This document shows, piece after piece, positions 1-64,000 of a DNA stretch of 64,000 nucleotides (within the stretch, counting starts at the first letter, position 1; each line of letters starts with the position of its first letter). The stretch is from Acidobacteria bacterium SCN 69-37 (GTDB lineage: Bacteria; Acidobacteriota; Vicinamibacteria; Vicinamibacterales; SCN-69-37): contig MEDJ01000010.1 in NCBI GenBank assembly GCA_001724025.1, positions 75,368-139,367 on the forward strand, read 5' to 3'. The translations under genes were made by a program, and so were the position numbers. The notes below the pieces were generated by a model. It ran no database searches and was not told the origin of the DNA. It saw only the letters and a list, made by a program, of their open reading frames with translations.

Positions 1-726
1 TCGAGCCGCGGCCTGGGACTGGCCGCGGCTCGAGCGCTGGCGGCCGAAGGCGCGCGCGTGGTGATCTGCGCGCGGGGGGCGGAGGCGCTGGCGCAGGCGG
101 CTGCCGCCCTGGGGGGCGGCGACCGCCTGCGCCGCGTCGTCGCCGACGTGTCGACGCCCGAAGGCGCCGCGCGCGTCGTGGACGACGCGGTCGGCGCCTT
201 CGGGCGCGTCGACATCCTCGTCAACAACGTCGGCAAGGCCGGCGGCGCCGGCGTGGCCGACACGGGGGACGACGAGTGGCAGAGCGCCATCGATCAGACG
301 CTGTTTCCCGCCATCCGCATGTCGCGCCTGGTGGTGCCGCACATGCGCGCGCAAGGCGGCGGCGTCATCCTGATGGTGGCGTCCATCTGGGGCCGCGAAT
401 CAGGCGGCCGCATGACCTACAACGTCGTCAAGGCCGCGGAAATCAGCCTTGCCAAGGCGATGGCTCAGCAGTTGGCACCGGACAACATCCGCGTCAACAG
501 CATCGCGCCCGGATCGATCGCGTTCGAGGGCGGGTCGTGGTGGAAGCGGCAGCAGGAGGATCCCGAGGGCATGGACGCCTTCGTGAAACGCGAGATTCCG
601 ATGGGACGTTTCGGTCGCCCGGAGGAAGTCGGCGACGTGATCGCATTCCTGGCCTCGCCGCGCGCGAATTGGATCACCGGCGCGAGCATCACCGTCGACG
701 GCGGTCAGAGCCGATCGAACATCTGA
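1..726 (+). CDS. SDR family oxidoreductase, 5' end outside window
   Basis: The reading frame is open from base 1, so the true start lies upstream of the window. The visible protein opens inside the Rossmann nucleotide-binding loop (SSRGLGLAAARALAAEG), which is the glycine-rich NAD(P) motif of short-chain dehydrogenases. NNVG follows, then the catalytic Ser of MVASIW and the Tyr/Lys pair in TYNVVKAAE. The C-terminus (GASITVDGG) is typical of the classical FabG-like SDR subfamily. Only about the first 10 residues are missing. Substrate cannot be inferred. The gene converges on the minus-strand membrane gene that ends 16 bases downstream. Confidence 0.9.
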   Translation, partial: SSRGLGLAAARALAAEGARVVICARGAEALAQAAAALGGGDRLRRVVADVSTPEGAARVVDDAVGAFGRVDILVNNVGKAGGAGVADTGDDEWQSAIDQTLFPAIRMSRLVVPHMRAQGGGVILMVASIWGRESGGRMTYNVVKAAEISLAKAMAQQLAPDNIRVNSIAPGSIAFEGGSWWKRQQEDPEGMDAFVKREIPMGRFGRPEEVGDVIAFLASPRANWITGASITVDGGQSRSNI

Positions 727-741
727 TCGCGTCGACGGACG

Positions 742-2907
742 TCACGCGCGATCGCGGTTGGACGTCCCTGTCGGCCGCTGTCGCCGTCGATCGCCGATCG
801 CCAGGCCCGTCGTCACGGCGATGAGCACGAGCCCGGCCATCGGCAGGAGTCCGCGTCGCGCGGGGTAGGCGAGTGTCACCACGCACGCGCCGTCGCAGGG
901 CGCGTCGAACGCCAACTGGCCGTCGCGTGCCGACAGCGGCACCTGCTGCCCGTCGACCTGGGCGGACCACGCGGGATGGTAGTTCGTGCGGACGATGACG
1001 GGCGTGCCGCGGGTGACGCCTGTCAGGACCACGCGGGCCCCGTGCGCCTCCGGCGCGTCCAGTCGCCCGTCGCCTGCCGTGGTCAGGACCTCGCGCGTAT
1101 CGACGTCTGCCAGCGCGTACTCCGTCCACGTGCCGTCCGACCATACGGACGAGAATCGCGCGTCGTCCCGCAGGTAGGTGTTCGTCGTGTCACTCCAGAC
1201 GAAGAGCGTCGAGACGCCCCAGCGCCGCATCTCCGCGACGAACGCGTCGTGCGGCGTGGACGGCAGGCCCCGGCCCATGAACGTGCCGCCGGCCACGACC
1301 TGGCCCTTCCACGGGTTCCACTGCCAGCCATCAGAGTAGCCGCCCGAATACAGGCGTCGCCCCGTCTCCTCGGCCACCATGACCTCGAAGTGCGTGCCGA
1401 ACTTCGATCGCTCGGTCTCGCCGCCGGGCTCGGCATTCATGTTGCGATGCGGGTTGTTCTCGAGGAGGACGAGGGCGCCACTGGCCCCCGCAATGCGATC
1501 GACGAGCGTGGCGTTGAAATCGCGGACCGAGTCGACGTGCGGCACCGGCTGCCACCAGACCTGGAGATACAGCGCGACGACGCCGATGAGGCTCCAGCGG
1601 AGCACGCGGCCCGATACGTACCGGACGACGAGTGCGGCAACGACAGGCGCGATGAAAACTGCCAGCATGTGGCTCGGCCGCAGGAACACGTAGCCCGAGT
1701 ACGGATTGTGGAGGCGCATCAGCGCCACGGTGAAGAGCAGGGCCGCCGCGTAGAAGCGGACGCGGCTCCTGTCGCACCACGCCACGACGGCCGCGACGGG
1801 CAGCAGTACCAGCGTCAGGCCGATGAAATCGTTGAACCAGCGCCGCGGCAGGAACAGCAGTTCGACGTTGTAATAGAGGCTGCGGGCGAGCCAGATCCAG
1901 TCGATGGTCGTGGCCGGCTCGTACACCACGTTGTTGAAGTGGAAGAACGCTGGATAGCGCCACGATTCGTACGTCAGCGGCAGCGACGCCACGACGCCCG
2001 TGACGATGGCGATGATCGCGCGCACGAACGAGCGGCGGTCCCACGCGACCACGGCATCGAGTACGAGGAACAGGCAGGCGTAGGCGAAGAACCCCGGGTG
2101 CGCGTATGCCGTGAGCGTCAGGCCGGGCACGAGCAGCCAGACGCCCCAGCGCCGGCCCCGTCGAGCCGCGTGCGCGCCGGCGAGCGTCGCGATCACCATG
2201 ACCACGCCGCCGAGGGAGTTCGTGTCGCCGCTGCGAATCAGGTGATACGAGTAGCCCGCGGCCGTCAGGCAGACAGTGCCCACGGCCACGAGAATGATGC
2301 GCGGATCGCGCGCGGGATCCAGCGAGAGATCGCGCCACACGAGCAGTGGCACGAGCGCGAACAGCGCCACGTGCGCCAGATGGAAGCCCAGCGTGAGACC
2401 GAAGAGCTTCATCGGCAGGTACGTCAGCGTGCCGAGGCCCTGCGTGGCATCCGACGAGCTGTGGTAGCCGCCGAGGAAGTGCCATTCCCAGCCGGTGAAC
2501 GTGCCGGTGTCGAGGAACCGCAGCATGTCGACGGCTGCCTGATAGCGGATCGGCCAGTCGTCGAGGAACGGGATGCGGTGCCACGTGGACCAGGGAAACC
2601 AGGAGACGAAGGCGACGGTCAGGAGTGCCGCACCGGCAGCTGCGAGGCCGGCGGCCGCGCGCATCGAGATCGTCGCTGATGTGGTTGGCGGCGTCCGACC
2701 GTCACGCCGTATCAAGTGACGGAACAGGGCCACCGAGGCGACGATCAGCAGGCACGCGAACCATGGGCGTTTGGGACCGTTGATGGACCCTTCGACGTCG
2801 GCCCAGCGCGTAGTCGTGAGGAAGTTGACCCAGAGAATGCCGAGCGAGACGGCCAGGGCGATGGGGACGGCGCGGGATCCCGCGGATTGAGGCGCCTCGG
2901 CCGACAC
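742..2907 (-). CDS. polytopic membrane protein, YfhO/GT-C-like
   Basis: A 721-residue protein with a GTG start and about a dozen hydrophobic segments between residues 10 and 470, followed by a soluble C-terminal part and a last membrane span. Near the C-terminus TNYHPAWSAQVDGQQV resembles the end of YfhO-family membrane proteins (YxPGWxAxVDG). That family has a GT-C glycosyltransferase-like topology and is linked to glycosylation of lipid or cell-wall polymers. Acceptor and donor are unknown. It is divergent from the helicase gene, with 100 bases between the starts. The general class is fairly secure; the function is not. Confidence 0.7.
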   Translation of the reverse strand: MSAEAPQSAGSRAVPIALAVSLGILWVNFLTTTRWADVEGSINGPKRPWFACLLIVASVALFRHLIRRDGRTPPTTSATISMRAAAGLAAAGAALLTVAFVSWFPWSTWHRIPFLDDWPIRYQAAVDMLRFLDTGTFTGWEWHFLGGYHSSSDATQGLGTLTYLPMKLFGLTLGFHLAHVALFALVPLLVWRDLSLDPARDPRIILVAVGTVCLTAAGYSYHLIRSGDTNSLGGVVMVIATLAGAHAARRGRRWGVWLLVPGLTLTAYAHPGFFAYACLFLVLDAVVAWDRRSFVRAIIAIVTGVVASLPLTYESWRYPAFFHFNNVVYEPATTIDWIWLARSLYYNVELLFLPRRWFNDFIGLTLVLLPVAAVVAWCDRSRVRFYAAALLFTVALMRLHNPYSGYVFLRPSHMLAVFIAPVVAALVVRYVSGRVLRWSLIGVVALYLQVWWQPVPHVDSVRDFNATLVDRIAGASGALVLLENNPHRNMNAEPGGETERSKFGTHFEVMVAEETGRRLYSGGYSDGWQWNPWKGQVVAGGTFMGRGLPSTPHDAFVAEMRRWGVSTLFVWSDTTNTYLRDDARFSSVWSDGTWTEYALADVDTREVLTTAGDGRLDAPEAHGARVVLTGVTRGTPVIVRTNYHPAWSAQVDGQQVPLSARDGQLAFDAPCDGACVVTLAYPARRGLLPMAGLVLIAVTTGLAIGDRRRQRPTGTSNRDRA

Positions 2908-2969
2908 GGTCTACACGCTATCGGGCCATCCCGGATGCGGTCAAGGTGCTTGCGGGACATCTTCGCTTC

Positions 2970-2998
2970 TTGATCGCCCCTGTCGGCACTGCTACGAT
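2970..2998 (+). promoter_or_regulatory. probable sigma-70-type promoter of the mrfA-like gene
   Basis: TTGATC at 2970-2975 and TACGAT at 2993-2998 are separated by 17 bases. The expected transcription start (about 3005) is only a few bases before the GTG at 3008 and no Shine-Dalgarno is visible, so the mRNA may be leaderless. Seen by eye only. Confidence 0.4.
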
Positions 2999-3007
2999 CG
3001 CTGCACC

Positions 3008-5563
3008 GTGGTGACGCTGCCGGCACTGACAGGAGACAAGGACCAGTCGCTGCAGGCCGTCCTGTCCCGGCTCCAGGCCGAGCACGAAGCGGCGCTGGCC
3101 GCGGCCGATGAACTGGCGCGTGGCGCGTCGGCCGAGGCCCACGTCACCGCCGTGCGCCGTCTGCCGGCGGTGCCTGCCGACTACGCGCCGTTCCCCGCGT
3201 CGCTCGACGATCGCCTCCGCCGTGCCCTGGCGGCACGCGGCATCGAGCAGCTCTACACGCACCAGGCCGCCGCCGTCGATCACGCGCTCGCCGGCCGCAA
3301 CGTCGTCGTGGTGACACCGACCGCGTCGGGCAAGACGCTCTGCTACAACCTCCCGGTGCTGGGCAGCATTCTGCAGGATGCCTCGTCGCGGGCGCTGTAC
3401 CTGTTTCCGACGAAAGCCCTGGCGCAGGATCAGCTGGCGGAGCTGCACCACCTCGTGCAGCTGGCCGGCACTGAAGGGGCCGACGACATCGGCGTGTTCA
3501 CCTACGACGGCGACACGCCGCAGGATGCGCGCCGCGCCATCCGCACGCGCGCGCACGTGGTGCTGAGCAATCCCGACATGCTCCATGCAGGGATCCTGCC
3601 GCACCACCCGCGCTGGGCCAAGCTCTTCGAGAACCTGCGTTTCGTCGTCATCGACGAACTGCACGCGTATCGTGGCGTGTTCGGCAGTCACCTCGCGAAC
3701 ATCATCCGCCGCCTGCGCCGCGTGTGCCGGCACTACGGATCGGATCCGGTATTCATCTGCTCGTCGGCGACGATTGCCAATCCGCGGGAACTGGCCGAAC
3801 GGCTGATCGGTGATCGCTTCGAACTCGTCGATCGCAGCGGGGCGCCGCGCGGCGAGAAATACTTCCTGTTCGTCAACCCGCCCATCGTCAATCGCGAGCT
3901 CGGGATCCGGCGTTCATATCTCGCGGAGGCACGGCGCGTCGCGATCGAGTTCCTGCAGCGCGGATTGCAGTTGATCGTCTTCGCGCAGAGCCGGCTGTCG
4001 ACGGAAATCCTCACGACGTACCTCAAGGACGCGTTCCAGGGACCGCCGGGCGCGGCCGACGTCATCCGCGGGTATCGCGGCGGATACCTGCCGCTCCGTC
4101 GCCGCGAGATCGAGCGCGATCTGCGCGAGGGCGTCGTGCGCTGCGTCGTCTCGACGAATGCCCTCGAACTCGGCATCGACATCGGGGCGCTGGACGTGGC
4201 CGTGATGGCCGGATATCCGGGCACGATCGCGTCCACCTGGCAGCGGGCGGGCCGGGCCGGTCGACGGTCGGGCCGATCAGCAGCGGTGCTGGTCGCGTCG
4301 AGTGCGCCCATCGATCAGTTCGTGGTCCGCAACCCGGACTTCTTCTTCGAGGCGTCGGCGGAACACGCGCTGGTCAACCCCGACAACCTGCACATCCTGC
4401 TGGCGCACGTGAAGTGCGCCGCGTTCGAGCTGCCGTTCCGCCAGGATGAAGTCTTCGGAACGATCGATGTGCAGGAAATCCTGGCGATCCTGAGCGAGGA
4501 AGGGTTCGTGCACCTGGCCGGCGGCCAGTGGCAGTGGACGCAGGAGTCGTATCCGGCCGACGCCGTGAGCCTGCGATCGATCAGCTCGGACAACTTCGTG
4601 GTGGTCGACGCCACGAAGGGCGAGCGCGTGATCGGCGAGACCGACTTCTCGAGTGGTCCGTCGACGCTCCACGAGAAGGCGATCTACATCGTCGAAGGCC
4701 AGCTTTTCCAGGTGGAGACGCTCGATTACGAAGGGCGCAAGGCGTACGTTCGCGCGGTCGAGTGTGACTACTACACGGATGCGATCACCTACACGAAGGT
4801 GACGATGCTCGAGACGTTCGCGGCGTCTGGCAGTGAAGGGGCGGCCGTCGTTGGTGACCAGGCCGGAACCGCGGCGCTGGCCGCAGGCATCGAGATGCCG
4901 GACGAGGAGCCTGCCGTGCGCGAGTACGCGTTGAGCACTGACGTGGCGCCGGGCGAATTGTCACCCGCCACGCGCGCGGAACGGGCGCACGGTGAAGTGC
5001 ACGTCGTCTCGCGTGTCGTCGGCTTCAAGAAGATCAAGTTCTATACGAACGAGAACGTCGGGTCCGGCGAACTCGAGTTGCCCGAGCAGGAGATGCACAC
5101 GACGGCCTACTGGCTGACGATCCCGGCGTCCGTGATGACGGCCATGCCGTTCGGCACCGCGGATCGGCGCGATGGTGTCATCGGCCTCGCGCACGCGATG
5201 CGGAACGTCGCGCCGCTGCTGCTGATGTGCGACGGCCACGACGTCGGCATGGCCATCGATGGCTTGGGCGTGGACGGCGCGAATGGCCTCGGTGGCACGA
5301 GGCGGGGCGAGCAGCCGCTGGAACTGTCGGCCGCGCCGACCATCTTCCTCTACGATTCGTATCCGGGCGGCATCGGCTTCAGCGAGCCGCTGTACGGGAT
5401 GCACGAGGCGCTGCTCGAACGCACGCTCGGGTTGATTGCCGGGTGTCCGTGCGAATCCGGGTGCCCGTCGTGCGTGGGGCCGGAGGGCGCCACGGGACCG
5501 CTGGCCAAGGCCGCCGCGCTGCACCTGCTCTCGGAACTGACGGGCGTGTCGGCGCCCGCCTGA
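3008..5563 (+). CDS. mrfA: DEAD/DEAH-box helicase with DUF1998, MrfA (YprA)-like
   Basis: An 851-residue SF2 helicase. Motifs in order: Q-like YTHQ (about 83), Walker A TPTASGKT (103-110), the DEAH-variant VIDELH (about 215), motif III SSATIANP, motif V STNALELGIDIG and motif VI QRAGRAGRR. The C-terminal DUF1998 region ends in a four-cysteine cluster (CPCESGCPSC), the zinc or Fe-S site of this family. In Bacillus subtilis MrfA (YprA) acts with exonuclease MrfB in repair of mitomycin C DNA damage. The next gene, 3 nt downstream, is the MrfB-like exonuclease, which strongly supports this assignment over Lhr-type helicases. GTG start; a second GTG follows immediately. Confidence 0.85.
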   Translation: MVTLPALTGDKDQSLQAVLSRLQAEHEAALAAADELARGASAEAHVTAVRRLPAVPADYAPFPASLDDRLRRALAARGIEQLYTHQAAAVDHALAGRNVVVVTPTASGKTLCYNLPVLGSILQDASSRALYLFPTKALAQDQLAELHHLVQLAGTEGADDIGVFTYDGDTPQDARRAIRTRAHVVLSNPDMLHAGILPHHPRWAKLFENLRFVVIDELHAYRGVFGSHLANIIRRLRRVCRHYGSDPVFICSSATIANPRELAERLIGDRFELVDRSGAPRGEKYFLFVNPPIVNRELGIRRSYLAEARRVAIEFLQRGLQLIVFAQSRLSTEILTTYLKDAFQGPPGAADVIRGYRGGYLPLRRREIERDLREGVVRCVVSTNALELGIDIGALDVAVMAGYPGTIASTWQRAGRAGRRSGRSAAVLVASSAPIDQFVVRNPDFFFEASAEHALVNPDNLHILLAHVKCAAFELPFRQDEVFGTIDVQEILAILSEEGFVHLAGGQWQWTQESYPADAVSLRSISSDNFVVVDATKGERVIGETDFSSGPSTLHEKAIYIVEGQLFQVETLDYEGRKAYVRAVECDYYTDAITYTKVTMLETFAASGSEGAAVVGDQAGTAALAAGIEMPDEEPAVREYALSTDVAPGELSPATRAERAHGEVHVVSRVVGFKKIKFYTNENVGSGELELPEQEMHTTAYWLTIPASVMTAMPFGTADRRDGVIGLAHAMRNVAPLLLMCDGHDVGMAIDGLGVDGANGLGGTRRGEQPLELSAAPTIFLYDSYPGGIGFSEPLYGMHEALLERTLGLIAGCPCESGCPSCVGPEGATGPLAKAAALHLLSELTGVSAPA

Positions 5564-5566
5564 GCC

Positions 5567-6904
5567 GTGTCAGCCATGCGCGATCTCACAGCCCGGCTTC
5601 GTGACATCGTCCGCCGCGAGGGCGGAGCTCCGGCGCCGGCTGCCGGTGCGACCGCGCCGGTGCGCGAGCTGACCTACGTCCCCGATGTCGCCGCCATCGG
5701 TGACGAGGGATCGGTCGCCGAGCGGATGGGCGGTACACCCGTCGATGCCGCCGGTGCGTGCGTGTGCCTCGATCGTCGCTACGACGCGGACCGATCGCAC
5801 GGCCGCGTGCGCGTCGAACGCTGCCGTCCCGACGCCACGCATCCGATCGATCTGTTCGACGCGCGCGTCCGTCGCGCCGACGACTGGGAACGCCGCGTCG
5901 TGTTCTTCGATATCGAAACGACGGGGCTGAGCGGCGGCGCGGGCACCCTCGCATTCCTCGTCGGTTGTGGCTGGTTCGACGACGACGGCGCGTTCCTGGT
6001 GCGGCAGTTTTTCCTGGCTGGCCCGGCGGGCGAGCAGCCGATGCTCGAGGCACTGGCCCGCGTGTTCGACGAGGCTTCGCTGCTCGTCACGTTCAACGGC
6101 CGCACGTTCGACGTCCCGTTCATGGAGACGCGCTGGGCGTTCCATCGATCGTCGGCGCCGACCGACGATCTGCCGCACTTCGACATGCTGCCGCCCGCTC
6201 GCCGGCTGTGGGGCCAGCGCGACCTGGCCAGGCCCGACTCGGAAGGCTGCAGTCTGACCGCCCTCGAGCGCCGCGTCCTCGGCTTCCACAGGCACGACGA
6301 CGTGCCGGGTTTCGAGATTCCGGCGCGCTACTTCCAGTTCCTGCGAACAGGGGAGACGAGGCTCATCGACGGGATTCTCGAGCACAACCGGCACGACCTG
6401 CTGTCGCTGGCGGCCGTGATGTCGCACGCGCTCTGGCTCGCGCGCGAAGGGCCGGCGGCGTGTCGCGAGCCGGCGGAGCAGTTGGCGCTCGGGCAGATCT
6501 ACGAGCGGGCCTCGCGTCTCGACGAGGCCGCCGGTGCCTACGAGACGGCGATTGCGATGGGGGATGCGGATATCAAGCGGCCTGCGCTGGCGCGTCTGGC
6601 GCGGCTGCACCGTCGCGCGGGCCGGTACGACGAAGCCGCACGGGCGTGGCAGGCGATTCTGGACCTGGCGCCGCGCAGCCGGCGGACGCTCACGCCATTC
6701 GAGCGGCAGGCGGCCGAGGCGCTCGCGATTCACCACGAGCATCGGGCCCGCGATCTCGAGCGCGCGCGCGGCTACGCCGAGGCGCTGGGGGCCGCCACGA
6801 TGGGCAGGGCTCGGGTCGAAACGGAGCGCCGCCTTCAGCGGCTGGCGAGAAAGCTGAAGACCGGGGGAGCACAGACCGGCCGGCTGACCCTCGAGGACGA
6901 GTGA
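5567..6904 (+). CDS. mrfB: RNase H-fold exonuclease with TPR tail, MrfB (YprB)-like
   Basis: A 445-residue protein. The centre carries a DEDD exonuclease core: FFDIETTGLSGG (Exo I, Asp and Glu), TFNGRTFDVPFMETRW (Exo II) and HNRHDLLSLAAVM (Exo III, His and Asp). About 150 C-terminal residues look like TPR helices (QLALGQIYERASRLDEAAGAYE). This architecture matches B. subtilis MrfB, which trims DNA in helicase-coupled mitomycin repair. The GTG at 5567 lies 3 nt after the helicase stop; an ATG at 5576 is an alternative. The two genes almost certainly form one transcription unit. Confidence 0.82.
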   Translation: MSAMRDLTARLRDIVRREGGAPAPAAGATAPVRELTYVPDVAAIGDEGSVAERMGGTPVDAAGACVCLDRRYDADRSHGRVRVERCRPDATHPIDLFDARVRRADDWERRVVFFDIETTGLSGGAGTLAFLVGCGWFDDDGAFLVRQFFLAGPAGEQPMLEALARVFDEASLLVTFNGRTFDVPFMETRWAFHRSSAPTDDLPHFDMLPPARRLWGQRDLARPDSEGCSLTALERRVLGFHRHDDVPGFEIPARYFQFLRTGETRLIDGILEHNRHDLLSLAAVMSHALWLAREGPAACREPAEQLALGQIYERASRLDEAAGAYETAIAMGDADIKRPALARLARLHRRAGRYDEAARAWQAILDLAPRSRRTLTPFERQAAEALAIHHEHRARDLERARGYAEALGAATMGRARVETERRLQRLARKLKTGGAQTGRLTLEDE

Positions 6905-6935
6905 CGCCTCGAGGGAGGCCGGTGTGCGGGGGCGC

Positions 6936-7223
6936 TCAGGCTGAGGCCGATGCCGACTTGCGACTGACCTTTGCGGCCTTGGCCGCCTTGTTGGCCTTGG
7001 CGGCTTCCCTGATCGAGGCTGCGCTCTGCGCTCCGAACCGCTTCGTGAAGCGGTCGACACGCCCCTCGGTATCGATCAGCTTCTGGCGCCCCGTGAAGAA
7101 CGGGTGGCACTGGTTGCAGATGTCGAGGTGCAGCTCGGACTTGGTCGAGCGCGTGGTGAACGTATTGCCGCACGCGCACCGCACGGCGACTGCTTCGTAC
7201 TTGGGGTGAATCCCGGCCTTCAC
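6936..7223 (-). CDS. rpmE: 50S ribosomal protein L31
   Basis: A 95-residue protein beginning [11 protein letters not shown] from a GTG at 7223, preceded by a good Shine-Dalgarno (AAGGAG, 6 nt spacing) that fixes the start. The zinc-binding cysteines are present as CACG and CNQC, so this is the zinc-containing (C+) L31 type. The body [18 protein letters not shown] is canonical. After about residue 70 comes an unusual Ala/Lys-rich tail ([16 protein letters not shown]) that makes the protein longer than the common 65-70 residues; such basic tails usually contact rRNA. The upstream gene on the same strand is the aldo/keto reductase. Confidence 0.95.
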
Positions 7224-7283
7224 AGCGTGCTCCTTCCAGACAACGACAAGCCTTTCATTATAGGCCAAAACCCTGTGTCGGGA

Positions 7284-7366
7284 AAGGCTTGGAGCCTGCA
7301 GGCGGGGAGGAGGCCGGAAGGACGGAAGGCTTCCGGCCTCCTCCCCGCCTGTCAGCTCCCAGCCTT
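7284..7366. repeat. long GC-rich inverted repeat between the AKR and rpmE genes
   Basis: Arms 7284-7320 and 7330-7366 are complementary over 37 bases with about four mismatches. The inner 22 bases of each arm (7299-7320 and 7330-7351) match perfectly around a 9-nt loop. The structure begins directly after the reductase stop codon. It could act as a terminator or processing hairpin, although there is no clear U tract. Each arm is also a member of the GGCGGGGAGG repeat family found elsewhere in the window. Confidence 0.85.
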
Positions 7367-8332
7367 CTAAGGCACAAAATACGTCCGCACCCACCGGTGC
7401 GCCCGCAGTCGTTCGAGCACGTCTGATGCGAGCGGGCGGCCGTCAGATACCCTCAAGTTGGTCTCCACGTGGAGCTTACGACGCATGCCCGGGATGACCG
7501 TCGACACGTCGGGGTTGGCCAGGATGAACCGGAGCGCCAGTTCGGGCATCGACATGCCCGCCGGCACGTCGTGCCGCAGCGCCTCGACGCGATGGAGGAT
7601 GGCGGGCAGCTTGTCGGGCGAGAAATAGAGGTTCCGCCAGTCGCCCTGGGGCCACGTCATACCGTGGGTCATGGTGCCTGTCAGGCTGCCCTCGTCGAAC
7701 GGTACGCGGGCGATGACGGCAATGCCCTTCTCGCGGCAGGCCGGGAACAGTTCGTCTTCAGGATTCTGGTCGAAGATGTTGTAGACCACCTGCACGGCGT
7801 CGACCAGGCCCGTATCGAGCGCCCGGAGCACGTTGGTCGGCTCCCAGCGATTGATGCTGATGCCGAAGCCCTTGATGAGCTTCTGGCGCTTCAGGTCGTC
7901 GACCGCCTTCTGCCAGCGCTCGTCGCCCGCCCATTCGTCGGTCCAGACGTGGAACTGCTGCAGGTCGATGGACTCGACGCCCAGGTTCTTCAGACTGGTT
8001 TCGGTGGCCTCCCGGATGTAGTCCGCCGGGAACACGTCGTCGAGCCGGTACTCGGATACGGCCGGCCACTTGCCGTTCTTCGGAGGAATCTTCGTGGCCA
8101 CCGTCAGGTTGTGCCTGGGGTGGCGCTTCAGCACCTGACCGAGCAGCTGCTCGCTCTTGCCGTCGCCATACGCCAGCGCCGTGTCGAAGAACGTGCACCC
8201 CTGCTCGATGGCGTAGTCGAGTGAATCGACCGATTGGGTATCGTCGGACCCGGACCAGCCGCCCATGCCCCAGAGCCCGTACCCAACCTCGGAAACCTGC
8301 CAGCCCAACCGGCCGAATCTGCGTGTCTGCAT
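7367..8332 (-). CDS. aldo/keto reductase
   Basis: A 321-residue TIM-barrel oxidoreductase starting [19 protein letters not shown] at the ATG of 8332; sequence upstream of this is low-complexity repeat, so longer starts are unlikely. Family signatures: [21 protein letters not shown] (Asp and Tyr of the catalytic tetrad), then a TKIPP segment with the catalytic Lys, and LQQFHVW supplying the His. The C-terminal [12 protein letters not shown] is the NADPH-binding signature. It belongs to the YghZ/general-stress-type AKRs; the substrate is not predictable. Confidence 0.9.
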
Positions 8333-8347
8333 GGCGATGATGATAGC

Positions 8348-8410
8348 GGAAGGCGGGGAGGCTGCAGGCGGGGAGGAGGGGGGAAGGCTGTGAGGAAGGC
8401 TACGAGGCTG
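8348..8410. repeat. GC-rich dispersed repeat, GGCGGGGAGG family
   Basis: Purine-rich tract with GGCGGGGAGG twice plus GGAAGGCTG-type units, directly upstream of the aldo/keto reductase start. Related sequences occur at 7284-7366, 18026-18074 and 22548-22584, and a shorter piece near 8835-8870. Confidence 0.6.
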
Positions 8411-8477
8411 CGCGGCGGCGGGCTGCACGGCGGCACGGCTCGCCTGGACGGAGGCGAGGAAATCTCCGCCATTGGAG

Positions 8478-8499
8478 CCCCGGGTCTTCAGACCCGGGG
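8478..8499. repeat. dispersed palindrome, CTTCAG centre
   Basis: Perfect 10-bp inverted repeat: CCCCGGGTCT at 8478-8487, TC centre, AGACCCGGGG at 8490-8499. It is one of five elements of the same design in the window. It lies just upstream of a truncated PadR gene. Confidence 0.75.
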
Positions 8500-8526
8500 A
8501 GAGAGCACGACGGATCGATAGCTGTT

Positions 8527-8751
8527 GACAACTACTACGTACTGCGCACCTCCGGACAACGGCTCGGTCCAGGCACCCTCTACGGCGCCATCTCACGTCT
8601 TGAGGAGCGCGGATGGATCGAACCGCTGCCGGCCGACGATCGACGCCGGCCGTACCGACTGACACGCACCGGCCGCCAGGTCCTCCGCGCCCGCCTCGAC
8701 AGCCTTACCACGATGACCCGAGTCGCCCAGTCGCGGCTCGCCCGCGCGTAG
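8527..8751 (+). pseudogene. PadR-family regulator remnant (C-terminal part)
   Basis: The frame ending at the TAG of 8749-8751 encodes about 74 residues. They include LGPGTLYGAISRLEERG and RRRPYRLTRTGRQVL, the recognition helix and beta-wing of PadR winged-helix regulators. The usual first 30-40 residues (helix 1-2, HGYxI motif) are absent. There is no ATG/GTG/TTG in frame at the expected position; the frame upstream runs into a palindromic repeat. It is therefore most likely a 5'-truncated remnant. PadR genes often sit beside ABC-type permeases in Acidobacteria, but none is present here. Confidence 0.6.
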
Positions 8752-8884
8752 GCCGGCCGCCTCTCGCCGAAGCCATGCGGGCCCCGCAGCCCCGTGGCCT
8801 CGAGTCCTGCAGCCCCGCCGCCCGCGGCCGCGCCGCCCGCAGCCTCGTAGCCTTCCCGCCTTCTGTCTGTATGATCGACCCACC

Positions 8885-10483
8885 ATGAAATCGTTCGCCG
8901 CTGTCGTGCTCGGCCTGACTGTGCTCGGGTCCGGTGTGTTCCTGGCCCAGTCAGCCGAGCCGATCGACGAGGCCGCGATCCTGAAAATTCGCGACGAGGG
9001 GTTCAACCGATCGCAGGTCATGGAGACGGCGTTCTGGCTGACCGACAGATACGGCCCGCGCCTCAATGGCTCGCCGGAGCACGAGGAGGCGGGGGCGTGG
9101 GTGATGGCGCGCCTGCGTGAGTGGGGGCTGCAGAACGTCAGGCAGGAGCGGTTCCCCGCCGGGCGCGGCTGGTCGCTCGTGGATTTCCATGCGCGCATGA
9201 CCGCGCCGCGCATGATGCCGATCATCGGGATGCCGCGCGCCTGGACGCCGGGCACCCGCGGGACGGTGACGGCCGACGTCGTGCGGCCGATCATCACGGG
9301 CGCCGCCGATGCGGCGGCCTATCGCGGTCAGCTCCGCGGCCGCGTCGTCCTCACGCAGCCCGTGCGCCAGGTCCGCATGCTCGAGTACGGCGACGGCTTC
9401 GTGGCTCGCTACGATGATCGCGACGGACGCTGGCGACGCGAAGCGATGACGCCGCAGCCGCTTCCGCCGCCGGCGCCTGCCGTGACCGCCGCGCCACCGC
9501 CTCCGGCTCAGCCCGCCGCGTTCGATCTCCTGCAGTTCTATCGCGAGGAAGGTGTCGTGGCCCTGCTCGACTACGGTCCGGCCACCGACATGGGGCAGGG
9601 CGGCAGCAACCTCACCTGGCGGCATCAACGCCCGGACGGCGGCACGCTGTTCGTGCAGGCAGGCGCCTCGCCCTACGACGATCCGGCCACCGGCCTGCCG
9701 CGCATCACGATTGCCGTCGAGCACTACAACCGCATGCTGCGGCTCGTCGAGCGCAAGATTCCCGTGCGCATCGAGCTGAACGTGGACGTCCGGTTCCGCG
9801 AGGAGTCGCCCGAGTCGCCGAACGGCTTCAACGTCATCGGCGAGATCCCCGGCACCGACAAGGCAGACGAGGTGGTCCTGATCGGTGCGCACCTCGACTC
9901 GTGGCACGGGGCCACGGGCGCGACCGACAACGCCAGCGGCGTGTCGGCAATGATGGAAGCCGTCCGCATCATCCAGACGACGGGCCTGCGGCCGCGCCGC
10001 ACGATTCGCATTGCGCTCTGGGGCAACGAGGAAAATGGCCTGCTGGGATCGCGCGCGTACGCCGACGCACACCTCGGCACGCGCGACGCCCCGACGCCGG
10101 AACTGGCGAAGACCGTGGCGTACTTCAATCTCGATAACGGGACCGGGCCGATTCGCGGCGTGTGGATGCAGGGCAACGCCGGCGTGGCCCCGATCTTCGA
10201 AGCGTGGGCGAAGCCGTTCGCGGATCTGGGCGTCGACCTGCTCAGCCCGCGCGGCGTGTCGTCGACCGATCACGTGCCGTTCGACGAGCGCGGGGTGCCG
10301 GCCTTCCAGTTCGTGCAGGAGCGCTACGAGTACACGTCGCGCACGCACCATTCGACCATGGACTTCTACGACAGGCTGCAGCCGGCCGACATGGCCCGTA
10401 TTGCCGTCGTGGCCACCGGATTCATCTGGCAGGCGGCCAATCGCGAGGCGCCGCTGCCGCGTCGTGAGGACCCACGCCAGTGA
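8885..10483 (+). CDS. secreted M28 family metallopeptidase
   Basis: A 532-residue protein with an N-terminal signal peptide (VVLGLTVLGSGVFLAQSAEP). A PA-like insert lies at about residues 120-310, with a Pro-rich linker (PLPPPAPAVTAAPPPPAQPA). The M28 zinc site follows: HLDSWHGATGATDNASG (His, Asp), WGNEENGLLGSRAY (catalytic Glu and zinc Glu), STDHVPFDERGVPAF and THHSTMDFYD (last His). M28 enzymes are aminopeptidases or carboxypeptidases acting outside the cytoplasm. A TATGAT hexamer sits 12 bases before the ATG. The stop codon overlaps the next gene by 4 nt, so the two are probably coupled. Confidence 0.92.
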   Translation: MKSFAAVVLGLTVLGSGVFLAQSAEPIDEAAILKIRDEGFNRSQVMETAFWLTDRYGPRLNGSPEHEEAGAWVMARLREWGLQNVRQERFPAGRGWSLVDFHARMTAPRMMPIIGMPRAWTPGTRGTVTADVVRPIITGAADAAAYRGQLRGRVVLTQPVRQVRMLEYGDGFVARYDDRDGRWRREAMTPQPLPPPAPAVTAAPPPPAQPAAFDLLQFYREEGVVALLDYGPATDMGQGGSNLTWRHQRPDGGTLFVQAGASPYDDPATGLPRITIAVEHYNRMLRLVERKIPVRIELNVDVRFREESPESPNGFNVIGEIPGTDKADEVVLIGAHLDSWHGATGATDNASGVSAMMEAVRIIQTTGLRPRRTIRIALWGNEENGLLGSRAYADAHLGTRDAPTPELAKTVAYFNLDNGTGPIRGVWMQGNAGVAPIFEAWAKPFADLGVDLLSPRGVSSTDHVPFDERGVPAFQFVQERYEYTSRTHHSTMDFYDRLQPADMARIAVVATGFIWQAANREAPLPRREDPRQ

Positions 10484-10920
10484 ACACCATTCCCGCGCGT
10501 CAGGTCTGGCTGTTCCAGTTCGGGTGCTGGGTGGCGTTTGCGGTGGCCGCGCTGCACGTGGCGATCTTCCTGACGGGCCGCGTCGACCTGCCGCCCCACG
10601 CGCAGCTCGGGCTGGCGCTGATGCCCGTGCGGCCGTACGCCATCGCGGTTCCCGGCACTGCGCCGCCCGCGTTCATGGGCATCGTCAGTGCACTGAGCCT
10701 GACGTTCGCGCTGACCTTCGTCACGATCGGCGCGGCCGGCCTGGCCATCGTCCGTCGCTACGATTTCACGCCCAGGCTCCTGCGCGCCGTGGCCGGAACC
10801 TTCGCGCTCGGCACCGGCCTGATGCTGATTGTGTCGATCACGCTCGCCTTCAGCCTCCAGACGTTTGTGCTGGCGCTGGTCCCGATCTGCTTCGGCCTGG
10901 CGTGCGTGCCCGAGGAATAA
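10480..10920 (+). CDS. small integral membrane protein, unknown function
   Basis: A 146-residue protein with four hydrophobic segments at about 10-30, 60-85, 95-110 and 115-140 (for example FALGTGLMLIVSITLAF). The GTG start overlaps the stop of the M28 peptidase gene (GTGA), indicating translational coupling. No recognisable family motif. It resembles small four-helix proteins annotated only as hypothetical in related genomes. Real coding is supported by hydrophobic patterning and the overlap. Confidence 0.7.
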   Translation: MNTIPARQVWLFQFGCWVAFAVAALHVAIFLTGRVDLPPHAQLGLALMPVRPYAIAVPGTAPPAFMGIVSALSLTFALTFVTIGAAGLAIVRRYDFTPRLLRAVAGTFALGTGLMLIVSITLAFSLQTFVLALVPICFGLACVPEE

Positions 10921-10929
10921 ACGGCGGCT

Positions 10930-10951
10930 CCCCGGACCTGAAGGTCCGGGG
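10930..10951. repeat. dispersed palindrome, CTGAAG centre
   Basis: CCCCGGACCT at 10930-10939, GA centre, AGGTCCGGGG at 10942-10951. It lies between convergent genes with a second copy 32 bases on; the pair could serve as a two-way terminator. Confidence 0.75.
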
Positions 10952-10983
10952 CTCCATTGTTGGACGGGCCATTGCTTTTGGAG

Positions 10984-11005
10984 GGGCGGACCTTCAGGTC
11001 CGCCC
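10984..11005. repeat. dispersed palindrome, CTTCAG centre
   Basis: GGGCGGACCT at 10984-10993, TC centre, AGGTCCGCCC at 10996-11005. Same family as the copy at 10930 but with compensating changes in the outer stem, so pairing is conserved while sequence differs. Confidence 0.75.
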
Positions 11006-11039
11006 GCTGCCCGCCGCCGCGCAGCCGAGCCGCCCTTCT

Positions 11040-12026
11040 CTACCTCGGTCTTGCCGATGACACGCGGCCGCGCAGCGACAGGCTCCGGAGATCCGGCGTG
11101 TTCTGCGCGACGCTGACGCACTGTCCCCCGAACTGTGGCTGCACGCACAGTTCCCAGCGGCCGGCGATGACGCGCAGGCTGCCGTTGTTGTTCGAGCCCA
11201 GCCGGATCTGCGGCTCGTCGCCTGTGAGCAGAATCGACCGGCCACGGTAGTTCGTCTGGTCGTAGAGAATGGCCTGCGGCCGCTGACCCGCACGTCCGCC
11301 GTTCCCGCGACCGATACCACTGTTCCAGCTCGGGCGGGGCCGCAGTGACGAGACCAGCCGGTTGAGGCCCAGCGCGTTCAGGGTCACCAGGTCGTCGTCA
11401 ATCAGGCGGCAGTCGTCATAGTTGATGTTGACGCACACTTCCCACGCCTCGCCGGGCGCTACGCGGATGCTCGACGCGCGGTCGTTGAAGTTCAGACGCC
11501 GCAGGTTCGGCTCGGCACGCTCGACGACGCGGACGTCGCCTGTGTACTGGGTGCCCGCGTAGAGCTCGACGGTCCCGGGCGCCGGCCTGGCAGATCCACC
11601 ACGACCGCCGCCACCCCTGCCGATCCCGCCACCCCGGCCGAAGCCGCCATTGCCGGCGTTGCCCTGCACGCGCCGGGCCGACTGAATGGTGTCGTTCCAG
11701 CCATTGCGCTGGAGATTGTCTTCAGTCCCCGAGACCACCAGGCAGCGGCCGCCGTAGTTCCGCTCGGTGCACACCTGCCAGATTTCGCCGGAGGCCACGC
11801 GGATGCTCGAGATCTTCCGGTTCAGGCCCGTCGATCGCAGGTCCGGCATGTCTTCGATGAACGTGGCGTTGCGTCCGCGGAAATTGGCGTCCTCGTACAC
11901 ACTCATGCCGATGTCGCCCGTCCGGCGCGACAGTTGATCGCGCGCGGTCAGCGCGACGGTCAGGGGGACGGCCGTCAGGATGACGGTCAGCAGCAGAGAC
12001 GGGGAAGAGAGTGCGCGGAACCGCAT
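11040..12026 (-). CDS. secreted protein with three beta/gamma-crystallin-like domains
   Basis: A 328-residue protein. The ATG at 12026 follows an AGGAGG Shine-Dalgarno. A signal peptide (LLLTVILTAVPLTVALTA) leads into three Greek-key pairs. Each begins with a YEDANFRGRN-type turn (VYEDANFRGRN; LYAGTQYTGDV; LYDQTNYRGRS) and carries WQVC/WEVC/WELC followed by a Cys-containing strand. A Gly/Arg-rich linker (GGFGRGGGIGRGGGGRGG) separates domains 1 and 2. Paired cysteines suggest disulfides, consistent with export. Microbial beta/gamma-crystallins often bind calcium, but clear N/D-N/D-x-S/T-S motifs are not obvious here. Function unknown. Confidence 0.8.
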   Translation of the reverse strand: MRFRALSSPSLLLTVILTAVPLTVALTARDQLSRRTGDIGMSVYEDANFRGRNATFIEDMPDLRSTGLNRKISSIRVASGEIWQVCTERNYGGRCLVVSGTEDNLQRNGWNDTIQSARRVQGNAGNGGFGRGGGIGRGGGGRGGSARPAPGTVELYAGTQYTGDVRVVERAEPNLRRLNFNDRASSIRVAPGEAWEVCVNINYDDCRLIDDDLVTLNALGLNRLVSSLRPRPSWNSGIGRGNGGRAGQRPQAILYDQTNYRGRSILLTGDEPQIRLGSNNNGSLRVIAGRWELCVQPQFGGQCVSVAQNTPDLRSLSLRGRVSSARPR

Positions 12027-12080
12027 GAGGGCCTCCTGGAAGACGACGACTGGCCGATCCACTATCGACGGCCGCCGCCG

Positions 12081-12116
12081 AAAAAGCAACGGGCGCCATC
12101 GGTCGATGGCGCCCGT
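12081..12116 (-). terminator. intrinsic terminator of the clp-lon cluster
   Basis: Perfect 13-bp stem (12089-12101 with 12104-12116, two-base loop). On the minus strand it is followed by TTGCTTTTTC, a clear U-rich tail. It lies 66 bases after the lon stop codon. Confidence 0.85.
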
Positions 12117-12181
12117 CTTCGTCTATGCGGCCTGGTCCCGTCAACCGCGCGGCCCGCGGCCGTGCAGCGCGCAGCCGTCTG

Positions 12182-14560
12182 TCAGTGCCTCGTGCGCAGG
12201 TCCGGCTGGATCTCGTCGTCCGTCGCCGGCGGCGGGGGAGCCGGCAGCGGGCCATCGAGCGCAATCTTCAGCACCTGATCCATGGCCTCGACCAGGTTGA
12301 CGCTCATCGCGTCGAGCACGGTCTTCGGGATGTCGGCGAGATCCTTCTCGTTGTCCTTCGGCAGGATGATGTTCATCACGCCGGCACGGTGTGCCGCGAG
12401 CAGCTTTTCCTTCACGCCGCCGATGGGCAGCACTTTGCCACGCAGCGTGATTTCACCCGTCATCGCGACGTCGCGGCGCACGGGGACCTTCGTCAGCGCC
12501 GACACCATCGCGGTGGCCAGCGTGATTCCGGCCGACGGACCGTCCTTCGGGATGGCCCCCTCGGGGATGTGCACGTGCACGTCGGTGCGGCGATTGAAGT
12601 CGCCCGCGATGCCGAGTTCCTCGGTCTTCGACCGGACCCAGCTCATGGCGGCCTGCGCCGATTCCTGCATCACGTCGCCGAGCTTCCCGGTGAGCGTGAG
12701 CTTGCCGCGGCCGGGCATCAGCGTGGCTTCGGTGACGAGAATCTCGCCACCGACCTCGGTCCAGGCCAGGCCCGTGGCAATGCCGATCTCGTTCTTTTCC
12801 TCGGCCATCGACGGCCGGAAGCGCGGCACGCCGAGATGTTCGGTCACCTTGGCGCTGTCGATGTCCTCGCTGAACCCGGCGCCCTCCACGACGACCCTGC
12901 GGGCGACCTTCCGGCAGATCGACGAAATCTCGCGTTCGAGGCTGCGCACGCCGGCTTCGCGCGTGTAACGCTGGATGATCGTGCGGAACGCGTCCTCGGT
13001 GAAGCGGATGTTCGCGTCGGTGAGGCCCGCGCCCTCGATGGCCTTCGGCGCGAGGAACCGCCGCGAGATCTCGATCTTCTCGATCTCGGTATAGCCGGCC
13101 AGCTGCAGTACTTCCATCCGATCGCGCAGGGCCTGCGGAATCGTGTGGAGCACGTTGGCCGTGCACACGAACATCACGTTCGACAGGTCGTACTCGACGT
13201 CGAGGTAGTGATCGAGGAACGTCGCGTTCTGCTCCGGATCGAGCACCTCGAGCAGGGCGGCCGACGGATCGCCGCGGAAGTCCATCGACATCTTGTCGAC
13301 TTCGTCGAGCAGGAAGACGGGGTTCATGGTGCCCGCCTTCTTCATCATCTGGATGATCTGTCCGGGGAAGGCGCCGATGTAGGTGCGTCGATGGCCGCGG
13401 ATTTCCGCCTCGTCGCGCACGCCGCCGAGCGACAGGCGCACGAACTTGCGGTTCATCGCGCGGGCGATCGACTTGGCGAGTGACGTCTTGCCGACCCCGG
13501 GAGGTCCGGCGAGCGTCAGGATCGTGGCCTTCGGCTTCTTGACCAGCGCGCGGACCGCGAGGAACTCGAGGATGCGTTCCTTGATCTTGTCGAGCCCGAA
13601 GTGATCCTCGTTGAGGATCTCCTCGGCCTTCTTCAGGTCGCGACTCTCCTTGGTCTTCTTGTGCCAGGGGACGGCGATCAGCCAGTCGAGGTAGTTGCGC
13701 GAGACCGTGGCCTCGGCCGACATCGGCGGCATGGCCTCGAGGCGCTTGAGCTCCTCGGTCGCCTTGCGCTGGACGTCCTTGGGCATGCGGGCCTGCTCGA
13801 TCTTCTTCTTGAGATCGTCGACCTCGTTGCCCTTGTCGTCCTTGCGGCCCAGCTCGCGCTGGATCGCCTTCATCTTCTCGTTCAGGTAGTACTCTTTCTG
13901 CGCCTTCTCCATCTGCTTCTTCACGCGAGACTGGATACGGCGATCCACCTGGAGCTTGTCGACCTCGGCCTCGAGCACCGCGATGATGCGCGACAGCCGC
14001 TCGAGCGGCGCGACGATCTCGAGCAGGTTCTGCTTTTCCTCGACGCCCACCTGCAGGTGCGCGGCAATCGTGTCGGCCAGCCGCGACGGGTCATCGACCC
14101 TGACGGCCGCGACCATGGCGTCGTACTGGAGGTTGTTCGACAGCTTGATGTACTGCTCGAACAGCGAGACCACGCGGGTCATCACCGGTTCGGTCTCGGA
14201 CGCCGGCTCGACCTTCCGCGGCAGCATCTTCACCGTGACACGGTAGAAGCCCTTGTCTTCCTTCCATTCGACGGCACGCGCACGCTCGACGCCCTCGACC
14301 AGCACCTTGATGTTGCCGTCCGGCAGCTTGAGCGACTGCACGATGTTCGCGACACAGCCCATCGTGTAGATGTCGGCCGGCTGTGGATCGTCGGTGGCCG
14401 CGTCGTGCTGGGCGGCCAGGAAGATCTTCTTGTCGGTGGCCAGCGCGTGTTCGAGCGCGCGGGTCGATGACGGCCGTCCGATCACGAACGGCATCATCAT
14501 GTGCGGGAAAACGACGACGTCCCGCAGGGGCACAACGGGGAGTGTTTCGTACTGGTCCAT
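12182..14560 (-). CDS. lon: ATP-dependent protease Lon
   Basis: A 792-residue protein of normal Lon length. It has an N-terminal LON substrate domain (1-200), a coiled region (200-250) and an AAA+ module with Walker A GPPGVGKT (352-359) and Walker [11 protein letters not shown] (about 415-424). The C-terminal peptidase has catalytic Ser677 in PKDGPSAG and Lys717 in GGVKEK. It degrades misfolded and regulatory proteins in the cytoplasm. It is the last gene of a same-strand cluster after clpX (39-nt gap) and is followed by the terminator at 12081. The C-terminal tail is Pro-rich ([13 protein letters not shown]). Confidence 0.98.
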
Positions 14561-14599
14561 GAGAAGAATCGACCGCGTGCTGGAGCGTCCGGCTGCCGA

Positions 14600-15844
<1,245 letters not shown>

Positions 15845-15914
15845 TGCCCCTTCTCGCACTTCCTGACCGTATCGGCACCACGAACGGGCACCGACAGCGG
15901 GGACTCCCGAACGT

Positions 15915-16517
15915 TCACGCCCGACGACTGAGCACGTCGTCGATAATACCGTATTCCTTCGACTGCTCCGCGCCCATGATGTAGTCGCGATCGGTGTCGT
16001 CCTCGATGCGCACGAGCGGCTGGCCGGTGTGGCTGGCCAGAATCTCGTTCAACCGCGCGCGCATGCGCAGGATTTCCTTCGCGTGGATGTCGATGTCGGC
16101 CGCCTGGCCCGCCAGACCCGACATGTGCGGCTGATGGATCAGGATGCGCGAGTTGGGCAGCGAGAACCGCTTGCCCTTCGCTCCAGAGGCGAGCAGCACC
16201 GCCGCCATCGACGCCGCCTGGCCGATGCAGTAGGTCGCCACGTCCGGCTTGATGAACTGCATCGTGTCGTAGATGGCCAGACCCGCCGTGATCGACCCGC
16301 CGGGTGAGTTGATGTACAGGACGATGTCGCGCTCGGGATCCTCGGCTTCGAGGAAGAGCATCTGCGCGATGACCAGGTTGGCAATCGTGTCGTCGATCGG
16401 CGTCCCGATGAAGATGATGCTGTCCTTCAGGAGGCGCGAGAAGATGTCGTAGGCGCGTTCGCCGCGGTTGGTCTGTTCGACCACCATCGGAACCAGTTGG
16501 GCGCGAGGGTCAGGCAT
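15915..16517 (-). CDS. clpP: ATP-dependent Clp protease proteolytic subunit ClpP
   Basis: A 200-residue serine peptidase starting [15 protein letters not shown]; a longer version from 16565 is open but adds an atypical Arg/Pro-rich extension. The catalytic triad is visible as [11 protein letters not shown] (Ser), RILIHQP (His) and DDTDRDY (Asp). It forms the barrel chamber of ClpXP. Neighbours are tig upstream and clpX downstream, the standard order in many bacteria. Confidence 0.97.
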
Positions 16518-16624
16518 AAGCGTCGTGTCGGATCGTCGGTTCGGGCGGGGCTGGGTGCCGGTCACGCGACCGGTCCGCCGGCGGAGATCGCCGGCGCCCG
16601 CGTCTCCAGCATATCGGCACGCGG

Positions 16625-16648
16625 GCGCCGCCGGATTATCGGCGGCGC
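16625..16648 (-). other. hairpin between tig and clpP
   Basis: Nine-bp stem (GCGCCGCCG at 16625-16633 with CGGCGGCGC at 16640-16648) around a 6-nt AT-rich loop, 30 bases downstream of the tig stop. No U tract follows, so it is better read as an mRNA processing or attenuation hairpin than as a full terminator. Confidence 0.5.
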
Positions 16649-16676
16649 TGCACGTGCGTGCGTGACGTTGCGCGGC

Positions 16677-17993
16677 TCAGGTCGTAATCTGGGCTCGCTC
16701 GAGCAGCCACGTCATCGTCTTCTCACGCTGGATCCCGGCGAGCAGCCGGGGCAGCGCGTTTTCCTTCTCGAGGCGGGCCCGCACAGAGGCCGGCGTCCGG
16801 CCGGCGCGCTCGGCGAATTTCGCGATCTCCGCGTCGAGCTCCTCGTCGGTGGCCGCAATGGCCTCCCGCCTGGCAATCTCGTCGAGGACCAGTGTGCTCT
16901 TCACGGTCTCGACCGCAGCCTCGCGCTGGCGTTCGCGGAACTCGCGCCAGTCGATGTTGACCTGCATCGGATCGAGCCCCTGATCGATCAACCGGCGGAC
17001 GAACTCCTCGAGGCGGCGATCGACTTCCTGGTCGACGAGCACCTCGGGCGCCGCCGGCAGCCGCGTGGCCAGTTGCTGCAGGACCGCGTGGCGGACGGCG
17101 TGATCGGCATCGGCCTCGGCGCCCTGCTGCAGGTCCTCGCGGATCCGCTCGCGCAGCGCGTCGAGCGTCTCGACGTCGCTCACCTCCTTCGCGAAGTCGT
17201 CGTCGATCGCCAGCAGTTCGCGACGCCGGAGGCCCTTGACCGTTACCTGATAGTCGACGGTGGCACCGGCCAGCTCGGCAATCTCGTAGTCGGCCGGGTA
17301 GGTGACCGTGAACGACCGCTGTTCACCATCGGTCGCTCCCGTGAGGTGCTCGTCGAATCCGGGCGGGTTGGCGCTCGCGCCGATTTCGACCGAGACGTTC
17401 TCGAGCGACTCGGGCGTCTCGGCCGGCGGCGGCGTCTCGCCGGGGACGACAATCAGCTGACCCCGCTTCGTGCGCGTGAGGTCGAGCAGCAGCGTGTCGC
17501 CGGCTTCCGCCCCACGGCCTTCCACCGGCTGCCACCGCGCGTGTCGCGCCTGCAGCTGCTCGAGCGCCTGGTCGACCGCGCCCACCTCGAGCACCGCCGG
17601 CGGCTTCTGGAGCGACAGGCTCGTGTATTCGCCCGGCTCGATGACCGGCAGCGTCTCGAAGTCCGCCTGGAACGTCATCGGCTGGCCTTCCTCGAGCACC
17701 AGTTCCTTGATGTCCGGCGACGCGACGGGCTCGAGCCCGTGCTCACGCAGGGCATCGTTGACCAGGCGCGGCACGAGATCGTGTGCCACGTCGTGCAGGA
17801 TCTGCTCCTTGTAGCGCTGGCGGACGACCTTGGGGGGCACCTTCCCGGGGCGGAACCCGGGCACGCGCGCCGACTGTGTATACGCGCGGGCGACGCGATC
17901 AATCTCGACCTCGACGACGTCGGGGGGGATTTCGAACGACAGCTGCTTGCGGGTCTCGGAAACCTCGGTGAACTCGGTTTTCATCACGGACAT
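16677..17993 (-). CDS. tig: trigger factor, ribosome-associated chaperone/PPIase
   Basis: A 438-residue protein starting MSVMKTEFTEVSETRKQL (an ATG 9 nt further in is an alternative). Order: ribosome-binding domain with the signature PGFRPGKVPPKVVRQRY (about 50-66), a PPIase/FKBP-like domain (about 150-250), and the long helical C-terminal chaperone domain. The FKBP domain carries an insertion rich in Pro/Thr (ETPPPAETPES). Trigger factor binds nascent chains at the ribosome exit. It is first of the tig-clpP-clpX-lon run. Confidence 0.96.
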   Translation of the reverse strand: MSVMKTEFTEVSETRKQLSFEIPPDVVEVEIDRVARAYTQSARVPGFRPGKVPPKVVRQRYKEQILHDVAHDLVPRLVNDALREHGLEPVASPDIKELVLEEGQPMTFQADFETLPVIEPGEYTSLSLQKPPAVLEVGAVDQALEQLQARHARWQPVEGRGAEAGDTLLLDLTRTKRGQLIVVPGETPPPAETPESLENVSVEIGASANPPGFDEHLTGATDGEQRSFTVTYPADYEIAELAGATVDYQVTVKGLRRRELLAIDDDFAKEVSDVETLDALRERIREDLQQGAEADADHAVRHAVLQQLATRLPAAPEVLVDQEVDRRLEEFVRRLIDQGLDPMQVNIDWREFRERQREAAVETVKSTLVLDEIARREAIAATDEELDAEIAKFAERAGRTPASVRARLEKENALPRLLAGIQREKTMTWLLERAQITT

Positions 17994-18025
17994 TATGGCA
18001 CCCACTCGACTCGCTTCGCTCGGGG

Positions 18026-18074
18026 AAGGCGGGGAGGCGGCAGGCGGGGAGGAGGCCGGAAGGCGGGGAGGCAG
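18026..18074. repeat. GC-rich dispersed repeat, GGCGGGGAGG family
   Basis: Three AGGCGGGGAGG units within about 50 bases just upstream of the tig start. The block shares a stretch of more than 20 bases with the left arm of the inverted repeat at 7284-7320. Confidence 0.6.
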
Positions 18075-18164
18075 GGCGCCTGGGCGGGGCGCTCCTCGGC
18101 GGGGCGCTCGCCTGGCGCGGCCTGCCAACCGTAGCCGCGAGCGCAGCGAGCGTGTGGCGAAGGT

Positions 18165-18251
18165 TGGTGGACGAGGTCGGACTCGAACCGACACGGGATC
18201 ACTCCCACGGGCTTCTAAGACCCGCGCGGCTGCCAGTTACGCCACTCGTCC
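18165..18251 (-). tRNA. tRNA-Leu (anticodon TAG)
   Basis: Reading the minus strand: acceptor GGACGAG pairs with CTCGTCC, followed by discriminator A and an encoded CCA. The anticodon loop is CTTAGAA, giving anticodon TAG. The T arm contains GGTTCGAGTCC. A long variable arm (TGGGAGTGATCCC) is as expected for a class II tRNA. Length is 87 nt. Confidence 0.95.
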
Positions 18252-18313
18252 CCCGATGCCCGATTATGCACCGGCCGACGGCGCCGCCGCGATGGCGGGC
18301 GCTCGCGGGTCTC

Positions 18314-18333
18314 CCCGAGGCTGAAGCCTCGGG
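18314..18333. repeat. dispersed palindrome, CTGAAG centre
   Basis: CCCGAGGCT at 18314-18322, GA centre, AGCCTCGGG at 18325-18333. It is nearly identical to the copy at 22517-22538. Confidence 0.7.
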
Positions 18334-18394
18334 CTCCGGGCGCGCGCGGGGCCCCAGGCGTCCGGGCGCAGGCGCGCCCCCCGTGTCGCCCGTG

Positions 18395-20953
18395 TCAGAA
18401 ATCCAGCCAGCGGCTGACCTTGACGAGAAATACGTTCTCGGCCGGGGCGTCGAATACGCGGCGCAGGTCGCGACCGAGCGAGAAGTCGCCGTGCGGGGAA
18501 ACGCCGTCGCGCCCCTGCTGCCAGACGACGAACAGTGTGGACCCGGGACGGTATTCCCAGCGCAGGACGTTGGTGGTGCGGAACGCGCGGACGTTGAAGT
18601 CCGGGTGGCCGTCGTAGGCGATCGCGCGGTACCTGTCGGCGTCGGCTGCCGCGCGCGGGGCGACCAACTCGGCGAACGATTCATACGCGCCCGCCGAGAC
18701 GAACGGGCGCGCATAAATCTGTACGCTCAGGCTTGGCGACACCGTGTAATTCACGCGCGTGCCCACGCCGATCGTCATCCGATCGATCGCCCCGAACACG
18801 TACTGTGTGCCGTCGGCGCCCTGCCGATTCGTCACCCACTGCCGCGCCGTCCGCTGGTGGCTGACGTCGAGTTCCACTCCCACGGTCAACGCCGACGTGG
18901 GACGCAGTGTCGTCCGGAACCACTGGCTCGAGTCGTGGGATCCGTTCCCGTCGGAGTACACGCCCTGTTCGACGTACATCGACAGCGGCTTGCGGTCGTC
19001 GGTCTCGATATACGCCCACGCGCTCGCCACGCCCGGCGCCAGGCCGCCCGGCCCACCCCGCGTCAGCCGATCGTCGAAGTGCTCGAGTTCCCGCGTACCG
19101 CCAGACCCGAAGCCCCAGTTGCCGATGGTGCGCCAGTGCGCGTTGACGTTGAACCCGAGATTGCGCCGGTCTCCCCCGAACGTCCAGCCCGCCCACTGAT
19201 TGATGTTGAAGCGGAACGTGCGGAAGAAGCGGCCGGGCGTCTCGTCCTTGAACTGAATCCAGCTCTCGGCCCACGTCTGATCCGCGCGCTCCTGGAAGCC
19301 CAGGTCATTGATGTCGAAACCGGGTGACCGATAGCCCGCGTTGACGTTGAAGACGACGTGCGCGCCGCCAATCTTGCCGAACGAGGCGCCGCCCGAGTGT
19401 CCGCCGAGCGCCGTGCGCAGCGGATCGTAGCGGAGGTGGGAGGCGTCGGGCCGCTGGAAGCTGTGGACGGTGCTGCGCTGCAGGCGATCGATCGCCGTGG
19501 CATCACCGCGCACCTGGCTGCCCGCCCAGAATCCCTGCAGCGAGTAGTGGCCCGACGGCCCGAAGCGCAGATCCCCGTCCGCTCCGCCCGTCACGGCCGA
19601 CGAGGGGAGGAACGTCAGGTCGTCGGGCAGGCGGCGGGTCGTGTTGGTGGCCATCACGCTGAGGCGCGATTGATCCGCGAACTCGCGCGTGATGCGCACG
19701 ACCGAGTAGCTGGTCACCGGCTCGACCGGCGTCCGCGTCCGGGGTCCGTCGTTGGCCGACGCCAGCCGCGCCTGCTCGGCGCCCGTCACAGCGGTCAGCG
19801 CGCCGACGGCGAAGGCGCCGATGCGCCCCGTGAGCTTGGCGGCCCCGAGAATGGTCGTATTCGACGGCTGATCGGCGAATCCGTCCTCGGGAGCCGCCAC
19901 CTGTCGCTGCGGGGCCCGACCGATGCGGCGCGAGTAGAACAGGTTCCTGAACTGGAACGTTCCTGCACCCTCGAGAAAGAACGGCCGACGTTCCGAGAAG
20001 AACGTCTCGAAGGCGCCGAGGTTCACGACGGCCGGATCGGCCTCGACCTGCCCGAAGTCCGGGTTGATCGTGCCTGTCAGCGTGAGGCCCGGCGCGACCT
20101 GGTACTTGACGTCGACGCCCGCCGAAAACGCGCCGGCAGGCGAGGAGACGAACGGATTGCCGGGAGCCGCGGGCGTGGTGGTCATCCGGGCCACCGCGTA
20201 CGGCATGACTTCGAGCGCGCGCGCCGGGGCGTCGATCTGCAGCCCGTTCAATTCCCCGAACGACGAGACGAACCCGCTCGCACTGCGCGCGAGCAGCGGC
20301 CACGTGGACGTCTCGTTCGTGTGGGCGACGGTGCGCATCGCGGCGAAGCCGATCGCCTCGATGTCGCGGCCGCGGAAGCGCAGCTGGGAGAAGCCGATGC
20401 GGAACTCGGCCTGCCAGCCGTCCGTCGTGCGCCGGACCGCCGCATCCCACACCGCGTCCCAGCCCTCGTCGTTGTTCGTGTCGTTGTACCAGTAGCGGTC
20501 GTACTGCACGCCGGCCACGTTCACGGCGAATTCGTAGGCGGTGCGCTTGTCGTTGAAGGAATCGATCAGCACCGCGATCCAGTCGGATGGCGAGCGATCG
20601 TCGCGGCGCGTGAGGTGGCCGACAATCGCGTCGGGTTCGGGATCGCGGGCCTGGACCGCGACGAACAGCGCGTCGGCGTCGTACGCCACCCGTACGACTG
20701 TCGCGTGCGTCGTCGACGCACCCTCGTCCGGTTCGCGCTGCACGAATGTGTCGATGGGCGGGGCGGCCTGCCAGACAGGCTCGTCGAACACGCCGTCGAT
20801 TCGCATCGGATCGGCCCCGGCCGGGACGGCCGCGGCGTGGACCGCGAGACGGGCGCTGGCGGCGCCCGAGGCGGTGGCGGCAAGCTGGCCGGCCAGCCCG
20901 GGGGCGGGCCAGGCCCAGAGGCCGGCGAGCAGGAGGACGGAGATCGATCGCAC
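18395..20953 (-). CDS. CBM9-like plus DUF5916 outer-membrane protein
   Basis: An 852-residue exported protein. GTG start with GGGAG six bases upstream; signal peptide in the first 22 residues. Residues about 45-230 form a CBM9-like sugar-binding fold (RIDGVFDEPVWQ). The remainder is DUF5916, with the hallmark FFSERRPFFLEGAGTFQF. It ends in alternating aromatic beta strands and a terminal Phe (SRWLDF) typical of outer-membrane barrels. Members are frequent in Acidobacteriota and Bacteroidota; the role is unproven, perhaps glycan binding or transport. The downstream neighbour is the tRNA-Leu gene. Confidence 0.85.
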   Translation of the reverse strand: MRSISVLLLAGLWAWPAPGLAGQLAATASGAASARLAVHAAAVPAGADPMRIDGVFDEPVWQAAPPIDTFVQREPDEGASTTHATVVRVAYDADALFVAVQARDPEPDAIVGHLTRRDDRSPSDWIAVLIDSFNDKRTAYEFAVNVAGVQYDRYWYNDTNNDEGWDAVWDAAVRRTTDGWQAEFRIGFSQLRFRGRDIEAIGFAAMRTVAHTNETSTWPLLARSASGFVSSFGELNGLQIDAPARALEVMPYAVARMTTTPAAPGNPFVSSPAGAFSAGVDVKYQVAPGLTLTGTINPDFGQVEADPAVVNLGAFETFFSERRPFFLEGAGTFQFRNLFYSRRIGRAPQRQVAAPEDGFADQPSNTTILGAAKLTGRIGAFAVGALTAVTGAEQARLASANDGPRTRTPVEPVTSYSVVRITREFADQSRLSVMATNTTRRLPDDLTFLPSSAVTGGADGDLRFGPSGHYSLQGFWAGSQVRGDATAIDRLQRSTVHSFQRPDASHLRYDPLRTALGGHSGGASFGKIGGAHVVFNVNAGYRSPGFDINDLGFQERADQTWAESWIQFKDETPGRFFRTFRFNINQWAGWTFGGDRRNLGFNVNAHWRTIGNWGFGSGGTRELEHFDDRLTRGGPGGLAPGVASAWAYIETDDRKPLSMYVEQGVYSDGNGSHDSSQWFRTTLRPTSALTVGVELDVSHQRTARQWVTNRQGADGTQYVFGAIDRMTIGVGTRVNYTVSPSLSVQIYARPFVSAGAYESFAELVAPRAAADADRYRAIAYDGHPDFNVRAFRTTNVLRWEYRPGSTLFVVWQQGRDGVSPHGDFSLGRDLRRVFDAPAENVFLVKVSRWLDF

Positions 20954-21088
20954 GGGGAACTCCCGGACGGGCAGGACGGCGCGGGATGCGCCACCGGAAC
21001 GTCGCGCGCGCCGGACCGCGTTGTCCGGCGTCGATGCGTTAGACGGTGCCGTGCGGCGACAGGTTGACCGTGCGCGTCCGGAACGGTT

Positions 21089-22099
21089 TCAGGAGGCCGG
21101 TGTGTACTGCGTGACGGTGGCCCGACACTCGTCGGCAATAGCCTCGGCCAGCGAGGCCGGGGCGACGACCTTCACGGCCGCGCCGAAGCCCAGCAGCCAG
21201 CTGCGCAGCGCCCAGTCGTTCGAGACGAGCAGGGTCATGCGGAGCGATCCGTCGGGCTGGTCGGTGAGGGTCTGCGAGTCGTGCCACACGCGCGACCGCA
21301 CGATCATGGCCACACGCGGGGCAAATTCGATCGCCACGGGTTCCGGTTCCCCGGTGAACACGCCCATCGACGTCGCGAACAGGCGCGCCGGCAGCTCCCG
21401 TGTCCGCTTGAACGTCTCGTCGGTCACCGACAGCCGTTCGATACGCTCGGTGGCGAAGGTCCGGAACTCGTCGTAGGCCGGCACCCAGGCCATCAGGTAC
21501 AGCCCACCCTGCGCCAGGGCCAGCCGGTAGGGCTGGACCGTGTAGTTCTTGAGGCTGTTGGCCGCCGCGGAGAAGTAGGCCATGGCGATGACGCGGCGAT
21601 CGCGGACCGCCTCGAAGAGCCGGCGGGTCGTGTCGACCTGTTGCAGCGATCCGGCCGAGACGCGGGGGCCGGCCTCGGCCGAAATGACCTGCGGCAGCGT
21701 GGCCAGGAATTCGCGCATGCGGGGGTTGAGCGCCCGCTCGATCTTCTCGAACGCCGCGCGCAGTTCATCGGCCAGCGGCCAGCCGGAAATGCCCTCGACC
21801 ACCGTACGGCTCAGGTAGAGCGCCGCCACATCCGAGACGGACAGGCCGTCCTGCACGGCGCGGAACGGTGCACCGTCGAGTCGCCAGCGCTTCGTCTCGT
21901 TCTCGTCGCCCTCGTCATAGACAGCGAATCCGGCCTCCTGAAGGGCCTGGAGGTCGCGACGGATGGTCCGCGTCGAGACCGACACCATGTCGGCCAGTTC
22001 GTGGATCGTGACCCCGGTCCGGCGGGTCTCGATTTCCCGAAGAATCTGCCACTGACGGATGACCTCGGCGTTTCTCATGAGTGGACGCTCGCCGGGCAT
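21089..22099 (-). CDS. YafY-type transcriptional regulator with WYL domain
   Basis: A 336-residue protein. The N-terminal HTH (TIHELADMVSVSTRTIRRDLQAL, about residues 30-52, DeoR/HTH_11 type) is followed by a linker. A WYL domain is recognised by IAMAYFSAANS, YRLALAQGGLYLMAWVP and FRTFATERIERL, and a C-terminal WCX part ends the protein. WYL domains bind nucleic acid or nucleotide ligands and are often tied to DNA-damage or phage responses. The start is either 22099 or the ATG at 22078; no strong Shine-Dalgarno decides. The target is not evident from neighbours. Confidence 0.85.
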   Translation of the reverse strand: MPGERPLMRNAEVIRQWQILREIETRRTGVTIHELADMVSVSTRTIRRDLQALQEAGFAVYDEGDENETKRWRLDGAPFRAVQDGLSVSDVAALYLSRTVVEGISGWPLADELRAAFEKIERALNPRMREFLATLPQVISAEAGPRVSAGSLQQVDTTRRLFEAVRDRRVIAMAYFSAAANSLKNYTVQPYRLALAQGGLYLMAWVPAYDEFRTFATERIERLSVTDETFKRTRELPARLFATSMGVFTGEPEPVAIEFAPRVAMIVRSRVWHDSQTLTDQPDGSLRMTLLVSNDWALRSWLLGFGAAVKVVAPASLAEAIADECRATVTQYTPAS

Positions 22100-22252
22100 C
22101 GTACGTCAGGTCCTGGCCTCTGGCCGAGATCCGATCGGACGGCAACGAACTTGCAAGTCTGGAGTCTCGTCATAAGGGGAAGATGTGAGGTCGATCGAGC
22201 CTGACCTCGTTTGTCACACGCCGCCGCTACGCTCAGGCGCAGGGAGGACAGT

Positions 22253-22465
22253 ATGACTCGCTTCGATGGCACGGCCGCTCGTCAGCTCGACCTGATTGAT
22301 TACCACCCGGTCATCCCGGTCCGGAAGGTCCGGCGCCATGCCGCGACGCCACCGCCCGGTTTCCGCGACCTCCGGCTCCTCAAGCAGGACGTATTCGTCG
22401 CGATCGAGCGCCGGCGCCGCCGCGCGCAGATCGCGGCGCGCCACGCGCTGCTGCACCAGGAGTAG
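22253..22465 (+). CDS. small Arg-rich protein, unknown
   Basis: A 70-residue frame starting MTRFDGTAARQLDL with a clear GGGAGGA Shine-Dalgarno 6-8 bases before the ATG. The C-terminal half is strongly basic (AIERRRRRAQIAARHALLHQ) and could bind nucleic acid. There is no family match that I recognise. It lies between the WYL regulator (divergent) and the palindrome at 22517. Confidence 0.45.
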   Translation: MTRFDGTAARQLDLIDYHPVIPVRKVRRHAATPPPGFRDLRLLKQDVFVAIERRRRRAQIAARHALLHQE

Positions 22466-22516
22466 CGCGCGGCGCGTGCGCTGCCCGATCCCACGGCGTT
22501 CTGCCGGTCCTCCGGT

Positions 22517-22538
22517 CCCCGAGGCTGAAGCCTCGGGG
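22517..22538. repeat. dispersed palindrome, CTGAAG centre
   Basis: CCCCGAGGCT at 22517-22526, GA centre, AGCCTCGGGG at 22529-22538: a perfect 10-bp inverted repeat between convergent genes. Confidence 0.75.
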
Positions 22539-22547
22539 CTCCGAGGA

Positions 22548-22584
22548 CCTTCCCCCCGCCTTCCCGCCTGTCGCCTCCCAGCCT
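22548..22584. repeat. GC-rich dispersed repeat next to the gdh stop codon
   Basis: On the minus strand the sequence after the gdh stop reads AGGCTGGGAGGCGACAGGCG. It closely parallels the sequence after the aldo/keto reductase stop at 7366 (AGGCTGGGAGCTGACAGGCG). Both copies begin at the stop codon itself. Confidence 0.65.
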
Positions 22585-24000
22585 TCAGGGATAGACACCG
22601 AGTTCGAGATACGCCCGCGCGATCTTGTCGATGGCCATGCGGAACGCCGCGGCGCGCAGGTCGCCCAGCTCCGGCGCCTGGCGATACGCCTCGCGCATCG
22701 CGTGATACGCGACGACCATCGTTTCTTCCAGCCCGGAGTTGACGATGTCCTGTTCGTCGGCGCCGTGGACCAGCTGCCGGCGATCCTCGTCGGACAGCCG
22801 CTGGCCCGTGAGCGACTCGAGGGCGCGGACGAAGCGCGCCTCGTCGGCTTCCTCGAGACGCTTCTCGAGCCGGCCGAAGCGCACGTGGGAAAGGTTCTTG
22901 AGCCACTCGAAGTACGACACGGTCACGCCGCCGGCGTTGGCGTAGATGTCGGGGATGACGAGCGTCCGCCGCGCCCTGAAAACCGTCTCGGCGTCGGGCG
23001 TCGTCGGGCCATTGGCGCCCTCGAGGATGACGCGGGCCTTGATGCGCGGCGCGTTGTCGGCGGTGAGCACGTTTTCCACCGCCGCAGGAATCAGGACGTC
23101 ACACTCGAGTTCCAGCCCGGCTGCCGGTTCGGCCAGCGTCGTGGCGCCGGGGAAGTCGCGGATCGATCCGTGTTCCCGGCGATGGACCGCCACCGCCGCG
23201 GGATCCAGTCCGTCGGGATGTGCGATGACGCCGTCCTGTTCGACGATGGCCACGATGCGCGCGCCGGCCTCGTGGCAGAAGAGCGCCGCGTGGTAGCCCA
23301 CGTTGCCGAGGCCCTGCACGATGAGGCGTTTGCCGTCCAGGCCGGGCGTCAGGCCGAGCGCCTGCATGTCCTCGGTGACGCCGCACGCTTCGCGCAGGGC
23401 GAAGTAGAGCCCGCGTCCCGTGGCCTCGCGGCGCCCCCGCAGGCCCCCCTCGGCAATCGGCTTGCCCGTCACCGACGCCAGGCCGTCGAGGGCGCCGGGG
23501 TGATGCGCGAGGTACGTGTCGACCATCCACGCCATCTCGCGTTCACCCGACCCGTAGTCCGGGGCCGGCACGTCGATGCCGGGACCGATGAAGTTCTTCT
23601 TGATCAGTTCGTGCGTGTACCGGCGCGTGATGCGCTCGAGTTCGTCCAGGTCATAGCCGCGTGGATCGATCTGGATCGCACCCTTCGCCCCGCCGTACGG
23701 GACGTCGACGATCGCGCACTTGTAGGTCATCAGCGCGGCCAGGCCCTTGACTTCGTCCTCATCGACGAACGGCGCGACGCGCACGCCTCCCTTCGTCGGC
23801 ATCTTGTGATGACTGTGCTCGACGCGCCAGGCGGTGATCGTCTCGAACCGGCCGTCGCGTCGTTTGAACGGAAAGGCGAAGCGGTAGACGCTGTTGCAGG
23901 CCTTGATGACGTCGAGCAGGCCGGCGGGCCACCGGCCACCGACCGTCCCCCGATCGAAGTACGCGTTCACGTGATCGAACATGCTGCCGGCCTGTCCCAC
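22585..24000 (-). CDS. Glu/Leu/Phe/Val dehydrogenase family, glutamate dehydrogenase
   Basis: A 471-residue enzyme. The GTG at 24000 has GGGAGGT six bases upstream. The substrate domain has [12 protein letters not shown] and the catalytic-lysine motif [14 protein letters not shown], then [17 protein letters not shown]. The Rossmann NAD(P) motif is [12 protein letters not shown], and [11 protein letters not shown] and [14 protein letters not shown] follow. It interconverts glutamate and 2-oxoglutarate plus ammonia. The C-terminus is extended (about 40 residues beyond typical), with [12 protein letters not shown], as in a subgroup of bacterial GDHs. Substrate specificity for glutamate is inferred. 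Confidence 0.9.
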
Positions 24001-24212
24001 GGGTGCACCTCCCTGGCCGCGTCGTCGTCCCGTCGAGCGTGTGCCGGCGCGCGGCCGCCGTGATTGCGGATCCAGGACACCATATCGCGCCCTGCGCGCC
24101 GTCGCGTGGAGACGGCCCGTCGGCGGACGCGCGGGGGGCGGCCCGCCAGGCTGATAGAATGCGGGAGATCCGGTGCGTTCGAGTGCGTGATCGGCTCGCG
24201 AAGGAGTGCGTG

Positions 24213-24743
24213 ATGTCGAAGCTGCTGTTCGTGACTGCTCTGTGTCTCATGACGGTGTCGGGCGGCCTGACCGCTCAGGGCCCCGTCGAGTTGAAGGTTG
24301 GCGATCAGGCGCCTGACTTCACGTTGCCCGGCACGGATGGCCGGACGCACCACCTGTCGGATCTGCGCGGTCGCGCCGTCGTGCTCGCGTGGTTCCCGAA
24401 GGCCGCGACGCGCGGCTGCACGATCGAGTGCAAGTCGCTGACGGCCAGCGCCGCGGCGATCGGGGCCTACGATGTGGCGTACTTCATGGCGAGCGTCGAT
24501 ACGCCGGCCGACAATCTCACGTTCGCGAAGAACAACGACGCCAATTTTCCGCTGCTGTCCGACCCCGAGAAGACCGTGGCCCGGGCGTACGGCGTGCTCA
24601 ATCAGGGCGGCGTCGCCAACCGATGGACCTTCTACATCGGCCCCGACGGGCGCATCGTGCAGATCGATCACGCCGTCAATCCCGACACCTCGGGCCAGGA
24701 CCTGGTGGCGCGGCTCGACGCGCTGAAGATTGCCCGCAAGTAG
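24213..24743 (+). CDS. exported peroxiredoxin, BCP/PrxQ-like
   Basis: A 176-residue protein. AAGGAG Shine-Dalgarno seven bases before the ATG; signal peptide in residues 1-22 ([18 protein letters not shown]). The thioredoxin fold starts at [16 protein letters not shown], with the peroxidatic Cys in [11 protein letters not shown]; a second Cys five residues on matches the PrxQ resolving position. Reduces peroxides, here probably in the periplasm. It is divergent from gdh; a TAGAAT at about 24157 may be its -10 element. Confidence 0.88.
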
Positions 24744-24750
24744 TCCTGGC

Positions 24751-25332
24751 GTGTCCGATCCGTTCGTTCGGTATCAGCAGTGGTTCGACGAGGCGGCCGC
24801 CCGCGGCGGCAGCGATCCGAAGGCGGCCTGCCTCGCGACCGTCGACGACCAGGGACGGCCGTCGTCTCGCATGGTCCTGATCCAGTACGCGGATGCCACG
24901 GGGTTCGTGTTCTACACGAACCTCGGCAGCCGCAAGGCGCGTGAACTGGCGGCCCGGCCCGACACGGCGCTCTGCATCCACTGGCCGGCGATCGAGCGCC
25001 AGGTCCGCATCGAGGGCACGGTCGTGGCCGTGCCCGCCGACGAGGCCGATCGCTACTTCGCGCGGCGGCCGCGCGAGAGTCAGATCGGCGCGTGGGCGTC
25101 GCACCAGAGCGAGGTCCTGGCGTCACGGGCGGATCTTGAGGCGCGGGTGGCGGCGGCCACCGAACGGTTCGCCGGTCAGCCGGTGCCGCGCCCGCCGTTC
25201 TGGTCCGGCTACCGCGTCGTGCCCCGGCGTCTGGAGTTCTGGACCGGCGCCGCTGGCCGCCTTCACGAACGTGAGTTGTACGAACGCGATCGCGCAGACG
25301 CGGCGTGGCGCACGTCCTTTCTTTTTCCATGA
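24751..25332 (+). CDS. pdxH: pyridoxamine 5'-phosphate oxidase
   Basis: A 193-residue FMN enzyme that makes pyridoxal 5'-phosphate. Start chosen at GTG 24751 ([15 protein letters not shown]), just after the peroxiredoxin stop; a TTG at 24730 would overlap that gene. Signatures: [54 protein letters not shown], and the C-terminal [14 protein letters not shown] with RLHER. All FMN and PLP contacts of the family look present. The stop overlaps the next gene by ATGA. Confidence 0.95.
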
Positions 25333-26255
25333 CTGCACACGACGCCTCAGGCACCAGCCGGCACCGGCCGGCCCCCCACGTCCCCGAACCGCCCGTCGAA
25401 GGGCTGCCGAATCCAGCGGGCCAGGATCCGACGCTCGCGTCGGGCCCCGGTTCGGATACCTCGCAGCCGTCGCCGCCAGGGCACTCCGACGCCTTCATGC
25501 TGGCGGGGCCGAGGAGCCGCCTCCAGGAACTGCTGATGCTCGGTCGCGCGATGCGCGACTTCCTGCGCGGATTCCGGGCTCTGCACTTCGTCGGCCCGTG
25601 CGTGACGATTTTCGGATCGGCCCGTTTCCACGCCGGACACCCGTACTACGCCGTGGCGCGCGAAGTGGGACGCCGGACGAGCGGACTGGGATTCACGGTG
25701 ATGACCGGGGGCGGCCCGGGCCTCATGGAGGCGGCCAACCGCGGCGCCCGCGATGCCGGCGGCCGTTCGATCGGCTGCAACATCGAACTGCCGATGGAGC
25801 AGGAACCCAATCCGTACCTGGATCGCTGGGTCAACTGCCACTACTTCTTCGTGCGCAAGGTGCTCCTCTTCAAGTACTCGTATGCGTTCGTCGCGCTGCC
25901 GGGCGGCCTCGGCACACTCGACGAATTGTCGGAAGCACTGACGCTCATCCAGACGGGCAAGATCCGGAACTATCCCGTGATCCTGGTCGGCACCGAGTTC
26001 TGGAAGCCGTTTGTCGATCTGCTCAAGGAGATGCTCGAGGAGGGCGCAATCGGCGCCAAGGATCTCGATCTCCTGCTCGTCACCGACGATCTCGACGCGG
26101 CGATGGCGCATCTCGAGGTGAACGCCGTCACGGCCTTCGGCCTGCGGCGTGTCCCGCGCCGGAACCCGAAGTGGTGGCTGGGCGAGCGTGGCCTGGGCGT
26201 GAGCCGTCCAGCCATCGTGCCCGCTGCCGGGCCCGAACCGCATCGGCCCGAGTGA
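25329..26255 (+). CDS. LOG family protein (nucleotide 5'-monophosphate nucleosidase-like)
   Basis: A 308-residue protein whose ATG overlaps the pdxH stop. The first 55 residues are Pro-rich and probably disordered. The Rossmann-like core has [14 protein letters not shown] and [12 protein letters not shown], the two diagnostic LOG/YgdH motifs (PGGxGTxxE). LOG proteins cleave nucleoside monophosphates to base and ribose 5-phosphate; cytokinin activation is known in plants. Coupling with pdxH may reflect shared use of ribose-phosphate or PLP metabolism, but that is inference. Confidence 0.88.
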
Positions 26256-26273
26256 TCGCGCGAGCCTGGCGCG

Positions 26274-26305
26274 CGCCATCGGTCGCCCGTGGGCGACCGA
26301 TGGCG
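26274..26305. terminator. bidirectional hairpin between convergent genes
   Basis: Perfect 15-bp inverted repeat (26274-26288 and 26291-26305) with a two-base centre, between the ends of the LOG gene and truA. No U tract on either side, so termination may rely on the very stable stem. Confidence 0.6.
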
Positions 26306-26328
26306 TCGACGTCAGGTCAGACCGGTGA

Positions 26329-27111
26329 TCACGGGAGCCGGAAGAGCGGCGGATCGAGCGGCAGGTCGCGCGGGACGGGCTCGTAGAACACGCGTTCCAG
26401 GAACAACCCGGACGCTGGCGCCGTCAGCGTCGCCGGCAGGTCGGATCGCGAGCCGAGCAGACCAGGGACGCGCGCAGGTTCCAGCTCACCTCGTCCGACC
26501 GCCGCCAGGACGCCGGCCAGCCGCCGCACCATCTTCCACAGGAAGTGCGATCCAACCACGCGCAGCAGCACGAGCTGCCCCTCGCGTCGCAGTGTCACCG
26601 CCTCCACCTTGACCGTCGTCGACTTTTCGGTCGGATCGTCGTCCGTGAACGCGCGGAAGTCGGCGAAGCCGACGAACGCGTCGGCTGCCTGCTGCATGCG
26701 GGCGAGATCGAGCGGATTCTGAATCCACCAGACGAATGGCTTCGCGAACGCCGTGCGTCGTTCCGCGAACTGATAGATGTAGCTGCGGGCCACGGCGGCG
26801 TGACGGGCGTGGAAACGCGCCGGCACGCGCGCCACGTCGAGGATGTTGATGTCGGCCGGCAGCGCCTGGTTCAGGCGACGACGGACGGTGTCCGGCGGCA
26901 CGAGCGTCGGCAGATCGAGGTGCGCGACCTGGCCGAGCGCGTGGACGCCGGCGTCGGTCCGCCCCGAGCCGTAGGAGTCCGGCCGGGCGATCCGCAGGGC
27001 GTCGCGTACGGCGTCGTGCAGCGCGCCCTGGACGGTCCGGGCGTTCGGCTGGACCTGCCAGCCGCTGTAGCGCGTTCCGGCGTATTCCAGCGTGAGTTTG
27101 TATCGAGGCAT
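26329..27111 (-). CDS. truA: tRNA pseudouridine(38-40) synthase TruA
   Basis: A 260-residue enzyme from the ATG at 27111 ([21 protein letters not shown]). The catalytic Asp is in [15 protein letters not shown]. Also conserved are [15 protein letters not shown] and [13 protein letters not shown]. It modifies uridines 38-40 in the anticodon arm of tRNAs. Normal length. Divergent from the ferredoxin gene, with 58 bases between the starts. Confidence 0.96.
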
Positions 27112-27169
27112 GAGAGGTGAGACAGTTAGAGGGCGCCGGTCTGCACGGGCCTGCCGGCGCCTGGCGCGT

Positions 27170-27559
27170 ATGGGCAAGGATCGCACAACTCCGGAAGCAG
27201 CCGCGGCAGCGTTCGGTGTCGGACGCCTGCAGCGTCACCTGTTCATCTGTACTGGACCGGACTGTGTCTCGTCGCGTCGTGGCAACCGCACCTGGGAGTA
27301 CATCAAGGATCGCCTGAAGGCGCTCGGACTGAGCGGTCCGCGCGGCCAGACGTACCGCACGCGCTGTCGATGCCTGCGGATCTGTACGGCTGGTCCCGTC
27401 GCGCTCGTGTATCCCGAGGGAGCGTGGTATCGCGATGTCACGCCCGAGAACGCCGAACGCATCATCCAGGAGCACATCATCGGCGGTCGTGTCGTCGAGG
27501 ACCTCTGCTTCGCCCGCAACCCCCTCCCGCTCCCCGGCGCAGATTCGGAGACGCGCTGA
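27170..27559 (+). CDS. thioredoxin-like [2Fe-2S] ferredoxin
   Basis: A 129-residue protein, [18 protein letters not shown]. Cysteines are arranged as FICTGPDC near residue 27 and [19 protein letters not shown] near 70, the pattern of thioredoxin-like [2Fe-2S] ferredoxins (NuoE-C-terminal type). [18 protein letters not shown] completes the fold. It ends 3 nt before a radical SAM gene, so it probably supplies electrons to that enzyme; that link is inference from position. Confidence 0.85.
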
Positions 27560-27562
27560 CCT

Positions 27563-28588
27563 ATGGAAAAACAAGCCGTTGTCAAAGCCTGGGGTCTGAT
27601 TCTCGGCGGCTACCAGCCGAATCTTTCCATTGAAATCACGCGGGAGTGCCCCCTGCGCTGTCCGGGATGCTACGCCTACAACGACGACCATCTCGGCGGC
27701 GGCGTGGTGCTGCGCGACCTGGCCGACTACAAGGGCCAGCAACTGATCGACGGCGTCCTCGACGTGGTGAAGCGGTACAAGCCGCTGCACGTGTCACTCG
27801 TGGGCGGCGAGCCGCTCGTCCGGTTCCGGGAACTCGAGGTCCTGGTGCCGAAGCTGACGGGCATGGGTGTCCATACGCAGGTGGTGACGAGCGCCGTGCG
27901 GCCGATTCCGGAAGGTTGGGCGGACATGCCTGGTCTGCAGGTCTGCGTCTCGATCGACGGCCTGCAGCCCGAGCACGACGAGCGACGCAAGCCGGCCACC
28001 TACGAGCGGATCCTCAAGCACATCAAGGGGCAGCACGTGACAGTGCACTGCACCATCACGCGCCAGCAGTCGCGCGCGGGCTACGTCACGGCGTTCACGG
28101 ACTTCTGGGCGCCGCTGCCCGACGTCAAGCGCATCTGGTTCAGCCTCTACACGCCGCAGATCGGCGAGGACTCGCCCGAGCGGCTGCTGCCCGAGGATCG
28201 TGCCCGGGTGGTCGAGGAAATCAGCCGGCTGCACGCGATCGAGCCCAAGCTGATGGACATGATTCCGTCGGTCGTCCAGGGCTACCTGCGGCCGCCGCAG
28301 AATCCGGATGCCTGCATCTTCTCGAAGACGACCGCCTGCCTGTCGGCCGATCTCGAAAAGGCGATCGTGCCGTGTCAGTACGGCGGCAATCCCGACTGCA
28401 CCCAGTGCGGCTGCATGGCGTCTGTCGGACTCGGCGCCGTCGGGGACTATCGTCTCGGCGGCGTGATGCCGCTGCGGACGATCTTCACGGCGTCGCTGGC
28501 CGTCGGCCGGGCCGCACGCGCGCTCCGCGGTGGCGAGCCCAAGGGCCACAAGCCGCGGTTCACGCCGCAGGTGAGCACGGCTGAATAG
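27563..28588 (+). CDS. radical SAM protein with C-terminal Cys cluster
   Basis: A 341-residue protein. The radical SAM motif is CPLRCPGC (residues about 30-37, CxxxCxxC), followed by the GGEP SAM-binding motif in VSLVGGEPLVRF. The C-terminal third holds additional cysteines (CIFSKTTAC, then CQYGGNPDCTQCGC) suggestive of a SPASM/twitch auxiliary Fe-S cluster. Such enzymes usually modify peptides or carry out lipid or cofactor chemistry. No precursor peptide gene is seen nearby; the small gene at 28693 is on the other strand. Substrate unknown. Confidence 0.85.
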   Translation: MEKQAVVKAWGLILGGYQPNLSIEITRECPLRCPGCYAYNDDHLGGGVVLRDLADYKGQQLIDGVLDVVKRYKPLHVSLVGGEPLVRFRELEVLVPKLTGMGVHTQVVTSAVRPIPEGWADMPGLQVCVSIDGLQPEHDERRKPATYERILKHIKGQHVTVHCTITRQQSRAGYVTAFTDFWAPLPDVKRIWFSLYTPQIGEDSPERLLPEDRARVVEEISRLHAIEPKLMDMIPSVVQGYLRPPQNPDACIFSKTTACLSADLEKAIVPCQYGGNPDCTQCGCMASVGLGAVGDYRLGGVMPLRTIFTASLAVGRAARALRGGEPKGHKPRFTPQVSTAE

Positions 28589-28692
28589 GAGGCACCAGCC
28601 CGGCAGCCTGCGACCACGGCAGACTCCCGGCTCGGACCTTCCACGACACCCGATCTGACAAGGCCGACGCCCAGCGACGTGCCGTGCCGGAC

Positions 28693-28869
28693 TTAGCCGG
28701 CCTTGATCGTCTTGATCGACGCGAGCAGGGCTTCGAGTCGCTCGGCGGCGGGACGCAGGGCCTGGAGATCGTCCTGTGCGATCTCGTAGCGGTGCGGGTG
28801 TTTCCGGATCAAGTCCATCCGATCGGTCAGACGGCTGAGAAGTCGGGTCGTTTGTGGGTCGAGGGCCAT
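28693..28869 (-). CDS. small conserved-looking protein, unknown
   Basis: A 58-residue frame, MALDPQTTRLLSRLTDRMD, with an AGGTG Shine-Dalgarno seven bases before the ATG at 28869. It is predicted helical and mixed-charge, with no Cys and no membrane segment. It is convergent with the radical SAM gene and divergent from the glycosidase-like gene. Confidence 0.5.
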   Translation of the reverse strand: MALDPQTTRLLSRLTDRMDLIRKHPHRYEIAQDDLQALRPAAERLEALLASIKTIKAG

Positions 28870-28978
28870 GAGACTGCACCTGAAGTTCGGCTCAGGCAGG
28901 GGAGGCGGCCCGGGCGAGCGCCAACAGTCTAGCAGCCTCGCGCGTCCGGCGTGATAAGGTGCGCCCACCGCTCAGATC

Positions 28979-31165
28979 ATGTTCCGCCTGACCTGCTCCC
29001 TGCTGCTGATGGCGGCGCTGGCTCCGGCCGCGCCGACGGTGTTCACCCGGGCCGACGACACCCTGCGCGCGCAGGCGTCGACGACGCGTATCGACAGGCG
29101 TGCGCTGGTGCGTCGGCACAACCCCGTCCTGCGGCAGGTCGATCGCCTCGCACCGCTCTCGCTGGGGAACGGCGCCTTCACTTTCACCGCCGACATCACC
29201 GGCCTGCAGACGTTTCCGCAGGCCTACACCCCCGACGACGCGGCGCCCGACGCGCGCGGCAGCACGCCGCTCGTGACGCAGGCGGAGTGGGGCTGGCACG
29301 CCTTTCCGAACCCGAACGGCTACACGATGGCCGAGGCCTCGGCACCCTACGACACGTACGGCAGGGCCGTCGAGTACGCGAGCCGGCAACAGACGCCGGC
29401 AGGTACCTGGCTGCGCGAGAACCCGCACCGGCTGAATCTCGCCCGGCTCGGTTTCGTCCTGCGGACCGCCGAGGGACGTGAGGCCACACTCGACGACGTG
29501 CAGGCGATCGAGCAGACGCTCGATGTGTGGACCGGCACGCTGTCGAGCCACTTCAGGTTCGATCGGGCGGCCGTGCACGTCGACACCTGGGTGCACCCGG
29601 AGCGGGATCTGCTGGCGGTTCGCGTCGACCCGGGCGGCCTGCCGGGCCGGCGGATTGGCGTCCGCGTGGCGTTTCCCGCTGCACGTCCCGTGCACTCGGG
29701 CGATCCATCCGACTGGACGCGGCCCGACACGCACACGACCGTGGCGCAGCGACGCGCGGACGGCGTCGAGTGGCAGCGGACGCTCGACGCGACGTCGTAC
29801 GCGGTACGTCTCGCATCGGCCGATCTCGCCGACGTGACCGGCGTCGGCCCGCACGAGTTCGTGCTCACGTTCGACAGCGCGACGCAACCGTTCGAATTCG
29901 TGGTCGACTTCGCTGCCGCGTCCAGCGACACGACGCTGCCGGACGTGACCGCGACGCGCGCAGCCAGCGCGCAGCACTGGCAGGCGTTCTGGGAAGACGG
30001 GGCCGCCGTCGATCTGTCGGGCAGCACGGATCCGCGGGCGCCCGAGCTGGAACGCCGCATCGTCCTGTCGCAGTACCTGACGGCGATCCAGGGCGCGGGA
30101 TCGCTGCCGCCGCAGGAGACCGGGCTCACGTACAACAGCTGGTTCGGCAAGTTCCACCTCGAGATGCACTGGTGGCATGCTGCCCACTTCGCGTTGTGGA
30201 ACCGGATCGATCGGCTCGAACGGTCGTTGCCGTGGTACGCGCGCATCCTGCCGGCCGCCCGCGACGCCGCGCGTCGCCAGGGGTACGCGGGGGCACGCTG
30301 GCCGAAGATGACGTCACCCGATGGACGCGATTCCCCGTCGACCATCGGCGTGTTTCTGATCTGGCAGCAGCCGCACCCGATCTATTTCGCGGAGCTCGTC
30401 TATCGCCAGCGGCCGGACCGTCGCACCCTCGAGGCGTATCGCGACATCGTGTTCGAGACGGCCGCGTTCATGGCGTCGTACGCGGTCTGGCAGGAACCGC
30501 AGCAACGATACGTGCTCGGCCCGCCGCTCATTCCCGCGCAGGAGATCCATCCGCCGCAGACAACGATCAATCCCGGCTTCGAACTGGCGTACTGGCGCTT
30601 CGGCCTCGAGACCGCGCAGCGCTGGCGCGAACGGCTCGGGCTGCCGCGCGACGCGGCGTGGGATCGCGTGATCGCGCACCTCGCGCCGCTTCCGACGCGC
30701 GACGGCCTGTACGTCAACGCCGAGTCGGCGCCGGCAACGTTCACGCAGTCATCGGAGCGCCGCGATCATCCGACCCTGCTGGCGCCGTGCGGCATGCTGC
30801 CGTGCGAGGGCGTCGACAGGGACATGATGCGTCGCACCCTGGCCGAAGTCATGCGCACCTGGCACTTCGACGAGACGTGGGGCTGGGACTATCCGCTCGT
30901 CGCCATGACCGCCGCGCGGCTGGGCGAGCCGGAGACGGCGATCGACGCGCTGTTGATGGACACGCAGAAGAACACGTACCTGGCCAGCGGTCACAACTAT
31001 CAGGACGCGCGGCTCACCGTGTATTTGCCGGGCAATGGGGGCTTGCTGACAGCCGTGGCGATGATGGCGGCCGGGTGGGATGGCGCCCCAGAGGTGCCGG
31101 CGCCCGGTTTTCCCAGCGACGGACGCTGGACCGTGCGATGGGAAGGGCTCCGGCGGCTTCCGTAG
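28979..31165 (+). CDS. secreted six-hairpin glycosidase-like protein
   Basis: A 728-residue protein. Signal peptide (FRLTCSLLLMAALAPAAP). The N-terminal beta-sandwich starts with RHNPVLRQVDRLAPLSLGNG. The middle and C-terminal parts have aromatic-rich helices (TYNSWFGKFHLEMHWWHAAH; WGWDYPLVAMTAARLGEPE; YLPGNGGLLTAVAMM) like the (alpha/alpha)6 barrel of GH65/GH95-type hydrolases. The likely role is periplasmic or extracellular glycan cleavage or phosphorolysis. The exact GH family and catalytic acid (candidate Glu in FHLEMHWW) need comparison. Confidence 0.7.
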   Translation: MFRLTCSLLLMAALAPAAPTVFTRADDTLRAQASTTRIDRRALVRRHNPVLRQVDRLAPLSLGNGAFTFTADITGLQTFPQAYTPDDAAPDARGSTPLVTQAEWGWHAFPNPNGYTMAEASAPYDTYGRAVEYASRQQTPAGTWLRENPHRLNLARLGFVLRTAEGREATLDDVQAIEQTLDVWTGTLSSHFRFDRAAVHVDTWVHPERDLLAVRVDPGGLPGRRIGVRVAFPAARPVHSGDPSDWTRPDTHTTVAQRRADGVEWQRTLDATSYAVRLASADLADVTGVGPHEFVLTFDSATQPFEFVVDFAAASSDTTLPDVTATRAASAQHWQAFWEDGAAVDLSGSTDPRAPELERRIVLSQYLTAIQGAGSLPPQETGLTYNSWFGKFHLEMHWWHAAHFALWNRIDRLERSLPWYARILPAARDAARRQGYAGARWPKMTSPDGRDSPSTIGVFLIWQQPHPIYFAELVYRQRPDRRTLEAYRDIVFETAAFMASYAVWQEPQQRYVLGPPLIPAQEIHPPQTTINPGFELAYWRFGLETAQRWRERLGLPRDAAWDRVIAHLAPLPTRDGLYVNAESAPATFTQSSERRDHPTLLAPCGMLPCEGVDRDMMRRTLAEVMRTWHFDETWGWDYPLVAMTAARLGEPETAIDALLMDTQKNTYLASGHNYQDARLTVYLPGNGGLLTAVAMMAAGWDGAPEVPAPGFPSDGRWTVRWEGLRRLP

Positions 31166-31179
31166 ACGCGGGATGTCAG

Positions 31180-31497
31180 CTAGGACGTCGAAACCTTCAT
31201 CAGGACGAGTCCCGACACGATCAGGGCCGCGGCGATCACGCGCGTCGCGTTCACGGCCTCGCCAAGTGCGACGATGCCGACGATGAAGGCGCCGACGGCG
31301 CCGATGCCGGTCCACACCGTGTAGGCCGTGCCCAGGGGCAGCGTCTTCATCGAGACCGAGAGCAGGCCGAAGCTGGCGAACATGGCCAGGATGGTGACGA
31401 CAGAGGCCGCCGGCCGCGTGAACCCGTCCGAGAGTTTCATCGTGAAGGCCCAGACGACCTCGAGCAGACCGGCAATGACGAGCAGTATCCAGGCCAT
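31180..31497 (-). CDS. gdx: Gdx/SugE-type guanidinium exporter (SMR family)
   Basis: A 105-residue, four-helix protein. The essential Glu13 is present (VIAGLLEVVWAF), as are KTLPLGTAYTVWTGIGAVG and the C-terminal AALIVSGLVLMKVS. The WTGIGAVGAF segment and MKTLPLG favour the SugE/Gdx branch, which exports guanidinium in exchange for protons, over drug-exporting EmrE. AAGGAGG Shine-Dalgarno precedes the ATG. The leader contains ACGR-loop hairpins reminiscent of a guanidine-II riboswitch (31506-31546). Confidence 0.9.
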   Translation of the reverse strand: MAWILLVIAGLLEVVWAFTMKLSDGFTRPAASVVTILAMFASFGLLSVSMKTLPLGTAYTVWTGIGAVGAFIVGIVALGEAVNATRVIAAALIVSGLVLMKVSTS

Positions 31498-31505
31498 CCG
31501 GCCCT

Positions 31506-31546
31506 CCTTGTCGTGAAAGGACCGGGCCGTCCCGGATGTCGTCCCC
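31506..31546 (-). promoter_or_regulatory. candidate guanidine-II-like (mini-ykkC) leader
   Basis: On the minus strand the gdx leader has a perfect hairpin CCGGG-ACGG-CCCGG (31522-31535), matching the ACGR tetraloop of guanidine-II riboswitches. Directly upstream is GGGGACGACATCC (31534-31546), a degenerate version. Downstream CCTTTCACGACAAGG (31506-31520) puts ACGA in a loop whose 3' arm overlaps the Shine-Dalgarno. The known class needs two complete ACGR hairpins, which is not fully met here. Gene context (guanidinium exporter) supports it. Confidence 0.35.
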
Positions 31547-31719
31547 GTGGCGGGCGGAGGGCGTGGCCCCCGATGTGACGAGATCGCGATTATCGCACGC
31601 GCCTCGCCATCGTCCCAAAGTTTGATGTAGTTGAGTGCGCCGTCGGCGGCGCGCCGCGCGCGATCCGCCGGCGATCACATATAGTGTTGGCGCCGGGTCG
31701 CGTGTCGCGACCGGCGTCC

Positions 31720-33252
31720 ATGCTCGAGTACCTCGAACAGCTCCTCGTCGTACTGGCGATTGGCTCAGGCGTCGCGATCCTGGCCAAGCGCATCAATGCG
31801 CCCTACAACGTGGCGCTGGTGGTCGTCGGACTGCTGCTCGTCCTGATGGACGTGCTGCCGCGCACGACGATGGACCCCGCGGTCGTCCTCGTCCTCTTCC
31901 TCCCCATCCTCGTCTTCCAGGGGGCGCTCTCGGCTGACGACGTCAGCATGAAGCGCGCGGCGCGGCCGATTCTGGCGCTGGCCGTGCCGGGCGTGGCGAT
32001 CTCGCTCCTGGCCACGGCCACGATCGCCTCCTGGGAGATCGGCCTGCCGTTTCCCGTCGCGCTGCTCCTCGGCGCGGTGCTGGCCATCACCGACACGGTC
32101 AGTGTGCTGCTGGCGTTCCGCAGCGTCCGCGTGCCGCACAAGCTCGCCGCCATCATGGAAGGGGAGAGCCTGTTCAACGACGGCACGGCGCTCGTGCTCG
32201 TGAGCGTGTGTGCCACGGTCGTGATGCAGGGATACGCCGAACCGGCGGCGATCGGCCGCCTGCTGCTCGTGGCCATCGTGGCCGGCGTCCTGCTGGGCGC
32301 CGTGGGGGGGACGGTGGGCGCCTTCGTCCTGCGGCACGCCCCCGACGATCTCACCGCCATCCTCGCCTCGCTCGTCGCCGTCTTCGCCACCTCGCTGCTG
32401 ACCGAGCACCTGCACGGGTCCGCTGTCATCGCGGTCGTCGTGGCCGGCGTCATGGTCGGGCACGAAATGCGGATGCGGCTCGAGCCGTCGCGCGTGCTCG
32501 CGCTGCAGGGATTCTGGGAAGTCGCGGCGTTCGTCATCAACGTCTGGCTGTTCCTGCTCGTCGGCATCCAGTTGAGCGGCGACATGCTCGTGCGGGAGGC
32601 GTGGCCGATCCTGCTGGCCGTCGTGGCGCTGCACGCGGGCCGGGCCGTGGCCGTGTATCTCTGCTTCGGGGCGCTGCACCTTTCGGGGCAGGGTGTGCCG
32701 TGGCGCTGGCAACACGTCATGGTCTTCGGCAACGTCAAGGGCGCGCTGTCGATGGCCGCGGTACTTGCGCTGCCGCACACCATTCCGTACCGCGAGCGGC
32801 TCATTGCCATCGTGTTCGGCGTCACGCTCGTGACGCTGCTGACGCAGGCCCTGCCGTTCCGCCGGTTCCTGACGTGGCTGGGCGTGGCCGGCCACGCCGA
32901 CGATCCCACGGTCGACGAGAGCCGGGCGGTGTTGATCGCCGCCAGGCGGGCGCAACTCGAACTCGATCACCTGCTGGCCGCCGGACTCATCTCGCGCCAG
33001 GAACACGCCGAGCGGCGCGCGACATACCAGCGCGACATCATCGGCGCCGAGCGCACGCTGCGCCGGTCCGGCGTGGACTCGCACGGCGATGTCGTCAGGC
33101 CGGCGATTCTCACCGCGCAGAAGGCGGCCATTCTCGATGCGGCCCGTCGCGGCCTGATCACGGAGCGGACAGCCGGATCGTACGTCGCCGCGCTCGATAG
33201 GCAGATTCTCGAGGCGGGCGCGGACGAGCATCTCACGGAGGACGCACGATGA
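31720..33252 (+). CDS. CPA1 family cation:proton antiporter, NhaP-like
   Basis: A 510-residue protein from the ATG at 31720. About 12 membrane spans cover residues 1-400. The ion-binding signature of CPA1 (AITDTVSVLLAF followed by EGESLFNDGTALV) is intact. A cytoplasmic tail of about 120 residues is helical and Arg-rich. The stop overlaps the next gene by ATGA. That gene encodes a TrkA-type ligand-gating subunit, so the antiporter is likely nucleotide-gated and may carry K+ or Na+. Confidence 0.9.
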   Translation: MLEYLEQLLVVLAIGSGVAILAKRINAPYNVALVVVGLLLVLMDVLPRTTMDPAVVLVLFLPILVFQGALSADDVSMKRAARPILALAVPGVAISLLATATIASWEIGLPFPVALLLGAVLAITDTVSVLLAFRSVRVPHKLAAIMEGESLFNDGTALVLVSVCATVVMQGYAEPAAIGRLLLVAIVAGVLLGAVGGTVGAFVLRHAPDDLTAILASLVAVFATSLLTEHLHGSAVIAVVVAGVMVGHEMRMRLEPSRVLALQGFWEVAAFVINVWLFLLVGIQLSGDMLVREAWPILLAVVALHAGRAVAVYLCFGALHLSGQGVPWRWQHVMVFGNVKGALSMAAVLALPHTIPYRERLIAIVFGVTLVTLLTQALPFRRFLTWLGVAGHADDPTVDESRAVLIAARRAQLELDHLLAAGLISRQEHAERRATYQRDIIGAERTLRRSGVDSHGDVVRPAILTAQKAAILDAARRGLITERTAGSYVAALDRQILEAGADEHLTEDAR

Positions 33253-33947
33253 AGATCCTGATCGTCGGAGCCGGGCGGGCCGGTCTCGAGGCCGCCGTCC
33301 ACCTGTCGCGGATCGGTCATGCGGTGACGATCGTCGACACCGACGCGACCGTGACGCGTCGCGCCGGCGAGCAGTTCGGCCTGGTGGCGATCAGCGGCGA
33401 CGCGACGACCGCCGAGATTCTCGAGGATGCGGGGATCGGCCGGACGGACATCGTGGTGGCCATGCTGCGACGGGATGCGGACAACCTGGCCGTCTCGCTC
33501 CTGGCCCGGGCCGCCGGGGTCGAGCGCGTGATGGTGCGCATGCGCGACAACGCGTATCGCCCCGTGTATGCGACGGCGGGGATCGAGCGCGTGCTTTCGG
33601 AGACGGACCTGATCACCGGCGCCGTGGCTACCGCCATCGAGCACGACGCGATCCGTCACGCGATGCTCGTAGGAGACGGATCGGCGATCGCCTTCGAGTT
33701 GACGATTCCGCCGGACAGCGCGGTGGCGGGGCACACGGTCATGGAACTGGCGGCACGAACCGACTTTCCCAGGTCGTGCGTCCTGGCGGCGCTCTACCGG
33801 CAGGGCGGGGGCGTCGAGGCGCCGCGCGGGTCGTCGGTGGTCGACGCCAACATGACCGTGCTGCTCGTCGCGCGCGCCGACGAGGTGGGGCGTACGGTGA
33901 CGGTCTTCACCGCGTCGGCCTCCGGCGACCGCACCGCGCCGCGCTGA
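33249..33947 (+). CDS. TrkA-type (RCK/KTN) regulatory subunit
   Basis: A 232-residue protein. RCK_N Rossmann fold begins MKILIVGAGRAGLEAAVHL (GxGxxG nucleotide loop) with the acidic residue VDTD at the end of strand 2. RCK_C covers about residues 140-220. No membrane spans. ATGA-coupled to the antiporter, so it probably gates that transporter in response to NAD(H) or ATP/ADP. Confidence 0.9.
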   Translation: MKILIVGAGRAGLEAAVHLSRIGHAVTIVDTDATVTRRAGEQFGLVAISGDATTAEILEDAGIGRTDIVVAMLRRDADNLAVSLLARAAGVERVMVRMRDNAYRPVYATAGIERVLSETDLITGAVATAIEHDAIRHAMLVGDGSAIAFELTIPPDSAVAGHTVMELAARTDFPRSCVLAALYRQGGGVEAPRGSSVVDANMTVLLVARADEVGRTVTVFTASASGDRTAPR

Positions 33948-33986
33948 CACGCCGATTCGTCCGGCGAGGAGCGGAGGAGTAGGATC

Positions 33987-34739
33987 GTGGAGAGCAATCC
34001 AATGAATACACCAGCATCGAGTCGTCAACACCAGGTCACACTGCGGCAGCGGATGGAGATCGCCGAACGTACGATGGCGTTCCAGTTCGAGAAGCCGTCC
34101 GGGTTCACCTTCCGTCCCGGCCAGTACCTCGACGTGACCCTGATCAACCCCGCCGAGACGGATGTCGAGGGCAACATCCGGACGTTTTCGATTGCCAGTG
34201 CGCCGCACGAAGAGACGCTGATGGTGGCCACGCGCCTGCGGGACACCGCCTTCAAGCGAACGCTGGCCGCCCTGTCGCCGGGGGCGGAGGTGCTGATCGA
34301 CAGTCCAGGCGGCAGCTTTACCCTGCACAACAACGCCGCACGGACGGCCGTGTTCATCGTCGGGGGCATCGGCGTCACCCCGGTCCGCAGCATGCTGGTT
34401 GCCGCGGCCCATGAGCACCTGCCGCATCGCGTGCTCATGCTCTACCTGAACCGTCGGCCGCAGGACGCCGCATTCCTGGACGAGTTGACCGGCCTGCAGG
34501 CGTCGAATCCGAACTTCCGGCTCGTGCCGGTCATGACCGCCGTCGCGGAGGCCGGGCCTGGACCCGGCGAGCACGGCCCCTTCACGGCCGAGGTGCTCCG
34601 CACGCACACGACGGACGCGGTTTCGCCCGTGTATTACGTCGTGGGCCCCCCCGGCATGGTCAATGGTGTGCACGGACTGCTCAACGGTATCGGCGTGGAC
34701 GACGACGATATCCGCCTGGAGGATTTCGGGGGCTATTGA
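33987..34739 (+). CDS. FAD-dependent oxidoreductase, ferredoxin-NADP+ reductase-like
   Basis: A 250-residue protein; GTG at 33987 with GAGGAG upstream (an ATG five codons in is an alternative). FAD-binding beta-barrel with RTFSIAS (the R-x-Y/F-S motif), phosphate loop FTFRPGQYLDV, and the NAD(P) domain GGIGVTPVRSM and YYVVGPPGMV. There is no 2Fe-2S domain, so it is a stand-alone FNR-type reductase. Electron partner unknown. Confidence 0.85.
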   Translation: MESNPMNTPASSRQHQVTLRQRMEIAERTMAFQFEKPSGFTFRPGQYLDVTLINPAETDVEGNIRTFSIASAPHEETLMVATRLRDTAFKRTLAALSPGAEVLIDSPGGSFTLHNNAARTAVFIVGGIGVTPVRSMLVAAAHEHLPHRVLMLYLNRRPQDAAFLDELTGLQASNPNFRLVPVMTAVAEAGPGPGEHGPFTAEVLRTHTTDAVSPVYYVVGPPGMVNGVHGLLNGIGVDDDDIRLEDFGGY

Positions 34740-34751
34740 GCCGACGGGTTC

Positions 34752-37190
34752 ATGGCGGCCGCGCTCTCACTCGCACCCGGGGCGCCCGGTGTGCCTGCAC
34801 GGTGGACGTCCAGTGCGAAGGTCGGCGTCGGTACGGCGTTGTCACCGGCGAGTCCACTCTGGTTCACCGTCAGTCACGGCATTCTCAACGAGGTCTACTA
34901 CCCGCGCCCTGACAGCGCCTGCATCAGAGACCTCGGCCTGATCGTCATGGGCCCGGCCGGCCGTTTCGGCGAAGAGAAGCGCGATGCCCGACACGAGGTG
35001 GCCGCCCTCGCCACCGGTGCGCCGGCGTATCGGCTGACCAACACGGCGCAGAGCGGCGCCTGGTGCATCCGGAAGCGCATCGTCAGCGACCCGGCGCGAC
35101 CGTGCGTCCTCCAGCATGTCAGCTTCACGCCGATCCTCGGTGGGATCACGGACTATCGACTCTACGCGCTGCTGGCACCGCACCTCGTCAATGCCGGCAT
35201 GGGCAATACGGCCTGGATTGACACCTGCGGCGGGACGCCAATCCTCTTCGCCACGGGACGTGGCACGGCACTGGCCCTGGCGTGCTCGGTGCCCTGGGGC
35301 GAGTGCTCGGCTGGCTACGTCGGATACTCCGACGGATGGCAGCGGCTTTCTCGCGAAGGAGATCTGCTCCCGGCCTGTCATCGCGCCGACGATGGAAACG
35401 TGGCCTTGACCGGTGAGATCCGGCTTTCGAACCACGTGCGTGACGCTGTCCTGGCTCTGGGGTTCGGAGCCGATCCGGCGGAGGCGGCCGAGCATGCACT
35501 GGCGAGCCTCGAGTCCGGCTTTCCAGCCGTCCAAGCGGCCTGTCTATCGCGATGGCAGGCGTGGCAGGAGACGCTCCTGCCGCTCGATCGCGGATCAGGC
35601 GTGTCAGGACTCGATCCGTATCGCGTCTCGACGACCGTGCTCGCGTCGCACTGTGCGACCAGTCCCCGGGGCGCCGCGGTGGCCAGCCTGTCCATTCCCT
35701 GGGGCGCGGTCAAGGGCGACGACGACCTCGGGGGGTACCACCTGGTGTGGCCGCGCGACCTGGTCGAGACGGCAGGTGGCTTCCTGGCCGCCGGCGCTGG
35801 CGCGGAAGCGCTGGCGATCCTGCGCTACCTGCGCACCCTGCAGCGACCCGATGGCCATTGGCCGCAGAACGCCTGGCTGGATGGCACGGCGTACTGGCCC
35901 GGGATCCAGATGGATGAGTGTGCATTTCCGATCCTGCTCGTCGAGAGCCTGCAGCGGAGCGGTCATCTCACGGCCAGCGAACTCGACACCTTCATGCCGA
36001 TGGTCGAACGGGCGGCAGGGTATCTGATCCGCAACGGTCCGGTGACCGGTGAGGATCGCTGGGAGGAGGATCCGGGCTACAGCCCCTTCACGCTGGCGGT
36101 CGAGATCGTCGCCTTGCTCATCGCCGCTGACCTGCTGGATGCGTCCGGGCGGCATGACGATGCCGTGTATCTGCGCGAGACGGCCGATTGCTGGAACACG
36201 CAGATCGAGGACTGGACCTACGTCGAGCACACGCCCCTGGCAACCGCGCACGGCGTCACGGGCTACTACGTGCGAATCGGCCCATCGGATGCGGCGGACG
36301 CCGCCTCGCCGAAGGATGGCTACGTTCCCATCAAGAACCGGCTGCCGTCGGATGCCAGTCGGCCGGCACGTCAGGTCGTCAGTCCGGATGCCCTCGCGCT
36401 GGTGCGCTTCGGACTGCGCGCTCCTGATGACCCGCGCATCCGCAACACGGTGTCCCTGGTGGATGCGTTGCTGCGCTGTGAGTTGCCGCAGGGGCCGCTC
36501 TGGTACCGCTACACCGACGACGGCTACGGCGAGCATGACGACGGGACCGCGTTCGATGGTACGGGGTGCGGCCGGCCGTGGCCGCTGCTCGCGGGCGAGC
36601 GCGCCCACTATGAACTGGCTGCCGGTCGGCGGGATGAAGCGATCCGGCTGCTGGAGGCACTCGAGGGATCGGCGGGAGATGGCGGGCTGATCCCCGAGCA
36701 GGTGTGGGACGATGCCGACGTCCCGTCGCGCGACCTGATCCACGGACGACCTTCCGGCAGTGCCATGCCGCTGGTCTGGGCGCACGCCGAACACATCAAG
36801 CTCCTCCGGTCGCTGCGTGAGGGGGATGTCTTCGATATGCCGCCACAGGGAAGGGCGCGCTACATCCAGGGGGACGTCGTGTCGTGGTTGCGGACGTGGC
36901 GCTTCTCTCACCGGACTACCGCGATTCCGGCCGGGACGGTCCTGCGGATCGAGGTCGGAGTCCGGGCGATGGTGCACTGGAGTGTCGACGAGTGGGCAAC
37001 CTGCCGGGATAGCGAGACGCGGGCGAACAGTTTCGGTCTCCACCTGGTCGACGTGCCTGGAGAGGTGATGGTGCCGGGCGGGCGGGTGGTCTTCACGTTC
37101 TACTGGCTCGAGTCCGGCCGGTGGGAGCACGTGGACTTCGCTGTGGCGGTTGGCGAGCGTGAATCCGGGATGCGCCGGCGCCCGCTGTGA
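34752..37190 (+). CDS. GH15 family glucoamylase/glucodextranase-like enzyme
   Basis: An 812-residue protein, no signal peptide. An N-terminal super-beta-sandwich (residues about 20-270, VGVGTALSPASPLWFTVSHG) precedes the (alpha/alpha)6 barrel. Signatures: WPRDLVETAGGFLAAG, RPDGHWPQNAWLDG, WPGIQMDECAFP and GLIPEQVWDD, which contains a catalytic Glu of GH15. A C-terminal about 100-residue beta domain follows. GH15 enzymes release glucose from alpha-glucans, trehalose or dextran ends. It starts 12 nt after the FNR-like gene, so the two may be co-transcribed. Confidence 0.9.
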   Translation: MAAALSLAPGAPGVPARWTSSAKVGVGTALSPASPLWFTVSHGILNEVYYPRPDSACIRDLGLIVMGPAGRFGEEKRDARHEVAALATGAPAYRLTNTAQSGAWCIRKRIVSDPARPCVLQHVSFTPILGGITDYRLYALLAPHLVNAGMGNTAWIDTCGGTPILFATGRGTALALACSVPWGECSAGYVGYSDGWQRLSREGDLLPACHRADDGNVALTGEIRLSNHVRDAVLALGFGADPAEAAEHALASLESGFPAVQAACLSRWQAWQETLLPLDRGSGVSGLDPYRVSTTVLASHCATSPRGAAVASLSIPWGAVKGDDDLGGYHLVWPRDLVETAGGFLAAGAGAEALAILRYLRTLQRPDGHWPQNAWLDGTAYWPGIQMDECAFPILLVESLQRSGHLTASELDTFMPMVERAAGYLIRNGPVTGEDRWEEDPGYSPFTLAVEIVALLIAADLLDASGRHDDAVYLRETADCWNTQIEDWTYVEHTPLATAHGVTGYYVRIGPSDAADAASPKDGYVPIKNRLPSDASRPARQVVSPDALALVRFGLRAPDDPRIRNTVSLVDALLRCELPQGPLWYRYTDDGYGEHDDGTAFDGTGCGRPWPLLAGERAHYELAAGRRDEAIRLLEALEGSAGDGGLIPEQVWDDADVPSRDLIHGRPSGSAMPLVWAHAEHIKLLRSLREGDVFDMPPQGRARYIQGDVVSWLRTWRFSHRTTAIPAGTVLRIEVGVRAMVHWSVDEWATCRDSETRANSFGLHLVDVPGEVMVPGGRVVFTFYWLESGRWEHVDFAVAVGERESGMRRRPL

Positions 37191-37424
37191 GCAGGCGAGG
37201 GGGCTGTGGCTGATGAGCCTGGACAAGAATGGCCGCTCAACGTGTTGGATGTCGTCAGCCACCCGCTGACTGAAGAGGAGGGGATCATGAGTCTGGTCCG
37301 TCGTGCGGTACGAGGACACGACCGCGCCGGCAGATTTCGGCGGCGGCGCGACACGGGTCGTTCGACTTGCTGCGACCAAACCTTGACGCGATTGCGCCAG
37401 GCGAGACGAATGTCGAGGAGAGAG

Positions 37425-37500
37425 TGGTGAGCCCGGAAGGAATCGAACCTTCAACCAACAGATTAAGAGTCTGCTGCTCTGCCAGTTGAGCTACGGGCCC
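37425..37500 (-). tRNA. tRNA-Lys (anticodon CTT)
   Basis: Minus strand: GGGCCCG acceptor pairs with CGGGCTC (one G-U), discriminator A plus encoded CCA. Anticodon loop CTCTTAA gives CTT. T arm GGTTCGATTCC. 76 nt. Confidence 0.97.
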
Positions 37501-37587
37501 ACGAGGGCGAATCTGGCGACCGTGCGTGCCGACCGATGCGCTCGACCTCGGCAGGGCTCGCGATGAGCGAGCCGCAGGCGAGTCGAA

Positions 37588-37664
<77 letters not shown>

Positions 37665-37953
37665 GTCTGGCCTGCTCCACGCGTGTCCTGCCGCTGACGC
37701 CCACGAGCATCACCTGCCGAACCCGGCGATTATAGCCCACAGCTCACGGTCCCGAAAGCCTTTTTCAGTCCGGACGTCACGACGTCACCTCACGCCGAAG
37801 ACCCGCACACGTGGTCGATCGGCGACCGGCGACCGGCCACGCGCTGGGGTTTGCCCCGCGTCCCACCAGTCCGGGACGGAGAGCCGGAACCTCGAAAAAA
37901 CAATCGTAGCAGGGACGTGCGAAACGGCTTGTCCGCACGCGTTCGATAGACGG

Positions 37954-38030
37954 TGGTGCGCCCGGAGGGACTTGAACCCCCAACCTACGGGTTCGAAGCC
38001 CGGCGCTCTATCCAATTGAGCTACGGGCGC
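37954..38030 (-). tRNA. tRNA-Arg (anticodon TCG)
   Basis: Minus strand: GCGCCCG acceptor, anticodon loop CTTCGAA giving TCG, T arm GGTTCAAGTCC, CCA encoded. 77 nt. The 289 bases between this and tRNA-Arg(CCG) show no gene that I can support. Confidence 0.97.
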
Positions 38031-38124
38031 ACGACGGCGCGATTATCACACGCGTCTCCATCCGGCGCAATCACCCGTCATCAACGCATCCGCACGTCCG
38101 CATCGCACGGGCATCCAACCGGAC

Positions 38125-38319
38125 CTACCGCTTCTTCGCGCCAGCCCGCGAGGCCGGTGGCACTTTCGCACCCTTGCGCCTGGCCTCGCTCAGCCCGATG
38201 GCCACCGCCTGGCGACGACTCGTCACCCGGGCGCCGGATCCGCTGCGCAGCGTGCCGCGTTTGCGACGTCGCATGGCCGACGCCACCGTTTTCGATGCGC
38301 TTGCTCCATATCGAGCCAT
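38125..38319 (-). CDS. DUF6496-type small basic protein
   Basis: A 64-residue, very basic protein, MARYGASASKTVASAMRRRK. It contains VTSRRQAVAIGLSEARRKGA, the core of DUF6496 (SRKQAIAIGLSEARKxG). This is a widespread family of small proteins often found on plasmids or near stress genes; probably nucleic-acid associated. Function unproven. Confidence 0.75.
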   Translation of the reverse strand: MARYGASASKTVASAMRRRKRGTLRSGSGARVTSRRQAVAIGLSEARRKGAKVPPASRAGAKKR

Positions 38320-38486
38320 TGGTCGTCCTCCCGGCTGGATTGTTGCAACGGGTGTGCCGCACGGCGCGCACCCGACGCGGAAGCGACGCGCGCAATCCGG
38401 GCAGCAGCACGCGCACGTGCGGCACGGTCGTGCCCACCGTGAGCAGGCGGGCGCGCACCAGCGATGCCGTGTAAGCTGAGAGCGTC

Positions 38487-39059
38487 GTGCTCGGCCCGCT
38501 CGTTGCCGTCCTCCTGCTGCAGGCCGCTCAGGCCGCGCCCCCGCCGCCCCCGGCCGATCCGCCGCGTGCCGCCTGGTCGAATGCCACGGACTTCGCTCTG
38601 ATCGCCGACGAGCGCGACAGCCTGGCCGGCATCTCGCGCCTGGCCGTGCGCGTGCTCATCGCGGAGGGCCTCGATCCGGCCCTCGCGAGTGATGCCCTCA
38701 CCTCGACCGTCGCGTTCCGCCTCGAGCAGGCCGGGCTCGTCGTCGTGCCGACACGCGCGGTCGAAGATCCGCTGCTCGTCGTGACCGTGGGCGTGGTCAA
38801 CGACCACGAATCGCGCACGGGCGCGCCCCGCGTCTACCGCATCGACGCGGACCTGCTGCAGCTGGTCCGGCTCTCGGACCGCGACGCACGCGCCCGCCTG
38901 ATAATGGCGTCGACCTGGCACGCCGGGACCGCCGGCACGCTGCCGCCCTCCACGGCCGACGACCTGCGCGCGCGCATCGCGGACATCGTCGATGCCTTCC
39001 TGGCCGATCACCGTACGGCCAACACGCCGACCGCACCGCTCGTCATCCCGCGTCCCTGA
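38487..39059 (+). CDS. exported protein of unknown function
   Basis: A 190-residue protein with GTG start. A short signal peptide (MLGPLVAVLLLQAAQA) is followed by a Pro-rich stretch and an alpha/beta domain (VRVLIAEGLDPALASDALTS; LLVVTVGVVND). It resembles periplasmic sub-unit-like hypothetical proteins but has no motif I recognise. It stands alone between the DUF6496 and radical SAM genes. Confidence 0.6.
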   Translation: MLGPLVAVLLLQAAQAAPPPPPADPPRAAWSNATDFALIADERDSLAGISRLAVRVLIAEGLDPALASDALTSTVAFRLEQAGLVVVPTRAVEDPLLVVTVGVVNDHESRTGAPRVYRIDADLLQLVRLSDRDARARLIMASTWHAGTAGTLPPSTADDLRARIADIVDAFLADHRTANTPTAPLVIPRP

Positions 39060-39122
39060 CCGACCTCGGCCGTCCGGCACCCCGCTTGACTGTCAGCATC
39101 GGTAGGGCGAAGATACAGCGAA

Positions 39123-40133
39123 ATGGCGCGATCTCGGCAGCAACTGTCGCTGTTCGAGGAGATCCTCGCGATCCCGACCCTGCGCGACGTGGCCGACGCC
39201 GTGCGCGTGGCCGGCGTGGACGGATTGCCCGACGCGACCCGGCGTGCCGACGAAGCGCGGTATCAGCACGTGCAGGTCCGGTCGGCGCTTACGCCCACGG
39301 CCGGCATGCCGTTCGCCTGGGCTCTCAACCCGTATCGCGGCTGCACGCACGCCTGCGAGTACTGCTATGCGCGAAAGTACCAGCGCCACCTCGAACTGGG
39401 GACGGGCGACGACTTCTCGTCGGTGATCCTGGTCAAGACGAACCTGCCCGAGACGCTCGCGCGACAGGTCCAGCGGCAATCGTGGACACGTGAGACCGTG
39501 GCCGTCGGAACCGCAACGGATCCGTATCAGCCGATCGAAGGGCATTACCGCCTGACCCGCCGATGCCTGGAGATTCTTGTCGATGCGGCGACGCCCTTCT
39601 CGATCGTCACGAAGGGGCCGATGGTCGTGCGCGACATTGACGTGCTGCTGCGCGCGACGGCCGGCGCCGGCTGCCGCGTGTATCTCAGCGTCCCCTCTGT
39701 CGATGACGAGGCGTGGGCGCGCCTCGAGCCGGGCACGGCCCACCCCGCGCAGCGCCTGCGCGCGGCGCGGCAGTTGGCCGATGCCGGCATCGACACGGGC
39801 GTGCTGATGATGCCGCTCGTGCCCGGGATCACGACGTCGCGCGACCGGATTCGCCGGACGGTCCAGGCCATCGCCGACGCGGGCGTGCGCCTGACTGGTG
39901 CGAACGTCGCGCACCTGGACGACGGCGTGCGCGCACACTTCTTTGCGTTTCTCGCGCGTGAGTTCCCGTCGCTGGTCGACGGATATGAACGGTTGTACCG
40001 GCGGAAGTACGTCACCGCGGACTATCGCGCGTCGGTCCACGCGGTCGTCGACGACGAGCGGCGCCGGATCGGCGGCGTCGTCAGGAGCGCGACCGCTGGG
40101 GCACGACGACCCACGACCGGCTCCGCACCGTAG
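39123..40133 (+). CDS. radical SAM protein, spore-photoproduct-lyase-like (PA0069 family)
   Basis: A 336-residue protein. Cluster motif CTHACEYCYARKYQRHLELG (CxxxCxxC). NPYRGC immediately before it is typical of the SPL-like/Rv2578c-PA0069 family. TATDPYQPIEGHYRLTR and the downstream KGPMVVRD and GVLMMPLVPGIT are also family features. SPL itself repairs UV thymine lesions; non-spore homologues have no settled role. Its last 53 bases overlap the 3' end of the convergent VWFA gene. Confidence 0.88.
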   Translation: MARSRQQLSLFEEILAIPTLRDVADAVRVAGVDGLPDATRRADEARYQHVQVRSALTPTAGMPFAWALNPYRGCTHACEYCYARKYQRHLELGTGDDFSSVILVKTNLPETLARQVQRQSWTRETVAVGTATDPYQPIEGHYRLTRRCLEILVDAATPFSIVTKGPMVVRDIDVLLRATAGAGCRVYLSVPSVDDEAWARLEPGTAHPAQRLRAARQLADAGIDTGVLMMPLVPGITTSRDRIRRTVQAIADAGVRLTGANVAHLDDGVRAHFFAFLAREFPSLVDGYERLYRRKYVTADYRASVHAVVDDERRRIGGVVRSATAGARRPTTGSAP

Positions 40134-41421
40134 CGTCGCGGGTGTTGCGCACGCGCACGCGCAGCTCCCGCAGCTTGCCGTCACGATCCACGTCGTCCGG
40201 TTCCACGCCGAGCAGGTAGTGCGACGAGGTCTCGCGGAATACGCGATCGAGCGCGATCTCGCCGCCGCCCAGCAGCACGCGCATCAGCGCCCCGCCCGAG
40301 GCACCGGAGAACTCTTCGAGCAGCCGGCCGCCGACGGCCATGTCGCGGCTGCGCGAGACGGGCGTCGATCCGCCGCGGCGCGATTCGGCCGACAGCGCGC
40401 GGAACTCGCGATTGTCGACGTGCAGCGTGTAGATGGCCGTGTTCGTGGCCGCCGCATCCTGACCCAGGACCTTTGCCAGGTCGCCGACATCCGGCCGGCC
40501 ACCCGGGCGGTCGGTCACCGGGATGCCCGCGCTGAACAGGACGACGGTCTTGCGGCCCGGTCGCTCGTCGAGCAGCGTGATCAGCGCGCGCAGGCCGTTG
40601 AGGCCCTCGGTCGCGCGGCCCTCGAGATAGAACGCCTTGGTCGCCGCCTCGGTCTGAATCATGTCCGCGCACGCCGAGCTGACCGATCCGCACTCGCGCA
40701 ACTGCACGCGCTGTAGCGTGCTGCCGTCACCGATATCGAGCATGGAGATCGACGACGCATTCGATGAGGCGCCGCTCCCGTTGGTGAGCGACGACCGCCG
40801 CGAGACCTCTGCCGTGATGTCGATGATCTCCGACGGGCTCAGGTTGTGTTCGCCCGGCATCGCCTGGCTGCGGCCGACAATGCGATCGACGGCCTGGCTG
40901 ACGAGGTTGTGTTCGATCGTCGGCTCCATCCGCGGCCCGACGGGAAAGGTGTAGAGCCCGACGGTGTCGCCTGGCTGGAGCCGGCGGATGAAGCCGCGCG
41001 CCGCGGCGACGACGTCGCGCGATTCCTGCACGGTGAAGCTGTCGGTATCGAACGCGAGGACGTAGGTACGGCCCGTCGAAGCCACGTCGGTCGTGGGCCA
41101 CAGGTTGGTGGCCTGCGGGCCGCTCATGACGGGGCGCGCCGGCGCCGTACCGGAGACGGACGCGAACTGGATGAAGTCGGCCGAGGCCACCCGCCGGCGT
41201 CGGCCGTTGATCGACACCTCGAAGTCCTCGGGACGGAGCGACCGGATCGGGTTGCCGGCGCCGTCGACCACCTGGACGTCGACGGCGACGAGGTCGACGG
41301 TCGCGGTGAACGTCGGCTGCTGATCGGCGGTGGCCGCAGGCTGGACGGACGTCAGGGCCAGGCACGCCGCGATCGACAGCGGGGCCACCCGGCGCTTCCA
41401 CGGGAACGGCTTGCCTTTCAT
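40081..41421 (-). CDS. VWFA-related Acidobacterial-type exported protein
   Basis: A 446-residue protein from the ATG at 41421 (GGGAG eight bases upstream). Signal peptide in residues 10-32 (VAPLSIAACLALTSVQPAATA). Next is VDVQVVDGAGNPIRSLRPEDFEV, the conserved opening of the VWFA-related domain of Acidobacteria (TIGR03436). Then a von Willebrand A-like fold: YVLAFDTDSFT (a MIDAS-like DxDS) and RKTVVLFSAGIPV. The family is greatly expanded in Acidobacteriota; function unknown. It supports the phylum guess. Confidence 0.85.
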   Translation of the reverse strand: MKGKPFPWKRRVAPLSIAACLALTSVQPAATADQQPTFTATVDLVAVDVQVVDGAGNPIRSLRPEDFEVSINGRRRRVASADFIQFASVSGTAPARPVMSGPQATNLWPTTDVASTGRTYVLAFDTDSFTVQESRDVVAAARGFIRRLQPGDTVGLYTFPVGPRMEPTIEHNLVSQAVDRIVGRSQAMPGEHNLSPSEIIDITAEVSRRSSLTNGSGASSNASSISMLDIGDGSTLQRVQLRECGSVSSACADMIQTEAATKAFYLEGRATEGLNGLRALITLLDERPGRKTVVLFSAGIPVTDRPGGRPDVGDLAKVLGQDAAATNTAIYTLHVDNREFRALSAESRRGGSTPVSRSRDMAVGGRLLEEFSGASGGALMRVLLGGGEIALDRVFRETSSHYLLGVEPDDVDRDGKLRELRVRVRNTRDATVRSRSWVVVPQRSRS

Positions 41422-41529
41422 GATCTGCACTCCCTCGGTCGGGACGATTCTGCTGTGGTGACCGCCTCCACCATAGCACCTGGCGGGCAACCGGCAAGGG
41501 TTTTCTGCAGCTGCCGGCTGGCAGGTAAC

Positions 41530-42075
41530 ATGGGCGGCATGATCAGGAATGCGTTCATTCGGTTGGTGAGCGGCGCCGGGATCCTCGGCCTCGCCTTCGG
41601 GTGCGCCTCGGCGGCGGCACCCGTGATCGTGCCGGGAACGGGGGAGGCGACGATCACGCGTGGCGCCCTGCGGGCGATCGAGGCGCGGTGGCGGGACGTG
41701 GATCTCGGGCGTCCGCCCGCGTCTGCCTGTGCCGGCACGGCCGAGACGTCCGCGCCGCTCGTGCGCGGCGACTTCAACGGCGACGGACTCGAGGATGTGG
41801 CGCTCTGGATCGTGGCGGGTGGCACCCCGCACCTCGTGGCGGCCCTGGCGATGCTCGACGGCCGCGCGACAGCGGTCGAGGTCGGTGACCCCGCGACCCT
41901 CGACGGCGGGGCCGCGCTCGAGGTCGGCCCGCGCGGGACCGCGTATCGGACGTCGTCGCTGACGATCGACTTCTTCTATGGCGCTGATACTGTTGTGACG
42001 CGTGCCTGCGACGGGAGCCGGACCGCCTGGTTCTGGACCGGCGGGTCGTTCGGGCGTCAGTCGCTGGCCAGCTGA
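41530..42075 (+). CDS. exported protein with FG-GAP/VCBS-like Ca-binding motif
   Basis: A 181-residue protein; ATG at 41530 (a second at 41539). Signal peptide with a weak lipobox-like LAFGC. One [15 protein letters not shown] motif (DxNxDGxxD) as in FG-GAP repeats, followed by beta strands. It could be a small secreted calcium-binding protein. It overlaps the convergent gluQ 3' end by 19 bases. Confidence 0.65.
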
Positions 42076-42953
42076 AGCGCCGCCGCCAGCGAGCCCACGT
42101 CGGTGGCCGGGATGACCGCCCCGGCAGGAACGAGCCCGGCGCGCGCGGCAGCGTGTCCGATCACGCGCGCGGCGTTCCAGCCCGCGCGCCGCATGTCGCG
42201 GATTCCCGTGTCGTTGTCGGCCTTGCTCAGCTTCTGCGTCGACGATTTCATCAGCAGCGGGTGATGGGCGAAGCGCGCGGGGCGAGGCCGGCCGAGCAGG
42301 CGACCGAGGCGGATCTGCGCGGCTGTGGCGGCCTGCAGGTCGTCGCCGCGCACGACGAGGTCGATTCCCTGCTCGAGGTCGTCGACGACGACGGCGAACG
42401 TGTACGTCCAGTTGCCGTGTCGATCGCGGATGGCCGGGTCGCCCAGGTGCGCCGCGTCGCCGGTGCACGGGCCCTGCAGGAGATCGACAAAGGTCTCGGG
42501 GCCGCCGTCGAGACGCACGCGCCACGTGGTCGAGCCATCGAGTGGCAGGTGTCTCGATCGGCACGTGCCGGGGTACGCACCACGACCGTGCTGGCGCGCC
42601 GCGATGTCCTGCCGCGTACACGTGCAGCCGTAGAGCAGGCCGGCCGCGCGCAGCCGTTCGGCGGCGACGTGATAGATCGTCTGGCGATCGCGCTGCCGAC
42701 ACAGCCAGTGGCCGCTGTCGAACCGGACCGCGGGGTGGGCATCGGCCTCGAACCCGAGCCAGGCGAGGTCGTCGAGCAGGGCCGCTTCATAGGCGGGGCG
42801 GGACCGCTGCGCGTCGTGATCCTCGATGCGCAGAATCACGCGTGCCCCGAAACGTCGCGCCAGGCCCCAGACGTAGATCGCGTTGACGACGTGGCCGAGG
42901 TGCAGGAAGCCGGTGGGCGCCGGGGCGAATCGGGTGAGGGTCGCCGCGATCAT
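42057..42953 (-). CDS. gluQ: glutamyl-Q tRNA(Asp) synthetase
   Basis: A 298-residue class I synthetase-like enzyme lacking an anticodon-binding domain. HIGH-like motif HLGHVV after FAPAPTGF; Zn-ligand Cys in GCTCTRQD and CRSRHL; KMSKS-like QKLSKADND. It glutamylates queuosine in tRNA-Asp rather than charging tRNA-Glu. The ATG at 42953 overlaps the stop of the upstream cls-like gene (ATGA). Confidence 0.93.
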
Positions 42954-44377
42954 CGGCGGGAACGGCGCCACACCTGCCACGCCTCGGCGAGGAAGGTCAG
43001 CGCAATCCACGCGGCAATCAGGGCCGCGGGCCACGCGAGCAGCCACGGCGCCACGAACCCGACGACCGCCAGCGCGGCGAGCAGCAGCGCGACGATGGTG
43101 ATCGGCTTGATCTCCTCGTTCTCGAGTTCGCGGTTGCCGGACACGGCGGCGCCGAGGCTGCGGCCGACACCGGCCACGGTCCGGACGACGCGGCGCGACG
43201 AGCGGTAGCGCCGGCGTGGCCGACCGGCGGCCACGGGCCGGCGGCGCCTGGATTCGAGCACGACCTCGGTGGCGCGCGCGAGGTCTTCCTCGAAGTGCGC
43301 CGCGAGCGTCTGCGCCACGCCGGGGTCCTCGATCGCGACGTCGAGTTCCCAGTTGCCGATCCAGCTGTTGAGATTGAGGTTGGTCGAGCCGATGCGGGCC
43401 CAGCGGGCATCGGCCACGGCCGTCTTGGCGTGGATCATCGTGCCGTTCCACTCGAAGATCCGGACGCCGGCCTCGAGCAGCGGGCGGTAGAGGGCACGGG
43501 AGACGGGCACGATCCAGCCGACGTCGCTGTCGCGCGGCAGCAGCAGGCGCACGTCCACGCCGTCACGGGCCGCGCGCGTCAGGGCCTCGAGATACGGACC
43601 CGTGCCGATGAAATAGGCGTCGGTCAGCCACAACGACCGCCTGGCGATCGTGCCGACGAGCAGATCCATGCGGAGCATGTTCGCGGTGAACGGCTCTGTC
43701 GGAATCAGCCGCAGGTTCACCGATCCGGCCGCGGGAATCTCCGACGCATGCGGCGGATCGGGAAACGGAGCGCCGCCCGCGAGGTACCAGCTTTCGGCAA
43801 AGGAGGCCTCGGCGTGCGACACCGCGGGCCCGATGATCTCCACGCCGGTATCGCGCCACGGCTGCCGGCCCCTGGCCGGTTCACCCTCCCAGGCCTGACC
43901 GATGCAGAGTCCCGACACGAACGCGACCCGTCCGTCCACCGTGAGCAGCTTGCGGTGATTGCGCCGCAGCCAGCCCAGCGTGCTCGACAGGCTCGGCGGA
44001 TTGAACGTCCGGACCTCGCCGCCGGCGGCCAGGAGCGGCGTGAACAGCCCGCGTAGCGGGCCGAGGCCGCACCCGAACCAGTCGTAGATGACGCGCACGG
44101 CCACGCCTTCGCGCGCTTTGCGCGCCAGCCGCTCGATGAAGCGGCGTCCCACCGAATCGCGGTGGATGATGTACATCTCCATGTGGATGGTGGCGGTGGC
44201 CGCGTCGATCGCGGCTTCCCACACGGGGTAGTTCTCGGTGGCGTCACGCAGGATGCGCACCGCGTTGCCGCCGACGAGCGGCGCGCCGGCCGTCCGGCTG
44301 AAGGCCTGATCGGCGGCCGACCTGATCGATCCGAGATCGATCGACGTCGTTCGGCGCACGGGCAGACGCAGGGGCAC
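42950..44377 (-). CDS. cardiolipin synthase-like phospholipase D protein
   Basis: A 475-residue protein with two HKD motifs: [16 protein letters not shown] (about residue 137) and [19 protein letters not shown] (about 310). Two hydrophobic spans lie at the C-terminus ([20 protein letters not shown] and the following helix). Canonical Cls has its spans at the N-terminus, so this is a PLD-like variant anchored at its C-terminus. Likely role is phosphatidyl transfer in membrane lipid synthesis. Confidence 0.85.
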
Positions 44378-44441
44378 GACGGCATCTTATGGCGAAGTCG
44401 CGAACGGCGGTATGCTCGCGGCTTCGGGATGGGGACGGGCG

Positions 44442-45314
44442 ATGACACGACGCGACGACGACTCGGGCGACAACGACACGACGTCGGGACCGGGGCCGAT
44501 CGTGGATCCGCGGGACACGGATCCCTTCGGTGCCTTCAAGGCCGCGCAGAAGCAGCGCTGGGCGTCGTTCGTCGCATTCGAGATGCTGACGACGCCCGTG
44601 GCCGCGCGGCTCGTGCGGTTCGTGGGCGTGGCGCCCGGCCAGCGATGGCTCGACGTCGCGTGCGGCACCGGCGTGGTGGCGGTGACGGCCGCGCGGCAGG
44701 GCGCATGCGTGACGGGGCTCGACCTGACGCCCGATCTCCTCGTCAGGGCGCGTGAGCACGCGGCCATCGGCGGCGTCTCGATCGACTGGCACGAGGGCGA
44801 CGTCGAGGCACTGCCGTTCGGCGACGGGACGTTCGACGTCGTGGTCAGCGAGTTCGGTCACATCTTCGCGCCCCGGCCGGCCGTCGCCCTCGCGGAGATG
44901 CTGCGCGTGCTGCGTCGCGGCGGCACGATCGCCTTTGCGAGCTGGCCGCCGGAGTTGTTCATGGGTCGGATGTTCGCGTTGGCCGCGCAGTACCAGCCGC
45001 CGCCCGATCCGGCGCCGGCGCCGCCGGCCGCGTGGGGCGACCCGGCGATCGTGCGCGAGCGCCTGGGCGAGGCCGTGCAGGACGTCGGGTTCGACCGCGG
45101 CCGCATGCACACGCCGGCGCTGAGCCCGGCCCACTATCGGATCAGGGCCGAGCAGACATCGGCGGCCATCGCCCGGCTCGTCGAAACGCTGGCCGCGACC
45201 GACCCGGACCGGCTCGATCGGTTTCGACGCGACTACGATGCCCTGACCGCCGAGTACTTCGGCGGCAACGTGGTCCGGCAGGATTTCCTGCTCACGCGCG
45301 CGACGAAGCGGTGA
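44442..45314 (+). CDS. class I SAM-dependent methyltransferase
   Basis: A 290-residue protein. Motif I LDVACGTGVVAVTAARQG, motif II DLTPDLL, motif IV FDVVVSEFGHIF, and a RGGTIAFASWPPE post-motif. Belongs to the UbiE/Methyltransf_11 group. Start set at ATG 44442 (GGGGACGG upstream); 44412 would add ten residues. Substrate unknown. Divergent from the cls-like gene. Confidence 0.85.
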   Translation: MTRRDDDSGDNDTTSGPGPIVDPRDTDPFGAFKAAQKQRWASFVAFEMLTTPVAARLVRFVGVAPGQRWLDVACGTGVVAVTAARQGACVTGLDLTPDLLVRAREHAAIGGVSIDWHEGDVEALPFGDGTFDVVVSEFGHIFAPRPAVALAEMLRVLRRGGTIAFASWPPELFMGRMFALAAQYQPPPDPAPAPPAAWGDPAIVRERLGEAVQDVGFDRGRMHTPALSPAHYRIRAEQTSAAIARLVETLAATDPDRLDRFRRDYDALTAEYFGGNVVRQDFLLTRATKR

Positions 45315-45366
45315 TCGCGTCACGGTTGACGGCTGTCGCGGCCGCCCGCTACAGTGGGCGTCTGTC

Positions 45367-45729
45367 ATGCTGACGCTCTGGTTCCGCCGATTCTGGGCAG
45401 CCGTTGCGCTCGCCACCATGATCGGCGGCGTCGTGACGCCGCTCTTCGGCGATCTCCACACCGGGAGCGATATCGCCTGCACCGACGAGGTGTGGGGGAT
45501 TGCCGGTCACCACGACACGACCCAGATCGAAACGGTTCTGCCGCCCGTGGCCGACGGGCACTGCGCCCTCTGCCATCTGCAGCGGACGCTCTGGGGCGCG
45601 GCCGACGACGCCAAACGGTATGTCGCGGTTGCGGCCCTGGCCTCGTGGACTGTGACGCTCGTGGCGCCGGCCACGATCGACCCGGGACGGCACGACGTGC
45701 CGTCCCGCGCGCCGCCGGTCTTCGCCTGA
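45367..45729 (+). CDS. small membrane/periplasmic protein with CALC motif
   Basis: A 120-residue protein. One or two hydrophobic spans (WAAVALATMIGGVVTPLFG; VALASWTVTLVAPA) bracket GHCALCHLQR and several His and Asp residues (GHHDTTQIE). Small proteins with this HCxxCH-like motif are often encoded beside TonB receptors for copper, zinc or cobalt, so it may bind metal. It precedes the His-rich TonB receptor. Family assignment uncertain. Confidence 0.6.
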   Translation: MLTLWFRRFWAAVALATMIGGVVTPLFGDLHTGSDIACTDEVWGIAGHHDTTQIETVLPPVADGHCALCHLQRTLWGAADDAKRYVAVAALASWTVTLVAPATIDPGRHDVPSRAPPVFA

Positions 45730-45795
45730 TTTCTCCCCGCTGAGTTCGATTCGATCGTCCCGCGCGGCCGTGCCGGCCGCGCGTCTCGACGCCTG

Positions 45796-45835
45796 CCGGT
45801 GTCGTCCGCACCGTCCCGGCGGCGGACGACACCGG
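45796..45835 (+). other. strong hairpin in the TonB receptor leader
   Basis: Perfect 14-bp arms (45796-45809 and 45822-45835) with a 12-nt loop, between the CALC protein stop and the receptor start. No U tract. It could be a terminator, a pause site or a regulatory leader element. Confidence 0.55.
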
Positions 45836-45924
45836 GCACGGCCCGCGCCGTGCACCCTGTCGTGTCCCGTATCACCGATCCCCAGACGTTCGCGCGCGAG
45901 TGCCGCGCGCATGAGGTTGTGGTC

Positions 45925-48291
45925 ATGTTGTATCTGGTTCGTTTCCGCAGCGTGCTGGCCGTCCTGGCCGCGCTGCTCCTGAGTGCTCCCGTTGCCGCGC
46001 AGACGCGTCCGGCCACGGGCACCGTGGCCGGACGCGTCGTCCTGGCCGCCGACGGCAGCGCGGTCCACGGCGCCACCGTCATCGTCGTCGGCGCGCGCCG
46101 CGAGACGACGACCGACACGTCCGGCGCGTTCTCGATCGAGAACGTGCCGGCTGGTACGTATGAAGTCATCGCGCAGCGCCAGCACCTGAGCGCCGGCCGC
46201 CAGTCGGTGACCGTCACCGATGGCGGCCGCGCGTCGCTCGAGTTCGCGCTGACGCTCGAGACCCTCCACGAGAACATCGCCGTCACCGCGTCAGCCAGCG
46301 GCACGTCGACGACGTTCGACGCGTTCAGCGCGATCACGAGCCTCGACAGCCTGGAACTGGCGCAGCGCCGCGGCGCGAGCATTGCCGAGTCGCTGGCGGG
46401 TGAACCCGGCGTCGCCGTCAGATCGTTCGGCCCCGGCAACGCCAGGCCCATCATCCGCGGGTTCGACGGCGATCGCGTGCTCATCATGCAGGACGGCGTG
46501 CGGACCGGGGATCTGTCGAGTCAGTCCGGCGATCACGGGACGACGATCGATCCGGCGGCGGTCGAGCGGCTCGAGGTCGTCAAGGGACCGGCCACGCTGC
46601 TCTACGGCAGCAACGCCATCGGCGGCGTCGTGAACGTGATCTCGCCGCAGGACCTGTTCCGCGCCTCGCCGTTCGAGGGCGTCAACGGCGGCGTGTCCGT
46701 CGATACCGCGAGCAATACCGGCCAGGCGGGCGGCGCGGGCAACGTGCAGGTCGGCAAGGGGCCGTGGATGGCCTGGGCCGGCGGCGGCGCGCGGCGCACG
46801 GGCGACTACGCCTCGCCGCTCGGCACGGTCCGCAACTCGGCGACCGAAATGCAGAACGGACGCTTCGGCGTGGGCTGGACGGGACGACGCGCGTTTGCCA
46901 GCGTGGGCGGGCAGCTCGAACGCAGCCGTTTCGGCGTCCCCTTTGCCAACGTGTTCCACTCGCACGATCACGGTGACGAGGCCGATGATCACGATCACGA
47001 CCATGACGAGGCGGATCACGCCGCCGAGGCGTTCGACGTCGACCTGCTGGCGCATCGTCGCGAGGTGCGCGTCGATGCGGGACTGCGGCAGCTCGACACG
47101 GCGTTCATCGACAACGTGAAGGCCACGTTCGCCGGCGTCGGCTACCGGCACGACGAACTGGAGATCACGGACGGCGTCGAGGAACTGGCCACCCGGTTCG
47201 AGAACGACACGCAGTCGCTGCGTGTCGAACTGGAGCAGAAGCGGACGGGCCGGCTCACCGGCCGCATCGGCGTGGACTGGTTCGGTCGCGACTATCGATC
47301 GGCGGGCGAGGAAGCGCTCTCGCCGCGCACGAAGCAGCAGTCGTTCTCCGGATTCGCGTACGAAGAGCTCGGCTTCGGCCGGTTCCGCGTGCAGTTCGGC
47401 GGTCGCGTGGAGGCCAACAGGTTCAGGCCCGGCGAGCGGCCCGAGTCCGACGACCATGATCACGACCATGGCGCGGAGGAGGCGGATGATCACGATCACG
47501 ACGAACACGAGCCGCCGCCGGTCCGCGATCGCAATTTCACGGCGGCATCGGGATCGGTCGGGCTCCACACCGACATCGGCACCACAGGAGCGTTCGTCGT
47601 CAATGTGACGAGTGCGTCGCGCGTGCCGGCGATCGAGGAGCTGTACAACTTCGGGCCGCACGTGGGCAATCTGGCCTACGAGATCGGCAATCCCGATCTG
47701 ACCGTGGAACGGACGACGGGCCTCGACGTGAGCCTGCGGCGCCGGGCCGCGCGCGTCTCGGGCGAGATCAATGCGTTCGTCTACGGCATCCGCGATTTCG
47801 TCTATCTTGACTTCACCGGCGAGATCGTCGATAACCTGCGCGAAATCGAATACCAGCAGGGCGACGCGCGGTTCATCGGCGCGGAGGCGTCGACGCAGAT
47901 CGAACTGGGCGGGCACGCGCACCTCGAGGCGAGCATCAGCTCCGTCCGCGCCACGCTGACGGCCACCGACGAGGCGCTGCCGAGGATTCCGCCGGTGTCC
48001 GGCCGCGTACGCCTGGAGATCCCGTGGAAGGGCCTGGCGATTACGCCCGAGGTCGTCCTGGCGGCGTCGCAGACGCGGCTGTTCCGCGATGAGACGGCCA
48101 CCGACGGTTACGCGCTGCTGAACCTGGGCGCCAGCTACTTCGTCGTGCGCGGCCATGCCACGCACCAGATCACGCTGACCGGGCGGAACCTGACGAACAC
48201 GGAATACCGTAACCACACGTCGTTCCTGAAGGATTTCGCGCCGGAAATGGGACGCAGCGTGAAGCTGACCTACTCGGTCCGGTTCTTCTGA
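45925..48291 (+). CDS. TonB-dependent receptor with His/Asp-rich loops, ZnuD-like
   Basis: A 788-residue outer-membrane receptor. Signal peptide, then a carboxypeptidase-regulatory-like domain (residues about 30-110, VHGATVIVVG), plug domain (GNARPIIRGFDGDRVLIMQDG; VVKGPATLLYGSNAIGGVVN) and a 22-strand barrel ending in ...YSVRFF. Two extracellular loops are His/Asp-rich: near residue 347 (HSHDHGDEADDHDHDHDEAD) and near 507-530 (DDHDHDHGAEEADDHDHDEH). Neisseria ZnuD, a zinc piracy receptor, has similar loops. Zinc or another divalent metal is therefore the likely substrate. GAGG lies eight bases before the ATG. Confidence 0.9.
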   Translation: MLYLVRFRSVLAVLAALLLSAPVAAQTRPATGTVAGRVVLAADGSAVHGATVIVVGARRETTTDTSGAFSIENVPAGTYEVIAQRQHLSAGRQSVTVTDGGRASLEFALTLETLHENIAVTASASGTSTTFDAFSAITSLDSLELAQRRGASIAESLAGEPGVAVRSFGPGNARPIIRGFDGDRVLIMQDGVRTGDLSSQSGDHGTTIDPAAVERLEVVKGPATLLYGSNAIGGVVNVISPQDLFRASPFEGVNGGVSVDTASNTGQAGGAGNVQVGKGPWMAWAGGGARRTGDYASPLGTVRNSATEMQNGRFGVGWTGRRAFASVGGQLERSRFGVPFANVFHSHDHGDEADDHDHDHDEADHAAEAFDVDLLAHRREVRVDAGLRQLDTAFIDNVKATFAGVGYRHDELEITDGVEELATRFENDTQSLRVELEQKRTGRLTGRIGVDWFGRDYRSAGEEALSPRTKQQSFSGFAYEELGFGRFRVQFGGRVEANRFRPGERPESDDHDHDHGAEEADDHDHDEHEPPPVRDRNFTAASGSVGLHTDIGTTGAFVVNVTSASRVPAIEELYNFGPHVGNLAYEIGNPDLTVERTTGLDVSLRRRAARVSGEINAFVYGIRDFVYLDFTGEIVDNLREIEYQQGDARFIGAEASTQIELGGHAHLEASISSVRATLTATDEALPRIPPVSGRVRLEIPWKGLAITPEVVLAASQTRLFRDETATDGYALLNLGASYFVVRGHATHQITLTGRNLTNTEYRNHTSFLKDFAPEMGRSVKLTYSVRFF

Positions 48292-48298
48292 TCGACGC

Positions 48299-48338
48299 AA
48301 CGGCGGGGACCGCCTGGCGACGGTTCCCGCCGTTTTCG
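48299..48338 (+). terminator. intrinsic terminator after the TonB receptor
   Basis: Stem 48299-48311 with 48322-48334 (13 pairs, one G-U), followed by TTTTCGC. It begins eight bases after the receptor stop. Confidence 0.8.
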
Positions 48339-48566
48339 CTTGCAGCCGGGCAGCGTCTGGTATGAAATCAGCCCCGCAGGGCGGCCCGGTCGCGTGCGGG
48401 ATGGACGACGACTCCTCCCCGTCGTCGGTGCGCGCGCGGGCCGTCACTGCCCAGTCGTCCCGTCGACCCCCGCTTCCTGCTCCGAGTTCGGCGACCCTCC
48501 CAACATGTTCCGCGCTCGTCGAGAATTCCTCTCGTCGTCTGCCCGCGCTCGCGCTACACTGACAGC

Positions 48567-49214
48567 GTGCGTGGCGATTCCCGGCGGGACTTGTACGCGA
48601 AGGCGCTGGCGCTCTGCGGCCTGGGAGTCCTGGCCGGGGCGGGAGCCGTGGTCGATTACTGGCCCGTCGGCGTGCGCTTCCCGACCGCCATGGCGCTGGC
48701 CGGCAGTCCGACCGCAGCCGTCACCATCTCCGCGCCCGCCATGTCGGACGAGACGCTCGCGCGGCTCGAGACAGCTGGCGGCCCCCTCGCACCTCCGTCG
48801 ATTCCGAGCACGACCCCGGCCGTCCTGATGTCCGCTGTCGACGACGCCGCGACAGCGCACGTCGCGGGAGCCGATGCCGCCTGGCCCGTGATGGTCACCG
48901 GGTTCGCGCTGGGAGAGCCGCTGCCCGCCAATCGGCTGTCGGCACCGGTGGCGACCTACGTACGTTACGACCTGCCGGCCGTGCCGACCCCGCTCCTGTT
49001 GACCATACCGGCGGCGCAGGTTCCGGATGGCGGCGATCGGCTCGCGGCCGCGTTTGCCGGGCCCGTGGCATCCGGTGATGACGACAACGGGTTCATCCGC
49101 ACCGCGGTTCGTAAGACCGGATCCTCGATCGTGCGGACGGGCGTCGTGACCGGCTCGTCGCTCGTCGATGCCGTCCGCATCGTCGGCAGCGCCGTCAGGC
49201 GCGCCCTGCCCTGA
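48567..49214 (+). CDS. membrane-anchored protein of unknown function
   Basis: A 215-residue protein, GTG start. An N-terminal Arg-rich start (MRGDSRRDLYAKALALCGLG) is followed by one hydrophobic span (LCGLGVLAGAGAVVDYW), so it is probably anchored with a periplasmic body. The body is Ala/Pro-rich and beta-like (SSPTAAVTISAPAM type). No recognisable motif. Codon bias and patterning suggest it is real, with modest certainty. Confidence 0.5.
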   Translation: MRGDSRRDLYAKALALCGLGVLAGAGAVVDYWPVGVRFPTAMALAGSPTAAVTISAPAMSDETLARLETAGGPLAPPSIPSTTPAVLMSAVDDAATAHVAGADAAWPVMVTGFALGEPLPANRLSAPVATYVRYDLPAVPTPLLLTIPAAQVPDGGDRLAAAFAGPVASGDDDNGFIRTAVRKTGSSIVRTGVVTGSSLVDAVRIVGSAVRRALP

Positions 49215-49417
49215 CGCGATCGTCGCGCGCATCTGTCTCGTTCCCGGATGACCGCCGCCCCGTCGGCGTATCGGCGGCCTGACGCGCGTCCCGCTCCGCG
49301 GGAGTGGTCATCAATTGCGCGGAGACCGCGAACAGTCGGTTCCGTACGGCGCCTACGTCCTTCATTCCGTGCGGACCCGCCATCGATTGCGACGCGTGCG
49401 AGTGCGCGATCGCGGTG

Positions 49418-51379
49418 TCAGGGCGTGGCGGCCGCCGGCTCCGGGGTGTAGAGCGCGAGGCCATCCTGGCGCGTGACGAGGTGCAGGTGCAGGACGTCGC
49501 GCGCCCGCGTCTGGAGTGACGGGGAGGCCTGACGCTCGTCGATCACGACCCAGCCGAGGTGCTGCTCGTCGATGAACGCCGAGGCGTGCGTCCGTGCGGT
49601 GTCCCATTGATCGGGCGTGGCCGGCATGCCTGCGCTCTCGGCGATCAGCGGACCGAGGACGGGATGCCGCAGGTAGCGCGTCTTCCGCTGTTCCGCCACG
49701 CGCGACAGGTAGCCCGAGATGATCGGTCTGTGGTGCGTCGTCTGGTAGAAGAGCGTCGCGACGTCGAAGTTACCGTAGGTATCGAGCCCGTCCTTGATTC
49801 CCGTGGGAATGTGCAGGACGCGGGCCTCGGCCGGACCCTGTCGGACGATGTCGAAGAGACCGGGGACCGAGGCGCGATACAACGTACGCGGGGCGGCCAG
49901 CAGTTCGAAGGCCAGGGCGATCCCCACGACAGCGACCAGGCCGCGTCGCCGTGCGCCCAGGGCCGCCAGGGCCGCGGTGAAGATCACCGATACGGCCAGG
50001 ACGACGACCACGGACATGCGGGACGGCATCCGCGCATCGCCCACGAGCGGCACGTAGCGCAGGAACGTCCACGGCGTCGGGACGAACGTGTCGATCCCGG
50101 CAATCCGGATGAACGGGCCCAGGCTCATCCACAGGAACACCACCGCGATCGCCAGCCACGTCCGATCGGGCCGGAGACCGGCGCGTCGCCACGCCAGCGC
50201 GATCGTGAGCAGCGCCACCCACGGCAGGGCCGCGATACTCTCGCCCGGCTGCTGGCGGACCCACGTCACGAGTCCGGCCGGCGTCAGCGGATGATTCGGG
50301 TTGGGCATCACGATGGCCGCCAGATCCGCGCCCGGCGCGCTCGATCGCCAGGGCACCGGCGCGGCCACCATGCGGCCCTCGACGCTGCGCGTCACCATGG
50401 CCGCGGCCAGCGGCGCGAGCAGCAGGCCCGCCGCGACGACCGCGATGAGGCCGGACGGCAGCAGCGCGCGCACGGGCAGGGGCGTCAACGTCACGCGCGG
50501 TCGCACGGTCCGGATCACGCGGACAGCCACCAGCATCGACAGCACGAGGACCGGTGTGTAGAGCGATCGCATCGAGATGGTCACGCCGCCCATCGTCACG
50601 CTCCCGCCCTGGAGCCCGCCGATGACGAGGATCGCGAGGGCCACCAGCAGGATGAGGCCATCGATGAGGCGGAGCGTCCGGGGCGTGGGGCCGACACGCG
50701 GTGTGCCGCGCACGTCGATCGTCCTGGCGGCGAGCAGCGCCATGCCGAGCATCACGCAGTAGACGGCGTGATACGGGTCGCTGTACGCGGCCCAGGCGAC
50801 GCAGGCGCCCACGGTCACCGCGTCCGTCCAGCGGCGCGACTCGAGCGTGCGTGTCAGGCTCCAGGCGAAGAAGGGCAGCGCCGCTGCCGAGGCGACGCTG
50901 AAGTGTCCGTTGCCGCGCGCGACGAGGAACGGCGAGCAGGCGAACAGGAAGGCGCCGATCCAGGCGATGCCCGGGCCGGCACCCGCCGTCTGCGGCAGGC
51001 GGCGCAGCAGCAGGAACATGCCGAGACCGGTGAGCGCGACGTTGATCAGGTAGATGATGTTGAACGCGCCGACTATCCCGAGCAGCGGCTGGAGCGGAAT
51101 GGCCAGCAGGTCGCTCGCGACCGTGTAGTTGTGCAGGCTGAGGTCGGCCGGGCCGCCAATCGTCAGGACGGTATCGGTGGTGAAGGGCGAGTGTCGCTGC
51201 TGCAGCAGTTCACGCCCGAAGACCCACGTGTTCCAGATGTAGACGCCCGTGTCGCCGCGCGGATCGCCCGTCACGTGCGTGTCGAGGTGCCGCGCCAGCG
51301 GCCAGCTCTGCGCCATCGCCACGAGAAAGAATGAGCACAGGACTGCCGCAGCGGTCTTGATGGACGTCGCTGGTGACAT
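49418..51379 (-). CDS. polytopic membrane protein, GT-C glycosyltransferase-like
   Basis: A 653-residue protein with 12-13 hydrophobic spans. A WPLARHLDTHVTGDPRGDTG loop just after span 1 has the acidic residues typical of GT-C enzymes (DxD-like GDPRGD). A periplasmic C-terminal region follows the spans. It is opposite in direction to the next membrane gene (62 bases between starts), and both may act on envelope polysaccharides. Specific function not predictable. Confidence 0.7.
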   Translation of the reverse strand: MSPATSIKTAAAVLCSFFLVAMAQSWPLARHLDTHVTGDPRGDTGVYIWNTWVFGRELLQQRHSPFTTDTVLTIGGPADLSLHNYTVASDLLAIPLQPLLGIVGAFNIIYLINVALTGLGMFLLLRRLPQTAGAGPGIAWIGAFLFACSPFLVARGNGHFSVASAAALPFFAWSLTRTLESRRWTDAVTVGACVAWAAYSDPYHAVYCVMLGMALLAARTIDVRGTPRVGPTPRTLRLIDGLILLVALAILVIGGLQGGSVTMGGVTISMRSLYTPVLVLSMLVAVRVIRTVRPRVTLTPLPVRALLPSGLIAVVAAGLLLAPLAAAMVTRSVEGRMVAAPVPWRSSAPGADLAAIVMPNPNHPLTPAGLVTWVRQQPGESIAALPWVALLTIALAWRRAGLRPDRTWLAIAVVFLWMSLGPFIRIAGIDTFVPTPWTFLRYVPLVGDARMPSRMSVVVVLAVSVIFTAALAALGARRRGLVAVVGIALAFELLAAPRTLYRASVPGLFDIVRQGPAEARVLHIPTGIKDGLDTYGNFDVATLFYQTTHHRPIISGYLSRVAEQRKTRYLRHPVLGPLIAESAGMPATPDQWDTARTHASAFIDEQHLGWVVIDERQASPSLQTRARDVLHLHLVTRQDGLALYTPEPAAATP

Positions 51380-51441
51380 ACGGCGGGCTGTGATCGTAGC
51401 ACGCGGACTCGCGCGCGCCGGGCGCCCGCACGTTTCGGTGT

Positions 51442-53415
51442 ATGGTTCCGCCGATGCTGCACGTCGTCATTCGCCCGCTGACGGCCGTCCTGTTCGGGGC
51501 CGTGGCCGGGGTCCTGTGTCTGCTGCTGGGCTATCCGCTGCGCAGCACCGTGGTCCTCGACATGGACCGCGATCCGCCCTCGTTCCTCGCTGGTGTCCAT
51601 GCGGCCGAGCGCGAGGGGGCGCGGACGTTTGCCTGGACGTCGTCGCGCGTGACGCTGCGACTGGCCGGGCTCGATCGCCGCGTCGACTGGACGTGCGCGA
51701 TCCACGTGCGCGGCGCGCGCGACGCCTCGCAGCCGATGCCGAGCTTGATGATGGCGTTCGATGGGGTGGGCAGCACGACCGCGGCATTGACGAACGAGTT
51801 TCAGGAGGTGTCGCTCGTCGTACCCGCCAGGCCGGATCGGTCGGGCCTCGTGATCACGGCGGACGTGACGCCGACATTCAGGCCCGGCGGGTCGGATCCG
51901 CGTGAGCTTGGTGCGCAGATCGACTGGATGCGCTGCACGCCGGCCGGGCCAGTCCGACCGCCGGAAGGCGCGATGCGCGCCGCAGCCGTAGGCGGCGCGG
52001 CCATGGCTCTTGCCGCCGTTGTCGCCGGCGCGACGACGGTACTGCTGGTGCCGACGGTACTGGCGGTGTCGGCGGGGCAGGCCTGGCTGCTGGTCACGGG
52101 GGCTGGCGTGTTCGGCAGCTATCCCGCGCTGCTCACGACGATCGTGTGCTGGGGCGCCGCGCTGGTGGCCCTCATGGCCTGGGCTCCGGTGCTCGTGCGT
52201 CGCCAGCGCCTGTCGGGCTGGACCCTGGCGGCCGTGACGGTCTCGATCGTGCTGGCCTCGCTGAAACTGGCAGCCCTCGAGCACCCTGCCAAGCTGCTCA
52301 TCGACGCGCTGTTCCAGGCGCACAGGCTCGAGTGGGTGGTGGCCGGTCGCTACTTCTTCACGCAGCCGATGCCATCCGGCGTCCAGTTTCCGTACGCAAT
52401 CGGCCTGTACGGCACGGCCGCTCCGCTGGCGTCGATCATCACCGACCACGTTCTGCTGCTGCGACTGGTCGTGATCGTCGCCGAAGCAGCTGCCGGTCTG
52501 TGTCTGTACGCCGTGCTGGCGCGCGGGTTCCAGGACCGCGCCGCCGGTGTCCTGGCGGTCGTCCTCTTCCACCTGATGCCCGCATCGCACTTCGTCGTCG
52601 GGAACGCGAACCTGACCAACGCGTTCGCGCAGGCGATCGGGGCGTGCGTGCTGTGCGGGCTGGCCCTGATCCCGGCGCCCGCGCGATCGAGGGGGTTCCT
52701 GGCCGCGGCGACAGGGCTGACAGCCCTCACCGCGCTGGCCTTCCTCTCACACGTCGGCACCATTGTTGTCGTGGCCGCGACGCTGGGGATGATGGTGGTG
52801 ATGTGTCTGCTGGCGCGGCGCACGGATCTGACGCGTCTGGCGGCGTTCACCGTGGTCATGACGCTGGTGGCGGCGCTGCTGGCCGTCGGGCTCTACTATC
52901 GGCACTTCACCGACGTCTATCGCGAGGCGTATGCGCGCGTCCGCGCGCCGGCTGCCGCCGACGTCGTGAGCGCACCGGCAGGCAGCGAGGCTCTGGACGC
53001 GCCGGCGATGCTGACCCGGCTGCTGGCGTGGCACGAGCGGGTCTCGGCCTCCTGGTCGCAGACCCTGCTGGACGTGGGGTGGCCGATGCTGCTGCTGGCC
53101 GTGGCGGGCGGACTGCTCGGGCTTCGCGGCCGCCGGGATCGCACGGCCGTGCTGCTCGTCGCCTGGGCCGCCGCCTGGATCCTGCTGATTGCGGGCAGCA
53201 CGATCGGCCGGGTCGATATCCAGTTCCAGCGGTACGCGGTGGAGTTCGTGGCGCGGGTCAACCTGGCTGCCGGCCCGCTCCTGGCCGGCCTGGCGGGACT
53301 TGGCGCGACGAGCCTGTGGCGTCGTGCGGTTGCGACGCGCGTGGTGGCCGTCGTGCTGGTGGCCGCCGGGCTCTGGGCCGGGTGGGCGAGCCTCGGTCGC
53401 TGGCTGGTGTCGTAG
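51442..53415 (+). CDS. polytopic membrane protein, unknown (GT-like)
   Basis: A 657-residue protein with about 12 spans between residues 150 and 655. Residues 35-165 form a soluble beta-rich domain after span 1 (VDWTCAIHVRGARD). Family-specific motifs are not clear; topology resembles GT39/GT83-type mannosyl or arabinosyl transferases and PMT-like proteins. Start 51442 has an alternative ATG at 51454. Divergent partner of the gene at 49418. Confidence 0.65.
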   Translation: MVPPMLHVVIRPLTAVLFGAVAGVLCLLLGYPLRSTVVLDMDRDPPSFLAGVHAAEREGARTFAWTSSRVTLRLAGLDRRVDWTCAIHVRGARDASQPMPSLMMAFDGVGSTTAALTNEFQEVSLVVPARPDRSGLVITADVTPTFRPGGSDPRELGAQIDWMRCTPAGPVRPPEGAMRAAAVGGAAMALAAVVAGATTVLLVPTVLAVSAGQAWLLVTGAGVFGSYPALLTTIVCWGAALVALMAWAPVLVRRQRLSGWTLAAVTVSIVLASLKLAALEHPAKLLIDALFQAHRLEWVVAGRYFFTQPMPSGVQFPYAIGLYGTAAPLASIITDHVLLLRLVVIVAEAAAGLCLYAVLARGFQDRAAGVLAVVLFHLMPASHFVVGNANLTNAFAQAIGACVLCGLALIPAPARSRGFLAAATGLTALTALAFLSHVGTIVVVAATLGMMVVMCLLARRTDLTRLAAFTVVMTLVAALLAVGLYYRHFTDVYREAYARVRAPAAADVVSAPAGSEALDAPAMLTRLLAWHERVSASWSQTLLDVGWPMLLLAVAGGLLGLRGRRDRTAVLLVAWAAAWILLIAGSTIGRVDIQFQRYAVEFVARVNLAAGPLLAGLAGLGATSLWRRAVATRVVAVVLVAAGLWAGWASLGRWLVS

Positions 53416-53443
53416 ACCCGTCGTCCCGCGGGGCGGCAGGACG

Positions 53444-53833
53444 TCAGTGGACGCCGACGGTCGCCCCTGTCAGCAGGAGCAGGCCGAGCACCTCGGCGTC
53501 CACGTCGGTGAACACGAACCACTGACGCGCCGCGTCCTGGCGCCAGGCGCACGACGTGGCCTGCACGGAAATCGACAGGCCGGGGCCGAGCTGGAAGGAG
53601 GCGTGCGTCAGCACGCCCTCGGGCAGCGGCGGCGCGCCAATCACGCTGAAACCTTCCTCCGAGAGCTCCCCCACGCGGTAGGCGGTGGCGTCGATGCCGA
53701 CGCGCACCCGGAGCGGCCCCTCGCGATAGGCCATCGGCTCCATGACGGCCCGCGCGCTGTCGTGCCGATCGGCCGCGGGATGCGTCCGGCGCCTGAGGCG
53801 TCTCATCCGCTGATCCGAAGGCTTTTCAGGCAT
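53444..53833 (-). CDS. PilZ-like domain protein
   Basis: A 129-residue protein, MPEKPSDQRMRRLRRRTHPA. The Arg-rich start and GELSEEGFSVIG resemble the c-di-GMP-binding RxxxR and (D/N)xSxxG motifs of PilZ, but the second motif is altered (ELSEEG). It overlaps the upstream PilZ gene by 8 bases, so they are likely co-translated. Binding of c-di-GMP is uncertain. Confidence 0.6.
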   Translation of the reverse strand: MPEKPSDQRMRRLRRRTHPAADRHDSARAVMEPMAYREGPLRVRVGIDATAYRVGELSEEGFSVIGAPPLPEGVLTHASFQLGPGLSISVQATSCAWRQDAARQWFVFTDVDAEVLGLLLLTGATVGVH

Positions 53834-54224
53834 CAGCACCGGTGCCGATCGGGAAAATGGGCGTGGCGGTGAGCGTGTCGACAACGGCGCCGATCGCCAC
53901 GGTCGAATCACGATCGGGAGAGACTTCCCACCCAGTCGTATAGCCAGCCTCGCCGGACGTGCGCGGTTCGCAGCGTACGACACGCGCGCGGAACGTGCAG
54001 ACGAGGCCCGTGACGGTCACGGCGCGGATCTCGTGCGTCTCGCCCACGCCGACGGGAACGTCCGAGACGAGCTGGAATCCGCTGAGACTGATGTCCCGCA
54101 TTTCGACGGGTACGTTCAGTGTCAGGATCCGGGCCAGCACATGTCCGGCCGCGTGGACCCGCGGCGCGGCCCGTCGGCCGAGCGGCGCCTGGTGGGGAAG
54201 GCTGCTGCGTGAGACATCCGGCAT
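53826..54224 (-). CDS. PilZ domain protein
   Basis: A 132-residue protein. RRAAPRVHAAG provides the RxxxR region and MRDISLSGFQL the DxSxxG motif, so the c-di-GMP site is better conserved than in the downstream neighbour. The pair may be an effector module controlling surface or secretion functions; no partner enzyme is adjacent. Confidence 0.75.
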   Translation of the reverse strand: MPDVSRSSLPHQAPLGRRAAPRVHAAGHVLARILTLNVPVEMRDISLSGFQLVSDVPVGVGETHEIRAVTVTGLVCTFRARVVRCEPRTSGEAGYTTGWEVSPDRDSTVAIGAVVDTLTATPIFPIGTGADA

Positions 54225-54402
54225 GGCCGAAATCGACGCAAGTCTGGTACCCGTCGCTTTCGAGCGGTTGATACCGAAAGACGCGCTCGTCCGGCACGTG
54301 CAGAAATTACAGAATCGTGTTATCGGACATTGGCTGCCAACGCTTGGTAGTCGCCTGCACACTCAGTGTGCGTCGCGTGGCATACGGGGGCTATCGTGCG
54401 TC

Positions 54403-55638
54403 TCACACCTGAGGCTCCGGGAAGAGGCCCGGCAACCACCGGGAGGCCAGAGCTGCCGGGAAGGTGATGAACAGAGGGGCGCGCGTGCTCGCCGACGACA
54501 GCACCCCGCGCTCGAGCAGGGCGGACACGACCCGGCGGGCGGCGCGCTCGCTGACACCAAGCCGTCCGGGCACGTCACCGCGCCGCAGTTCACCTCGGAA
54601 CAGCACAGTTTCGAGGAGCTGGCCCGACCTGGCGGGCAGGAATCCCGCGAGGATCTCGTCCTGCGCCCAGAGCAGGATGCGGTCGCGCAGCCGGTCTGGC
54701 TGGACGAGATCCTCCATGAACCGGACCTGGTCGAGGCACGTCCGCAGAAAGAAGATCGTAAATGCCGCCAGCGCTTCCTCGCTGAGTGTCCCGCGGCCGT
54801 CGAGGTCGTTGCGGCGAGCCATGTCGCACGCCGCCAGGTGCTGCCTGTAATCCGCGGCCTGGCGCGCGAGTCCGCGGACCACCGACCACAGGCCGCCGGT
54901 GTCGAGCGCTTCGAGCAGGCTCGCGTGGGACATCAGGCGTGCCACGCGGCCGTTGCCGTCCGCGAACGGGTGAATCCAGAGCAGGCGGTGATGCGCGGCG
55001 GCAGCGGCGAGGATCGTGTCCGAACGGCCGAGCCTGCTGTAGACCGCCTCGAATCGCGTCAGAAAGCGGGGGACGGCACCGGGACTGACGGCCAGGTGCC
55101 GACCGACCTGGACATCCTCGCGGCGCAGTTCGCCACCGGTCCCCGTGATCGCGCGCCCCGTATCCGGCTCCGAGACGACGAGCAGATCCCGGGGCAGCAG
55201 GGCTGCGAAGCGGCGGTGAATCTCGCGGATGGCGTCGACGGTGGCCGCGCGCCCTCTGACGCCGCCGTCATCGAGCCACTGCTGCACCTCGACGTGTGCC
55301 CTGGCTTCGAGCTGGAGATTGCGCTGTTCGGGGACATGGCTGTAGTCGTGCCGCATCGCCCGTTCGATATCGACAGGGTGCGTGTCGTGCCCCTCGATGA
55401 GGTTGGAGTAGTAGCAGTTCATAGCGCGGACCAGCGTGGCGAGCGGTGCCACGAGGCCGGGCGGCAGGCTGCGACGGAAGCCGGACGATGCGGCGGCAAG
55501 TTCCAGGGCGAGGTCGTTCAGCGCACCACGGTGTGGCGATCCGGCCGGGAGCACCAGCGGTTCCATGGCGGACGTGTCTTCCCCGCGGTCGGTGACCGTC
55601 CATCTGGCCGGTTTGATGGCCGGTTCTGATTCGTCCAT
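54403..55638 (-). CDS. Fic family AMP-transferase with C-terminal winged helix
   Basis: A 411-residue protein from the ATG at 55638 (a TTG two codons upstream is possible). Counting from that TTG, the class II inhibitory helix motif SNLIEG is at residues 80-85 (S/TxxxEG, regulatory Glu84). The catalytic loop HPFADGNGRVAR is at 225-236 with the invariant His. The C-terminal 80 residues contain a winged-helix DNA-binding fold (VPGRLGVSERAARRVVSALL). Fic enzymes transfer AMP or phosphates to proteins. This Fic-wHTH type is common and may autoregulate. It has a clear upstream promoter and borders the integrated element. Confidence 0.9.
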   Translation of the reverse strand: MDESEPAIKPARWTVTDRGEDTSAMEPLVLPAGSPHRGALNDLALELAAASSGFRRSLPPGLVAPLATLVRAMNCYYSNLIEGHDTHPVDIERAMRHDYSHVPEQRNLQLEARAHVEVQQWLDDGGVRGRAATVDAIREIHRRFAALLPRDLLVVSEPDTGRAITGTGGELRREDVQVGRHLAVSPGAVPRFLTRFEAVYSRLGRSDTILAAAAAHHRLLWIHPFADGNGRVARLMSHASLLEALDTGGLWSVVRGLARQAADYRQHLAACDMARRNDLDGRGTLSEEALAAFTIFFLRTCLDQVRFMEDLVQPDRLRDRILLWAQDEILAGFLPARSGQLLETVLFRGELRRGDVPGRLGVSERAARRVVSALLERGVLSSASTRAPLFITFPAALASRWLPGLFPEPQV

Positions 55639-55645
55639 AACCAAC

Positions 55646-55674
55646 TGTATAGCAGTGATTTAATGCGAGTTCAA
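55646..55674 (-). promoter_or_regulatory. promoter of the fic gene
   Basis: On the minus strand TTGAAC (55669-55674) and TATACA (55646-55651) are exactly 17 bases apart, with an extended TGC before the -10. The predicted start of transcription falls at or next to the ATG at 55638, so translation is probably leaderless. A GGTTTGATGGCCG sequence occurs at 55610-55622, inside the gene start, and again at 55689-55701. Confidence 0.65.
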
Positions 55675-55761
55675 CGATCCGGCATGGTCGGTTTGATGGC
55701 CGCTTCAGGGGGCGCGTCTGTCGGGGCGGCTGGTACGTCGGTGCAAGGCGCTCAACGACAA

Positions 55762-55785
55762 AAGGCCGCCATGTCTGGCGGCCTT
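55762..55785. terminator. perfect 10-bp stem, terminator-like
   Basis: AAGGCCGCCA at 55762-55771 pairs with TGGCGGCCTT at 55776-55785, loop TGTC. It stands at the host/element boundary; the plus-strand tail is TTGAATC and the minus-strand tail is TTTGTCG. Confidence 0.65.
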
Positions 55786-55814
55786 GAATCGGTATGACTT
55801 GTTGATTCCAAAGT

Positions 55815-55833
55815 TGGTGCGGAAGAGAGGATT
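55815..55833 (-). other. probable attachment site, tRNA 3'-end remnant
   Basis: On the minus strand AATCCTCTCTTCCGCACCA ends in CCA and matches the 3' part of a T arm plus acceptor of a tRNA. The rest of the tRNA is missing on the higher-coordinate side, where the element begins. This is what the host side of a tRNA-integrated element looks like; the intact tRNA would lie beyond the window's right edge. Confidence 0.45.
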
Positions 55834-55860
55834 GGATTCAGCGGGACGGGCCTAGTGGCT

Positions 55861-55942
55861 TCTCGTCTGGTCTCGTCCGGTTTTGCTGGCGTTTTCGGTC
55901 GTTCGGCCCTCCCTCTGTCTGGTCTCATCCGGTCTCGTCTGG
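55861..55942. repeat. two tandem pairs of a 10-bp repeat next to the att site
   Basis: TCTCGTCTGG at 55861 and TCTCGTCCGG at 55871 form one pair; TCTCATCCGG at 55923 and TCTCGTCTGG at 55933 form a second, 62 bases on. They lie between the att-like sequence and the integrase gene, where arm-type integrase or excisionase sites are expected. Confidence 0.6.
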
Positions 55943-55950
55943 CGAAGTTC

Positions 55951-55968
55951 GTTAGCTGTCCGTTAGCC
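55951..55968 (+). repeat. GTTAGCT-type tandem heptamer, copy 1
   Basis: GTTAGCT GTCC GTTAGCC, two heptamers with an 11-bp period, in the int-side attachment region. A near copy in the opposite orientation is at 63084-63101. Confidence 0.55.
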
Positions 55969-56032
55969 GGCATCGTCCGAAAACAGCGCCATGTAAGTTC
56001 TCCCTGCCGGCCACGCAGAACCTACCTGCTCG

Positions 56033-57211
56033 TCACCCGTGCAGCAGGGCCGCCAGCCGGCCGGCCGCATCCTGTTGCATCGACGGCAGGACGTGGCTGT
56101 AGGTGTTCAACGTCATCTCGACCTTGCTGTGCCCGAGTCGCCGCTGAACCACGTGCGCCGGGACGCCGGCTGAGAGCATCAGCGTGGCGCAGGTGTGGCG
56201 CAGCCCGTGGAACTTGATGCGCTTCACCCCCGACGCCTTGATGAGCCGGCCGAACTCCCGTGAGCCGATCGTGTTCACCTGCAACGGCAGCCCGAGCGAA
56301 TCGGCCCGCTGGTGCAGGTCGCCCCATTCCTTGGCGAACACGAGGCCGAGGTCATGGTAGTGGCGGCGGTTGCGCAGTTTCACCTCAGCCTGTTGTTTCT
56401 TGTGCGCGGCCAACAGCGCGACCGATTCGGCTGAGAGTTCGAGTGTGCGAATCGTGCCGGTCTTCGTCGTACCGAACGCGGGCGTTCGTCCCCCCTTGAG
56501 CAACGTCCGCCGGATGGTCAGCTTGCCGCTGCTGAGGTCCACATCGGACCATTGCAGCGCCGCCAGCTCACCACGGCGGGCGCCCGTGTCGAGCGCGAGC
56601 GTGTAGAACGCGGCCGGCTGTGGACCGGCGGCCTTCGCGGTCTTCAAGAATCGTGCGGCTTCATCCGCCGTCCACACGTGGTCGAGCACGTCTTCACGGG
56701 CGACCTTGCGCGGCTTGTTTGAGACGAGCGCCGCCACGTTGCGCGTCACCAGACCGTTGTGGACAGCAGCCTTCAAGGCACTGTGCAGGATCGCGTGATG
56801 AATCTGCACCGTGGACGACGACAGCCCCGACAGACCACTGTAGTACGCCTCGATGTCGAGCGGCTTCAACGCCTGCAACCGCGTGCCGCCGAGCTTGGGC
56901 ACAATCTGCGTCTCCACGATGCGCTTGTAGCTGTCGAATGTCGCCTGCGACTTCAAGGGTGGCGTGATGGCTTTGGTCAACCATTCGGTCAACCACTCTC
57001 CGAGCGTTGATCGGGATGGCTCCACGAACTCGCCGCGATTGGCGGCGCGAACGCGCTCGGTGAGTTCAGCCTCGGCCTGCTTCCTCGTCCCGCGAAACGT
57101 GATCCACTTCTGCCGGCGCTTCTTCCGACCTGTCTCCGGCTCGACCTCATACCCTAGGTCGAGAATTAGGGACCACGAACCGGCATAGCGTTGCTTGAGC
57201 GTGCCTCTCAT
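56033..57211 (-). CDS. int: tyrosine recombinase/phage integrase
   Basis: A 392-residue protein. An AP2-like arm-binding N-terminus (MRGTLKQRYAGSWSLILDLGYE) is followed by a SAM-like core-binding domain (about 65-165). The catalytic domain has Arg in DTGARRGELAALQW, His-x-x-Arg in HGLRHTCAT, a second His in RRLGHSKV and the nucleophilic Tyr in LNTYSHVLPS. Its stop is 65 bases from the repeat cluster and 200 from the att-like site. Confidence 0.95.
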   Translation of the reverse strand: MRGTLKQRYAGSWSLILDLGYEVEPETGRKKRRQKWITFRGTRKQAEAELTERVRAANRGEFVEPSRSTLGEWLTEWLTKAITPPLKSQATFDSYKRIVETQIVPKLGGTRLQALKPLDIEAYYSGLSGLSSSTVQIHHAILHSALKAAVHNGLVTRNVAALVSNKPRKVAREDVLDHVWTADEAARFLKTAKAAGPQPAAFYTLALDTGARRGELAALQWSDVDLSSGKLTIRRTLLKGGRTPAFGTTKTGTIRTLELSAESVALLAAHKKQQAEVKLRNRRHYHDLGLVFAKEWGDLHQRADSLGLPLQVNTIGSREFGRLIKASGVKRIKFHGLRHTCATLMLSAGVPAHVVQRRLGHSKVEMTLNTYSHVLPSMQQDAAGRLAALLHG

Positions 57212-57554
57212 CTTCGATGCCTTTCAGCGCGGGAGCGGGCGTGCGAAGATGCAGCACAGCCGGCCGCGCAGCTTCTACCTGCGTGACGGTTAGGGGGCGG
57301 GCTCCGGTGCTCCAACACCGTCCCGCTTCCGAATAGGGTAGCGAGGAACCCCGATTCTTCGGCGGTTTTCCGCAGGCTTCCGGCCGACTCTGTCGCCTCG
57401 TCCCGGCCCGTGTCCCTCCGACAGGGCACCGTGAGGTCAGGACGCCAGTTCCCCCGGCCCAGCCCGGCCGTAGGGGCGTCTTTGAACCGGGAGCCGGCGT
57501 GTCGGTCACCTCCCGTCCCTACGGCTGTCGTACGACCGGATAGGTCGTTCCCCG
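57212..57554. other. 343-bp intergenic region between int and terminase
   Basis: No convincing gene. It is rich in small inverted repeats, including the nested structure at 57467-57525, and has a rough GTCGTACGAC palindrome at 57527-57536. A frame on the minus strand is open here but its composition looks non-coding. Confidence 0.5.
57467..57525. other. nested stem-loop, possible structured RNA
   Basis: Outer arms GCCGTAGGG (57467-57475) and CCCTACGGC (57517-57525), a perfect 9-bp match over 41 bases, enclose CGGGAG (57488-57493) paired with CTCCCG (57510-57515). It could be a terminator/regulator between terminase and int or a small RNA; expression unknown. Confidence 0.35.
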
Positions 57555-59075
57555 TCACGGGCGTGGACACCCGGCGGAGGCCACCATCGGATGTTCCTGA
57601 TGTCGGGTATTGTCTTCCGACGCTGATTCCTTGAGCGCCCACTTCGTGGTCGCGGCGACATGCGCCGGGTCGCGACCTGCCGCCAGCGCGAGCGCCCCAG
57701 CGACAGCATTGGCGCGGTCATCGTGTTGGCCGGGCCGATGGTCGATACGATCACGGCCGGCCGAACCGCGACGACGTTCCAGCCCGCGCAGTTCTCGCAA
57801 TAGGTCGGGCAGGTCGAGCAAGCGCACGCGGCCGGCATTCATCAACGGCAAGAGTTCGAGATAGAGACCGGACCGATCCAACGGGCTCGGCGTGTAGGTC
57901 AGGCCATTCACGCGGAAGCCTTCCAGCACAAACCCGGCCGCGAACCGGTCGCCTGTCGTCGAGTTCAATCCGTAGGCGCGCGAGAGGTCTGCACTTTCGG
58001 CAATGACTCCGGACGGATTGAATGGTGGCGTCCACGTTCGCAGGACATCGAGCACCACGCGGTCACCGTCCCGATGCGCAATCGCCTTCGTCCACGCATC
58101 CGAACCGGACCCACTCGCCGGGTCATCGAATGCCACGTAGGCCACGCCGGGCACGCGGGCGCGCTCTCGTGTTCCAGTCTCGACGCTGGCCGCAATCGCA
58201 TCGGCATCAAGGAACGTCGAAACCCCTTGCCGGAACTCGCCCAACACTTCCGAGCGATACGCTTCCGGGTCATCCTGTTGCATGCGCGTCAGGTAGTCGT
58301 GGCCCAACGTGGGATTCATTTCCGGCGCGCTCGCTTGCCACACGAGCGTCGTCGAGTCATCGCGTCCGAAATGCTGCTGATGCAATGCGTGGAGTTCACC
58401 TTCCGGGGCGTAGGGCGACGACAAGATGAGCAGACGGCCGTTCGTGGTCGCGAGCGTGGGGCGAACTGCCCGCAGCATCTCTCGGTCAACGGGTGCGCCC
58501 TCCGAGTTGCGGAAGTAGGCCAATTCCGACAGGACAACGGCACGTGCGCGAATGCCACGCACGGCCGCCGGCGTGCATGGATAGCTGGCCAACGTGACGC
58601 CCGTGCTCAGCGTCAGGTTGTCAACGCGTTCCTGCGTCACGAGAGACTTGAGCAGCGGGACGTCGTCAGATCGAAATGCGGCGCGGGCATAGGCGAGTTG
58701 CGTGCGCAAGCTGGCCCGCGAGTCCTGAGAGATTGATAGTGAGAAGAGGTCCGTGCCATCAGGTTCGGGCGTGGCCGTGATCGCCTCGTAGGCTTGAAAG
58801 GCCGAACCGATGCGGTCTTTCCCGGCCTGACGGCCGACGATGACGACGCCTTGCTTGTGGCCGTCCGGCGGCGGCGCATACACCGTGCGTCCGGTGTGCT
58901 TGCGAAACAGCGTGATGGCGTCAGCCTCCGCGACACCGACAGTATCCAGACTGCGCAGGGGCAGCCCATAGAAGCAGGCGAGAAAGACGCACCACGTCCT
59001 CCACGTCGAGAGGTCTCGAAAGACGGGCAACCCGCCGAGCAAGTTTGGATCGCGAAGGGCGTCGATGATGGTCAC
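57555..59075 (-). CDS. terL: phage terminase large subunit
   Basis: A 506-residue protein from the GTG at 59075 (MTIIDALRDPNLLGGLPVFR). ATPase with a Walker A variant VIVGRQAGKDRIG (Asp instead of Ser/Thr after Lys) and Walker B VVLSELAYF. The RNase H-like nuclease half has VAYVAFDDPASGSGSDAW (catalytic Asp pair) and ends with HDDRANAVAGALALA. It packages DNA into capsids. Unusually it is the last gene before the integrase rather than followed by portal and capsid genes. No small-subunit HTH partner is certain; the gene at 61144 is a candidate. Confidence 0.85.
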   Translation of the reverse strand: MTIIDALRDPNLLGGLPVFRDLSTWRTWCVFLACFYGLPLRSLDTVGVAEADAITLFRKHTGRTVYAPPPDGHKQGVVIVGRQAGKDRIGSAFQAYEAITATPEPDGTDLFSLSISQDSRASLRTQLAYARAAFRSDDVPLLKSLVTQERVDNLTLSTGVTLASYPCTPAAVRGIRARAVVLSELAYFRNSEGAPVDREMLRAVRPTLATTNGRLLILSSPYAPEGELHALHQQHFGRDDSTTLVWQASAPEMNPTLGHDYLTRMQQDDPEAYRSEVLGEFRQGVSTFLDADAIAASVETGTRERARVPGVAYVAFDDPASGSGSDAWTKAIAHRDGDRVVLDVLRTWTPPFNPSGVIAESADLSRAYGLNSTTGDRFAAGFVLEGFRVNGLTYTPSPLDRSGLYLELLPLMNAGRVRLLDLPDLLRELRGLERRRGSAGRDRIDHRPGQHDDRANAVAGALALAAGRDPAHVAATTKWALKESASEDNTRHQEHPMVASAGCPRP

Positions 59076-59102
59076 GGTTCGACTCACTACGTTTCCAGAG
59101 GA

Positions 59103-59138
59103 GCCGCGACGGCGGGAGGCTACCCACACCGTCGCGGC
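59103..59138 (-). other. hairpin just upstream of the terminase start
   Basis: Perfect 10-bp stem (59103-59112 with 59129-59138, 16-nt loop) starting 28 bases upstream of the terminase GTG. It could be an attenuator or a stabilising 5' hairpin. Confidence 0.55.
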
Positions 59139-59308
59139 TTGCGCGCCGCACGGGTGACTAGCCCGTGCCCCTGCCGGTGCGTTGGACGTGGACGAACAAC
59201 GCGCCGCTCCGCGCAAACTTCAAGTTCCGGGGACTCGGAGCGAGGGGAAAGGGCCCCCGCCCCGAGCGACACGCACACGCGCTGCTTTTTCACGTGTCCC
59301 CGGACCGG

Positions 59309-59593
59309 CTACACGCCGGCCGTGCCGATTCCTGTGGACCTACACCGCCGACACGTCGAGGGCAGCAATTCGCGATGCTTCGCTGCGCGTGCTGCGTCAA
59401 CCGCGTCGATCCGAATCGTCGCGCCGCACTGACGACAAATGACATCCCGAACGAATGCCTGAAGAATCCAGCGCACGCGGCGAGCCACTTCCTTCGCGTC
59501 GTCCGCCAGCGCCGCCGGCGTGTGTCTGGTGACGAGTGCAGTCGCCTGCCGCAGAGCCTGCACGTCGCCGTCGTCCTCAACGGCGTGGGTCAC
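59309..59593 (-). CDS. small zinc-ribbon-like protein of the element
   Basis: A 94-residue protein from GTG 59593, which overlaps the previous stop (GTGA). The C-terminal half has ICRQCGATIRIDAVD and LPSTCRRCRSTG, a CxxC...CxxC pair like zinc ribbons. Phage zinc-ribbon proteins of this size often work in transcription or DNA binding; the role here is unknown. Confidence 0.65.
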   Translation of the reverse strand: MTHAVEDDGDVQALRQATALVTRHTPAALADDAKEVARRVRWILQAFVRDVICRQCGATIRIDAVDAARAAKHRELLPSTCRRCRSTGIGTAGV

Positions 59594-60321
59594 CGGGCCG
59601 CCGCCAATTCGGGATGCGCCATCGAGACGGCATGAATCGCAGCGCGCAGTGAGAGCCCGGTCTCTCGGGCGTGGCGCTGACAGAGCGTGTCGAACGTCTC
59701 GCCGGCTCGGGCGCGCAAACTGATCGGCTGCGGTGGCGTCGGCGCGGCCTCTTCGACGCGCTCCATGCCAGACGCCCGCCACGCCGCTGCTGCCTCAGGT
59801 AGTTCCCGCGCGGCCAGCTTCACCGCGTCTGCGAAGCCGTGCTCGGCGGACAGCACACGGACGCGGCCGTCGAACTGTGTTGATAGTGCAATCGTGTCTT
59901 TCATAACCTCTCCCTCTGGTGACATTGATGCCGGCGTGACGAGCCGTTCCGGTGGGGCGGGCCGAAGGTCCGTCGCTCTCGCCCATTGCTTGAGTACGCG
60001 ACCGTCCTGCGTGCGGAGTTGCGCGAAGGCGTCATCGCCGAGTCCGCGCACCTTCACGATCTCGAACACGGCGCCGTCGTGATGGGGCAGCGCATCCTCT
60101 TCGACCATCACGCGCTGGCCGACGTCGGCAAGATGCTTGACGGCCTGAGGACGGTTCACGGGCACCGCGCCCGGTCTGAGCGTCACGCGCCGGCCGACGG
60201 CGGCGAGGTTCGTCACGGCCGACTTCTTCGGCGGTGTCACAGAGGCCTGCCGACGCTTCGCGATCAGGTCGTGAACCCGCGCCATGTCGATCCGCTCCGA
60301 CGAAACGGCGAAGTGATTCAC
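59590..60321 (-). CDS. phage-type protein, unknown
   Basis: A 243-residue protein, MNHFAVSSERIDMARVHDLIA. Start and stop overlap both neighbours (ATGA and GTGA). The C-terminus LRAAIHAVSMAHPELAAAR is reminiscent of the tail of phage scaffold or prohead-associated proteins, but that is weak. No enzymatic motif. Predicted mostly helical. Confidence 0.6.
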   Translation of the reverse strand: MNHFAVSSERIDMARVHDLIAKRRQASVTPPKKSAVTNLAAVGRRVTLRPGAVPVNRPQAVKHLADVGQRVMVEEDALPHHDGAVFEIVKVRGLGDDAFAQLRTQDGRVLKQWARATDLRPAPPERLVTPASMSPEGEVMKDTIALSTQFDGRVRVLSAEHGFADAVKLAARELPEAAAAWRASGMERVEEAAPTPPQPISLRARAGETFDTLCQRHARETGLSLRAAIHAVSMAHPELAAAR

Positions 60322-60965
60322 GATGCTGCTCCCTTCACATCCACCTTGCCGACGCGCTCAATTGCTTGCGCGACCGCGTCATCGCGGCGGCGGTCGAGGC
60401 GAATCGGCGCGTCCTTGTGAAATCGATTGCGCTCGACTCGTTCGACGCGCAGCTTCATCGCGTCCACGATGGCCGACAATGGCGAGAACGGCCGACGAAG
60501 GGCGACGTCGTCGAGTCCCTCGTGCCGCAGACGGGCGGCGTCTCCGCCGAGTTTCTTTTCGAGCGTGAGCGCGAGATTCAGAATCTCGTCGTCTGGCAGA
60601 TTCGCGATGGCGGCGTCCGCGAACGACTGCGCCTCCGCCGTGACTGCCTGATAGGCCGCCAACGCCTGCGTCAGTCGCGCTTCTTCTTCCCGCATACGGT
60701 CGGCTGCCTCTCGATCTTCGGCGTCACGCAATGCCGTCGCCAGCATGTCGAGACGGCGCGTCAATGCGCGCGCCGAATCGTCGAGGTGGGTCCATCGCTG
60801 GGCCGTTGCCTCGTCAGTCGCCGCGTCGAGCGCCACAAGGTCGCGTTGCTGACACGTGACCATCAACTGCTCCTGCGCGGCGGCCATCTGCTCGCGGATA
60901 CTTCCCGCCGGCGGGAACGTGACCGGCCCCCGCCGCCATGATTTCAGCCAATCGATGAATGTCAT
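60318..60965 (-). CDS. phage-type coiled-coil protein, unknown
   Basis: A 215-residue protein, MTFIDWLKSWRRGPVTFPPA. Long helical, charged middle (REEEARLTQALAAYQ; LTLEKKLGGDAARLR) suggests a coiled coil. Start overlaps the preceding stop and its own stop overlaps the next start by ATGA. No family recognised. Confidence 0.6.
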   Translation of the reverse strand: MTFIDWLKSWRRGPVTFPPAGSIREQMAAAQEQLMVTCQQRDLVALDAATDEATAQRWTHLDDSARALTRRLDMLATALRDAEDREAADRMREEEARLTQALAAYQAVTAEAQSFADAAIANLPDDEILNLALTLEKKLGGDAARLRHEGLDDVALRRPFSPLSAIVDAMKLRVERVERNRFHKDAPIRLDRRRDDAVAQAIERVGKVDVKGAAS

Positions 60966-61147
60966 GACTCTTCCTTCTCTGCCTGCAATAGACGCGCCCG
61001 AAGCGTCTGAATCCGTGCCACCAATGCCACCGACTTCGGAGCCGCTGCGTTGTCGGCCTGTGCATCGAGGCGATCGAGTTCGCCTTCAAGTGACGCGATG
61101 TCAGCGCGCAGGATCGACACGTCGAGCCGTTCCACCGTTGCCGTCAT
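60962..61147 (-). CDS. 61-residue helical protein of the element
   Basis: MTATVERLDVSILRADIASL, followed by a strongly heptad-like Leu/Ala helix. Overlaps both neighbours by 4 bases (ATGA on each side), which is the best evidence that it is translated. Confidence 0.55.
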   Translation of the reverse strand: MTATVERLDVSILRADIASLEGELDRLDAQADNAAAPKSVALVARIQTLRARLLQAEKEES

Positions 61148-61713
61148 TCGGTGGTCTCCTTCGCCGCAGCCGCCCGCGCAAGGTAGGCGGCGAGCGACGG
61201 GGCCTGACGCGCCCGGCGGCCGTCGCCAATGTGGCCGGCCAACTTCTCCCAACGGTCGAGCGCTTCCAGCCATCGCGAGAACGTCGAGCGAACCCGGCCC
61301 TTGGCGGTCGTCAGGCCGCGTGTGGCGAGGTCGCTGGCGAGTAAGCGGAGCGTCGTCTCGACTTCGGCGAGGTGACCGATGCGGGCCGCTTCGATGGCCG
61401 AAAGTTCTTCCAATCCACCACGGTCCGAGACGACCTGCGCCTTGAAGTCCGCCACGCTCAGCCGCGTGTCCGGCGGCAACGCGGCCTCGCCACGGTCGCG
61501 GAACGAATACATTCCATGCGTGCGGCGAATCTGGTTGCCGGGAAGCGGATGGCCCTTCACGCACCGCTCGGCGTCGGTCGCGTGTCGGTCGGTCGCGCCA
61601 CACGAGCAGATCGGCGTCGGCGTCTCGACGTCCGGATCTGGCGCAGCGACAACGGCCACGATGCTGAAGACGCACGCCAGCAGCCAGCCGACCGCGAACA
61701 CGTCAACCGACAT
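61144..61713 (-). CDS. phage-type protein with N-terminal span and CSCG motif
   Basis: A 189-residue protein from ATG 61713, AGGAGG six bases upstream. An N-terminal hydrophobic span (VFAVGWLLACVFSIVAVVA) is followed by CSCGATDRHATDAERC and GHPLPGNQIRRTHG. The GNxxRxTHG segment resembles sequences seen in some phage terminase small-subunit-like proteins, but a membrane span would be odd for that role. Assignment tentative. Overlaps the Mom-like gene by 11 bases. Confidence 0.5.
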   Translation of the reverse strand: MSVDVFAVGWLLACVFSIVAVVAAPDPDVETPTPICSCGATDRHATDAERCVKGHPLPGNQIRRTHGMYSFRDRGEAALPPDTRLSVADFKAQVVSDRGGLEELSAIEAARIGHLAEVETTLRLLASDLATRGLTTAKGRVRSTFSRWLEALDRWEKLAGHIGDGRRARQAPSLAAYLARAAAAKETTE

Positions 61714-62395
61714 ACGCAGCCTCCTGAAGATGGAGCGGTCGGATCGGAGTCGCGCCGTCCAGTCCTGCGGGGTTCGCAGGTGCCTGCTCTTTCGACCGCT
61801 TGGGGTAAGGCTGAACACGGGCCTGCAACTGCTCGTGCATGTCGGCGTCGAGCGGCAGGCAATATCGGAACTTCGGCAAGGTCCGCACGTGCCCGGCATC
61901 GGCGGCGACGTGCTGACGCAACCAATCAATCGCCCGCGTGCGATAGCGACTCGTGATCGTGCGCGGATGCACCAGCCGGCCGTTCAAGCGAATCAGCGAC
62001 TCGCGGGCGGTCGTTCCGAGATAGAGCCAGCCGCACGCCTGATACAGCGTGCCGACGTGATCGTGTTCCGGGTCTGCGTAGCTGACGACGAGGCGCAATC
62101 CGGGACTCTGCCGACGCAGCAGCCTGACCGCCAGAGCAACGACCTTCGATGTCGGAGCCTGATGCGGACCAAGGGCCACGCGACAGAGTTCAACGACCTC
62201 GGACTGTTCCAGCCCGAACGGCGACCCGATGGCGTTGGACGCACCACGGCCGAACACGACCGCGCCACAGAACAGGCCGCCCTCCCAGACACCCAGACAG
62301 ACGAGCCGGCCTGACGGCATCGAACGGCTGTAGTGCCAAGCCTTGACCGCGAACGCTGCCGCGTCCCGGCTACAGAAGTCGAGGCGCAGGTTCAC
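61703..62395 (-). CDS. Mom-like DNA modification protein
   Basis: A 230-residue GNAT-fold protein starting at GTG 62395, which overlaps the ParB-like stop (GTGA). Family signatures: AVKAWHYSRSMPSGRLV, CLGVWEGGLFCGAVVFG, ELCRVALGPHQAPTSKVV and LRLVVSYADPEHDHVGT with YQACGWLYLG. In phage Mu, Mom converts adenine to N6-methylcarbamoyl-adenine and shields phage DNA from restriction. Here it probably does the same for the element; the chemistry is inferred from homology. It sits in a chain of coupled genes. Confidence 0.8.
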   Translation of the reverse strand: MNLRLDFCSRDAAAFAVKAWHYSRSMPSGRLVCLGVWEGGLFCGAVVFGRGASNAIGSPFGLEQSEVVELCRVALGPHQAPTSKVVALAVRLLRRQSPGLRLVVSYADPEHDHVGTLYQACGWLYLGTTARESLIRLNGRLVHPRTITSRYRTRAIDWLRQHVAADAGHVRTLPKFRYCLPLDADMHEQLQARVQPYPKRSKEQAPANPAGLDGATPIRPLHLQEAAYVG

Positions 62396-62961
62396 GATGT
62401 CACCGCCTGTCTGCACGTGCAGGTCGAACAGTGAGGCTGTAGTTCGTCAAGACGGTGCTCGGCTTCGACGGGCTCGAATCGGGGCACGGGCGCATCACTG
62501 CCGAGCAGGTCCGCCAGTTCAGCCGGTGCGAAGAACGACGCGAGGTCGAGACCCGCCTCGGCGTCAGCCTTCAACTGGTCAAGGTTCCATGTCGCCAGTT
62601 CCGCCGCGCGGTTGTCGGCCAAGGCAAGGGCGCGCTTCTGTTCGGGCGACAGACCTCGACGACGAACGGCAATCAGTTCATGGCCGCTGGCCTCGACGAT
62701 GCGGACCTGTTCGATGCCGGCCTCGGCTGCGGCTTCGACCGTGGCGTTACCCGCGAGTACGACGCCGTCCTCGTCGATGACAATCGACCGGGCTGCGCCG
62801 ACGTGCTGGAGCGAATCGGCAATCATGCCGACGTTCCGCGCATTGTGCTCGCGTCGGTTCTCCGGGTCGGACGTCAGGTCGCGCAGGTGCGCCGTGACCG
62901 TCCGATGTTCGGACGTCGCGCCGTCGTCTGGTGGAACGGTCGGCATGGTTGGGTCGGTCAT
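62392..62961 (-). CDS. ParB N-terminal-domain protein
   Basis: A 189-residue protein. Core: VTAHLRDLTSDPENRREHNARN, then SIVIDEDGVVLAGNATVEAA (the ParB Box I-like GNxxxEAA) and the ELIAVRRRGLSPEQKRALAL region. It lacks the HTH and C-terminal dimer domain of chromosomal ParB. This is the phage-type ParB/Srx-fold nuclease or CTPase-like form commonly next to DNA modification genes. Stop overlaps the Mom-like gene. Confidence 0.8.
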   Translation of the reverse strand: MTDPTMPTVPPDDGATSEHRTVTAHLRDLTSDPENRREHNARNVGMIADSLQHVGAARSIVIDEDGVVLAGNATVEAAAEAGIEQVRIVEASGHELIAVRRRGLSPEQKRALALADNRAAELATWNLDQLKADAEAGLDLASFFAPAELADLLGSDAPVPRFEPVEAEHRLDELQPHCSTCTCRQAVTS

Positions 62962-63083
62962 GGTCGAGCCTCGTAGAGAACTGTCGAAGACAGGCCAGTG
63001 GTCGCAGGCGTGAGCCGGAAGGCTGTATTCCGATACAGCGCAAAACGCTGGAAAACGCCGGCAAAGACGGTCATTTCGGCGGC

Positions 63084-63101
63084 AGCTAACAGAAAGCTAA
63101 C
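63084..63101 (-). repeat. GTTAGCT-type tandem heptamer, copy 2
   Basis: Minus strand reads GTTAGCT TTCT GTTAGCT, same 11-bp period as at 55951-55968. It lies about 120 bases upstream of the ParB-like start. Confidence 0.55.
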
Positions 63102-63417
63102 CAACAGGTTCAACGCCGAAACGCCGTGAAAACAAGCACTTTTCGCGTGCTCTGGTGCTAGCCGACCGCACAGTCGGCCGGCCTCACGGGCCGAACGGCT
63201 GAGAACCACCGGCATGCTGGACAGGGCCGTTTCGCGAGCCCCATCAGGCATTCCGACCGATGAACGTCGGAGAGGATTCGAGAAGATATCTGTCACTTCC
63301 CGGGAGTCGCCGTGTCCGTCGTTCGTCTCGCCCCCTTCCCCCCGGACGGCATGGATGAGAGCCGGCATGGAGGGTGTGGAGGGTTCGAGTCTCACTTCCA
63401 TGTTTTTGCTCCACTCG

Positions 63418-63429
63418 CTCTCATGAGAG
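63418..63429. promoter_or_regulatory. 12-bp palindrome, operator-like
   Basis: CTCTCATGAGAG is a perfect palindrome in an A+T-richer stretch, just downstream of the primase gene end and upstream of the ParB-like gene. Could be a repressor site; no binding partner identified. Confidence 0.4.
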
Positions 63430-63496
63430 AAAACCGGGAAATGGACACCAACCCTCCATTTGTTCGAGAAAACCCTCAACAGGCCTCCATGCACCA

Positions 63497-64000
63497 TCAC
63501 GACGCCCGCTTTCTGAGGCCGCGATAGACCCGTCCGGCGGCAGTGTCGCGTCGTTCGAACCGCTCGGCCATGCGCCGGCCGAAGGAGGTGTTCGTCAGGC
63601 GCTCGTCGCGCGTGAGCCCCTGCGCCACACACCATGTCTCGTAGGCGAAGAAGGCATCCTTCGCTCTGATCTCGGCCGTGTCGGCGAGGACACACATGTC
63701 CTTGAGAAAGCCGGCGAGCGGGTCCGAATCCTGCTCGTACTCGTGCGTGGCGGCGAGGACGACGGGTGGTGGTTGAAGACCGCGCTTCTGCCAGTCCAGA
63801 CATCCGCGAACCAGCCACGCGAGGATGGCGGGCGATTCTGCGGCGAGTTCGTCCGACAATGCCGGGTTGAGGGCGAAGCGCTGCGTGAAGGGAATCAGAC
63901 GGAGACGCCGCCAAAAGCCGTAGCTGTCGTCACGAACGACAGGTTTGTGATTGACGCTCAGCCAATACTTGCCCGCCGGTTCGAACGTGAAGAACTCGCC
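63497..64000 (-). CDS. D5/P4-type primase-helicase, C-terminal part
   Basis: Frame open to the window edge; 167 residues of the C-terminus visible. EFFTFEPAGKYWLSVNHKPV and WRRLRLIPFTQRF are the strong signature of phage/plasmid D5_N/primase-helicases (P4 alpha-like), followed by AILAWLVRGCLDWQKRGL and YEQDSDPLAGFLKDMC. These proteins start replication of satellites and phages. The helicase core and any primase domain lie outside. The ALSDELAAESPAILAW link is shorter than the usual sequence at this point. Confidence 0.88.
   Translation of the reverse strand, partial: GEFFTFEPAGKYWLSVNHKPVVRDDSYGFWRRLRLIPFTQRFALNPALSDELAAESPAILAWLVRGCLDWQKRGLQPPPVVLAATHEYEQDSDPLAGFLKDMCVLADTAEIRAKDAFFAYETWCVAQGLTRDERLTNTSFGRRMAERFERRDTAAGRVYRGLRKRAS

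Follow-up and report, generated by a model that had tools for sequence, protein, structure and literature searches.

The window (the whole 64,000-nucleotide stretch of Acidobacteria bacterium SCN 69-37 that was analysed) encodes a Mom-family protein whose start overlaps the stop of a gene for a ParB/Srx-fold protein. The same pairing recurred in most of the relatives sampled, and in related phages Mom and a methyltransferase domain interchange behind one ParB module. We hold, with slightly better than even confidence, that the pair is a DNA-adenine modification cassette of a phage-like element, with the ParB acting as a co-translated, exchangeable accessory subunit. The features of the pair are as follows:

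62392..62961, minus strand: putative ParB/Srx-fold accessory protein of 189 aa, starting with ATG; ParB N domain, helical tail, and C-terminal CxxC
61703..62395, minus strand: Mom-family GNAT, predicted adenine-modifying enzyme of 230 aa from the GTG at 62395 (Pfam, PHROG, AlphaFold2 model)
62392..62395, minus strand: GTGA start/stop overlap coupling Mom to ParB (read from the sequence)
62416..62430, minus strand: codons around the C-terminal CSTC (CxxC) knuckle of the ParB, adjoining the Mom start (C178/C181 conservation)

The GTGA overlap reported in the initial annotation was borne out: Mom most likely begins with the GTG at 62395-62393, and the ParB ends with the TGA at 62394-62392, the two together reading GTGA. 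The ORF finder had placed the Mom start at an upstream in-frame GTG (62416; ORF 61703-62416). We favoured the overlapping GTG because an overlap of ParB stop and Mom start was seen in 119 of the 131 homologous loci measured, with −4 nt being the commonest geometry (41/131). Both window genes are under purifying selection (dN/dS 0.17-0.28, NG86, against two close viral relatives).

The protein at 61703 had been called Mom-like and credited with three motifs (AWHYSRSMPSG, CLGVWEGG, and VVSYADPEHDH), all of which are present in it. It matched Pfam PF25680 (Mom) with an E-value of 1.5e-45 and 155.8 bits, against a curated cut-off of 27.1 bits, and phrog_1384 with an E-value of 1.8e-48. The only PDB match of the family profile was Mu Mom (8bv8, E 9.7e-22). 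An AlphaFold2 model built from 66 relatives (pLDDT 90.3) superimposed on 8bv8 with a Z-score of 20.4 and an rmsd of 3.4 over 190 residues; the next-best GNAT scored 12.6. Rows from the phage collection were left out of two structure-prediction inputs. Mu Mom is clearly the best structural match, so the match to an unrelated GNAT that the initial annotation had named as a refutation did not appear, and this ranking, together with the sole PDB profile match, ruled out an ordinary GNAT acetyltransferase. According to its title, 8bv8 is the inactive S124A mutant of Mu Mom. Residue S124 aligns with a near-invariant position of the window protein, S89 when the 236-residue translation is numbered and S83 when counting begins at the GTG, and H27, Y28, E75, R78, S111, D114, and Y124 are identical to Mu-type Mom, at an identity of about 24-26% between the proteins. 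Its sequence, its fold, and its active-site positions all identify the protein as a Mom; the group that it transfers is a prediction.

The assignment of the partner to the ParB/Srx fold also held. The protein had no accepted Pfam match, and it matched phrog_620 (E 1e-23) and phrog_498, a ParB-methyltransferase family (E 2.3e-22). A profile of its relatives matched Spo0J/Noc/ParB structures with E-values from 4e-14 (Spo0J, 6sdk) to 2e-10. The AlphaFold2 model (pLDDT 85.7) gave a Z-score of 8.1 over 76 residues against 7bnr, and Foldseek supported the fold; the structures matched (6sdk, 7bnr, and 7nfu) are canonical ParB/Noc CTPases. Fold neighbours also include SerK and sulfiredoxin. The recognised part is mainly the N domain (about residues 20-96), followed by a helical tail and an extended C-terminus with the CxxC. 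No HTH, dimerisation domain or nearby parA gene was recognised using Pfam, PHROGs, and fold search, which aligned mainly the N domain; absence from these searches is no proof. Pocket residues N35 and N117 are kept. The arginine of the P-motif (GxxR) is replaced by T74 (GNAT); R is found in 67 of 81 relatives, and GNxT in a minority. Since other ParB-CTPase folds no longer bound NTP once this arginine was changed to alanine (PMC12704722), an NTP switch in the window ParB is doubtful.

Nearly all of the 81 aligned Mom-coupled ParBs have C178 and C181 (79 for each residue). Of the 141 upstream ParBs, 123 carry a terminal CxxC, where the two genes are coupled. The knuckle reads CPxCG in most of these ParBs; those of a second Mom-coupled class have an NGNAL-type tail instead. 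The knuckle as a mark of Mom partners alone was ruled out, since it also occurs in ParBs preceding C5-methyltransferases. Short CPxCG-ending ParBs directly upstream of C5-cytosine DNA methyltransferase genes were seen in the viral contigs L217, L302, L335, and L351.

The pair lies in what had been described as an integrative element, and the genes flanking it agree with that description. One strand carries the integrase, TerL, conserved genes, Mom, ParB, D5-type primase, and an excisionase-like HTH:

63497..64000, minus strand: C-terminal part of a D5-type primase/helicase (phrog_6088, E 1e-42; 2.2e-119 for the whole gene, which continues past the window to L002:12196)
61144..61702 (start approximate), minus strand: gene directly after Mom, conserved in the two closest elements (tblastn 54% in L192, 59% in L194)
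60318..60965, minus strand: conserved element gene (67% identity in L192)
59590..60321, minus strand: conserved element gene related to the C-terminal part of the head-maturation-protease ORF of L194 (55% in L192; 38% in L194:6085-6696)
57555..59120, minus strand: terminase large subunit, TerL (phrog_2, E 1e-12; 69% identity in the L194 element)
56033..57211, minus strand: tyrosine integrase (PF00589, E 6.3e-27)

The gene at 61144..61702 had no PHROG match, and the L194 head-maturation-protease ORF matched phrog_328 (E 6.8e-28). Two viral contigs, L192 and L194, have the same gene order, from ParB and Mom through conserved genes to TerL and the integrase. No capsid or portal genes were recognised in the window's element, and the neck and head-protease genes of L194 are missing from the window or only partly kept. 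The element is either satellite-like or a reduced prophage. In L192, which holds the closest Mom relative, the integrase of the first element is followed by another TerL and by a primase-like match that is weak (15972-17222 and 18285-19877), perhaps a sign of two elements side by side. Beyond the integrase end, just outside the element, lies a gene for a Fic/DOC-domain protein (window 54403-55644, minus strand). Between it and the integrase are short imperfect repeats (window 55861-55942; TCTCGTCTGG) that may lie close to where the element ends. The contig extends about 3.4 kb beyond the window, to an ORF resembling IS3-type transposase OrfA (L002:14346-14687) that was recognised by eye only and perhaps explains why the assembly stopped there.

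We measured how often the pair recurs using Mom-seeded scans of viral contigs and one genome per species, which yielded about 180 loci, and typed the neighbours by running an iterative ParB profile on the ORFs flanking 179 Moms. Loci L178 and L179, from genomes labelled as belonging to the window's phylum, appear identical to L113 and L112, the latter a Thermoanaerobaculia MAG, as ORF lengths and match coordinates are the same; this lends indirect support to the acidobacterial setting. Among the 179 Moms, which came from phages and genomes, ParB was directly upstream in 141, directly downstream in 12, Com was the neighbour in two, and neither was found in 24; the sample is biased towards relatives of the query, and the fractions hold for that part of the family, not for all Moms. 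Together with the conserved overlaps, the 153 of 179 Moms flanked by a ParB ruled out chance adjacency. ParB-flanked Moms span Acidobacteriota, Bacillota, Pseudomonadota, Chloroflexota, and phages of Actinomycetota. The pair had been thought possibly undescribed in an acidobacterial element; it proved real and was not peculiar to that setting, being the usual arrangement for the Mom family in the sampled phages and prophages. For example, it is carried by phiEf11, Microbacterium phage Appa, and Arthrobacter phage Sicarius2, where the genes have been annotated side by side, one by one.

Several of the 24 Moms with neither neighbour are second tandem copies or lie at contig ends. Among the loci typed, a group of actinobacterial Moms, one Woesearchaeota Mom, and the Salmonella VSiP Mom had no recognisable adjacent ParB. 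In the Mom tree, the 12 cases with a downstream ParB make up one side of a branch, on which the named organisms shown are Chloroflexota. Loci L157, L161-L164, L167-L171, L174, and L175 have this reversed order, with Mom followed by a usually overlapping ParB that carries no terminal CxxC. Tandem Moms behind one ParB (L012:3986-5397, L035:3270-4702, L048:437-1779, and L049:507-1771) perhaps reflect a heterodimer or two specificities. No natural single-chain ParB-Mom fusion was found among the loci examined. A Com-like four-cysteine protein (L145:3355-3585) is encoded upstream of a Rhodobacteraceae Mom that groups with the ParB-coupled Moms, which suggests that Com and ParB replace each other.

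The partners of the ParB module were surveyed in two ParB-anchored scans covering 109 long proteins (44 domain-scanned) and 43 short ones. An N6_N4 methyltransferase domain was present in 43 of the 44 long proteins scanned, and Mom was encoded downstream of 12 of the 43 short ParBs. The genes following other short ParBs (n = 26) included nine for C5-methyltransferases, five for ABC proteins (some with a GNAT domain), and three matching the queuine tRNA-ribosyltransferase family, as DpdA does, with single cases of TAGT, TET/JBP, an N6/N4 methyltransferase, and a terminase small subunit. Further ParB neighbours in annotated phages were a PAPS reductase (Bacillus phage 031MP002) and a glycosyltransferase with a UDP-glucose dehydrogenase (Microbacterium phage Tyrumbra), and a terminase small subunit gene follows some ParBs. 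In L299:2531-3634, L308:2498-3634, and similar viral contigs, an ABC ATPase with a GNAT domain follows a short ParB without CxxC. The ABC-GNAT proteins behind short ParBs are likely another acyl-type DNA modification enzyme.

All 81 of the 81 Mom-coupled ParBs matched the N domain of a methyltransferase-fused ParB, the best at 87% protein identity over 129 residues; the window ParB matched the L295 methyltransferase fusion at 35% over 131 aa (E 6e-17). Exchange of the partner was visible in DNA. Between L106 (Mom) and L211 (methyltransferase), the ParB half is 87.7% identical over 308 bases, there is no match across the partner, and similarity resumes at 89% over 94 bases from around the ends of the Mom and methyltransferase genes. 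Between L078 and L343, the ParB half is 81.8% identical, the partner again does not match, and the downstream DNA is 87.8% identical. Based on these two patterns, Mom and the methyltransferase domain are alternative partners of one ParB module in related phages.

If the pair works as a modification cassette, Mom is predicted to put methylcarbamoyl or a related small group on adenines of the element's DNA, which would shield that DNA from host restriction enzymes. The ParB would be translated just ahead of Mom from one message via the GTGA overlap, and this co-translation argues for joint production. It would be a generic module that phages join to many DNA-modifying enzymes, and would most likely hold, position or license the enzyme on DNA without itself performing the chemistry. 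From these comparisons we infer the identity of the added group, a Mom-ParB complex, contact of the ParB with DNA, and protection from restriction. The simplest view is that the ParB works either at the DNA or in assembly of the enzyme. There are two precedents for an accessory role: DpdB, a ParB-like ATPase that acts with DpdA to insert preQ0 into DNA (PMC12839542), and the surveyed ParB-methyltransferase fusions (PMC12704722). Against an accessory subunit, Mu Mom operates with Com and without a ParB, and a ParB must therefore be dispensable for Mom chemistry as such; in addition, some Moms have no adjacent ParB, the window ParB has lost its P-motif arginine and shows no recognised HTH-type DNA-binding domain, and some ParBs precede a terminase small subunit gene.

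The initial annotation had suggested that the partner may target, recognise or regulate the modification. Regulation, which we consider unlikely while granting it a real chance, would mean that the ParB controls the production or activity of Mom, as Com does in Mu or DndB in phosphorothioation, so as to limit or time a toxic modification; to do so, it might bind the message or the promoter of mom, the CPxCG knuckle serving as a Com-like zinc site. Com is the zinc-finger protein of the com/mom operon that turns on mom translation (PMC6483171), a Com-like gene occupies the ParB's place in SfMu and at the Rhodobacteraceae Mom, the terminal CxxC lies at the coupling point, and DndB, a member of the ParB superfamily, is described as a negative regulator (PMC10853773). 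However, the ParB module is also fused into methyltransferases, where translational control of a separate gene would be senseless. Single-chain fusions and the reversed gene order in Chloroflexota both argue against mere control of Mom translation, and the latter, being adjacent and mostly overlapping, speaks for a protein partnership rather than expression control alone. Several coupled ParBs lack the CPxCG, which is also present upstream of C5-methyltransferase genes. The data point to an accessory subunit more than to a regulator dedicated to Mom, but they are not proof.

It is improbable that the ParB has an independent function and merely travels with Mom, whether as a nuclease that cleaves the DNA of the host or of rivals or as a partition protein that segregates the element. 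Many phage annotations do read "ParB-like nuclease" or partition protein, and nicking activity was reported for other ParB/Srx members (PMC12839542), but the start/stop overlap is conserved, the association is repeatedly and mainly with modification enzymes, including fusions to methyltransferases, and neither an HTH domain nor an adjacent parA gene was recognised. We consider least probable of all that the ParB/Srx protein is an NTP-using enzyme that makes or activates the donor group of Mom, in the manner of the serine kinase SerK. The ATP-using SerK and sulfiredoxin share the fold, which profile and Foldseek searches back, and both are among its neighbours; yet the same module serves unrelated donors (SAM methyltransferases, DpdA-like enzymes, glycosyltransferase, and TET), and such indifference to partner chemistry argues against donor making. 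The P-motif arginine is also absent from the window ParB, and Mu Mom manages without a ParB.

Compared with known systems, the accessory-subunit reading combines familiar parts. Mu com-mom shares with the window the Mom fold and active-site residues, a small upstream gene overlapping the mom start, and a CxxC in its product; however, Mu has Com (62 aa, with four zinc-binding cysteines) and no ParB, whereas the gene upstream of the window mom encodes a 189-aa protein of the ParB/Srx fold with a terminal CxxC, not a Com zinc-finger protein. The phage ParB-N6/N4 methyltransferase fusions (PHROG 498; PMC12704722) have the ParB N module, at up to 87% identity, an enzyme acting on DNA bases, and the swap at one locus in common with it, but the window enzyme is a GNAT on a separate, overlapping gene, and a CxxC tail takes the place of the fused domain. 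The Dpd system likewise joins a ParB-like protein, DpdB, to a DNA base-modifying enzyme, DpdA (PMC12839542), and DpdA-like genes also follow short ParBs; it differs in performing preQ0 exchange as a multi-gene host defence system, and DpdB was likened to the window ParB by description. By description, too, DndB resembles it as a member of the ParB superfamily whose gene accompanies a DNA modification system, although Dnd modifies the backbone with sulphur and DndB is described as a regulator. Canonical ParB/Noc CTPases share the N-terminal fold, unlike the window ParB in their P-motif arginine, here a threonine, and in the HTH and dimerisation domains, which were not recognised in it.

A wider reading, tentative and to our minds somewhat short of even, is that short ParB/Srx proteins form a general, exchangeable chassis, used by phages and their satellites, that loads or tethers DNA-base-modifying enzymes of at least six chemistries on phage DNA: m6A/m4C, m5C, Mom, DpdA-type deazaguanine, TET/TAGT, and ABC-GNAT acylation. 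Com of Mu would then be the exception.

Each part of the system was already known. What looks new is that the partnership is fixed, that one clade has the reversed gene order, that the ParB ends in a knuckle, and that Mom and a methyltransferase exchange at one locus. No published description of the Mom-ParB pair was found in the literature searched, and an earlier mention may exist elsewhere. To our knowledge, Mom is known almost only from Mu, where its other needs and the way it finds DNA are unsettled. A conserved, mostly translationally coupled ParB is a concrete candidate for a component of Mom systems in many phages, and the swap of Mom and methyltransferase behind one ParB at one phage locus is a natural experiment on "ParB-like nuclease" genes. 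Many of these genes in phages probably serve DNA modification, not partition, which would account for a large set of probably misnamed phage genes, and scanning behind short ParBs offers a route to new DNA-modifying enzymes.
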